The notes below the pieces were generated by a model, which was not told where the DNA came from, did not search any database, and saw only the letters and a list, made by a program, of their open reading frames with translations. Positions 1 to 34,584 of a stretch of 34,584 nt of DNA are shown piece after piece. The number at the start of each line of letters is the position of its first letter. Positions within the stretch are counted from its first letter, which is position 1. Position numbers and translations under genes: made by a program. Source of the stretch: a virus. Where the stretch lies: positions 1 through 34,584 of IMG/VR virus record IMGVR_UViG_3300032309_000728; one strand, written 5' to 3'.

Positions 1-55
1 ATTCAGACTTAAGGTCATCCAGGTAGGCTTGACGGAAGATGTCTGTTTGCATCAT
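1..55 (-). CDS. 5' end of the zinc-finger/winged-helix-like gene (duplicate of right end)
   Basis: This is the first 18 codons of the gene annotated at 33986-34516, present again because of the 123-base end repeat. Its ATG (55-53) overlaps the TGA of the 52-201 gene as ATGA, so the two are translationally coupled in the circular genome. It is a contig-end fragment and not a separate gene. Confidence 0.85.
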   Translation of the reverse strand, partial: MMQTDIFRQAYLDDLKSE

Positions 56-123
56 GCGAACCAAAGGTAAAAGCCGTGAAGGATGCCGATTGGAAAGAAG
101 ATCGCGCCAGCCAGAAGGAAGCC
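1..123. repeat. Terminal direct repeat, left copy (circular join)
   Basis: Bases 1-123 are identical to 34462-34584, base for base. A single exact repeat at the two contig ends is what an assembler leaves when a circular or terminally redundant molecule is cut open. The leftward gene at 33986-34516 and the small gene at 52-201 read correctly through the join. A true short phage terminal repeat is possible, but P22-type terminases usually package by headful with circular permutation, which also assembles as a circle. Confidence 0.95.
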
Positions 124-201
124 CCACATCCCATCTACAAAGCAGGTGAAGACGTGGGTTAACCAGGCGAGGAAGCACAAAACGCCGATGATGTAACCCA
201 T
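52..201 (-). CDS. Small hydrophobic membrane protein (49 aa)
   Basis: A 49-residue protein beginning MGYIIGVLCFLAW with two hydrophobic stretches (about residues 3-20 and 26-48) separated by a short polar turn near HVFTCFVDG. It should be an inner-membrane protein with one or two spans. Its TGA overlaps the ATG of the next leftward gene (ATGA), and it lies 9 bases after the SSB-like gene, so it sits inside the early leftward operon. The function is unknown. Superinfection exclusion or host-membrane modification are common roles for such early phage proteins, but nothing here proves either. It is short, but frame, coupling and composition all support it. Confidence 0.7.
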   Translation of the reverse strand: MGYIIGVLCFLAWLTHVFTCFVDGMWGFLLAGAIFFPIGILHGFYLWFA

Positions 202-210
202 GATGGCCCC

Positions 211-465
211 TTAAAACGGAACGTCTTCCATGTCATCAAACCCGCTGCGCTGCTGGCGGGTCTGGTCTTCCCGCGGCCTGGGTTCGTTGAGATATGCCCA
301 GCCGTCCCAGCCGCCGTCTTTCAGCGGAATAACGTCAATCTTGAGCATTTCACCATTCTTGGTGTCAATGACCGATCCGATGCGTTGATAGCGGTTCTTC
401 TGCTGGCCGTCCTTGTTGGTGTACTGGCCGGTGATGACGGTGATTTCTTTAGTGACTTTAGGCAT
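211..465 (-). CDS. Small ssDNA-binding-like protein with SSB-type acidic tail
   Basis: This 84-residue protein starts MPKVTKEITVITGQY. Its beta-rich core (RYQRIGSVIDTKNGEMLKID, then a GGWDGWAY segment) fits a minimal OB-like fold. It ends GFDDMEDVPF, closely matching the acidic C-terminal peptide (DDDIPF type) by which bacterial SSB recruits partners. The chosen ATG at 465 follows GGGGA and lies one base after the exonuclease stop; an upstream TTG at 477 would overlap that gene and is less likely. Lying directly after ERF and the YqaJ exonuclease, it probably coats single strands during phage recombination or replication. The fold is inferred from pattern only; the tail is directly visible. 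Confidence 0.72.
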   Translation of the reverse strand: MPKVTKEITVITGQYTNKDGQQKNRYQRIGSVIDTKNGEMLKIDVIPLKDGGWDGWAYLNEPRPREDQTRQQRSGFDDMEDVPF

Positions 466-466
466 T

Positions 467-1087
467 TCATTCCCCAATAATTTTCTTCAATGCTGCAACC
501 TTGGCGTCTACTTCAGCCAAGAACTTGACGACCTCTCCCTCCGTGACCGACAACCATTTGTCATCCCGATGAACACGGGTGACAAACAGTTGGGCCTTGG
601 CGGGCATTCGCGGATCAAACACAACGTAGTCGCACCACGACCTGTCGGCGCAGCGCATCTGCCATTGCATTTGGGCGAAGTACTTTGATTCAACAGGATT
701 TTCGGACAGCCAGCATTCCAATGCGGTCTTGCTGTCAGGGCATTTGATCTCTACCATGCCATCGTCCCCTACAAGGCCATCAGGAGAGGCACCAGCCGCT
801 TCAATTGATGGGTGAGGGATAAACCCCACTTCGTCCACCATAACGCCCCTGGAGGCTTCATACGCGGCCCTGGCGAATGGTTCCTGGTCTATGCCCCATT
901 GCATTGAGGAATTGGTGTAGGACTCAGCCTTTGAACCGGTGACCCGTTCCAGAACAAGCTGGGTCATGTAATTTCCTCGATCTGCCCCGTAGCCGGTCTT
1001 GGTCTTGGCCAGGACTTTGTACAGGCTGCTGGCCGTGACTTTGCCTAAGCGGGCTGAGAACCATTCTTCTGTACGCTGCTCATCCAT
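467..1087 (-). CDS. YqaJ/lambda-type recombination exonuclease
   Basis: This 206-residue protein belongs to the PD-(D/E)XK YqaJ viral recombinase family, whose lambda Exo-type members degrade one strand of duplex DNA to leave a 3' tail. Visible motifs are the N-terminal EEWFSARLGKVTAS, WGIDQEPFARAAYE near residues 64-77, the catalytic core ASPDG (D103) and EIKCP (E113, K115), and QMQWQM near 139-144. Length fits the family. The ATG at 1087 is chosen because AAGGAG stands 5' of it; it overlaps the ERF stop by 8 bases. A longer reading from 1135 would overlap ERF by 56 bases. With ERF immediately upstream it forms a two-component phage recombination system of the exonuclease plus annealase kind. 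Confidence 0.9.
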   Translation of the reverse strand: MDEQRTEEWFSARLGKVTASSLYKVLAKTKTGYGADRGNYMTQLVLERVTGSKAESYTNSSMQWGIDQEPFARAAYEASRGVMVDEVGFIPHPSIEAAGASPDGLVGDDGMVEIKCPDSKTALECWLSENPVESKYFAQMQWQMRCADRSWCDYVVFDPRMPAKAQLFVTRVHRDDKWLSVTEGEVVKFLAEVDAKVAALKKIIGE

Positions 1088-1649
1088 TTGATTTCTCCTT
1101 CTTTGCTCGTTCAATACGGGCTTTCTTGGCTGCAATGACCTTCAGTTGAAGCGACTGATTGCCCTGGCAAGCATCGTAAGCGTCTTTGTACGCTGCGGTC
1201 ATTTCGTCGCTGTTGGCGCTTGCCTCAATAGCCGCCAGGTGGTCAGTGATGTCTGGAGTTGGTGCAGTGCGGCGCGTTGCTGCATTGCCGTCGTCGTCCT
1301 CTGGAGCGATGCCGCAAGCAGCCATCAGAGAGTAACGCCTGGCGTAAGTTAGGGCTGATCCATAGCCCTGGGGGTCTTGTTTAGCCGCAGGAACGTGCAG
1401 TTTGCCGCTGGTGATGGTTTCGCCTGATTCGTGGATCAGCACGGTTTCGACGGTCACCCCATCAGCGCATTCAGCGGTCTGCTGCATTAAGGCGATGCCG
1501 TTCTGGTTCAGCGCATCAATGACTGCCTCTACACAGGCCGACAGGTCAGCGTAACGGCTGCGAAAGTGCGGGTTGGTGGAAGACTTGAGCGCAGGGCCGA
1601 AAGCCTTCTGTGCTTTAACGAATGCGGTAGCTATCTTAGTGCCGATCAT
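1080..1649 (-). CDS. erf: ERF-family single-strand DNA annealing protein
   Basis: This 189-residue protein matches the ERF superfamily, first known from P22 Erf, which anneals complementary strands and helps circularise phage DNA. The signature blocks are KSSTNPHFRSRYADLSACVE (about residues 22-41), LNQNGIALMQQT, and the strongest, GSALTYARRYSLMAACGI followed by EDDDGNAA (about 97-124). The last 60 residues are charged and helical, ending in a basic tail. The ATG is preceded by AGGAG and overlaps the upstream gene as ATGA. It works with the downstream exonuclease and SSB-like protein. Family assignment is secure; role in end processing of this genome is by analogy. Confidence 0.92.
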   Translation of the reverse strand: MIGTKIATAFVKAQKAFGPALKSSTNPHFRSRYADLSACVEAVIDALNQNGIALMQQTAECADGVTVETVLIHESGETITSGKLHVPAAKQDPQGYGSALTYARRYSLMAACGIAPEDDDGNAATRRTAPTPDITDHLAAIEASANSDEMTAAYKDAYDACQGNQSLQLKVIAAKKARIERAKKEKSNG

Positions 1650-1834
1650 TTTTTCTTGCTCCTGAGTTCTTCAAGTTGGTCAACGGTGTACTGAAGCAGG
1701 GCTGACAGTTCACGAATCTTTGCAGTCAGCGCGCCTACCTGCCATGCAAGGCGGTCAGCAGCGTCTGCGTCAGCGTAATGGATGCCAGCGGTCTTTTCGA
1801 TGCTGTTGATGATGTGTTCTGGGTTGATTTGCAT
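1646..1834 (-). CDS. Small coiled-coil protein, unknown function (62 aa)
   Basis: Starts MQINPEHIINSIEKTAGI and ends in a long amphipathic helix (residues about 24-60) with a KKK tail, so it is probably a helical oligomer. The ATG at 1834 is preferred because it lies one base after the stop of the upstream gene and has AGGAG seven bases before it. A second possible ATG at 1885 also has an AGGAAAA site and would give 79 residues, but overlaps the upstream gene by 50 bases. The end overlaps the erf start as ATGA. No function recognised; coupling to erf suggests shared expression only. Confidence 0.7.
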   Translation of the reverse strand: MQINPEHIINSIEKTAGIHYADADAADRLAWQVGALTAKIRELSALLQYTVDQLEELRSKKK

Positions 1835-1835
1835 T

Positions 1836-1994
1836 TCATACTCCTGTTGTTTTTGGACGGTTTCGTAGAACTGTTGGTGGCTCATCTTTTTTCCTTTCTG
1901 CGATTGGTTTCCAGCCGTACTTGCGCCATGTCTGCGTGATGTCTGTAGCGGCTGCTGGCGTGTACTTGAACTTGGGGTCTAGAAGGCGGTTCAT
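1836..1994 (-). CDS. Conserved-looking small phage protein, unknown function (52 aa)
   Basis: A 52-residue basic protein starting MNRLLDPKFKYTPAAATDI and containing TQTWRKYGWKP, a pattern that looks familiar from small proteins of proteobacterial phages, though no domain can be named. Its ATG overlaps the TGA of the small membrane protein upstream (ATGA), and its stop sits one base before the next start, so it lies in a tightly packed operon. No membrane segment or cysteine cluster is visible. Confidence 0.65.
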   Translation of the reverse strand: MNRLLDPKFKYTPAAATDITQTWRKYGWKPIAERKKDEPPTVLRNRPKTTGV

Positions 1995-2122
1995 GACGAC
2001 CACCAAGCCACGAGCAGCCATGCAAGGCCCACACCTATGGCCAAGGCCAGAATGAAGCCCCAAGCGGCTTCTGCGCGTCTTGACAGGCGTTCTGTCTTGT
2101 AGTGTTGTCTGTACTCTTTCAT
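1991..2122 (-). CDS. Small single-span membrane protein (43 aa)
   Basis: This 43-residue protein has a basic N-terminus (MKEYRQHYKTERLSRRAEAA) followed by one clear hydrophobic segment, WGFILALAIGVGLAWLLVAWW. A strong AAGGAG lies six bases before the ATG, and the TGA overlaps the next ATG. The positive-inside rule puts the basic N-terminus in the cytoplasm. The function is unknown; it is the second tiny membrane protein of the leftward operon. Confidence 0.7.
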   Translation of the reverse strand: MKEYRQHYKTERLSRRAEAAWGFILALAIGVGLAWLLVAWWSS

Positions 2123-2131
2123 GATGTCTCC

Positions 2132-2245
2132 TTAGAACGGTGCGGGGTTGGTTTTTTCTTGCTGTTGTTTGCGTTTGTATTCGCGTACTTGGGCGGGTGT
2201 CCAAGGGACAGGCCCGCCAGGCGGCGGGAAGGGCCAGTTAGACAT
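2132..2245 (-). CDS. Proline-rich small protein, unknown function (37 aa)
   Basis: A 37-residue protein starting MSNWPFPPPGGPVPW and ending in a charged segment (VREYKRKQQQEKTNPAPF). The start overlaps the stop of the upstream gene by 8 bases. No SD is obvious, so translation may depend on coupling. The proline-rich N-terminus followed by a helical basic tail looks like a real protein, but nothing more can be assigned. Confidence 0.5.
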   Translation of the reverse strand: MSNWPFPPPGGPVPWTPAQVREYKRKQQQEKTNPAPF

Positions 2246-2438
2246 TGGCAAGCACCTTGGCTTTGTTGATTGCCTGGGCCAGCATGGCGGCAGGGTAGAT
2301 GTAAGCGCCAACGATTTGTTCAGCGTCGGTGTCCAGCAACGTAACCGCATAGCCTTTTTTGACAGTGGTCACGGTGGATGCAATTCCCAAGTCAGGATTG
2401 ACAAAGGTTGCGACTCGATTGGCGGGGGTTGTAGTCAT
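2238..2438 (-). CDS. Small protein of unknown function, first gene of its control cassette (66 aa)
   Basis: This 66-residue protein starts MTTTPANRVATFVNPDLGI; it alternates short beta-like segments and ends in a helix (PAAMLAQAINKAKVLANV). The ATG at 2438 has AGGAGAATCAAG directly upstream, the same ribosome site found before the LPD29 gene. It is the first gene after the promoter/operator cassette at 2468-2506, so it opens a transcription unit that can carry through erf, the exonuclease and the SSB-like gene. Function unknown. Confidence 0.7.
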   Translation of the reverse strand: MTTTPANRVATFVNPDLGIASTVTTVKKGYAVTLLDTDAEQIVGAYIYPAAMLAQAINKAKVLANV

Positions 2439-2467
2439 CTTGATTCTCCTAAAAAGACCCGTTAGGG

Positions 2468-2506
2468 CATGGTTTAATTGTAAGCCCGCTTTACACGGGC
2501 TGTCAA
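2468..2506 (-). promoter_or_regulatory. Leftward promoter with operator in spacer (cassette 1)
   Basis: Read on the minus strand: -35 TTGACA (2506-2501), 18-base spacer, -10 TACAAT (2482-2477). The palindrome TGTAAGCCCGCTTTACA (plus strand, 2479-2495) fills most of the spacer and overlaps the -10, so a bound protein would block polymerase. After six bases comes ATGCCCTAA (2470-2462), then a small stem (CCC/GGG), a U-tract and AGGAG. Nearly the same 30 bases recur at 2869-2898. Confidence 0.8.
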
Positions 2507-2509
2507 GCA

Positions 2510-2830
2510 TTACAGATAGCCAGGGCCAAAAACGCCTGGCGAAAGTTTTTTGTTTTGCTCTACTGCGGCACGAACGCGAATCGCGTCGTACTGGGCGATT
2601 TCGCAATCCATTCCAAAACACGAACTGCGCGAAACCGTTACAACGCCCAGGTCATCAACCATGAACTGCTGTTTGCCAAACACGTTGGTTCCCAACAATG
2701 CGCGTTGCATAGCCGCCGACAACCGAACCCATTGGTTTTCCAAGCCAAGCAGCGCCATCGTTTCATAGAACGTGTAGCGGTCGGCTTTTTTTGGGATAGC
2801 CCAGTCAGGGATGTTTGTGAATTGCATCAT
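2510..2830 (-). CDS. Unknown early protein (106 aa)
   Basis: This 106-residue protein starts MMQFTNIPDWAIPKKADRY. It contains two aromatic-rich helices (TFYETMALLGLENQWVRLSAAMQ) followed by beta-like segments (VVTVSRSSCFGMDCEIAQYD). It has AAGGAGAATC directly before a tandem ATG ATG and its own promoter/operator cassette at 2860-2898, so it is a separately controlled early gene. Two cysteines (about residues 71 and 75) are too few for a zinc site. No family recognised; early position and strong expression signals suggest host takeover or regulation, which is only an inference. Confidence 0.7.
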   Translation of the reverse strand: MMQFTNIPDWAIPKKADRYTFYETMALLGLENQWVRLSAAMQRALLGTNVFGKQQFMVDDLGVVTVSRSSCFGMDCEIAQYDAIRVRAAVEQNKKLSPGVFGPGYL

Positions 2831-2859
2831 GATTCTCCTTAAAAGACCGCTTGCTGCGG

Positions 2860-2898
2860 CATGGTTGCATTGTAAGCCCGCTTTACACGGGCAGTCAA
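2860..2898 (-). promoter_or_regulatory. Leftward promoter with operator in spacer (cassette 2)
   Basis: Minus strand: -35 TTGACT (2898-2893), 18-base spacer, -10 TACAAT (2874-2869), with the palindrome TGTAAGCCCGCTTTACA at 2871-2887. The -35 to -10 stretch differs from cassette 1 at one base. Six bases after the -10 comes ATGCCGCAG (from 2862), opening a seven-codon leader frame, MPQQAVF, that contains a CCGC/GCGG stem and ends five bases before the AGGAG site. Confidence 0.8.
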
Positions 2899-2917
2899 GA
2901 GTTTTGACAATAAATTT

Positions 2918-3502
2918 TTATGCTGCCAACCGACCAACAGCGCCGTAGCCGTAACCGTCGTCACCCAGGAAGGCGACACGGGCCAGAGTGGGGCTTTCTG
3001 CTGCGTAGATGGCGCTGCATTGGCTGGCTGCTTCCCGAATGATCCTGTCGATGTCTTTGGTGTCATAACCGCGCACCAGGCTGTCAGCGTTGGGGCCAAC
3101 TGCCTTGATGTATGCGCCAAAGTATTCGCCACCGCCATCAATCAGGATTTCGTTGTCGAACCCGTACTTGTTGCAAACTTCAACAACCACGCCGGTCAGC
3201 ATTGGGGCAGTGAACTTGCGGTTTACGAAGATGAAGTCAGCACCGAACCGCACTTCCTGGCCATCCAGTGTGTTGTAGTTACTGCCTTTGTAGTCGGTCA
3301 TGCCGTCAAAGTATGCACCTTCGAAAGCCTGGGTAATGCCCTTGACCTGGCTGGCGCTGGGGCCGTCTGTGTAGGCGATGTCGATGCTGGCCCCACCAGC
3401 GTAAACACTCGATTTGACGCTGAACTTGACGCCGGGGAATGCTTCTTTGAGGGCAGCGCGAACCAACTTTGCTGTTTCGGCGCAGGTGAGATATTTGGTC
3501 AT
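2918..3502 (-). CDS. LPD29-domain protein, early leftward gene
   Basis: The 194-residue protein starts MTKYLTCAETAKLVRAALK and carries GVKFSVKSSVYAGGASIDI, FEGAYFDGMTDYKGSNYNTL and VRFGADFIFVNRKF. These blocks match large polyvalent protein associated domain 29, a domain found alone or in large plasmid and phage proteins whose biochemical role is not established. Here it makes up nearly the whole protein. AGGAGAATC precedes the ATG, and it is the first gene of the leftward arm, driven by the operator-bearing promoter at 3550-3578. First position suggests very early expression, perhaps a takeover or anti-defence role; this is inference. Confidence 0.85.
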   Translation of the reverse strand: MTKYLTCAETAKLVRAALKEAFPGVKFSVKSSVYAGGASIDIAYTDGPSASQVKGITQAFEGAYFDGMTDYKGSNYNTLDGQEVRFGADFIFVNRKFTAPMLTGVVVEVCNKYGFDNEILIDGGGEYFGAYIKAVGPNADSLVRGYDTKDIDRIIREAASQCSAIYAAESPTLARVAFLGDDGYGYGAVGRLAA

Positions 3503-3534
3503 CTTGATTCTCCTAAAAGACCCCGTGCAATTCG

Positions 3535-3578
3535 CTAGGGCATGGGTGAACTGTAAGCCACCTTTACAACCATGTCAA
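3535..3578 (-). promoter_or_regulatory. Leftward promoter with operator in spacer (cassette 3, main early)
   Basis: Minus strand: -35 TTGACA (3578-3573), 17-base spacer, -10 TACAGT (3555-3550). The palindrome TGTAAGCCACCTTTACA occupies 3552-3568. Six bases after the -10 comes ATGCCCTAG (3543-3535), a one-codon leader frame, and then a CGGGG/U-tract/AGGAGAATC leader like those of cassettes 1 and 2. It drives the LPD29 gene and probably the whole leftward arm. Confidence 0.82.
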
Positions 3579-3587
3579 CACCTACCA

Positions 3588-3604
3588 TGTAAAGCCCCCT
3601 TACA
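3588..3604. promoter_or_regulatory. Operator copy 4
   Basis: TGTAAAGCCCCCTTACA is the same palindrome as in the three leftward promoters, in the opposite orientation. Its centre is 36 bases from that at 3552-3568 and 37 bases from that at 3625-3641, so three sites are evenly spaced about 3.5 helical turns apart between the divergent promoters. Probably bound by the Cro-like protein or a partner. Confidence 0.7.
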
Positions 3605-3624
3605 TTTGTCGGGTATCGGTAACC

Positions 3625-3650
3625 AGTAAAGACCGCTTACAATCAGGGGA
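3625..3650 (+). promoter_or_regulatory. Operator copy 5 and cro-like promoter; possible leaderless start
   Basis: AGTAAAGACCGCTTACA (3625-3641) is a fifth, slightly weaker operator copy. It overlaps a -10, TACAAT, at 3638-3643, followed by exactly six bases and the ATG of the cro-like gene, so transcription would begin at or next to the start codon and the mRNA would be leaderless. No good -35 is seen; the base positions 17 bases upstream read ATCGGT. A weak promoter helped by a bound activator at 3588-3604 is a possible reading. Confidence 0.5.
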
Positions 3651-3811
3651 TGGACACGACAAGGGCTATTAAACTCGCAGGAACGGCTATGGCCTTGGCC
3701 AAGCTGCTGGGCATTACCCGCCAGGCGATTTCGCAGTGGGGTGACCAGGTGCCCCAGGCCCGTGTGTGGCAGTTGAGGGCGCTAAGGCCGGAGTGGTTCA
3801 AGAACAGTTGA
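3650..3811 (+). CDS. Cro-like helix-turn-helix regulator (53 aa)
   Basis: This 53-residue protein starts MDTTRAIKLAGTAMALAKLL. It carries a helix-turn-helix at about residues 15-37, AKLLGITRQAISQWGDQVP, followed by the third-helix pattern VWQLRALRPEWF typical of Cro/YdaS-type phage regulators. Length fits Cro-like proteins. It stands divergent from the leftward arm with three operator palindromes between, so it probably represses the leftward promoters and controls itself. Only a poor AGGGG touches the ATG, which agrees with a leaderless message. No CI-type partner with a protease-like domain is present, so either this is a lytic phage with a single timing switch or the partner is unrecognised. 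Confidence 0.82.
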   Translation: MDTTRAIKLAGTAMALAKLLGITRQAISQWGDQVPQARVWQLRALRPEWFKNS

Positions 3812-3837
3812 CACAGGATTTTTAGATCATGTATGAT
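3808..3837 (+). promoter_or_regulatory. Strong rightward sigma70 promoter
   Basis: TTGACA (3808-3813), 18-base spacer, TATGAT (3832-3837); expected start near 3844. The -35 overlaps the stop codon of the cro-like gene. There is no operator palindrome in it, unlike the leftward promoters. It opens the long leader ahead of the rightward genes. Confidence 0.75.
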
Positions 3838-3881
3838 CCGACTTGTCTGGAGTGGCATCCAGGCGATGAAATCGGTCAGAA

Positions 3882-4001
3882 CCCCTCAGTTCGCTGTGGT
3901 GGGTCTTGACAAGCATCAAGCGAGGCTTTTGCCGATTTCAATCGCCTTGTTGCTGCTCACGCCAAGAGCCAAGATCCACCAGAACGAATTGAGGGGTTTT
4001 T
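3882..4001 (+). terminator. Long two-tier hairpin followed by U-tract
   Basis: CCCCTCAGTTCG (3882-3893) pairs with CGAATTGAGGGG (3985-3996), and inside it TGGTGGGTCTTG (3897-3908) pairs with CAAGATCCACCA (3970-3981). That is 24 pairs, each tier with one G-U, separated by a 3x3 internal loop. TTTTT follows at once (3997-4001), then GCTTTT. An inner arm can form from AAGCGAGGC and GCCTTGTT. It has the form of a very strong intrinsic terminator or of a stable structured small RNA of about 155 bases starting near 3844. If it terminates, the rightward genes need antitermination or another promoter. Confidence 0.6.
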
Positions 4002-4308
4002 GCTTTTGCAGACCGTACTCCGCACGAAGTAGGGGCCGCAAGTGGGGCTGCTCGGAAGGAAACCGCGACACGGTATGCCGTAAGGCTAGGGGGCAGTTCC
4101 CGAACAATCCGTGCGGCTGGTCGAATCATCAAGCCGAGGGGCGTACGGTGAGAATCCGTAGCATGATGATCCCGCAAGGGGGTGGAACCTGTTCCTTCTT
4201 ACTTCACTGGTGTGGGGTAGGGGGGTCTTTGGGTGGAATTTATTGAATTTGATTTTTGAGACACGGCTAGGTCTGAATTGATCCCCAGACCGAAAAGCGA
4301 ACCTCCCG

Positions 4309-4340
4309 CCTGCCGTTGTTTCTTTTAGGAGGAGCAGGAG
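4309..4340 (+). promoter_or_regulatory. Possible ribosome-site-sequestering stem
   Basis: CCTGC (4309-4313) can pair with GCAGG (4334-4338), and CCTCC (4302-4306) with GGAGG (4328-4332). Either would hide the AGGAGG/CAGGAG sites used by the next gene. AGGAGG is ideally spaced for an out-of-frame ATG at 4341, while CAGGAG (4335-4340) is five bases from the in-frame ATG at 4346. Together with the structured leader upstream this resembles a translational control element, but no folding was computed. Confidence 0.35.
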
Positions 4341-4345
4341 ATGTT

Positions 4346-4702
4346 ATGTTTGAAAGCGGATTTGACCAGTTTTGGGCAGCATGGCCCAAAAGTCCAAGGA
4401 AGGGCGCTAAGGCAGCGTGTTTGGCCAAGTGGGAAAAGGGTCTGTACGAACACTGTGCTGACCAAATTCTCAAGCACGTTGAGTGGCAAAAGACGACCGA
4501 TCAATGGCTAAAAGACGGCGGCGCGTTCGTGCCAGCACCACTTGTATATCTTAACCAGCAGCGGTGGGATGGGGCCGAGATTCCAGAGCCTAAGCGCCAA
4601 GTCTCTATTGCCCAGCAGTTTGAGGAGCGCAACCGTAACGCGGTTCCCATGCCTGACTACATCCGTGAGCGCCTAGCGAAAATAAGGAAGGGGCAAACAT
4701 GA
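4346..4702 (+). CDS. Phage replication-associated domain protein
   Basis: This 118-residue protein starts MFESGFDQFWAAWPKSPRKG and has KAACLAKWEKG, WQKTTDQWLKDGGAFVPAPL and YLNQQRWDGAE. The F-x2-FW-x2-WP...GGAFxPxPxxxLNxxRW pattern is the C-terminal module seen in many phage replication initiators and helicase-recruiting proteins (lambda O/DnaD-like context). Here it stands alone, without an N-terminal DNA-binding winged helix. The C-terminal tail (QFEERNRNAVPMPDYIRERL) is basic and helical. As no polymerase or helicase is encoded, it may recruit the host replisome. The start at 4346 follows CAGGAG; it ends in ATGA overlap with the next gene. Confidence 0.7.
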   Translation: MFESGFDQFWAAWPKSPRKGAKAACLAKWEKGLYEHCADQILKHVEWQKTTDQWLKDGGAFVPAPLVYLNQQRWDGAEIPEPKRQVSIAQQFEERNRNAVPMPDYIRERLAKIRKGQT

Positions 4703-4827
4703 TAGAGATCATCATCACCGTCGGCGTTTTTGCTGGCGCGATCTGGTGGGCCTGCACTGCAAACTTTGACATCTGCGATAACTGCAATCACGACTGCGAT
4801 CAGGGCAGAAAGTGCCCACACAAATGA
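4699..4827 (+). CDS. Small membrane-anchored cysteine-rich protein (42 aa)
   Basis: A 42-residue protein: one hydrophobic N-terminal segment (MIEIIITVGVFAGAIWWACTA) followed by a short tail with four cysteines in 14 residues (CDNCNHDCDQGRKC), enough for one metal site or two disulfides. Both ends overlap their neighbours as ATGA. It could be a signal-anchored periplasmic protein. No function recognised. Confidence 0.65.
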   Translation: MIEIIITVGVFAGAIWWACTANFDICDNCNHDCDQGRKCPHK

Positions 4828-5102
4828 CACCCAACCAACTTTTAGACGCAGCGCGAGAAGGGCAGAACTACTCCTATGAGCAAATCACAGCAGCCCTTAT
4901 CGCAACCGGCGACCTGGACGGAGGAATGGCGCAGGGAATGCGAAGCAAGGGAATGGATGAGCCGCTGGAAAGACCAACAGAGCGCCAAAGGAACGCAGTG
5001 GGCGAATCTTTGGTGGTCAAGGGTGATCTTAAAGATCAGCGAGATTCGCGGCCCTGGTGCAGCGCATACCTTGCGTCAAGACATGAAACGACTAGCCTAT
5101 GA
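4824..5102 (+). CDS. Unknown protein; frame 1 of an overprinted pair (92 aa)
   Basis: Starts MTPNQLLDAAREGQNYSYEQ and continues ITAALIATGDLDGG, an amphipathic helical start; the rest is polar and less structured. Both its start and its stop overlap their neighbours as ATGA (with the 42-residue gene and with the VRR-NUC-like gene), which is the coupling used throughout this region and is the main support for it. A second open frame, 4876-5121, covers most of the same bases. The N-terminal 31 residues look most protein-like; the C-terminal part may be a by-product of the overlapping gene. Function unknown. Confidence 0.6.
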   Translation: MTPNQLLDAAREGQNYSYEQITAALIATGDLDGGMAQGMRSKGMDEPLERPTERQRNAVGESLVVKGDLKDQRDSRPWCSAYLASRHETTSL

Positions 5103-5121
5103 GACGAGCCGCCAAGATTGA
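4876..5121 (+). CDS. Unknown Trp-rich protein; frame 2 of an overprinted pair (81 aa)
   Basis: Starts MSKSQQPLSQPATWTEEWRR and contains EEWRRECEAREWM, then IRGPGAAHTLRQDMKRL. This arrangement, WRR-x-CEAR near the start and RG-x4-LR-x-DM near the end, resembles a family of short phage proteins of unknown function (DUF7696 type, named from memory and not checked). It overlaps the 4824-5102 gene for 227 bases in another frame and the next gene by 23 bases. Its ribosome site is weak. Either frame could be the only real one; both look expressed to me. Confidence 0.55.
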   Translation: MSKSQQPLSQPATWTEEWRRECEAREWMSRWKDQQSAKGTQWANLWWSRVILKISEIRGPGAAHTLRQDMKRLAYETSRQD

Positions 5122-5392
5122 CGCCAATCAACAGCAAGTTGTTACGGCGCTACGAGCCGCTGGCGCTACGGTGCAGTCTCTGGCGGCAGTTGGCAAGGGC
5201 GTACCTGACCTGCTGGTGGGATTCCAAGGCAAGACACTTCTCATGGAAGTGAAGGATGGCAATAAACCGCCTTCTGCAAGGGAGTTGACTGAAGATCAAC
5301 TTACCTGGCATGGGGCATGGCGTGGTGGGCCGCTGTCTGTAGTTGATGGGCCAGAAGCAGCACTAAGAGCATTGGGGGTATTGCGTGATTGA
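5099..5392 (+). CDS. VRR-NUC-like PD-(D/E)XK nuclease
   Basis: This 97-residue protein carries the compact VRR-NUC nuclease pattern: N-terminal helix DANQQQVVTALRAAGATVQS, then VGKGVPDLLVGFQGK with D37, and LLMEVKDG with E50 and K52, followed by LTEDQLTWHGAWRGG. Members cut structured or branched DNA. A stand-alone domain of about 100 residues is typical for phages, where it is proposed to act as a resolvase during replication or packaging. The start overlaps the previous stop as ATGA. It complements the leftward ERF/exonuclease recombination set. Substrate not determinable from sequence. Confidence 0.85.
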   Translation: MRRAAKIDANQQQVVTALRAAGATVQSLAAVGKGVPDLLVGFQGKTLLMEVKDGNKPPSARELTEDQLTWHGAWRGGPLSVVDGPEAALRALGVLRD

Positions 5393-5717
5393 TCCAGAAC
5401 ATTCAGCCGAGCGAATTCGAAACATCGCGGCAGACTACGGCAAGGCCAAAGGCGACAGGGTGTACCTGGAAGAATTTAGGCGCAGCAAAAAAGCCATGCT
5501 GATGAAAGATTGTTTTTCATTGGGCATCGAGGCAGCAAATGCCCAGGAGCGTGAAGCACTGGCCGATCCTGAGTACCACAGCCTACTGAAAGGCTTGGCC
5601 GCGGCGGTGGAAAAGGAAGAAACCCTGAAGTGGGAACTGGAAGCCGCGAAGATGGAAGTGGAAATCTGGCGCACCCAACAAGCAAACGAGCGAATGGTGT
5701 TGAGGTCACATGAATGA
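5385..5717 (+). CDS. Conserved phage helical protein, unknown function (110 aa)
   Basis: A GTG start at 5385 overlaps the VRR-NUC-like stop by 8 bases, giving MIDPEHSAERIRNIAADYGK. The protein is almost all helix: YLEEFRRSKKAMLMKDC, AQEREALADPEYHSLLKGL and a C-terminal coiled coil EKEETLKWELEAAKMEVEIW. This pattern is familiar from phages of Proteobacteria, usually near replication or recombination genes, but has no assigned role. It ends in ATGA overlap with a broken zinc-ribbon reading frame. Confidence 0.8.
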   Translation: MIDPEHSAERIRNIAADYGKAKGDRVYLEEFRRSKKAMLMKDCFSLGIEAANAQEREALADPEYHSLLKGLAAAVEKEETLKWELEAAKMEVEIWRTQQANERMVLRSHE

Positions 5718-5755
5718 AATGCCCTGTATGCAAAGCCTGGACGATGGTTTGTTGA
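5714..5755 (+). pseudogene. Truncated zinc-ribbon gene remnant
   Basis: ATG at 5714 overlaps the previous stop as ATGA and reads MKCPVCKAWTMVC before TGA. MKCPVC-x-AW-T is the start of a short zinc-ribbon family of phages and resembles the N-terminal knuckle of NrdR; a complete protein has a second cysteine pair. Here it stops after 13 codons. In another frame the following bases read WFVDVPLPDRREWERLFS then stop, which may be leftover coding sequence. Decay by frameshift is the likely reading; a sequencing error cannot be excluded. Confidence 0.45.
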
Positions 5756-5827
5756 CGTACCCCTGCCTGATAGGCGAGAATGGGAACGGCTTTTCTCGCA
5801 GTAGCCTATCTCCTTGGTTGAGATTTC

Positions 5828-5852
5828 GGGGGCTTTCCGGCCCTCTTTTTTT
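5828..5852 (+). terminator. Rho-independent terminator
   Basis: Stem GGGGGC (5828-5833) with GCCCTC (5840-5845), one G-U pair, loop TTTCCG, then seven T (5846-5852). It closes the rightward replication-type operon just before the gene at 5870. Confidence 0.8.
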
Positions 5853-5856
5853 GGTC

Positions 5857-5862
5857 TATCAT
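5857..5862 (+). promoter_or_regulatory. Possible -10 of a leaderless transcript
   Basis: TATCAT ends seven bases before the ATG at 5870, and no SD precedes that ATG. Because the region follows a terminator, a new promoter is expected here. The -35 position (5834-5839, TTTCCG) is poor. Confidence 0.35.
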
Positions 5863-5869
5863 TACCACT

Positions 5870-6229
5870 ATGGATGATGACGCCGCCGAATTTATAGCCG
5901 CCTTGCTGCACAGCAGCACGGTTGCCCACTTCATGCACCTGTCCACCGATTCGTTTTCGGCACACAAGGCGCTAAGGCACTACTACGAAGACATCATCGA
6001 ACTGGCTGACGATTTTGCAGAAGCGTATCAAGGCCGGTACAACAAGATCAAGACCTATCCTGAAGAATTCCACTCAGGAAAAGAGCCGGTCAAATACCTG
6101 AAGTCTGTGCTTGCCTTTGTGGATGAAGCCCGCAAAGATTTGCCCCAGGATTCAGAAATCCAGAATATCATTGACGAAATTTGTCAATTGATAGATCGAA
6201 CCCTGTACAAACTGAAATTCTTGGACTGA
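5870..6229 (+). CDS. Helical phage protein, DUF5856-like (119 aa)
   Basis: This 119-residue all-helical protein starts MDDDAAEFIAALLHSSTVAH. It has FMHLSTDSFSAHKALRHYYE, LADDFAEAYQGRYNKI and a C-terminal helix pair. The H-x2-HL-x3-S-x4-HKAL-x2-YY...YQG pattern resembles a phage family I know as DUF5856, which looks like a ferritin/Dps-type four-helix fold, though metal binding is not shown. The name is from memory. It lies just after a terminator, lacks an SD, and may be translated from a leaderless message. Function unknown. Confidence 0.7.
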   Translation: MDDDAAEFIAALLHSSTVAHFMHLSTDSFSAHKALRHYYEDIIELADDFAEAYQGRYNKIKTYPEEFHSGKEPVKYLKSVLAFVDEARKDLPQDSEIQNIIDEICQLIDRTLYKLKFLD

Positions 6230-6240
6230 AAGGAAAGACC

Positions 6241-6459
6241 ATGAAAGACAACGCTGAGATGACCCCCAAGGGCTATGGTTCTGGCACCAAGCCGCCCGCT
6301 GGCGCAAATGCGTCTGATATGTCCGGTGAGCGCCACGGCAAAGTGGTGAACGGCATTGGCATGGGCAAGGCCGACGGAACTGGCAACAACAGCCAGTTCA
6401 ACGGTGGCCGTTCTAAGGGTGTGTGCTACACCCACGGACGTTCTTCCTACCAGAAGTAA
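6241..6459 (+). CDS. Gly-rich small conserved phage protein (72 aa)
   Basis: Starts MKDNAEMTPKGYGSGTKPPA after an AAAGGAAAGACC ribosome site. It is rich in Gly, Asn and Ser with DMSGERHGKVVNGIGMGKAD and ends CYTHGRSSYQK. Such low-complexity, flexible proteins occur upstream of terminase genes in many podoviruses; I recognise the style but not a function. It ends immediately before the kinase-like gene. Confidence 0.72.
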   Translation: MKDNAEMTPKGYGSGTKPPAGANASDMSGERHGKVVNGIGMGKADGTGNNSQFNGGRSKGVCYTHGRSSYQK

Positions 6460-7380
6460 ATGGCTATCCCGCTGTCAGAACTGGCAGCGGCGGGGCAGCA
6501 GCAGCCACAAGCTGCGACCACCCAAGGAAACTTGGCATCGCTGGTTCCGCAGCCGCCCCAGCTATCCAGCAATCCGATTGAATCGGCGTATTTCGACCGT
6601 GTAGCTAATGACTACGAAGGGTTGAAGTCTGAGTACGCCCGATTAACCAACGAAAAAGGCGAAAACACAACCAGAGGCGGTCGGTTATTGAATACCGACG
6701 AAGCCCGTGAACTTTCTCCTGAATATCGCGCAGATCGCACTAGATCGGCTGATGTGCATGAACCGTCGTCAGCCTTGGTTAAGCAGATGTACGCGGACAA
6801 ACTGTCTAAACCTACGCCTTCAGGAATGAGCAACTTGGTGTTGTTTACCGCGGGTGGTACGGGTGCTGGCAAGTCAACCGGCTTACAAATGATTGAGAAC
6901 GAGCATCCAAGTTTGAAAAGTGCAGAAATTTTGTACGATACAAACATGAATTCGTTTGACTCTGCCGACAAAAAGATCAAACAAGCCTTGGATGCTGGCC
7001 GCAAGGTCGGCATTGTGTACACCTACCGCGACCCCGTAGAAGCCCTGGAAAACGGTGCATTGAAGCGGGCCAGCCGTATGGAAGCCGACATCGGTACAGG
7101 CCGCACTGTACCCTTAGATGAGCATTTTAAGACGCACATTGGGGCGCGTGATGTTATGGGACGTTTACAGGCAAAGTACGGGGACGATCATCGATTTGAA
7201 ATGATGGTCATCGACAATAGCCGTGGACATGGAAACGCTTCTGTAAGCAGCCTTGACAAATTGCCTAAACTAGACCATACTCAGGTACGGAAAGGACTCA
7301 ATGATGCACTCGAAAACGCCTACCGCACCGGTAAAATCAGCCGCGCCATCTACGAAGGAACGCGTGGTAACGCCCGCTGA
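6460..7380 (+). CDS. Zeta-toxin-like P-loop kinase
   Basis: This 306-residue protein has an N-terminal polar region (1-120) and then a P-loop kinase domain. The Walker A is GGTGAGKST (residues 132-140), preceded by a beta strand NLVLFTA. It is followed by ILYDTNMNSF (about 157-166), a helix, KVGIVYTYRDPVEAL (about 182-196) and an Arg-rich lid region KRASRMEADIGTGRTVPLDE. This order fits the zeta-toxin/PezT kinase superfamily. Classical zeta toxins phosphorylate UDP-N-acetylglucosamine and block wall synthesis; whether this one shares the substrate is unknown. No classic epsilon antitoxin is adjacent; a 60-residue gene overlaps its end by 80 bases. It could be a lysis aid, a takeover factor or an ordinary kinase. 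Confidence 0.68.
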   Translation: MAIPLSELAAAGQQQPQAATTQGNLASLVPQPPQLSSNPIESAYFDRVANDYEGLKSEYARLTNEKGENTTRGGRLLNTDEARELSPEYRADRTRSADVHEPSSALVKQMYADKLSKPTPSGMSNLVLFTAGGTGAGKSTGLQMIENEHPSLKSAEILYDTNMNSFDSADKKIKQALDAGRKVGIVYTYRDPVEALENGALKRASRMEADIGTGRTVPLDEHFKTHIGARDVMGRLQAKYGDDHRFEMMVIDNSRGHGNASVSSLDKLPKLDHTQVRKGLNDALENAYRTGKISRAIYEGTRGNAR

Positions 7381-7483
7381 ACACAAGATGAAGCGAATGC
7401 ACCAAGCAGAAATGCGAAGCATAGCTGAAGCCGTAGCAGCAAATCTAAACGCCGCTGTTAAGGCTGGAAAGCCTATCCGATGA
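7301..7483 (+). CDS. Small basic helical protein overlapping the kinase gene (60 aa)
   Basis: Starts MMHSKTPTAPVKSAAPSTKE, with AAAGGA five bases before the ATG, and ends in a helix (MRSIAEAVAANLNAAVKAG). It overlaps the kinase gene by 80 bases in another frame and the following gene as ATGA. A shorter start at 7388 would avoid most of the overlap. Its place beside a toxin-like kinase makes an antitoxin role conceivable, but it does not resemble epsilon or PezA. Confidence 0.5.
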   Translation: MMHSKTPTAPVKSAAPSTKERVVTPAEHKMKRMHQAEMRSIAEAVAANLNAAVKAGKPIR

Positions 7484-7701
7484 GCGATGCCCGCTGCAAG
7501 ACTTGTCGGTTTTTCACCCAAGCGCAAGTGATGGGTGTCTGCCGCAGGTTTCCAGAACACCAGAACAAGCACGAGTTGGACTGGTGTGGTGAGCATCAAC
7601 TGGCCACAATCATCGCCCTGCCTGTGCTGACACCAGAGCAGGTGGCACAGCGCAAAAAGCCTGGAAGGAAGCCTAATGTGCCCGATTCAACCGCTGCGTG
7701 A
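7480..7701 (+). CDS. Cysteine-rich putative zinc-binding protein (73 aa)
   Basis: Starts MSDARCKTCRFFTQAQ with C6 and C9, then GVCRRFP and DWCGEH, giving a C-x2-C...C...C spacing for one structural zinc or an iron-sulfur site. A tail LTPEQVAQRKKPGRKPN follows. The CRFF/GVCRRFP/DWCGEH pattern recurs in small phage and bacterial proteins of unknown role. Coupled to the previous gene by ATGA. Confidence 0.75.
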   Translation: MSDARCKTCRFFTQAQVMGVCRRFPEHQNKHELDWCGEHQLATIIALPVLTPEQVAQRKKPGRKPNVPDSTAA

Positions 7702-7948
7702 TCGCGTAGTGATCCAGCCCCGTGTCCGAAAGCTGTCGGACATTATTTTCACCATCAACAGTGAAAAGATGAACGAGGGCACGATTGTGGCCATCGGGCC
7801 TGATGTCCATGAAGTTAGGCCAGGCGATTTCGTCAAATACGGCAACGGCACCTATCTGGATTGGCCTGTCCAGCACTTTGACGGCCAGGACTACCAGATC
7901 ATTCAGGAAGCTGACATCGCGTGTGTCGTGGAGGAAGATCATGCCTAA
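7676..7948 (+). CDS. GroES-like co-chaperonin
   Basis: This 90-residue protein aligns by eye with GroES along its length: IQPLRDRVVIQPRVR at the start, an abbreviated mobile loop (LSDIIFTINSEKMN), then GTIVAIGPDVHEVRPGDFVKYGNG, and a C-terminal YQIIQEADIACVVEE like the LIMSESDILAIVE end of GroES. GroES caps GroEL; phage versions (T4 gp31 is the known case) adapt host GroEL to fold capsid protein. No GroEL is encoded. Its location ahead of terminase and coat genes fits a role in head assembly. The start overlaps the previous gene by 26 bases. Confidence 0.88.
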   Translation: MCPIQPLRDRVVIQPRVRKLSDIIFTINSEKMNEGTIVAIGPDVHEVRPGDFVKYGNGTYLDWPVQHFDGQDYQIIQEADIACVVEEDHA

Positions 7949-8216
7949 AGGTCACGATAAGCCCATCCCGAAGACGACAACCGGCAAGGACAAAAACTAC
8001 CGTCCTACCGAGCAAGGCGCAGGAATGACGGCCAAAGGCCGAGCCGCGTACAACGCAAAGAACAACGCAAACCTAAAACCGCCAGCACCAAACCCGAAGA
8101 CAAAAGCAGATGCTGGACGAAAAGCATCCTTTTGCGCGAGAATGGAAGGGGTGGTAAAGAACGCCAAAGGCCCAGCAGAGCGGGCTAAGGCATCCCTTAA
8201 GAACTGGAATTGTTGA
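7941..8216 (+). CDS. Conserved basic phage protein, DUF6321-like (91 aa)
   Basis: Starts MPKGHDKPIPKTTTGKDKNY after GAGGAAGATC and contains MTAKGRAAYNAKNNANLKPP, PNPKTKADAGRKASFCARME and a C-terminal SLKNWNC. This is a common pattern in T7-like and other podoviruses upstream of structural genes (I recall DUF6321). Very basic, so perhaps DNA-binding or virion-internal. Overlaps the groES-like gene by 8 bases. Confidence 0.8.
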   Translation: MPKGHDKPIPKTTTGKDKNYRPTEQGAGMTAKGRAAYNAKNNANLKPPAPNPKTKADAGRKASFCARMEGVVKNAKGPAERAKASLKNWNC

Positions 8217-8228
8217 AAGGAACCAATC

Positions 8229-8822
8229 ATGTCCAATACTCAAGCCATTGGGGTTGCCTACGCAGACCCCGCCCTGAACAGTTTTGAAGTTGGCACCGCG
8301 ACCGTGCCGATTGACGTTATTCAATCTGGCAATCTGAGCCAGATTTATGCAGAAACATCCCACAGGTCTGGTGATATGCGTGGCCTGTACGCCCGTGTCG
8401 ATTACGCTGGCGCTGGCGCTGGTGAAACCCTGCGTGTCCTGAGCCGCGTTATCGCAGCCCAAGGCGCTGGTCAAACGACCAACGGCGCACACATTAGCCT
8501 GTCAGTCAACACTGGCGGCACCGTCAGCGGCGCAGCCAATGCCCTTCGTGCAACCATCGGCGGTTCGTCTACCAACCCCGGTGGCACTCTAGCGGCGCTG
8601 CAACTGGATTCGGACTTTGCATCTGGCGGCACCTGGAGCAACGCATCTTTCCTGCGTGTGACCAACAGCGGCACTGGTGAAGTGGGTAACTTTGCTGCTA
8701 TGCCCGCGGTTAGCGCAACTGGCGTGTTCCGTGCCAAAGTGGGTTCGCCTGTCGTCACCCACACCATTCCGGTAACCAGCGGCGGCACGACTTACTACAT
8801 CATGGTCAGCACTGTTGCCTAA
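8229..8822 (+). CDS. Putative virion surface/decoration protein (197 aa)
   Basis: This 197-residue, Gly/Ala/Ser/Thr-rich protein starts MSNTQAIGVAYADPALNSFE and alternates short beta strands without cysteines or charged clusters, with a hydrophobic beta C-terminus (TYYIMVSTVA). Such composition is typical of phage structural proteins, and it has a GAAAGGAACCAATC site for strong translation. It lies before the terminase genes. Resembles head fibre/decoration proteins in style only; no named family recognised. Confidence 0.6.
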   Translation: MSNTQAIGVAYADPALNSFEVGTATVPIDVIQSGNLSQIYAETSHRSGDMRGLYARVDYAGAGAGETLRVLSRVIAAQGAGQTTNGAHISLSVNTGGTVSGAANALRATIGGSSTNPGGTLAALQLDSDFASGGTWSNASFLRVTNSGTGEVGNFAAMPAVSATGVFRAKVGSPVVTHTIPVTSGGTTYYIMVSTVA

Positions 8823-8995
8823 TGGAAATCAGCCGCGAGTACATCCAGGCTGAAATAGACGAGGTTCAGCGGGAACTTGCAAAGGCCAAAACCTTTGTGA
8901 TCCAGGCTGAGACTTCGTTGGCCATCTACGCGATGTTGCTGGCTAGGCTGGATCAGCCGGATGAGGAAGAAATTAAACCAGGGGGAACTGACTGA
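8822..8995 (+). CDS. Small coiled-coil protein (57 aa)
   Basis: MEISREYIQAEIDEVQRELA followed by a continuous amphipathic helix and an acidic tail (LDQPDEEEIKPGG). The start shares its A with the previous stop (TAATG) and the end shares with the next start (TGATG). It is one of four tiny coupled genes before terminase. Function unknown. Confidence 0.7.
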   Translation: MEISREYIQAEIDEVQRELAKAKTFVIQAETSLAIYAMLLARLDQPDEEEIKPGGTD

Positions 8996-9153
8996 TGGCC
9001 AAAGGACTGTACGCAAACATTCACGCCAAGCGTGAGAGGATAGAACAGCAGAAAGCCGCGGGCAAGACCCCAGAGCGTATGCGAAAGCCTGGGTCAGAAG
9101 GCGCACCCACGGCCAAAGCCTTCAAACAAAGCGCCAAGACAGCGAAGAAATGA
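8995..9153 (+). CDS. Conserved basic phage protein (52 aa)
   Basis: Starts MAKGLYANIHAKRERIEQQK and continues KMRKPGS-like (RMRKPGSEGAPTAKAFKQS). This is a very common short protein of podoviruses, found near structural genes, with no known function. Highly basic. TGATG coupling at both ends. Confidence 0.8.
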   Translation: MAKGLYANIHAKRERIEQQKAAGKTPERMRKPGSEGAPTAKAFKQSAKTAKK

Positions 9154-9329
9154 CAATCGAGCAAATGCAAAAGCGCCTGGCTGAACTGCAAGAACTGGCG
9201 AAACAGCATGAAAGCATTCTGTTGCAGATCAGCGGGGCCATCCAGGAATACAACCGTGTCATCGCCGAGGAGCAATCCAAAGCAATGACGGAAGGAGCCA
9301 AAAATGCCGCTGACCAAATCGCCCAGTAA
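9150..9329 (+). CDS. Small coiled-coil protein (59 aa)
   Basis: [20 protein letters not shown] and a continuing heptad pattern to the end give a single long helix, probably oligomeric. Overlaps the upstream stop as ATGA and the downstream gene by 26 bases. Function unknown. Confidence 0.7.
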
Positions 9330-9444
9330 GCAAGCGTTCGAAAAGAACATTAAAGCCGAAATCAAAGCAGGTAAGCCACCTAAACAAGCGGTGGCCATTG
9401 CCTATTCGGTAAAGCGCGAAGCCAAGCCTAAAGGCAAGAAGTGA
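9304..9444 (+). CDS. Small basic phage protein (46 aa)
   Basis: [20 protein letters not shown] then [20 protein letters not shown]. The F-x-KN-x-KxE...GKP[10 protein letters not shown] pattern is widespread in phages and in short bacterial proteins, function unknown. AAGGAGCCAAAA stands before the ATG, inside the upstream gene. Ends TGATG with the terminase small subunit. Confidence 0.75.
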
Positions 9445-9926
9445 TGGAAACGCCCGTCAAACGGCGGGGGCGTCCACCTAAAGACAAGCCAAGCCCCGAC
9501 GCACCAGAGCATCCAAAAAGCAAAGGTGGGCGTCCGACCAAGTATGAAGATTGGATGGCTGATGCCGTCTTAGACTACTTCAGCACCCCAGTAGGGGATT
9601 TCCCTACCCTAGCAGGATTCGCTGCATCCATCAGTGTTTCAAGGGAGACGCTGCACGATTGGGCGACCGCAAAAGGGGCAGACGGGTCACTGCGAAACCC
9701 TCAGTTTTCTGACGCCTATAAAAAGGCGAAGGATATGCAAGAACAGAACCTGGTCAAAGGGGCGCTTACGGGTGTGTACAACAGCACGTTCGCCATCTTC
9801 ACAGCTAAGAATGTGCTGGGTTGGAGGGACAAGGTAGAGCAGGAAATCACCGGCAAGGACGGTAGCCCGCTTGCTGGTATCCAGGTCATGTTTGTGAACC
9901 CCGATGGATCAGAACGCAGCGATTAA
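9444..9926 (+). CDS. terS: Terminase small subunit
   Basis: The 160-residue protein starts [17 protein letters not shown]. It has two AT-hook-like GRP segments (RRGRPPK, GGRPTK), then a helix-turn-helix region LAGFAASISVSRETLHDWA (about residues 53-71), a helical core DAYKKAKDMQEQNLVKGALT, and NVLGWRDKVEQE near the end. This is the layout of small terminase subunits, which form rings that recognise the packaging site and feed DNA to the large subunit. It directly precedes and overlaps the large subunit by 23 bases. ATG at 9444 (TGATG coupling) is preferred to the GTG one codon earlier. Confidence 0.88.
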   Translation: METPVKRRGRPPKDKPSPDAPEHPKSKGGRPTKYEDWMADAVLDYFSTPVGDFPTLAGFAASISVSRETLHDWATAKGADGSLRNPQFSDAYKKAKDMQEQNLVKGALTGVYNSTFAIFTAKNVLGWRDKVEQEITGKDGSPLAGIQVMFVNPDGSERSD

Positions 9927-11187
9927 CACAGCCATTGCAAAGGCCGAGTTTCCGGTCAAGCTGCAAGGGTTGTTTAAAAAAAGCCGCTACAAGGTGCTGT
10001 ACGGCGGGCGGGGTGGCGCTAAGTCTTGGGGTATCGCCAGGACGCTGTTGATTCTGGGGGCCAAGAAGCCCATGCGTATCCTGTGCGCCCGTGAGTACCA
10101 GACCAGCATTAAGGATTCCGTCCACAAGCTGCTGTGTGACCAGATCGAAGCATTGGGGCTGCTGGGGTTCTACGAGATTACCCAGGCCAGCATCCGCGGG
10201 GCCAACGGGACAGAGTTCGCTTTCATCGGCCTGAAGAACAACCCGACCAACATCAAGTCTTTTGAGGGTGTGGACATCTGCTGGGTGGAGGAAGCCCAGA
10301 CCGTCAGCCGCCTGTCTTGGAACATCCTGATCCCGACGATCCGTAAGGAAGGCAGCGAAATCTGGGTCAGTTTCAATCCTGAACTGGAGACAGACGAAAC
10401 TTACCAGCGGTTTGTGCTGAAGCCGCCGCGGGACTGCATCAGCATCAAGATCAACTTCTACGACAACCCGTGGTTCCCTGAAACGCTGCGCCTTGAGATG
10501 GAAGCCCTGAAGGGCAGGGACTTACAAGCCTACAACCAGGTCTGGGAAGGGATGTGCCGTCAGACTGTAGACGGGGCAATCTTTGCCAATGAGATGATGC
10601 GGGCAGAAGCCGAAGATCGCATCACCAAGGTGCCGTATGACGCTACAAAGCCCGTACACGCCGTCTGTGACCTGGGATGGGCTGATGCTACCGCCTGGTG
10701 GTTCGTGCAGTTTGTGGGCATGGAAACAAGGCTTATCAGGTACTTTGAGGACAGCCAGCGAACCATGACCAGCTATCTGGCGCAGCTACAGACCTACGGG
10801 TATGTCTACGACACCATCTGGCTACCGCATGACGCCCAAAGCACAACCCTTGCCGCGGCTGGACGGAGCATTGAGGACATCGTGCGCCAGGCTGGATTTA
10901 AGACCCGCATTCTGGACAGGGTGCCGGTGGTTGATTCAATCAACGCGGCCCGCACGGTATTCCCAAACTGCTATTTCGATAGAGAAAACACAGCAGATGG
11001 ATTAAACTGCTTACGACATTATCGGTATGACGTTGACCCAGAAACCGGACAATTCAGCAGACAACCGCTGCACGACCAGTATTCGCACGGGGCCGACGCA
11101 TTCCGTTACATCGGATTGATGATTAAAGAGCCGTCCAAGCCTAAAAAACGTGCCAATGTGGCCATGGCGGGCAACTGGATGAGTTGA
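9904..11187 (+). CDS. terL: Terminase large subunit (Terminase_3/PBSX type)
   Basis: The 427-residue packaging motor has an ATPase domain with Walker A GGRGGAKS (residues 34-41) and Walker B VDICWVEEAQ (about 117-126), then the coupling motif SFNPE. The RNase H-like nuclease domain shows CDLGWAD (about 256-262), WLPHDAQS and HGADAFRY near the C-terminus, supplying the metal-binding acidic residues. The sequence type is that of the PBSX/Terminase_3 family and not P22 gp2, although the head genes are P22-like. It translocates DNA into the prohead and cuts it. Family and role are secure; headful versus cohesive-end cutting cannot be read from the gene. Confidence 0.96.
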   Translation: MDQNAAINTAIAKAEFPVKLQGLFKKSRYKVLYGGRGGAKSWGIARTLLILGAKKPMRILCAREYQTSIKDSVHKLLCDQIEALGLLGFYEITQASIRGANGTEFAFIGLKNNPTNIKSFEGVDICWVEEAQTVSRLSWNILIPTIRKEGSEIWVSFNPELETDETYQRFVLKPPRDCISIKINFYDNPWFPETLRLEMEALKGRDLQAYNQVWEGMCRQTVDGAIFANEMMRAEAEDRITKVPYDATKPVHAVCDLGWADATAWWFVQFVGMETRLIRYFEDSQRTMTSYLAQLQTYGYVYDTIWLPHDAQSTTLAAAGRSIEDIVRQAGFKTRILDRVPVVDSINAARTVFPNCYFDRENTADGLNCLRHYRYDVDPETGQFSRQPLHDQYSHGADAFRYIGLMIKEPSKPKKRANVAMAGNWMS

Positions 11188-11198
11188 AAGGAAAAAGT

Positions 11199-13394
11199 AT
11201 GGCGTTGCAAGACATGGACAACGACACCCGCATTGGCGAAGCAATCAAGTTTTTGCGCCTGGTGGGTGAAGCGGACAGCCAGAACCGAGCCGAGGCGCTG
11301 GGCGACCTAAAGTTTGCCGCGGGCGACCAGTGGCCGGTGGAGATTCAGAACAGCCGTAACCTTGAATCACGGCCTTGCCTGACCATCAACAAGATTGATG
11401 CCTACGTCCGTCAGGTCACCAACCAGCAGCGCCAGCAGCGACCCCGCATCAAGGTGCATCCGGTCAACAACGAAGGCGACCTGAAGATTGCCCAAGTGAT
11501 TGAGGGCATCACTAGGCACATTGAGGTCAATTCCAACGCTGACACGGCCTATGACACCGCGTTTGAGTACGCCGTAAAGATGGGCTGGGGCTATTGGAGG
11601 GTCACGACGAACTACATCAGCGAGGATTCGTTCGACCAGGAAATCTACATTGAGCCTGTAGACGACCCGTTTTCGGTCTACTTTGACCCTAACAGCGTAA
11701 GCCCTGACGGTGCGGACGCTGAACGCTGCCTGATTACCAGCGTAATGTCCAAAGCGGCATTCCGACAGGCTTATCCTGGCGCAGACGACGGGGCTAACTT
11801 CAGCGCCCGCGCAACTGGCGACAGTGATGCTGAGTGGGTGACCAAGGAAGACATCAGGCTGGCTGAGTACTGGCACATCGAGCGTGTCAAATCTACCTTG
11901 GTTCTGCTATCTGACGGCACGAAGGTCTATGAGGACGAACTACCGTCCGCGGAAATGTTGGATGCGTCAGGCATCACCATCATGGACAAGCGCCCGTCGT
12001 ACCGTAAAAAGGTCAAGTGGTGCAAGCTGACGGCCATGGAAGTCCTTGAGGAGCGCGAGTGGCCAGGTAAGTACATTCCGATCATCCCGTGTTATGGGGC
12101 GCAAGTTGTCGTTGAGGGCAAGCGCAAGAAGTACGGTCTTGTGCGGTTTGCCAAAGACCCGCAGCGGATGTTTAACTTCTGGCGCACGGCCCTGACCGAA
12201 TCTATTGCCCTTGCACCTAAGCCGAAGTGGCTGATTGCCGAGGGTCAGGACGAAGGCCATGAGAGCGAATGGGCATTGGCTAACCTAAAGTCAACCCCTG
12301 TCTTGCGATACAAGCAAAAGGACATTGAGGGTGTTCCAGCGCCTGTGCCGACCCGCATCCAGCCAGAGCCGCCGCCTGACGGAATCATGGTGGCATCGAG
12401 CGCGATTGCTGACGACCTGAAGACCGTGCTGGGCATCTTTGACCCGTCCCAAGCACTGCCTGGCAATCTGTCGGGCAAGGCTTTACAGGGCCAGCAGCAG
12501 CAGGTTGACCTGTCGAACTTCCACTTTTACGACAACATGACCCGCAGCATTAAGCAGACGGGCAAGATCATTTTGGACTTGATCCCGAAGATTTACGACA
12601 CCAAGCGGGTGCTGAGGATCATTGGGGTGGATGGCAAACCGGACATGGTGACCATCAACCAGGTTGAGGCGACCGGCGAAGTCCTTAACGATGTGACCGT
12701 GGGTCTATATGACGTTGTGATGGACACTGGCCCAGGCTACAACAGCAAGCGCCAGCAAGCCGTGGATACCATGATGCCGCTGATGGCAGAACCTACGGTG
12801 TTCCAAGCCGCGGGCGATTTGCTGTTCCGCAACATGGACTTCCCAGGGGCAGACATCATTGCCGACCGCCTAGCCGCAATGAACCCGTTGTCGCAGATTG
12901 ACGAGAAGTCAGATGTGCCGCCGCAGATTCAGATGAAGATGCTGCAAATGCAGAAGGCAATGGCCGATCAGGAACAGAAAATGATCGCCATGCAGTTGGA
13001 AATCAACAACCGCGGTCAGGTTGCCCAGATCAAGGAAGAAGGCAACAACCGCCGCAAACTGATGGATGTCATTTCCCGTGCTTACAACACCGACACCATC
13101 AACGAAGCCAAGATCAACCAAGCCGCGGTCAAAGCAGTGACCGACCAGAACAAGATCGAACTGGACGCTATGGTGCGCCTGGTGCTTGCTGGTCTACCTG
13201 CCGAAGCCCTGGCTGCGGAAATAGATCGGCGCGACCAAGAACAGAGGAGCGCATCGGCCTTCGCGGAAATGGAAGTTAACCAGACCCAAAACCCGTTTAT
13301 TCAGGCTGGGCAGGAACTGATGGCACCGCCGCCCCAGATGCAGCCAATGCCACCTGAAATGCAGGGAATGCCGCCGATGGGATTGCCGCAGTAA
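11199..13394 (+). CDS. Portal protein, P22 gp1-like
   Basis: 731 residues from the ATG at 11199 (AAAGGA upstream; a TTG at 11184 is less likely); P22 gp1 has 725. The N-terminus shows the P22 portal pattern: FLRLVGEADSQNRAEALGDL, GDQWP, RPCLTINKIDAYVRQV, NQQRQQRPRIKV and later YAVKMGWGYWRV and IYIEPVDDPFSVYFDPN. The C-terminal 130 residues are a long helical, Gln-rich barrel ending in a Pro/Met-rich tail (PPPQMQPMPPEMQGMPP). It forms the dodecameric DNA gate at one head vertex, binding terminase and later gp4. Confident. Confidence 0.95.
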   Translation: MALQDMDNDTRIGEAIKFLRLVGEADSQNRAEALGDLKFAAGDQWPVEIQNSRNLESRPCLTINKIDAYVRQVTNQQRQQRPRIKVHPVNNEGDLKIAQVIEGITRHIEVNSNADTAYDTAFEYAVKMGWGYWRVTTNYISEDSFDQEIYIEPVDDPFSVYFDPNSVSPDGADAERCLITSVMSKAAFRQAYPGADDGANFSARATGDSDAEWVTKEDIRLAEYWHIERVKSTLVLLSDGTKVYEDELPSAEMLDASGITIMDKRPSYRKKVKWCKLTAMEVLEEREWPGKYIPIIPCYGAQVVVEGKRKKYGLVRFAKDPQRMFNFWRTALTESIALAPKPKWLIAEGQDEGHESEWALANLKSTPVLRYKQKDIEGVPAPVPTRIQPEPPPDGIMVASSAIADDLKTVLGIFDPSQALPGNLSGKALQGQQQQVDLSNFHFYDNMTRSIKQTGKIILDLIPKIYDTKRVLRIIGVDGKPDMVTINQVEATGEVLNDVTVGLYDVVMDTGPGYNSKRQQAVDTMMPLMAEPTVFQAAGDLLFRNMDFPGADIIADRLAAMNPLSQIDEKSDVPPQIQMKMLQMQKAMADQEQKMIAMQLEINNRGQVAQIKEEGNNRRKLMDVISRAYNTDTINEAKINQAAVKAVTDQNKIELDAMVRLVLAGLPAEALAAEIDRRDQEQRSASAFAEMEVNQTQNPFIQAGQELMAPPPQMQPMPPEMQGMPPMGLPQ

Positions 13395-13454
13395 TTGACA
13401 ACAATTAAATTCGGGTTGAAAATCAACCAAAGCCTACCGATGGGTTTTCATCGG
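13395..13454 (+). promoter_or_regulatory. Intergenic promoter candidate and two hairpins before scaffold
   Basis: TTGACA (13395-13400) with GAAAAT 17 bases further (13418-13423) is a possible promoter for scaffold and coat. Two perfect small hairpins follow: GGTTGA/TCAACC (13414-13428) and CCGATG/CATCGG (13437-13454). No U-tract follows, so these are more likely mRNA-stabilising or processing stems than terminators. Confidence 0.4.
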
Positions 13455-13474
13455 GTTAATTCGTAGGGATACCT

Positions 13475-14386
13475 ATGTCGGAAGTGCAAGAACGAGTGGC
13501 TGCGAACGTGGTCACGAGTGAGAATCTAGCGGAATTCACGGCCCAGAAACTTGGTCTAGTTGATACGCCAGCAAACGAGGCGGCAGAAGCCGAGCCGGAT
13601 GCCGAGGCCGATCAGAGTGGACAGGACGGGGAAGGGAAGGACGCGACAGCGACAGATGAACAGAAGAAGCCGAATCCGAAGTTGGAAAGGCGGTTTTCTG
13701 AGATAACCAAACAACGCGAAGCAGCCCGCGAAGAAGCGAAGCGAGAGCGCGAACAAAGGGAGTCTTTGGAAGCCAGGCTGAAGGAACTTGAATCCAGGGT
13801 CAACCCACCGGCGCAAGCCGAGGCTGACGAACTGGGCCAAGAACCCAAGCCAGAGCAGTTCAGCGATATGTACGAGTACGCGAAAGCGTTGGCTGAGTAC
13901 ACCGCTGACAAGAAACTGATGGAGAGGGACAATCAGGAAAAGGCCCGCAAGGCCGCGGCTGAACAGGAAGCGAGATTCAAAACCTGGGCAGACCGTGTGA
14001 ACGCAGCCAAGACCAATTTGCCCGACTTTGACGACATGGTGCAAAGCAGTGACGTAAGGGTTTCTGATCCTGTCCGCGATGCAATCATTGAATCAGAAAA
14101 TGGCCCGCAGATTCTTTACTACCTTGCTGAAAACAGCGAGTTTGCAAAGAAGCTGGCCGATATGTCAGTTGTCTCTGCCGTCCGCGAAATCGGGAAGATT
14201 GAAGCCCGGTTCATTAAGGAATCGACTGAAGTGAAGCCTGTTGCTGTGAAGTCAAAAGCGCCAGCACCAATTAACCCGCTCAGGGGTGCGCTAAACACGG
14301 TGGATGCGAACGTGGATGCCGACGGCAATTTCCACGGATCGTTCCAGCAGTGGAAAGCAGCCCGCCAAGCACGGAAAATTCGCTGA
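13475..14386 (+). CDS. Scaffolding protein, P22 gp8-like
   Basis: A 303-residue, highly charged and helical protein; P22 gp8 has also 303. It starts MSEVQERVAANVVTSENLAE. The middle is a long Glu/Lys/Arg coiled coil (KLERRFSEITKQREAAREEA onward) and there is an acidic N-terminal third. The basic C-terminus (QQWKAARQARKIR) is the position of the coat-binding helix-turn-helix of gp8. It stands between portal and coat, the canonical place. It would guide coat assembly into proheads and then exit. Confidence 0.85.
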   Translation: MSEVQERVAANVVTSENLAEFTAQKLGLVDTPANEAAEAEPDAEADQSGQDGEGKDATATDEQKKPNPKLERRFSEITKQREAAREEAKREREQRESLEARLKELESRVNPPAQAEADELGQEPKPEQFSDMYEYAKALAEYTADKKLMERDNQEKARKAAAEQEARFKTWADRVNAAKTNLPDFDDMVQSSDVRVSDPVRDAIIESENGPQILYYLAENSEFAKKLADMSVVSAVREIGKIEARFIKESTEVKPVAVKSKAPAPINPLRGALNTVDANVDADGNFHGSFQQWKAARQARKIR

Positions 14387-14414
14387 CAATTAACCCTTTT
14401 TTTAGGAAACTGAA

Positions 14415-15671
14415 ATGTCCAACAATCTGCTTACCATTAGCAAGATCACCAACGAAGCGTTGATGGTCTTGGAAAACGAACTGACCTTTTCGAGCGAAGT
14501 CAACCGCGAATATGATGACCAATTCGCTGTTGTCGGCGCAAAGATTGGCAACACCCTGAACGTCCGTCGTCCTGGCCGATTCATCGGTACGACCGGCCCC
14601 GCCCTCAATGTTGAAGACTTTAACGAAACCAGCATCCCCGTGACCCTCTCGACGCAATTCCACGTCGATACCCAGTTCACGACCCAGGATTTGGCCCTTT
14701 CGTTGGATATGTTCAGCGACCGAGTGCTTAAGCCCGCCGTTGCCGCCATCGCCAACAAGATCGACTTTGACGGTCTGACCATGGCCAAGAACAGCACCGC
14801 CAACATCGTTGGTACTGCTGGTGTGCCCCCGACCGGTCTTATCACCTACCTGACCGCCCAGGCTTACCTGGACAGCGAGGGTGCCCCGCGTGATGGCCGT
14901 CGTTCGTGCATCATCGAGCCGTTTACCAGCGCCACCATCGTTGACAGCCTCAAAGGTCTGTTCAACCCGCAGTCCGCTGTCAGCACCCAGTACCAAAAGG
15001 GTCTGATGGGCCGTGATTCCGGTGGCATGAACTGGAAGATGGATCAGAACGTTATCTCGCAAACGTTCGGTTCGTGGACTTCCACCGCTGGCACCCTGAC
15101 CGCCAACACCCAGAGCATCGGTATCGCTACCGGCTGGGCACAGTCTTCGACCATCACGCTGACCCACAGCGCCGGTCTGACGCTGCGCCAAGGCGATGTG
15201 ATCCAGATTGCCAACGTGTTCGCAGTCAACCCGCAGAACCGCCAGGCTTATGGTTCGAACAAAAACCGCAACTTTGTGGTTCAGTCCACCGTGACCGGTT
15301 CGGGTTCTTCGACCATGCAAGTGACTGTGGTTCCGGCCATCATCACCGGCGGTCAGTTCCAGAACGTGACCATCCCCACGACTTCCGCAACCGCAACGGT
15401 TACCCCGTTTAGCATCGGCACCTCGGCCACCGGCACTGTGAGCGCACAGAACATTGTGATGCACCGCAACGCCTTCACCTTGGCCACCGCTGACCTTGAA
15501 CTGCCTGATGGCGTCCACTTTGCTGGCCGTGCATCGGACAAAGAACTAGGTCTTTCGATGCGTATTGTTCGCCAGTACACGATCAACAACGACAGCATCC
15601 CGACCCGTTTGGATGTGCTGTACGGTTGGGCACCGCTGTACCAAGAACTGGCTTGCCGAGTTGCGGCTTAA
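14415..15671 (+). CDS. Major capsid protein, P22 coat (gp5)-like
   Basis: 418 residues; P22 coat has 430. N-terminus MSNNLLTISKITNEALMVLE, then RRPGRFIGTTGPALNVEDF, LSTQFHVDTQFTTQDLALSL and RVLKPAVAAIANKIDFDGL, the conserved start of the P22 coat family with HK97 fold. The middle (about residues 220-330) is beta-rich (TLTHSAGLTLRQGDVIQIAN and following), matching the inserted telokin-like I-domain of P22 coat. It forms the icosahedral shell. Strong TTTTTTTAGGAAACTGAA leader. Very confident. Confidence 0.95.
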   Translation: MSNNLLTISKITNEALMVLENELTFSSEVNREYDDQFAVVGAKIGNTLNVRRPGRFIGTTGPALNVEDFNETSIPVTLSTQFHVDTQFTTQDLALSLDMFSDRVLKPAVAAIANKIDFDGLTMAKNSTANIVGTAGVPPTGLITYLTAQAYLDSEGAPRDGRRSCIIEPFTSATIVDSLKGLFNPQSAVSTQYQKGLMGRDSGGMNWKMDQNVISQTFGSWTSTAGTLTANTQSIGIATGWAQSSTITLTHSAGLTLRQGDVIQIANVFAVNPQNRQAYGSNKNRNFVVQSTVTGSGSSTMQVTVVPAIITGGQFQNVTIPTTSATATVTPFSIGTSATGTVSAQNIVMHRNAFTLATADLELPDGVHFAGRASDKELGLSMRIVRQYTINNDSIPTRLDVLYGWAPLYQELACRVAA

Positions 15672-15695
15672 CTTTTAATTGAAAGGAAACCTATC

Positions 15696-16118
15696 ATGGC
15701 AAATCCCGGCCCAGCAAGTACCCAAACCAATCACCCTTCAAATCTGGCCACCAACCAGGCTTATCGCCTGTTGGCCAGCGCCCAGGGTGTGAACCTGAAT
15801 TCTGTCGCTGACACCATCGCTTCTATCGTGAATGCTGCTTCGTACAGCGTTCAAGAAGTGATCGTGGCCAACGCCAGCGTCAACCTGACCACCGCCCAAC
15901 TCGCTGTTTACAGCGGCCCTGGCGCAACTGGTGTGGCAGTGAAAACCGCTTATGCACTGACCGGCAATTCGGCCAGTGACAAAGTGGTTGTGACTGCTGC
16001 TAGCGATACCGACTCGCTTACCGGCGATGTTCTGTATATCCGCTGCACGACCGCACAGGGCGCTGCTGCTACCGCTGATGTCTACATCTACGGTTTTGAC
16101 CTGTCGTTCCTTCCCTAA
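15696..16118 (+). CDS. Putative head decoration/structural protein (140 aa)
   Basis: Starts MANPGPASTQTNHPSNLATN after AAAGGAAACC; an Ala/Ser/Thr/Val-rich beta protein with a small helical N-terminal part and no charged clusters. It follows coat directly and is followed by a terminator, so it is co-expressed with coat at high level. This fits a decoration or head-associated protein. No family recognised. Confidence 0.65.
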   Translation: MANPGPASTQTNHPSNLATNQAYRLLASAQGVNLNSVADTIASIVNAASYSVQEVIVANASVNLTTAQLAVYSGPGATGVAVKTAYALTGNSASDKVVVTAASDTDSLTGDVLYIRCTTAQGAAATADVYIYGFDLSFLP

Positions 16119-16139
16119 CCGGATGGAGTGAAACCCGAG

Positions 16140-16168
16140 AAAGCCGCCCTCACAAGGGGTGGCTTTTT
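16140..16168 (+). terminator. Rho-independent terminator after the head operon
   Basis: AAAGCC-G-CCCT (16140-16150), loop CACA, AGGGG-TGGCTTTTT (16155-16168): a 10-pair stem with one mismatch, followed by a run of T. It ends the coat transcription unit. Confidence 0.85.
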
Positions 16169-16181
16169 CGCATTCAAGACC

Positions 16182-16187
16182 TATAAT
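16182..16187 (+). promoter_or_regulatory. Perfect -10 box after terminator, possible promoter for fibre block
   Basis: TATAAT at 16182-16187, 22 bases before the ATG at 16209. The matching -35 position (about 16159-16164) lies in the terminator stem and is poor (GTGGCT). A promoter here would start a separate transcript for the fibre/spike genes. Confidence 0.4.
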
Positions 16188-16208
16188 TTCGCAAGAAAGG
16201 GGAATCCC

Positions 16209-16550
16209 ATGCTGCCTACATTCAGACCCAACGGGCCGACCTATCGGATCACCGTTCCGTCGTCCGCTTCAAGCCCCCTTGAAATCGTTCCCAGCACCAA
16301 TGTTGAAAACAACTTTGTGGCGTTGATTAACACCGGCAGCGCGTCGGTTGTGGTCAGCCTAGGCACGACTTCAGGAACCACCGCTACCCCAGCAGTTCCT
16401 AGCACTGGCGCATCAACGCCTGGCGTGATTCTGCCGCCGAGCATGAACTATCCGATTGTGGTTTCAGCACCGCGCAATTCGTTCTTCATTGCCATCATCG
16501 GCACTGCCGCAAACGGCGAATGCTTCGTGACGCCTTTGGCTGCGGGGTAA
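16209..16550 (+). CDS. Small beta-rich virion-type protein (113 aa)
   Basis: From ATG at 16209 (AAGGGG seven bases upstream): MLPTFRPNGPTYRITVPSSA. A beta sandwich-like, Ser/Thr/Pro-rich protein with VEVSLGTT-like strands (SASVVVSLGTTSGT) and a hydrophobic end (SFFIAIIGTAANGECFVTPL). It is the first gene of the fibre block and three bases from the large fibre gene. Possibly a head-tail or fibre attachment protein; not recognised. Confidence 0.65.
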   Translation: MLPTFRPNGPTYRITVPSSASSPLEIVPSTNVENNFVALINTGSASVVVSLGTTSGTTATPAVPSTGASTPGVILPPSMNYPIVVSAPRNSFFIAIIGTAANGECFVTPLAAG

Positions 16551-16553
16551 GCC

Positions 16554-18761
16554 ATGGCGGTAGCCAACCAGCAAACCATTAATATCGTTCCGGTGCAGGG
16601 TATTTTTGGCCCTGAGCCGACGTTTACCCCAATCACGCTGGTTGGCCCTGCTGGTTCGTATTTTTATCCGATCATCAGCCCGATTCAGTCAGGGCTGACC
16701 ATCATCAACAGCACGATTGATTCGTCTGTAATTGGTGGGAACAGTCCCGCGGCAGCGTATTTCACGACCGCCCAGGTTGCTGCAACCCCCGTAGCAGACG
16801 CAGACGTTGCCAACAAGGCTTACGTTGATTCTGTGGCGCAGGGGCTGGACATCAAAGCGTCCTGCCTCTACACGACCACAAACAACATTGCGCTGTCAGG
16901 CTTGGCCACCCAGGCTGGCGGCGATTGGCCGTCGGCGCTGACCGCGGGCGACCGCATCCTGGTCAAAAACCAGACCAACACAGCGCAAAACGGCATTTAT
17001 GCAGCTAGCGCCAGCGGATGGACACGCACCTTGGACATGAACAACTGGTCGGAAGTGCCTGGCGCGTTCACGTTCATTGAAGCCGGAACCGCCCTGTTGA
17101 ACACCGGCTGGGTGACCACCGCAACACCGACCGGCACAATCGGCGTGACGGCCATGCCCTGGACGCAGTTTTCGGGCGCTGGCACATACACCGCCGGAAC
17201 GGGTTTGTCGCTGATTGGCACGACATTCAGCATCGCAAACACCGGCGTGGCTGCCGCGTCGTATGGCAGCGCCAGCCAAACATTGACGGCAACCGTCAAC
17301 GCCCAAGGGCAATTGACCGCCATGGCTGCGGCAAATATTGCGATTGCGGCCAGCCAACTGACCAGCGGAACCATCGACACCGCCAGGATCAGCGGCGATT
17401 ACGCCGGAATCACCGGCCTTGGCACGTTGCTGAATCTGACGGTGACCAACACCATCACCGGATCAATCAGTGGCAACGCGGCCACGGCAACCACCGCGGG
17501 AAGCGCCACAACGGCCACCACGGCGACAAACCTCGCTGGTGGTGGGGCTGGGTCGGTTCCGTATCAATCGGGCGCTGGAGCCACGGCTATGCTGGCCGCT
17601 GGGGCAAATGGCCAAGTGCTGACCCTGGCCAGCGGTGTCCCATCCTGGGCAACGCCCACGGTCGGCACAGTCACATCGGTCGGCGGCACGGGTACGGTGT
17701 CCGGCATCACGCTGTCCGGCACGGTCACCAGCAGCGGCAATTTGACCCTGGGCGGCACGTTGGATTTATCAGCGCCCCCCGCAATTGGCGGCACAACTGC
17801 AAACACAGTCAGGGGTACAACCGTAACGGCCACAACCAAGTTTGTCGGCCCGTTTTTTGATGCGGCCACCAGTGCGGGCGGCGCTTTGCGAAACGCGGGC
17901 GGCACGGCCCAACTGCAATGGGGCGGTGGTGGTGGAGACAATCTGACATTGAATGTTTCCACCAACATGAATGGTGCAAATGCTCAAATTGACATAAGCC
18001 CGACCGGAACTGGCCACGTTCACATCAAACCAGCGGGCGCTGGATCGCTTGAAATCGCCCCAACCATTGCTGGCACGATCAACAATATGTCGATTGGCGC
18101 TACGACGGCGGCATCGGGCAAATTCACCACCATTGATTTCAGCGGCACGTTGGCAGTGTCTGGTGTAACCGGTACGGCTGGCCAGGTGTTGCAATCCAAC
18201 GGTTTGTCGGCCCCGACCTGGGTCACGCCTGTAGCCTACGCAACGGTCACTGACGACACGACCACAAACGGAACTAGGTATCCGCTGTTCGCAAATCAGA
18301 CCGCGGGCAACCTGTCTACCGTCTTTGCATCGTCTACCAAGTACCAGTACAACCCATCAACGGGCATTCTGACGGCCACAGGGTTCAGCGGTTCGGGTGC
18401 AAACCTGACCAGCCTTCCCGCGGGGCAACTGTCGGGCACGATCCCGTCGGCGGTTCTTGGTAACTCCAGCCTGTTCATCGGCACTACGTCAATTGCGTTG
18501 AATCGTGGCAGCACCAGCCAGAGCCTGACCGGCGTCAGCATTGACGGCAGCGCAGGGTCTGCAACGACCGCGGGCACGGCCAACAACGCGAACAACATCG
18601 CAATCACTGATGACACCAGCACCAACGCTGACTATTACCCTGTGTGGGTCACCAACAGCACGGGAAACTTGCCCGCCAAGGTGACTAGCACTAAACTAAA
18701 ATTTAATCCGTCCAGCGGCGTTTTGACGACAACTGGCGGCATTGGTGGAGGCGCGTTTTGA
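16554..18761 (+). CDS. Large tail fibre-type protein, C-terminally abrupt (735 aa)
   Basis: 735 residues. The first 70 residues are unique. Then comes a widespread fibre domain: ANKAYVDSVAQGLDIKASCL, ALTAGDRILVKNQTNTAQNG, SGWTRTLDMNNW (about residues 80-200). The remainder is a low-complexity beta-repeat shaft. Two copies of a module occur near the end, DDTTTNGTRYPLFANQ...STKYQYNPSTGILTATGFSGSG and DDTSTNADYYPVWVTN...STKLKFNPSSGVLTTTGGIGGG. The second copy stops abruptly at GGGAF with no receptor-binding tip. Its last codons hold the ribosome site of the next gene. It may be an adaptor to which another fibre protein attaches. Confidence 0.82.
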   Translation: MAVANQQTINIVPVQGIFGPEPTFTPITLVGPAGSYFYPIISPIQSGLTIINSTIDSSVIGGNSPAAAYFTTAQVAATPVADADVANKAYVDSVAQGLDIKASCLYTTTNNIALSGLATQAGGDWPSALTAGDRILVKNQTNTAQNGIYAASASGWTRTLDMNNWSEVPGAFTFIEAGTALLNTGWVTTATPTGTIGVTAMPWTQFSGAGTYTAGTGLSLIGTTFSIANTGVAAASYGSASQTLTATVNAQGQLTAMAAANIAIAASQLTSGTIDTARISGDYAGITGLGTLLNLTVTNTITGSISGNAATATTAGSATTATTATNLAGGGAGSVPYQSGAGATAMLAAGANGQVLTLASGVPSWATPTVGTVTSVGGTGTVSGITLSGTVTSSGNLTLGGTLDLSAPPAIGGTTANTVRGTTVTATTKFVGPFFDAATSAGGALRNAGGTAQLQWGGGGGDNLTLNVSTNMNGANAQIDISPTGTGHVHIKPAGAGSLEIAPTIAGTINNMSIGATTAASGKFTTIDFSGTLAVSGVTGTAGQVLQSNGLSAPTWVTPVAYATVTDDTTTNGTRYPLFANQTAGNLSTVFASSTKYQYNPSTGILTATGFSGSGANLTSLPAGQLSGTIPSAVLGNSSLFIGTTSIALNRGSTSQSLTGVSIDGSAGSATTAGTANNANNIAITDDTSTNADYYPVWVTNSTGNLPAKVTSTKLKFNPSSGVLTTTGGIGGGAF
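18747..18760 (+). promoter_or_regulatory. Ribosome site inside fibre gene, TTG start of next gene
   Basis: GGAGG (18747-18751) lies in the terminal Gly codons of the fibre gene, six bases before TTG (18758-18760), whose TG belongs to the TGA stop of the fibre gene (TTTTGAAC). The same junction occurs at 27150-27166. Confidence 0.7.
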
Positions 18762-19066
18762 ACTACACATGGAAAATCCTTAGCATCAAGGCCAAGGATG
18801 GGCTGATTACCCAGGCGCAGTACCATGCCCGCGTGGCGCAAGATGACATGGCCGTTGAAACCGAAGGCACCTGGTTCTTTAGGGGTCAGCGTCTGGTCAC
18901 GCCTTTTGAAAAGGTCACGGAAGAACAGATCGTCGGCTGGATCAAAACCGAATCAGACGGCCTGGTTGAAGCACGGATGGCACAGCAGTTGAAGAACCTG
19001 GCCGCACGGGATGAAACACCGCTGCCTTGGATGCCCCAGGTGTTCACCCCCAAATTTGAGGAATAA
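18758..19066 (+). CDS. Fibre-associated small phage protein, DUF7936-like (102 aa)
   Basis: TTG start; MNYTWKILSIKAKDGLITQA. It has an N-terminal beta part (YTWKI...TEGTWFFRG) and a helix with TPFEKVTEEQIVGWI, then VEARMAQQLKNLAARDETPLPW. The pattern YTWKI...TPFE-x-(V/L)TEE-x-V-x-GWI is found in small proteins next to tail-fibre genes of many phages (I recall DUF7936), where a chaperone or fibre-cap role has been supposed. The TTG is supported by GGAGG six bases upstream and stop-start overlap. Confidence 0.75.
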   Translation: MNYTWKILSIKAKDGLITQAQYHARVAQDDMAVETEGTWFFRGQRLVTPFEKVTEEQIVGWIKTESDGLVEARMAQQLKNLAARDETPLPWMPQVFTPKFEE

Positions 19067-19068
19067 CT

Positions 19069-21543
19069 ATGGCAGTCAATCTTTCACCTGTTTTCGGCGT
19101 TGCCGGACAGCTATTCGACAACAACGGCAACCCGCTGGCCGGTGGAAAGATTTTCACCTATCTTGCTGGAACCACTACGCCTACGCCAACGTACACCAGC
19201 AGCAACGGCACGATTGCCCACAGCAACCCCATCATCTTAGATGGTGCTGGGCGTGTACCTTCAGGCGAAATCTGGCTGACTGATGGCATCACCTACAAGT
19301 TTGTGGTGCAGGATTCGGCCAACAATCTGATTGGCACATATGACAATCTGACGGGCATCAATTCCAATTTTGTGAATTTCACAGCCCAACAAGAAATTCA
19401 AACTGCCACGGCTGGTCAGACTGTTTTCACGCTGACCACCATGCAATACCAGCCAGGCACAAACAGCCTGACGGTGTTTGTGGATGGTGTCAACCAATAC
19501 GGCCCTGGCGCCCAATATGCCTTTGTCGAATCAAACAGCACAACGGTAACGTTTGTTTCTGGCCTTCACGTTGGCGCATCTGTCAAATTCACCACCGCGC
19601 AACTGAACAGCACCGCAGCAACTGATGCGTGTCAAGTCAGTTACACGCCGCCATACACCGGCAGCGTTGCAACGTCTGTATGCGACAAGTTGGAGCAAAC
19701 TGCAAGTTTGTTGGATTTTGGCGCTGATCCAACTGGCGTTTTGTCTAGCGTTACCGCTTTGCAAAATGCTATCAACAGCGGTTACACAATCAACATTCCA
19801 CCTGGAACATACTTAATTGATGCGGATGTTGAACTGAAATCCAATACGCGATTGATTGGACAGCCTGGTGCGGTCATCTATCGCAATTCGGACATTCGCA
19901 TCAAGGGAACAACGCCGAACCTTACGTTAATAACCGCTGTGGCTGACTTTTTGTATGGCAGCACATTGGTGACCTTGGACAGCACATCTTACGGGAACGT
20001 TTCCGTTGGTGACTATCTTTGGTTCAAAGACAAAACGTCGGCAAACGTAAATTACATCTTGGATTTTGTGGCCGCATCTAGCGCACAACTGAATGATTCA
20101 TCCGACTGGATTTATCAAGTGCAATGCGCCAAGATTGTGGAAAAGTTGGGTGGCAATGCTGTTCGCATCAATGCTGCCGCGCACGTTGATTTCCCATTCA
20201 CAACCACTGGCAGGTTGTATTTGGTTGACGGCAACGTTGTTGAAAATGTTGTCATTGATGGTTTGACTTTCCGCAATGGCGCGGGTTTGTCTGGATCGTC
20301 TGCCGAAGCCGCTTTCATCAACTTCCAATACGTTTACAACATCACGATTCAAAACTGTAAGTTTGAATTGAAAGGATACACTGGCGGCATTTACGCGCAA
20401 TTTGGCCAGACCAACATCAACAACAATGAATTTGACACGCCTGTTCAGTTGGCAGTGTTTTTGCGCCAAGCCATGCCCAATTCCGTGATTTCGGGCAATG
20501 TGTTCCGCAATCAAATGACGGGCGATGCGTCAATTTTTGTTGAGGCGCACAACTACAACATTGCCATTTCGGACAACACATTTGATGGCGCTAGGCTTTA
20601 TGAACTTGCTGATGCAGCGCAATTGATTGCCTGTATTCAGATTGAAGCGAAGGCCAACAACATCACCGTCAGCAACAACAGCGGCAATGGATATGGTGTT
20701 GGTGTTCGTTTTGACCTAGGCGCGATGTTCAACACCGTGTCGAACAATTCGTTTAGCAACATGGGAATTGCCGGTATCCGTTCGTCTAGCAGCGGGTATT
20801 TGACCATTACAAACAACACGTTCTACAACTGCGGCATCACCGTGTCGCCTGGAACGCTGACCGGCGCTGTTGGGTCAATTACTTTGTTGGCGGCAGACAA
20901 CTGCATGGTGGATGGCAACATCATTGGTGCTGATTCTGGTTATCAAAGCGCATCATTTGTCATCACTGGCCAATACAACGTAATTAGCAACAACATCATC
21001 AAAAATGCGCTGACTTACCAAATCACAAACTGGAACAATCGTTTTGTCGGAAATGATGGCGACAGTTTTTGGAAAGCCAACGACACGATTGGCCCAAATG
21101 TTGTGACTTCCTACCGCGATGTTGCTTTGGCTGACAACGTGGCCACAACGATTGCAACGATTACAACGCCAAACCCGTCCGGCAGTTTGGATTCTGGCGC
21201 TTTTACGGTCAACATGAATTTGATGGCCATGTTCTATAACGGGACAATGCCATCGGCGGGTGCTGTTGCATCAAAATCGCAGGTTGTTACATTTGCCGCA
21301 GCAACCATTTCAAGCGGCACAAGCGCGGCCAGCGCCGTGTCAACAATTGCAACATCCGCTGTGGCGCAACCAGGTGGTTTTACTGATTTGACCGACCCAG
21401 TGGTGACTGTTAACCGGCCTGACAATTACACTTACCAAATTCAAGTCACATCAAACGGTTCGGGTGTTTTGAGTGCCGGGAGAATGGTCGCTTCGATTGA
21501 AGTGCTGTGGTTCGGTTATCAATCACCGCCGGTGATTTCTTAA
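19069..21543 (+). CDS. Tailspike with beta-helix domain (824 aa)
   Basis: The N-terminal 100 residues form a typical podoviral tailspike attachment domain: SPVFGVAGQLFDNNGNPLAG, KIFTYLAGTTTPTPTYTSS, NPIILDGAGRVPSGEIWLTD and ITYKFVVQDSANNLIGTYDN. A linker domain follows (about 105-210), then the right-handed parallel beta-helix from LLDFGADPTGVLSSVTALQN (about 225) and IPPGTYLI, continuing with many NNT/NNI turns (ISDNTFDG, VSNNSGNGYG, ITNNTFYN). A C-terminal beta domain of about 140 residues ends it. Tailspikes bind and often cut host surface polysaccharide; catalytic residues are not identifiable by eye. Local coding is more A/T-rich than the neighbours, hinting at exchange. Confidence 0.88.
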   Translation: MAVNLSPVFGVAGQLFDNNGNPLAGGKIFTYLAGTTTPTPTYTSSNGTIAHSNPIILDGAGRVPSGEIWLTDGITYKFVVQDSANNLIGTYDNLTGINSNFVNFTAQQEIQTATAGQTVFTLTTMQYQPGTNSLTVFVDGVNQYGPGAQYAFVESNSTTVTFVSGLHVGASVKFTTAQLNSTAATDACQVSYTPPYTGSVATSVCDKLEQTASLLDFGADPTGVLSSVTALQNAINSGYTINIPPGTYLIDADVELKSNTRLIGQPGAVIYRNSDIRIKGTTPNLTLITAVADFLYGSTLVTLDSTSYGNVSVGDYLWFKDKTSANVNYILDFVAASSAQLNDSSDWIYQVQCAKIVEKLGGNAVRINAAAHVDFPFTTTGRLYLVDGNVVENVVIDGLTFRNGAGLSGSSAEAAFINFQYVYNITIQNCKFELKGYTGGIYAQFGQTNINNNEFDTPVQLAVFLRQAMPNSVISGNVFRNQMTGDASIFVEAHNYNIAISDNTFDGARLYELADAAQLIACIQIEAKANNITVSNNSGNGYGVGVRFDLGAMFNTVSNNSFSNMGIAGIRSSSSGYLTITNNTFYNCGITVSPGTLTGAVGSITLLAADNCMVDGNIIGADSGYQSASFVITGQYNVISNNIIKNALTYQITNWNNRFVGNDGDSFWKANDTIGPNVVTSYRDVALADNVATTIATITTPNPSGSLDSGAFTVNMNLMAMFYNGTMPSAGAVASKSQVVTFAAATISSGTSAASAVSTIATSAVAQPGGFTDLTDPVVTVNRPDNYTYQIQVTSNGSGVLSAGRMVASIEVLWFGYQSPPVIS

Positions 21544-21553
21544 GGGGAAAGCA

Positions 21554-22834
21554 ATGGCACAAACAGGCTACACCCCCCTTCTGATTTATAGCAGCAGCAC
21601 GGCAGCAGCCGCGCCAATTGCTAGCAACCTAACCAACAGCACGTTGGGATCAGAACTGGCCATCAACATCACTGATGGCAAGCTGTTCTACAAGGACAAC
21701 GCCAACGTCATTCAGGTGATTGGCTGGAAGACTGTTCCAACAACTGCTGGGGGCACGGGCCTGACCAGCTACACCGCGGGCGATATGGTGTATTACGCCA
21801 GTGGCACCGCGTTCACCAAGTTGGCTATCGGAGCGTCTGGGCGTTGGTTGGGATCATCGGGCACTGATCCGCAATGGAATGCCCCAGCGGCCCTTACAAA
21901 AACCGACGACACCAACGTCACGCTGACCTTGGGTGGCAACGCCAGCACCGCATTGCTGAATGCTGCATCGTTGACGCTTGGCTGGACGGGAACATTAGCC
22001 ACAAACCGTGGCGGCACAGGATTGTCATCGTTTACTGCGAACGGTGTTTTGTACGCATCTAGCACCAGCGCATTGGCTACTGGATCGGCTTTTACATTTT
22101 CGTCCCCGACTGTAAAACTTGCCACGACCAGCGCCAATTTTTATGCTGAAGTGCCAGACGGTTCGGGTGGTGGCCAGGCATTGATGAAAGCCGGTGACGC
22201 TGCGGGTCGATACTTTGCAATGCGCGGCACATCGTATGATTTTGACCCCGCATTCCTTTCAAGTGGCGCAACAAACGTCACCATGAAAAATCTTGCCGCC
22301 CAAGCCACTTCAATGACGTGGGGCAGCACGGGCGACATTACGATCAATGCGGGCAACCTGATCCAAGGCACCGCAGCCAAAGGCATCAACTTCACCGCCA
22401 ACGCCAACGCGCCAGGGATGACGAGCGAATTGCTGAACTGGTATGAGGAGGGGACTTGGACGGCAAGAATTTCTGACGGAACAAACAACGCAACTCAAAA
22501 TCGTTCAACGTGCCGCTATACACGAATTGGAAGGCAAGTTACTGTAGCTGGGTTTATCAGCGTTACTTCTTTAGGTTCTGTAACGGGTGATATACGAATT
22601 ACAGGTCTTCCTTTTACCGTTGGATCATCAGACGAATCGTATTCGGCTGGGGCGGTGTCGTATGCCGGAAATTTAAGCATTACCGCTGGGCAAAGCGTGA
22701 CCGTTACGGCGTGGGCTGGCAACACATACCTTAATTTGCAACTGTGGGATTCTGCAAATGGAACTACAGCAATGCAGGCTTCTGAATTTACAGCATCTGG
22801 CGCAATTATGTTTAGTTGCACTTACACTGTCTAA
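21554..22834 (+). CDS. Tail fibre protein with C-terminal receptor-type domain (426 aa)
   Basis: 426 residues: N-terminus MAQTGYTPLLIYSSSTAAAA with GSELAINITDGKLFYKDNAN, a segment seen at the start of many fibre proteins; a shaft with GGTGLTSYTAGDMVYYASG and GGTGLSSFTANGVLYASST repeats; and a C-terminal domain from EEGTWTARISDGT through CRYTRIGRQVTVAGFISVTS and GDIRITGLPF to FSCTYTV. This C-terminal domain recurs in phage fibres and is a likely receptor-binding or trimer-tip module. AAGGGGAAAGCA precedes the ATG. Confidence 0.85.
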   Translation: MAQTGYTPLLIYSSSTAAAAPIASNLTNSTLGSELAINITDGKLFYKDNANVIQVIGWKTVPTTAGGTGLTSYTAGDMVYYASGTAFTKLAIGASGRWLGSSGTDPQWNAPAALTKTDDTNVTLTLGGNASTALLNAASLTLGWTGTLATNRGGTGLSSFTANGVLYASSTSALATGSAFTFSSPTVKLATTSANFYAEVPDGSGGGQALMKAGDAAGRYFAMRGTSYDFDPAFLSSGATNVTMKNLAAQATSMTWGSTGDITINAGNLIQGTAAKGINFTANANAPGMTSELLNWYEEGTWTARISDGTNNATQNRSTCRYTRIGRQVTVAGFISVTSLGSVTGDIRITGLPFTVGSSDESYSAGAVSYAGNLSITAGQSVTVTAWAGNTYLNLQLWDSANGTTAMQASEFTASGAIMFSCTYTV

Positions 22835-22843
22835 GGAACTCAA

Positions 22844-24451
22844 ATGGCACTGACCAAAGTCACCTATTCAATGATTGAAGGATCAACCTTCAACGTACAA
22901 GACTATGGAGCAGTTGGCAATGGCTCCACTGATGATACAGCGGCAATTCAAGCTGCTGCTGCTGCCATACAAGCTGCTGGCGGTGGTACGCTGTACTTTC
23001 CTGCGGGAACCTATTCGGTGTTTGGTAGCACCACTGGCAATTTATGTTCGTTTACCGGGTTGAATGGTATTGCTTGCGTTGGATACGGCGCTACGATTGC
23101 CGTTCCATCATCCAAGGTCATTACCGCGTCCGAGGGTACATTTTTCTTGTTTAACGGATGCACCAATATTTTGGTGGACGGTTTTGCTACCAATGGGCCT
23201 GTGCTGGACGTAAGTAGCAGTACGGTCAAAGGCTACGAGTTTGTGCGTTGCGTCAATGGCTGTCGCAACATTGCCATGCCGCACAACCGGGTCAAAAACT
23301 CGTTGGCCGGTTTCATTACATCAAAAGCTGCTGGCGATGCAAACACCATGCGCTCGCAGAACATCTGGATTGGTGTGTTGGATGTTGAGAACTGCTGGTA
23401 CGGCGTCAACGGTCAGTACTCCGGTGACTTTATGCAAGTGGACTTGCTGCGTACCAACACTATCCATCGGTCATTTTTTGTCTTTGGTGCGTCAAACCTT
23501 AAAGCTAAAATTCTGTCAAAAGACCATAAGGCTGTTGATGTACCCGTAACAACGCTCAGTGGCTTGGCGGTCACTGGCGTAGACATTGACTATTGGAGTA
23601 CTGAAGACTCCACTGCTTGCGGAAGCGCGCCAAAAGTCTACATTGGGTTTAGCAACGAAACAGCCAGCACGATGCGCGATGTCCGCATCAGACTTAATGT
23701 TGCCTACGCTAATAGCGGAAATACCGGCGGCGCTGCGTTGTTCATTACAAAGCTGAACAACTCTAACAATCCCGATCCCGTAGATCGCGGCCACATTATG
23801 GACAATCTTGTTGTCACAGGCACAATCACGGGAACTGCTTTATACAACAATGGCGGTTCTATTGTTACTGACACTGGCGCAACATGGGGCACTGGAGACT
23901 TTTTCCGCAACATTGCGTTCGAAAATCTGCGAATCACCGGCGCTAATAGCCAATCGCAAATTAATGTGACGTTTGGAAATGTGCAGGACAACATCCTGTT
24001 CAAAAACGTCTACAACAATTACGACATTGTTGTAAAGAACAGTGCGACTGATGCGCGTTTGCCTTATGTTGCAACCACAGAACTCATTAACGTCAAATGC
24101 GCCAATTTAACAGCGCTTAATGGCTCTGCTCAACCATTGACAATCTTGCGCGGTGTGGCATCTCCAGACACTGTGCAAACAGGTTGGACTGGTAAAACCA
24201 TCGGCAATCTCGGTGTTGGCGGCAGCGCCGTTTGGAATCTGCCTGTTGCTGTTCCAGGTTTGTCGTACAGGTTTGTGCGAAATGACGCGCAAGTGTTTGA
24301 CATTGACCCTAACGGCACAGAAATCATTCGCGGAGGCACTGCGGGGCAACTTTTACGCATGAATACGGCTGGTAATCAGGTTGTTTTGGCTTGCTACATT
24401 GCGGGCATTTGGGAAGTGGAATCAGCCCAAGGCGCATACACCTTTGTTTAA
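22844..24451 (+). CDS. Second beta-helix tailspike, pectate-lyase-like fold (535 aa)
   Basis: A 535-residue protein starting MALTKVTYSMIEGSTFNVQD, then YGAVGNGSTDDTAAIQAAAA and GGGTLYFPAGTYSV, the classic opening of pectate-lyase-like beta-helix spikes. It has no large attachment domain; only about 20 residues precede the helix, so it must join the virion through another protein or by the short N-terminal peptide. The C-terminal 100 residues are a beta domain (GTEIIRGGTAGQLLRMNT). It probably acts on a host polysaccharide different from the one recognised by the first spike. Active site not identifiable. Confidence 0.82.
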   Translation: MALTKVTYSMIEGSTFNVQDYGAVGNGSTDDTAAIQAAAAAIQAAGGGTLYFPAGTYSVFGSTTGNLCSFTGLNGIACVGYGATIAVPSSKVITASEGTFFLFNGCTNILVDGFATNGPVLDVSSSTVKGYEFVRCVNGCRNIAMPHNRVKNSLAGFITSKAAGDANTMRSQNIWIGVLDVENCWYGVNGQYSGDFMQVDLLRTNTIHRSFFVFGASNLKAKILSKDHKAVDVPVTTLSGLAVTGVDIDYWSTEDSTACGSAPKVYIGFSNETASTMRDVRIRLNVAYANSGNTGGAALFITKLNNSNNPDPVDRGHIMDNLVVTGTITGTALYNNGGSIVTDTGATWGTGDFFRNIAFENLRITGANSQSQINVTFGNVQDNILFKNVYNNYDIVVKNSATDARLPYVATTELINVKCANLTALNGSAQPLTILRGVASPDTVQTGWTGKTIGNLGVGGSAVWNLPVAVPGLSYRFVRNDAQVFDIDPNGTEIIRGGTAGQLLRMNTAGNQVVLACYIAGIWEVESAQGAYTFV

Positions 24452-24463
24452 TAAGGACAAGAC

Positions 24464-25444
24464 ATGACAACGCCCTACGACATCATCACTAGGTCAATGA
24501 GAGACATTGGCGCATTGGCCAGCGGCGAAATCCCAACGGCTGACGAAGCCCAGGACGGTCTGGACTTGCTCAACGACATGATCGCTCAGTGGTCAAACGA
24601 GAACATGATGGTGTTCTACCGCACCGAGATTGTGTTCCCCTGTGTGCAGAACCAGATTCAGTACACCATCGGGCCGTCCGGCAACGTGTCGGCTAGGTTC
24701 GTGGGATCAATCAGCGGCACTACTCTGACCGTTCCACCGGATGCAGTGACCAAGGGTGCCATCACGATGGGCATGACGCTATCTGGCCCTGGTGTGCTGC
24801 CTGGAACCACCATTGTGGGCTTTGGAACGGGCGCAGGAGGCAACGTAAACGAGGGCGGCACCTATACCGTCAGCCGCGGTCACACAACGCCTGTCGTCTT
24901 GCAGATCATTGACGCCTACTACCAGCGGCCCCTGACCATTGAATCGGCCTTTGTGCGGGTCAACACAACGTCCAACGGCGTCCCTATCTACGGTGGCGGG
25001 CTGGACTACCCCATCAGCATCTTGAGCCTGGAAGAATACGAATCCATCGGCCTGAAGGCGCTGAACGGCCCGTGGCCCAAAGCCATCTACTACCAGCCGT
25101 CTGAACTGCTGGGGACGATCTATGTGTGGCCAAACCCGTCGCAGGGCGAACTGCACCTGTTCACGCAGACCATCTTCCGCGAGTTTGGCGACCTGTACGG
25201 GTCAATGGAATTCCCGCAAGGCTACAACATGGCGCTGCGGTGGTGCTTGGCCGAGCGCATGATGCCCATGTTTGGCAAAGTAAATCAAATTCAGGTGAGC
25301 CAAATTACCGCCTACGCAGCCCAAGCAAAGGCGACAATCAAGCGCACGAACATGAAGCCGCCGCAAGTGTCCAAGTACCCAGATGTGCTGATGACCGGCA
25401 GACCTAAAGACGCGGCGTTCATACTCGACGGCGGCTTCAATTGA
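24464..25444 (+). CDS. P22 gp4-like head-completion/tail accessory factor with insertion
   Basis: Starts MTTPYDIITRSMRDIGALAS, followed by EIPTADEAQDGLDLLNDMIA and QWSNENMMVFY, the start of P22 gp4 (166 residues), which plugs onto the portal. Here the protein has 326 residues. An insert at about residues 78-145 (GSISGTTLTVPPDAVTKGAI through GTGAGGNVNEGGTYTVSR) is a glycine-rich beta module common in phage tail proteins. The gp4 fold then resumes with YQRPLTIESAFVR, YPISILSLEEYESIGLK and PKAIYYQP. The C-terminus carries the conserved FPQGYNMALRWCLAERMMP. It starts the tail after packaging. Confidence 0.82.
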   Translation: MTTPYDIITRSMRDIGALASGEIPTADEAQDGLDLLNDMIAQWSNENMMVFYRTEIVFPCVQNQIQYTIGPSGNVSARFVGSISGTTLTVPPDAVTKGAITMGMTLSGPGVLPGTTIVGFGTGAGGNVNEGGTYTVSRGHTTPVVLQIIDAYYQRPLTIESAFVRVNTTSNGVPIYGGGLDYPISILSLEEYESIGLKALNGPWPKAIYYQPSELLGTIYVWPNPSQGELHLFTQTIFREFGDLYGSMEFPQGYNMALRWCLAERMMPMFGKVNQIQVSQITAYAAQAKATIKRTNMKPPQVSKYPDVLMTGRPKDAAFILDGGFN

Positions 25445-25455
25445 TGGAGACTTGA

Positions 25456-26928
25456 ATGCCTGATTTTGGTTTTGTCGGAGCGTCTTACACCACCAGGTCT
25501 ATCTACCAAGATGACCAGGAGTGCATCAATTTCTATCCCGAAATCGACCCGACTAAACAGCCTGGCGAACGGGGCATTGTTGCGCTGTACCCGACCCCTG
25601 GGCTGGTGACCGAAATCACCTTTCCCATCCCCGCGGAAAACCGAGGGATGCGGGCACTATCGGGCCTTCAGTACGCCATCGCGGTGTGTGGGAATCGGGT
25701 CTACCGCATCGCCTTAGACCTGACCTACATCCAAGTTGGAACCCTGACCACCAGCAGCGGGCCTGTGTCAATCACGGACAACGTGATGACCGTTCAAGGG
25801 CTGACGGCCTACATCGTGGACGGTGTGAACCGCTACTACTACGTTGTGGCCACCAACACGTTTGTTACGCTGCCTTCAACAGATGGGCCGTGGCAAGGTG
25901 CTGATGTCTGCGATACGGTGGACAATTACATCCTGTACAACAAGCCAGGCACCCAGCTATGGTCTGCTACCGACCTTGGATCGCCGCTGTCTACCCAGGC
26001 ATGGTTTGGTGCCAAGGACGGATCGCCTGATAACTTGGTGACCCTGATTGTTGACCACCGTCAGGTCTACCTGCTGGGCGAAGTAACCGCGGAAGTCTGG
26101 ATTGACGTTGGCACCCAGATTCCTGGTCTTATCACGTTCCCATTCCAGCGTGTGTCAGGAACATCGAGCCAGAACGGTATCGGTGCTAGGTTCTCGCTGG
26201 TGCGGTATTCGGACACCTTCATGTTCCTATCCCGCGACACTCTGGGCACAGCCACCATCGGCATGATGATGGGCTACGAGTACAAGCGGTTATCAACCCA
26301 TGCGGTGGAAAACAGCCTGATCGGCGTGAACGTTGAGAACGCACGGGCTTGGTCATTCCAGCAGGAAGGTCACGAGTTTTACGTTATCACCTTCCCCGAC
26401 ATTGACCTGACCTGGGTCTATGACTTGGCCACCCAGCAGTGGTTTAAGTGGCTGTGGTGGGACAGCCCGAACGCAGTCTATGAGCGCCACCGCGGTCAGA
26501 ACTGCATCGCGTTTGCCAACAAGAATCTGGTTGGTGACTACGAGAACGGCAAGATTTATAGCCTTGACTTCGACACCTACACAGACGCTGGAAACCCGAT
26601 CCGCAGGTTGCGCCGAGCGCCCCACCTGACGACCGACCTTCAACGGCAGTACTTTGAGGAATTCCAGATTCAGTTCCAACCTGGCGTTGGTCTGACTACG
26701 GGCCAGGGCGACAACCCCCAGGCCATGCTCAGGTGGTCAAATGACGGCGGTTCTACTTGGTCAAACGAGCATTGGGTAGGAATTGGCCGTCAAGGCAATT
26801 ACACTAACCGTGCCATCTGGCGTAGGTTGGGCTGGGCGCGTGATCGCATCTTTGAAGTGGCACTGACCGACCCTGTAAAGGCTGTGATTGTGTCGGCCAA
26901 CCTGAAGGCGTCTGCTGGGGACAACTAA
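25456..26928 (+). CDS. P22 gp10-like packaged-DNA stabilisation protein
   Basis: 490 residues; P22 gp10 has 472. N-terminus MPDFGFVGASYTTRSIYQDD followed by QECINFYPEIDP and LYPTPGLVTE, the conserved opening of the phage stabilisation family. Repeated strands such as GMRALSGLQYAIAVCGNRVY, TAYIVDGVNRYYYVV and GQVYLLGE-like segments suit its beta-propeller tail-hub fold; FLSRDTLGTATI and WVYDLATQQWFKW are further family blocks. It binds below gp4 and helps close the DNA channel. Confident. Confidence 0.93.
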   Translation: MPDFGFVGASYTTRSIYQDDQECINFYPEIDPTKQPGERGIVALYPTPGLVTEITFPIPAENRGMRALSGLQYAIAVCGNRVYRIALDLTYIQVGTLTTSSGPVSITDNVMTVQGLTAYIVDGVNRYYYVVATNTFVTLPSTDGPWQGADVCDTVDNYILYNKPGTQLWSATDLGSPLSTQAWFGAKDGSPDNLVTLIVDHRQVYLLGEVTAEVWIDVGTQIPGLITFPFQRVSGTSSQNGIGARFSLVRYSDTFMFLSRDTLGTATIGMMMGYEYKRLSTHAVENSLIGVNVENARAWSFQQEGHEFYVITFPDIDLTWVYDLATQQWFKWLWWDSPNAVYERHRGQNCIAFANKNLVGDYENGKIYSLDFDTYTDAGNPIRRLRRAPHLTTDLQRQYFEEFQIQFQPGVGLTTGQGDNPQAMLRWSNDGGSTWSNEHWVGIGRQGNYTNRAIWRRLGWARDRIFEVALTDPVKAVIVSANLKASAGDN

Positions 26929-27167
26929 TGCCAGCACTGACAAACATTCGATTTCCTACTTCGCCGTTTCTTGACCAAACGACGGGTAGGCCATCGCGTG
27001 AGTGGATACAGTGGCTGCAAAACCCCAACCTAGTCAGTCAGACCGTTGAGTACCAGATCATCAACGGCGGCGAAATCAACAACACGGTCATCGGCAACAT
27101 TACGCCAGCCCAAGGCACGTTCACGCTGCTGACGGCCCTAAGCGGTATCGGAGGGGGTACGTTTTGA
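26928..27167 (+). CDS. Short tail protein in the tail-needle position (79 aa)
   Basis: MPALTNIRFPTSPFLDQTTG then RPSREWIQWLQNPNLVSQTV, and a C-terminal shaft-like GNITPAQGTFTLLTALSGIGGG. It lies directly after gp10, where P22 has gp26 (the 233-residue tail needle). The N-terminal part could be a hub-binding segment, but no long coiled coil is present, so it would be a much shortened needle or a stub for another fibre. ATG shares the A of the previous TAA. The end GIGGGTF mirrors that of the large fibre and contains the ribosome site for the next gene. Confidence 0.7.
   Translation: MPALTNIRFPTSPFLDQTTGRPSREWIQWLQNPNLVSQTVEYQIINGGEINNTVIGNITPAQGTFTLLTALSGIGGGTF
27150..27166 (+). promoter_or_regulatory. 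Ribosome site inside tail gene, TTG start of acetyltransferase
   Basis: GGAGGGGG (27150-27157) in the terminal Gly codons precedes TTG (27164-27166), and TTTTGAAC joins stop and start, as at 18747-18760. Confidence 0.7.
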
Positions 27168-27622
27168 ACGTCAGACAAGCCACAGCCGAAGACTTGGACG
27201 CCTACATTGAACTGCTGGCGCATTTCCACGAATCTTCACCCATGAGGGGCGTTGCGCCTTATGACCCTGAAGGAATTCGTGCTTTTTTGTCTGCTTCATT
27301 GGAAAATACCAACATTCTGTTGTTGGTGGGTGAACTGGATGGCCAGATCGTCGGGGTGACATCGTGTTTGCTGTACCCGCTTTATTTCAGCCCTGGTTAT
27401 CAGGTGGTACAGGAAATGTGGTGGTGGCTTACACCTACGGCTAGGGGTAGTGGGATCGGGCAAGCAATGTTCAAGGCGATTGAAGCCTGGGCAAGAGAAA
27501 AAGACGCAAGGGCGCTGTTTATGGTTGCTTTGGAAGATGAACGCGCAGCAGCAATGGAAAAAGTTTACGTTCGATCAGGCTTTACACCCCTAGAAAGAAC
27601 GTTCATAAAGGAGTTGAAATGA
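27164..27622 (+). CDS. GNAT-family N-acetyltransferase
   Basis: 152 residues from TTG: MNVRQATAEDLDAYIELLAH. The GNAT fold is plain: N-terminal helix pair, central strands NILLLVGELDGQIVGVTSCL, acetyl-CoA loop TPTARGSGIGQAMFKAIEAW (R/Q-x2-G-x-G/A signature), and the C-terminal strand-helix ALEDERAAAMEKVYVRSGFT. It transfers an acetyl group to an amine; the target is unknown. Sitting between a tail protein and ejection proteins, in the place of P22 gp14, it might modify a virion protein or a host component. The TTG overlaps the previous stop and has GGAGG upstream. Confidence 0.88.
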   Translation: MNVRQATAEDLDAYIELLAHFHESSPMRGVAPYDPEGIRAFLSASLENTNILLLVGELDGQIVGVTSCLLYPLYFSPGYQVVQEMWWWLTPTARGSGIGQAMFKAIEAWAREKDARALFMVALEDERAAAMEKVYVRSGFTPLERTFIKELK

Positions 27623-28323
27623 TTGGAACCGGAACCGCACTATTGCTAGGCGCTGGCGCTGGCCTGATTGGGTCTGGTATGCAGGCCAGAGCCGCAAAGT
27701 CTGCTGCGGCGCAACAGGCTGGCGCAGCCCAGTATGCTGCTGACCAACAGCGCGAAAGGTTCGACATCATCAACCAGCAGCAAGCCCCGTATCGGGAAGC
27801 TGGTTATGGAGCGTTGACCCGCATCGGTGAACTGTTGCCTGGGCTGACGGCCCCTGTATCCCGTGAGGAAATTTTAGGTCTGCCAGGCTATCAGTTTGGC
27901 ATTGAGCAGGGAACCGGTGCAGCCCGTGCGGCCATGAACGTCGGTGGCGGTGGTTCAAACGTTGACCGTGCGGCGCAAAAGTTTGCTGTTGACTACACCT
28001 TGGGGACTGCGATGCCCCAGGTTATCGCACAGCGTCAGAACATCTACAACACATTGGCTGGTATTGCTGGCATCGGTCAGACAGGCCAAACCCAAATGAA
28101 CCAAGCCGGAATGAATGCTGCTGGCAACATTGGCCAGGCCGCTATCGGCGGGGCTACCGCCTTGGGTGCTGGTCAGGTTGGGGCTGCGAATGCTATGGCT
28201 GGCGGTTTGAGTAACATTGGCAACACAGGGTTCTTGTATAGCCTGATGAATAGACCAGCCGCCGGTGGTGGTCTGAATGACCCATATCCAGGATTTAACG
28301 CCTCAATCGGACTTAAGGGTTAA
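27619..28323 (+). CDS. P22 gp7-like DNA-ejection protein
   Basis: 234 residues (P22 gp7: 229). It starts MIGTGTALLLGAGAGLIGSG with a hydrophobic N-terminal segment, then AAKSAAAQQAGAAQYAADQQ and QQAPYREAGYGALTRIGELL, LPGYQFGIEQGTGAARAAMN, all typical of the gp7/internal-protein family. The C-terminal half is Gly/Ala-rich. Such proteins are packed in the virion and ejected ahead of DNA to form a channel across the envelope. Overlaps the acetyltransferase gene as ATGA. Assigned by pattern and position. Confidence 0.72.
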   Translation: MIGTGTALLLGAGAGLIGSGMQARAAKSAAAQQAGAAQYAADQQRERFDIINQQQAPYREAGYGALTRIGELLPGLTAPVSREEILGLPGYQFGIEQGTGAARAAMNVGGGGSNVDRAAQKFAVDYTLGTAMPQVIAQRQNIYNTLAGIAGIGQTGQTQMNQAGMNAAGNIGQAAIGGATALGAGQVGAANAMAGGLSNIGNTGFLYSLMNRPAAGGGLNDPYPGFNASIGLKG

Positions 28324-28325
28324 TC

Positions 28326-29960
28326 ATGGCAGACCTAAGCGTAACACCCGTTGCATCTCAAATTAAGCCCGTGCCCAACATGAGCCTGGGCGAGATGGTC
28401 AACCTTGCCCGCGGCGCACAAGCCTACCAGCAGACTGAGCAGATGAACCCTTTGTTGCTTCAGCAGCAACAGCAAACAGTAGACACGGGAAGAATCGCAC
28501 TGACGCTGGAGCAGCAAAAAGAAGCCGAACGCCAGCGTCTGATTCCTTTTTTGCAAGACCCGCGAAATCTTCAATCAGATGGCCGTTTTGACATTAACAA
28601 GTTGAACGCTGACATCCTGAAACTTGCGCCGCTGACTGGTTCTGAATTTATTCAAAAATTCACTCAACTAAGCACCCTGCAAACAGAATCAGATAGAGCG
28701 ATTCAAAGTCTTACCAGCGACGAACGCAACGTAGTGGCGTCAGCATTAGGCGCTGCTGGAAGGCAAGGCGTCAAAGATCGCGCACAGGTTTACGAATTGT
28801 TGGATGACATTCAAAACCAGTATCCCAAAAGCCCAACGATGCGAAACCTAATAAATTCGTACAAAGGACAACTTAGGATGGCTGGCGCGAACGCGGATTT
28901 GCCAAGTTTGTTGATTGGTGCAGCCAATCAGGTGATGTCCCCTGCTCAGCAGCAGGAAGCATTTGCACCGCGGGCTTCTACTGTTAACACCAATGCTGCC
29001 ATTTTCCCGGCAGTGGTTCAGCCGTCTGTTGTTGGAGAAGCCCCAAGACAAACCGTTGGCGAAGTGCCGCTTGCGACAACTCAACTTGGCCCTGGGCAGT
29101 ACGAAACGATTGAAGGCACAGACCCAATGAGCAATCTGCCGATTGTGATTACCCGTAATCGCGACGGCTCAATAATTGGGCGTCGGTTGTTGTCTGGTGC
29201 GCCTACACCGCAACAACTTCCAGGGCAAACGCTGCCAACGGCAATTGGCCAAGAAATGCGGTCTTTGTATCCAAACAGCACCCTTCCGCAAGTTACTGCT
29301 GTCACGCCTATCCCGCCTGGGGAAACGACAGAAACACTTGCCGCAGCCAATCAAGTGCGGATCAAGGCGTTGGAAGCGGCGCAGACTGTGCCAATACAAA
29401 CATTCAACAACGATCAGATCATTAAATTGGCAGATGAAGCCCTTACAGGACGCGGCGCTGGAACTTTGGCCAACTTAACTGGCGGCTATGCAGTGTTCAA
29501 TGCAATCGGCCTTGGTGGTGATAACGCAACCGCGCTGAATCAGTTGGGTCACTACATGGCACAACAAACGGCAGCGTTGTCTCAGACAGCCGGTTTTGGC
29601 ACTGATGCTGCGCGGCAACTGGGTGCTGAAATGACGGGTTCGCCAAACTGGACGCCTGATGCCATCAAGAAAACAGCGCGGGTCAACAGATCGCTGGCCA
29701 CCGCTACTGACTTGTTGAATCAGGGTATGCAATTTGCGTTTCAGCAAAGCAAAGGCAACCCATTGTCTGCGCGTGACTTCCAAAACAGGTGGTCACAGAC
29801 TGCTGACATCAACGCCATCCGATTGTTCGATGCAATGAAAAACAACGATCCAGATGGGTTTAGGGAAGTTGTGGATGCTGCTGGCGGGCCGCGGTCACCT
29901 GGCTTTGACAGGTTGAAGAACAAAGTTGAAGCAATCAAACGACTAGTCGGGATGCAATGA
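28326..29960 (+). CDS. Putative ejection protein in the gp20 position (544 aa)
   Basis: 544 residues, starting MADLSVTPVASQIKPVPNMS; the N-terminal 250 residues are helical and Gln-rich (NPLLLQQQQQTVDTGRIAL), the middle contains GPGQYETIEGTDPMSNLPIV, and the C-terminal 190 residues are helical (FNNDQIIKLADEALTGRGAG onward, NPLSARDFQNRW). It lies between gp7-like and gp16-like genes, where P22 has gp20. Sequence resemblance to gp20 itself is not visible by eye, so the call rests on position, size and helical make-up. Confidence 0.6.
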   Translation: MADLSVTPVASQIKPVPNMSLGEMVNLARGAQAYQQTEQMNPLLLQQQQQTVDTGRIALTLEQQKEAERQRLIPFLQDPRNLQSDGRFDINKLNADILKLAPLTGSEFIQKFTQLSTLQTESDRAIQSLTSDERNVVASALGAAGRQGVKDRAQVYELLDDIQNQYPKSPTMRNLINSYKGQLRMAGANADLPSLLIGAANQVMSPAQQQEAFAPRASTVNTNAAIFPAVVQPSVVGEAPRQTVGEVPLATTQLGPGQYETIEGTDPMSNLPIVITRNRDGSIIGRRLLSGAPTPQQLPGQTLPTAIGQEMRSLYPNSTLPQVTAVTPIPPGETTETLAAANQVRIKALEAAQTVPIQTFNNDQIIKLADEALTGRGAGTLANLTGGYAVFNAIGLGGDNATALNQLGHYMAQQTAALSQTAGFGTDAARQLGAEMTGSPNWTPDAIKKTARVNRSLATATDLLNQGMQFAFQQSKGNPLSARDFQNRWSQTADINAIRLFDAMKNNDPDGFREVVDAAGGPRSPGFDRLKNKVEAIKRLVGMQ

Positions 29961-32932
29961 TGACTGACATCGAAGAATTTGCAAAGCAAGTTTATAGTAC
30001 CCCCCCGCGTCCTGCGCCGCCCCCGCGGGCTGCGGCACCGGCTGCTGCGCCCCCTCAGCGGGCTGCTGCGCCTGTTTTGGAAGGTATAGACCCTGAACTG
30101 AGAAACCGCCTGAATGCGGCGCAAGAGGCATATCGCCAACGGTTCAACAAAGATTTGCCGATCACAAGCGGCGTTCGCACCCGTGAGGATCAACAGCGTT
30201 TGTATGACCGCTGGAAGGCTGGCGACAAGTCAATCTTCATGCCGCTAAATCCGGCAGACTATCCGAAGCAGACGACTTTTCACACGGACGCAGTTGATAT
30301 TTCAACATCAGTCCCCGAGCCGTTTTTGCGGGAATTTGGCATCCACCGTCCGCTGGGCAGCAAAGACCCTGTTCATGCGGTTTTGATGCCAAGCGGTCAG
30401 CCATCTGCTGCGCCTGTTGCTGCCCCCGCTGCACCAATGGCACCAGCACCTGCCGCGCCGATGGCCGCTGCACCTGCTGCGGCTCCTGCGCCAGTAGCTG
30501 CTGCCCCCGCGGTGCCTATGCAGTCACCTTCGCAAACCGTAGCACAAGCCGCAGCACGGCAAGCCCCTGCAAGGCCCGCACCCGCTGCCGCACCCGTGGC
30601 TGCACCTGCCGCCCCTGCGATTAACCAATCAGACCTGATGTCATCCCAAGCGGTGGATGCGTTTGCTTCTGATGTTTATGGCCAGCCGCAGAAAAAAGGT
30701 GCTGTGGCAAATCAGGTAACCAAATTTTTACGCGGCAGCGCGGCATTGGCTGACACGCTATTTGGCGTTGTGCCTGGTGTCGCTGGCATGGTGACCTACG
30801 CAGGTGCCCGTGCTACCGGTCAAACGCCTGAGCAAGCAGCGGCTACTAAGGCCAGCGTTACTGGATCAATAGAACGTCCAGTGGGACGTGCATTTGGCGT
30901 GACTGAAACGCCTGAGTATAAAGGTGAATTCAGCCAGCGCGTTGCAGAAACCATCGGTAAGTTTGTTGGCGAGACTGCCGAAAGCATTTCCAAAAAAACA
31001 GGCATCCCTAAACCTGAAGTTGAATATTACTTGGAATTTGGCGCTTCAGCGTTGCCATTTAGTAGGACTGTTCAGCGCGAAGTTGGCATGGCTGGCCGTG
31101 CAGCAGGACAGGCCGCGGGTAGGGTGGTGGAAGGTGTTTCCCAGGTCACGCCAGCTCCTGTTCGCAACGTTGTTCGCGCTACTGTAGAAACGGCATTGCC
31201 TGGCACGACTAGAGCGCCCGCAAGAACTGCTGGCCAACCAGGTGCTGCTGGAGTATTGACCGAGCCGCCAGGTGCTGAACTGCGTCGCAACGCCCCGAAC
31301 TTGGAACAGCAGTATCAGGCTGATCGGCAAGCAGCAGCGCAAGGACAAGCCGCAGTAGAGCCGCAGCCTGGTTTTGGAACGGCACGTCCTACCGCGCCTG
31401 ACGCGCCTTTTACTGAAATCAAGTACGCCGAAACAAACTTGCCGCTGGCTGAACAACACGCCCGTGCCCAGACATTGCGCCGCGTTTTTGGTGAAGATTA
31501 CCAAGCCGATCTGGCTGCTATTGAGGGCAGGGGCAAAGAACGCGCCACCAATTATGCAGTGTCGAACACTGACACCCCGCAAGGAAACTTCTTAAAAGAT
31601 CGCTTTTTGGATGAGCAGCGCCGCCTGGCGAAGTACGCAGACCAGCGAATCAGGGACACGGGAGGCACCATCGGTCTGGACGAAAGCACAGTCTACAAGC
31701 GCGGCAACACAATTTTGAAGCCGCTGCAAGACCTGCAAACGTACTTTGATGACGCCACCAGAAAGATTTACGCAGACCGCGATGCGATTGCAGCGCAGGT
31801 TCCCGTTGAAGCCAACAACATTTCGCGTGTGTTAGGTGACGAATCATTGTGGAAGGCTAATACAGAAACTATTGGCCTGAGGGACATTTCTTTAGCGCGG
31901 ATGAAGCAACTTGGCATGATTGACAAGGACGGCAATTTGTTGCCAACCAATGCCAAGACTGCTGAAAGTTTTAGACAGTTTTTGAACGAGAACTGGGATC
32001 GCAAAAGCAACAACTTCCACAAGCAGTTGAAAGCTGCTGTTGACGAAGATGTGCTGGCAAACTTGGACACCAACACCCCGCTTTACAAAGAAGCGCGTGG
32101 GCTGGTTGAACTACGCAAAAATACGCTGGACAACCCAAATGGCATCTCCAAAATTTTAGACGCTGAAGGGCCAAACGCCATCAACCGCAAGGTTGACATT
32201 GAAAAGATTGCTCAAAATGTTATAGATATGCCTGTGGATCAATTTACGCACGTCATCGACACGTTGCGTAATGTTCCCCCACAGTTGAAGCCCCAGGCCG
32301 ACAAGGCGTTGTCCGAAATCAAGGCACAGTTTGCCAACCACATTGCGTCGAAAAAATCGCCGTCGCAAATAACTGAGTACATGAACAAAAATCGTGAGGT
32401 GATGAACCGCGTGTTCACGCCTGACGAAATCAACAATTTCCGCGATTACCATAATGCTGCTCACATCTTGGCCACCGACACTGGCTATAAAGGTTCAGCC
32501 GTCCAAACAATCAATGTCGAAAAAAGGCTGGCCAGAAAGGTGGGCGAACAGTTTGTGTCTAAGGGCGCAGCGTTGACCGCAGAAACCGCTACGGGCGGCA
32601 TATCCAGTGGCGCAGCCGCTTTGGTTACCAACGCCGCTTTTGAGCAGCGATTTGCGGCTAGACAGGCTAGGGTACAAGCAGCAGCCGAGAAAAAAGCGTT
32701 TGAGCAGATGCAGACGCGGTTTGTGCCGATTGGCGACTTGTTGCCACAAAATCAGACTGGTGTTGCTGGTACGCCGATTCGTAATGTTGGACAACAAGGT
32801 GGCGCAAGAGGGCAAAACATTGTCAACAACCCGCTAGAACGGCGCATAGAACCAACGTTCGATTTTACAATCCCTGGCGGTCTGACTGATCTTGAGGTTT
32901 TGAACACGCCTCAGTACAAGCGCAAGAAGTGA
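29957..32932 (+). CDS. Large ejection protein with M15 peptidase domain (gp16 position)
   Basis: 991 residues; P22 gp16 has 609. After MMTDIEEFAKQVYSTPP and a Pro/Ala stretch comes an M15-type (D-Ala-D-Ala carboxypeptidase fold) domain at about 42-145: ITSGVRTREDQQRLYDRW (R74), TTFHTDAVDIS (H109, D114) and DPVHAVL (H140), giving the usual His-Asp-His zinc set. A Pro/Ala-rich linker (about 146-215) follows, then a repeat of the start motif (VDAFASDVYGQPQ), a hydrophobic stretch (LADTLFGVVPGVAGMVTYAG) and a long helical region to the end. Likely a virion protein that opens the peptidoglycan and joins the ejection channel. Overlaps the previous gene by ATGA. Confidence 0.78.
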   Translation: MMTDIEEFAKQVYSTPPRPAPPPRAAAPAAAPPQRAAAPVLEGIDPELRNRLNAAQEAYRQRFNKDLPITSGVRTREDQQRLYDRWKAGDKSIFMPLNPADYPKQTTFHTDAVDISTSVPEPFLREFGIHRPLGSKDPVHAVLMPSGQPSAAPVAAPAAPMAPAPAAPMAAAPAAAPAPVAAAPAVPMQSPSQTVAQAAARQAPARPAPAAAPVAAPAAPAINQSDLMSSQAVDAFASDVYGQPQKKGAVANQVTKFLRGSAALADTLFGVVPGVAGMVTYAGARATGQTPEQAAATKASVTGSIERPVGRAFGVTETPEYKGEFSQRVAETIGKFVGETAESISKKTGIPKPEVEYYLEFGASALPFSRTVQREVGMAGRAAGQAAGRVVEGVSQVTPAPVRNVVRATVETALPGTTRAPARTAGQPGAAGVLTEPPGAELRRNAPNLEQQYQADRQAAAQGQAAVEPQPGFGTARPTAPDAPFTEIKYAETNLPLAEQHARAQTLRRVFGEDYQADLAAIEGRGKERATNYAVSNTDTPQGNFLKDRFLDEQRRLAKYADQRIRDTGGTIGLDESTVYKRGNTILKPLQDLQTYFDDATRKIYADRDAIAAQVPVEANNISRVLGDESLWKANTETIGLRDISLARMKQLGMIDKDGNLLPTNAKTAESFRQFLNENWDRKSNNFHKQLKAAVDEDVLANLDTNTPLYKEARGLVELRKNTLDNPNGISKILDAEGPNAINRKVDIEKIAQNVIDMPVDQFTHVIDTLRNVPPQLKPQADKALSEIKAQFANHIASKKSPSQITEYMNKNREVMNRVFTPDEINNFRDYHNAAHILATDTGYKGSAVQTINVEKRLARKVGEQFVSKGAALTAETATGGISSGAAALVTNAAFEQRFAARQARVQAAAEKKAFEQMQTRFVPIGDLLPQNQTGVAGTPIRNVGQQGGARGQNIVNNPLERRIEPTFDFTIPGGLTDLEVLNTPQYKRKK
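30395..30620 (+). repeat. Pro/Ala-codon low-complexity linker repeat
   Basis: A run of GCN and CCN codons encodes PVAAPAAPMAPAPAAP-type repeats joining the M15 domain to the rest of the protein. A shorter one lies at 30000-30078. Such runs are prone to replication slippage, so linker length may vary. Confidence 0.7.
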
Positions 32933-32945
32933 AGGGGAACTGTGA

Positions 32946-33176
32946 ATGCAGCCAGAGATTGATCCCGTGAAGTACGGCCAGCTATGGGAAAAAGTACAGG
33001 GCTACGAGCGCCGTTTTGACGAAATGGAAAAGAAGATCGACAAGATGGAAACCAACCTGGAAAAACTTGTAGCCCTGGCCAATCAAGGCCGCGGTGGGTT
33101 CTGGGTTGGGATGTCTATCGTGTCGGCTGCGTCTGCCGCTGCTGGATACGTCATGTCCTACTTTGGGAAACATTAA
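32946..33176 (+). CDS. Coiled-coil plus membrane segment protein, holin-accessory-like (76 aa)
   Basis: MQPEIDPVKYGQLWEKVQGY then a coiled coil ERRFDEMEKKIDKMETNLEK and one C-terminal membrane span FWVGMSIVSAASAAAGYVMS. This N-in coiled-coil/C-terminal-anchor layout is that of XhlA-type haemolysin and related lysis accessory proteins, and it lies just before the holin. AAGGGGAACTGTG precedes the ATG. The role in lysis is inferred from layout and neighbours. Confidence 0.75.
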   Translation: MQPEIDPVKYGQLWEKVQGYERRFDEMEKKIDKMETNLEKLVALANQGRGGFWVGMSIVSAASAAAGYVMSYFGKH

Positions 33177-33565
33177 TGTTTCAAGCCTTGATCCCTGCAT
33201 TGGCCCCCATCTTGGGCAAGGTGGTTGGCAACCTGTTTCCCGATCCGACTGAGAAAGCCAAGGCCGAAGCCGAGGTGATGCGCCAGCTACTGGCGGCGCA
33301 GTCTGAGATTGAACAGGCGGCGTCTAAGATCATCCAGACCGAAGCGGCGTCTACTCACTGGCTGGCGGCTAACTGGCGACCCCTGACCATGATTACCTTC
33401 GTGGCCCTGATCGTGGCCAGGTGGTTTGGCTGGGCAGCGCCTAATCTGTCCGAAGCCGAGTACATCAAACTGTGGTCAATTGTGGAGTTTGGTCTAGGTG
33501 GATACGTTGTGGGTAGGTCTGTGGAAAAGATCGCCCCCAGCATTGCACAGGCGATTAAACGATGA
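33176..33565 (+). CDS. Holin, three-membrane-segment family
   Basis: 129 residues with the signature of Holin_3TMs: an N-terminal amphipathic segment FQALIPALAPILGKVVGNLF, acidic-basic helix EKAKAEAEVMRQLLAAQSEI, then TEAASTHWLAANWRPLTMIT leading into the membrane span FVALIVARWFGWAAP, and a second hydrophobic stretch LWSIVEFGLGGYVVGRSVEK. It makes the timed lesion in the inner membrane that frees the endolysin. The start shares the A of the previous TAA; the end overlaps the endolysin gene as ATGA. Confidence 0.9.
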   Translation: MFQALIPALAPILGKVVGNLFPDPTEKAKAEAEVMRQLLAAQSEIEQAASKIIQTEAASTHWLAANWRPLTMITFVALIVARWFGWAAPNLSEAEYIKLWSIVEFGLGGYVVGRSVEKIAPSIAQAIKR

Positions 33566-34017
33566 CCTTTGCCTTGTCTCAGCGTTCCATAAACAACCTG
33601 GTTGGGGTTGATAAGCGCCTGGTGCAAGTGGTTCACCTGGCCATTGAACTGACCAAGGTGGACTTTGCTGTGATTGAAGGGGTGCGAACCCCACAGCGCC
33701 AGCGGGAACTGTTCGACAAAGGCGCAAGCCAAGTGCGTGAGGGCGGGACGCACGTTCAGGGCAGGGCCGTGGATTTGATGGCCTACATCGACGATAGGGC
33801 GTCTTGGGAACTGAACCTATACGACGACATTGCCGATGCCATGAAAGCCGCTGCAATCGAGTTTGATGTGCCCTTGCGGTGGGGTGCCGCCTGGACGGTC
33901 AAAGACATCCGCAAGTGGCAGGGCACGATGGCGTCCGCAATGAACGCCTACATTGACGAACGCCGAAAGCAAGGCCAGCGCCCGTTCATTGACGGCCCGC
34001 ACTTTGAACTAGTCTGA
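33562..34017 (+). CDS. Endolysin, M15-family peptidase (L-alanyl-D-glutamate type)
   Basis: 151 residues matching the M15C peptidase endolysins (T5 Lys type). Motifs: VIEGVRTPQRQRELFDKGAS (R42), GGTHVQGRAVDLMAY (H64, D71) and the C-terminal DGPHFEL (H147), giving the zinc His-Asp-His set. It cuts the peptide cross-bridge in peptidoglycan between L-Ala and D-Glu. There is no signal peptide, so release depends on the holin. It converges on and overlaps by 32 bases the leftward gene at 33986. It is distinct from the M15 domain in the ejection protein. No spanin gene is evident. Confidence 0.92.
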   Translation: MTFALSQRSINNLVGVDKRLVQVVHLAIELTKVDFAVIEGVRTPQRQRELFDKGASQVREGGTHVQGRAVDLMAYIDDRASWELNLYDDIADAMKAAAIEFDVPLRWGAAWTVKDIRKWQGTMASAMNAYIDERRKQGQRPFIDGPHFELV

Positions 34018-34516
34018 TCGCGTTCAGGTTGAAGTTTTCGGCTATGACTTCAGCATAGTCAAAATGACGGCCAAAGCAATCCCTAAACGAAACGCATTCG
34101 TCTGACCAGCCTTCCACTTGGTTGTTGTAAATGTACGCCTTTCTAGGGACGGTGAGGGTTCCGCAGATGAAGTGCAGACCCTTGGGCGTGACACGCCAGA
34201 ATCCGTCGGAGCGTTTGCTGTCGTCAGTGTTGCCGCCGTGTTCAATCAGCCCCCACTTGGCCATCATGGTGTAGTTTTTCCCGCGTAGCATCCAGGCCGG
34301 TGCTATCGGTGGGACGTTGACCCAGCCGTCGTCATCACAAGGGGCGCGGGACAACCATAAAAGCGCAAGGGCGTGTGTCTCTGTGAGCGAAAAGGGCGAA
34401 ATCTTGCCCCACTTGTCACAACAGGGGCAGTGGCCCCCATCGCCTTCTATGGTTGCCCGCCATTCAGACTTAAGGTCATCCAGGTAGGCTTGACGGAAGA
34501 TGTCTGTTTGCATCAT
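33986..34516 (-). CDS. Zinc-finger/winged-helix-like early protein crossing the circular join
   Basis: 176 residues from ATG at 34516 (34516 equals position 55 of the left end): MMQTDIFRQAYLDDLKSEWR. It has a knuckle GHCPCCDKWG (C30, C32, C33), then SPFSLTETHALALLWLSRA, a winged-helix-like block WMLRGKNYTMMAKWGLIEH and GFWRVTPKGLHFICG. The W-G-L-I-E...G-x-W-R-V-T-P-K-G pattern is how winged-helix domains read. I have seen similar proteins in environmental phages; their function is unknown, perhaps DNA binding. It is the last gene of the leftward arm, coupled to the 52-201 gene by ATGA, and ends tail-to-tail with endolysin. Confidence 0.8.
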   Translation of the reverse strand: MMQTDIFRQAYLDDLKSEWRATIEGDGGHCPCCDKWGKISPFSLTETHALALLWLSRAPCDDDGWVNVPPIAPAWMLRGKNYTMMAKWGLIEHGGNTDDSKRSDGFWRVTPKGLHFICGTLTVPRKAYIYNNQVEGWSDECVSFRDCFGRHFDYAEVIAENFNLNAIRLVQSAGRQ

Positions 34517-34584
34517 GCGAACCAAAGGTAAAAGCCGTGAAGGATGCCGATTGGAAAGAAGATCGCGCCAGCCAGAAGGAAGCC
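34462..34584. repeat. Terminal direct repeat, right copy
   Basis: Identical to 1-123. See the left copy. One copy should be removed to obtain the closed genome of about 34461 bases. Confidence 0.95.

Follow-up and report, generated by a model that had tools for sequence, protein, structure and literature searches.

Overlapping phage genes have long been known, but gene callers usually discard long overlaps between genes on one strand of a tailed phage. Few of them have comparative evidence for both frames. Same-strand overlaps of phase 1 are described as arising by loss of a stop or by a shift of a start codon (PMC2542354, PMC2268670). A phage example is provided by Fc02, in which two ORFs that overlap ahead of the repressor gene are reported to function in superinfection exclusion (PMC9936078). 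Here we describe a pair of overlapping frames, genes A and B, in a virus record of 34,584 bases, the whole of which is referred to as the window. Literature searches on overlaps recovered no paper on the A/B pair, and a full-text search returned none on DUF7696, the family of B, hence no overlapping partner of this family was found described.

Both frames are located where a preliminary description of the window had placed them and share the stretch given in Table 1. B contains the W-R-R-E-C-E-A-R start noted in that description, whereas its end motif is RG-x6-LR-x-DM (RGPGAAHTLRQDM) and not RG-x4 as had been reported; the core pattern of the family is WRRECEARxW...RG...L..DM. The suspicion that B belongs to a known phage family proved correct, as the protein matches DUF7696 (PF24751) over residues 13–75 with 42.6 bits (cut-off 27; E 6.3e-11) and shares its core motif. 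The AlphaFold model of B has a pLDDT of about 90 in the core, while the N-terminal extension of the protein is not conserved and its start codon is weak in many relatives. A fold search of the PDB with B gave no solved relative at E≤0.001, and the best viral match of the predicted structure was an uncharacterised phage protein (42% identity). No matches were obtained by tblastn with A and B against named phages, with A against plasmids or with B of one distant relative, nor by a nucleotide search with the region.

Table 1. Coordinates of the genes and constrained regions at the A/B locus (positions in the window).
Feature	Position	Strand	Description
Upstream 42-aa ORF	4699..4827	+	coupled to A by ATGA
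Gene A	4824..5102	+	92 aa; ATG overlaps upstream stop (ATGA)
Conserved N-terminal domain of A	4824..4922	+	~33 residues, two predicted helices, includes ITAALIATGDL
Gene B	4876..5121	+	81 aa; DUF7696 (PF24751); three predicted helices
A/B same-strand overlap	4876..5102	+	227 bases; B reads at A+1
First region of reduced B-synonymous change	4933..4962	+	opposite GMRSxG[LM] of A; weaker, partly forced by B
Second, strong region of frozen B-synonymous sites	5035..5073	+	RGPGAAHTL in B, PWCSAYLA in A
Gene C	5099..5392	+	97-aa VRR-NUC/endonuclease-like; phrog_93 match

The ATG of gene C overlaps the TGA stop of A, so bases 5099–5102 are read in three frames (A, B and C) at once, and B and C overlap by 23 bases. 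The ATGA couplings reported for the two ends of A are thus both present, but the one at the 3' end lends A no support. The next gene has its start at about +148 to +160 counted from the CEAR codon of B, with the phase unchanged, in loci without the A domain (L116, L120, L125, L099, L113 and L108) and also where A stops earlier (L089, L093 and L095). The 3' coupling is therefore imposed by the overlap between B and the next gene, and the two lines of evidence that had been presented as independent are not fully so. Among 20,000 synonymous recodings that kept the B protein and followed the codon usage of the phage, 6.5% left frame A free of stops throughout the overlap. This figure alone is weak evidence; it is the relatives that make the case strong.

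The family of the upstream 42-aa ORF was not found in searches of the family libraries. Further upstream, the window contains a small P22 Cro/YdaS-like repressor (3650–3811, + strand; PF14549, E 9.8e-13) and an int-alpA RNA (RF02996; 4260–4332, + strand), the only Rfam match in the window at the gathering threshold (36.6 bits; gathering score 35.8). Between the two, a G+C-rich stretch without a convincing gene (3990–4215) resembles a structured RNA to the eye; it has no Rfam match, and positions 4000–4215 fold no better than shuffled sequences (z 0.25).

Gene A was searched against Pfam, PHROGs and NCBIfam and matched no family above chance. A match to phrog_5314, reaching 0.0096 in the best of 4 of 13 A members, was not adopted; a profile search of the PDB returned a 'Matrix Protein' at E 0.0055. 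In the AlphaFold model the N-terminal domain has a pLDDT of 82–85, and the remainder, mostly coil, falls below 60. Relatives of A were identified at 15 loci with the single protein and at 45 with an alignment. As one of the two peptide patterns used in the 45-locus search contained the tail motif of A, the loci for the selection tests were taken from scans with B instead. One of these scans found 237 relatives, of which 80 were listed; after removal of sequence duplicates, 72 distinct B loci were kept among the matches listed (in one set, 13 of 68 loci were left out, as they did not match the core pattern).

All three frames upstream of B were searched for the motif [IVLA]..[AC][LI]..[TS]GD[ILVR], which was present at 55 of the 72 distinct loci among the matches listed; one locus, L006, ends inside B and cannot show A. 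At all 55 loci the motif lies in the A frame relative to B (six distances, all equal modulo 3) and B has an in-frame ATG, GTG or TTG start codon; A starts with ATGA or GTGA at 47 of them. The domain also exists on its own. In MW202710.1 it forms a complete 35-aa gene, UOF80824.1 (MSWTEAMRILDRLKDGWSYPAKIVDEALRLTGDLD; hhalign 98.1%), a homologue of the N-terminal domain of A that, unlike A, stands alone without a tail. It is followed by a gene weakly matching B (hhalign 32%) that does not overlap it, a small gene and a C-like gene. The label of UOF80824.1, 'ubiquitin-like protein mdY2 helical', is unsupported (MDY2_C, E 0.076, below the cut-off). In Limnohabitans phage DC33 (PQ492659.1) the order is swapped relative to the window, the DUF7696 gene (E 2.1e-14) preceding an A homologue with a 4-base overlap. 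The DC33 genome is recorded as Inoviridae, a label that is probably wrong, as its size of 39 kb does not fit that family. The tail of A is not universal, since among distant relatives that carry A it comes to an early end at scattered points inside B. At one further locus (L087, 2937–3533) the stop of frame A is lost and A reads into gene C, potentially yielding a 199-residue A–C fusion.

Wherever a third codon position of B precedes AA, AG or GA, a T at that position produces a stop in frame A, and such positions are termed risk sites. Loci were grouped by the RG motif of B; the group of the window, RGPG, comprises 30 loci, and counts of 26, 27, 29 or 30 apply to different analyses, some loci being without a readable gene C and some having been added later. 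Across the RGPG loci T was found at 0 of 332 risk sites and at 180 of 758 other sites. Counted by column, T occurred in 0/19 risk and 16/32 other columns (p=0.0001, 30 loci; Fisher tests here and below take columns as independent, and the sequences within a column are related). The RGES group behaved alike (0/19 against 13/31 columns, p=0.0006; T at 0/154 risk sites), as did RGQAG (0/14 against 11/25, p=0.003) in the 6 of 11 loci used, B being shorter in the other five. No avoidance was seen in RGQKAV (5/14 risk against 9/24 other columns), and a control in gene C gave 12/21 risk against 48/63 safe columns with T. A distant A-bearing group displayed partial avoidance (8/26 against 24/37 columns, p=0.008), the pattern predicted for an A that extends over part of B. 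Frame A is open beyond what B leads one to expect, which is one mark of a functional overlap.

Since third codon positions of B are first positions of A, a change silent in B almost always alters A. Measured against gene C from the same RGPG loci, B-silent change is normal midway along B and reduced in two regions (Table 1). The lowest 9-codon window of B has 6 third-position changes, whereas windows of gene C have at least 19 (mean 37). Opposite PWCSAY.A of A, the codons CCT (29/29 Pro), GGT, GCA, GCG and TTG are invariant in the 30 RGPG loci. Relative to expectations obtained by resampling gene C columns of equal degeneracy, the frozen zone, which was chosen after viewing RGPG, contains 4 changes against 26.1 expected in that group (P=0.00011, 27 loci). 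RGQAG, tested on the identical columns, has 1 against 12.2 (P=0.00001, 10 loci); its A reads P-G-W-S-R-Y-L-D across the zone. By comparison, the linker of A (B columns 13–36) is as variable as gene C. Columns of the frozen zone in which a change silent in both frames is possible tend to vary more than the others (3/4 against 5/24), a suggestive result (p=0.058).

The ratio dNN/dNS was calculated with our own script after the OLGenie scheme (PMC7531306). For frame A over the core of B in RGPG it was 0.66 (0.43–1.00), as opposed to 1.67 (1.18–2.67) in gene C under an identical shift and 1.16 for the other shift in B; by itself the RGPG value does not exclude 1, and the intervals for RGES and RGQAG include 1. 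Purifying selection acts on frame A inside the overlap in patches. Over A as a whole, the N-terminal domain and the C-terminal motif are constrained, and the linker between them is nearly free.

Codon identity at conserved residues was also compared between positions RG+4 to RG+8 and the middle of B. It was 0.93 against 0.63 in RGPG, 1.00 against 0.59 in RGQAG and 1.00 against 0.68 in the eight RGES loci, which are without the A domain; in all three groups frame A is open in the zone. The values for the five RGQKAV loci, where frame A is not maintained and stops at +11 (2/5 loci) or at +137 to +140 (3/5), were 0.47 against 0.70. Similarly, seven A-bearing loci with A ending at or before RG+1 gave 0.38 against 0.64. 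Wider early-ending sets, in which some A frames reach the zone, gave 0.35 against 0.55 (11 loci) and 0.32 against 0.47 (13 loci, in six of which A ends inside the zone or at its end). The L117-type set, with three distinct sequences only, was left out of the group tests. The freeze is missing from groups with an earlier end of A or an unmaintained frame, which, given the small size of these groups, is support and not proof.

These observations bear on several alternative readings. A might be real only as its N-terminal domain of ~35 residues, the tail being functionless read-through to the next stop. The stand-alone 35-aa A, the scattered stops inside B in distant relatives, the unconstrained linker and the low-confidence, mostly coiled prediction of the tail would all suit this reading; it is nevertheless unlikely in view of the stop avoidance and frozen sites in RGPG and RGQAG and their absence where A is shorter or unmaintained. 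It is less probable still that the freeze is due to a DNA or RNA element (an operator, a structure or a signal for translation of gene C) and not to coding in frame A. The frozen stretch does lie 25–65 bases ahead of the C start codon, and it is frozen in loci without the A domain too, but its bases are wholly different among RGPG, RGQAG and RGES, which argues against a shared element. Moreover, RGQKAV is free of the freeze although its gene C is of the same kind and phase, no evident hairpin is common to the minimum-energy folds computed for six examples, and the avoidance of stops all along B is left unexplained. An antisense gene behind the frozen stretch is likewise unlikely: antisense frames are open over its 39 bases, but over 255 bases the best of them is open in at most 6/30 RGPG, 7/11 RGQAG and 2/8 RGES loci.

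Programmed frameshifting, from A to B or from B to A, could join the two frames in place of separate starts, and the relative frame fixed at 55/55 loci and the weak start codons of B in many relatives are compatible with it. We regard it as very improbable. None of 30 RGPG loci has a −1 heptamer in the phase of B, a shift from A to B would need to be +1, an in-frame start codon of B is available at every A-bearing locus, selection on A continues past any shift point and, where A is missing, B starts right before its core. Hardly credible is the reading in which B is the only gene and frame A is open by chance through the composition of B. The share of recodings that remain open and the origin of the 3' ATGA as a by-product of gene C are in its favour, but it is contradicted by the conservation of the A domain upstream of B and its stand-alone occurrence in another phage, and stop avoidance in three groups speaks against it as well.

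The reading that we prefer, and consider very probable, is that A and B are both real genes with predicted translation of each, so that the stretch shared by them would be dual coding. In the lineage of the window the tail of A is protected from stops, and PWCSAYLA is under purifying selection on top of that acting on B. The overprint that the preliminary description held to be plausible is thereby upheld. The homology search proposed there found homologues of both products, and the proposed substitution analysis identified B as a conserved DUF7696 protein and recovered the N-terminal domain, stop avoidance and frozen C-terminal motif of A; purifying selection is detectable in both frames, and not in one alone, the finding that had been named as contrary to the overprint.

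With regard to origin, we infer that an ancestral A was a short gene ending after ...TGDLD beside B. Loss of its stop, an upstream extension of the start of B, or both, would have fused the two reading spaces in the fixed A+1 phase, and the new tail of A may later have gained a role. A single early polycistronic mRNA would carry A, B and C. From the arrangement of starts and stops, A would initiate by coupling to the preceding stop, B at an ATG inside A (TTG or GTG in relatives) and the nuclease-like gene C within the overlap, so that three proteins would be made together.

In the RGES loci the A frame has an ATG that overlaps or adjoins the preceding stop, 4–22 bases before the ATG of B. Their signals reflect either a different head on the same kind of overprinted tail or, in part, another cause. 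Eight DUF7696-type loci without the A domain (L099, L101, L113, L116, L118, L120, L122 and L125) have an open −1 frame, avoided stops and a coupled ATG just before that of B, and may represent a second, unannotated family of overlapping genes. Tentatively, and with doubt slightly prevailing, the −1 frame of the DUF7696 cistron might be established as a coding frame alongside that of B in three or more phage groups, with different N-terminal heads. RGPG and RGQAG would then carry the AL..TGD domain as their head, and RGES an unrelated coupled one. If true, the overprinted tail would be a functional unit re-used with exchangeable heads.

Some indication of function is given by the neighbouring genes. 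Gene C matches the phrog_93 endonuclease (E 6e-11), on which basis it is named VRR-NUC/endonuclease-like only; in the window it has no Pfam VRR_NUC match at E≤1, and in a relative (L108) the VRR_NUC score of 16.7 bits is under the cut-off of 23.8. The next genes in the inspected loci encode VRR-NUC-like, RusA, RuvC-like or PAPS-reductase-domain proteins (8 proteins scanned). NinB follows in one checked locus, and in MW202710.1 NinB and genes labelled 'recombination enhancement' are listed a short way downstream. Such recombination-type neighbours make an accessory role in recombination or replication of the phage DNA our best guess, A and B most likely belonging to a DNA recombination/replication cassette. 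The two are probably partners, since in most of the phages seen they adjoin or overlap each other, and in DC33 they occur in swapped order. For DUF7696 this provides a likely partner and a genomic neighbourhood of resolvases and recombination genes.

The relatives offer intermediates, namely a stand-alone A, an early-ending A, an A reaching the next gene and an unmaintained frame, which allow one to trace how an overprinted tail emerges and becomes fixed. The overlaps of phiX174 have been proven experimentally. A and B would resemble phiX174-type overlaps, which are among those cited in PMC8227390, in that one phage sequence yields two functional proteins. With the ORFs of Fc02, A and B share a position on the same transcript in alternate frames and an internal AUG shortly downstream of the first; the genes and the genome region are different, and the superinfection exclusion function is that of Fc02 (PMC9936078). 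The phase-1 overlaps (PMC2542354, PMC2268670) are of the same phase class (B at A+1) and plausibly of like origin; what sets A/B apart is a short motif in the captured tail that is itself under selection. The A/B overlap would be a clear new instance of a device already known, and the comparative evidence for it is unusually good.
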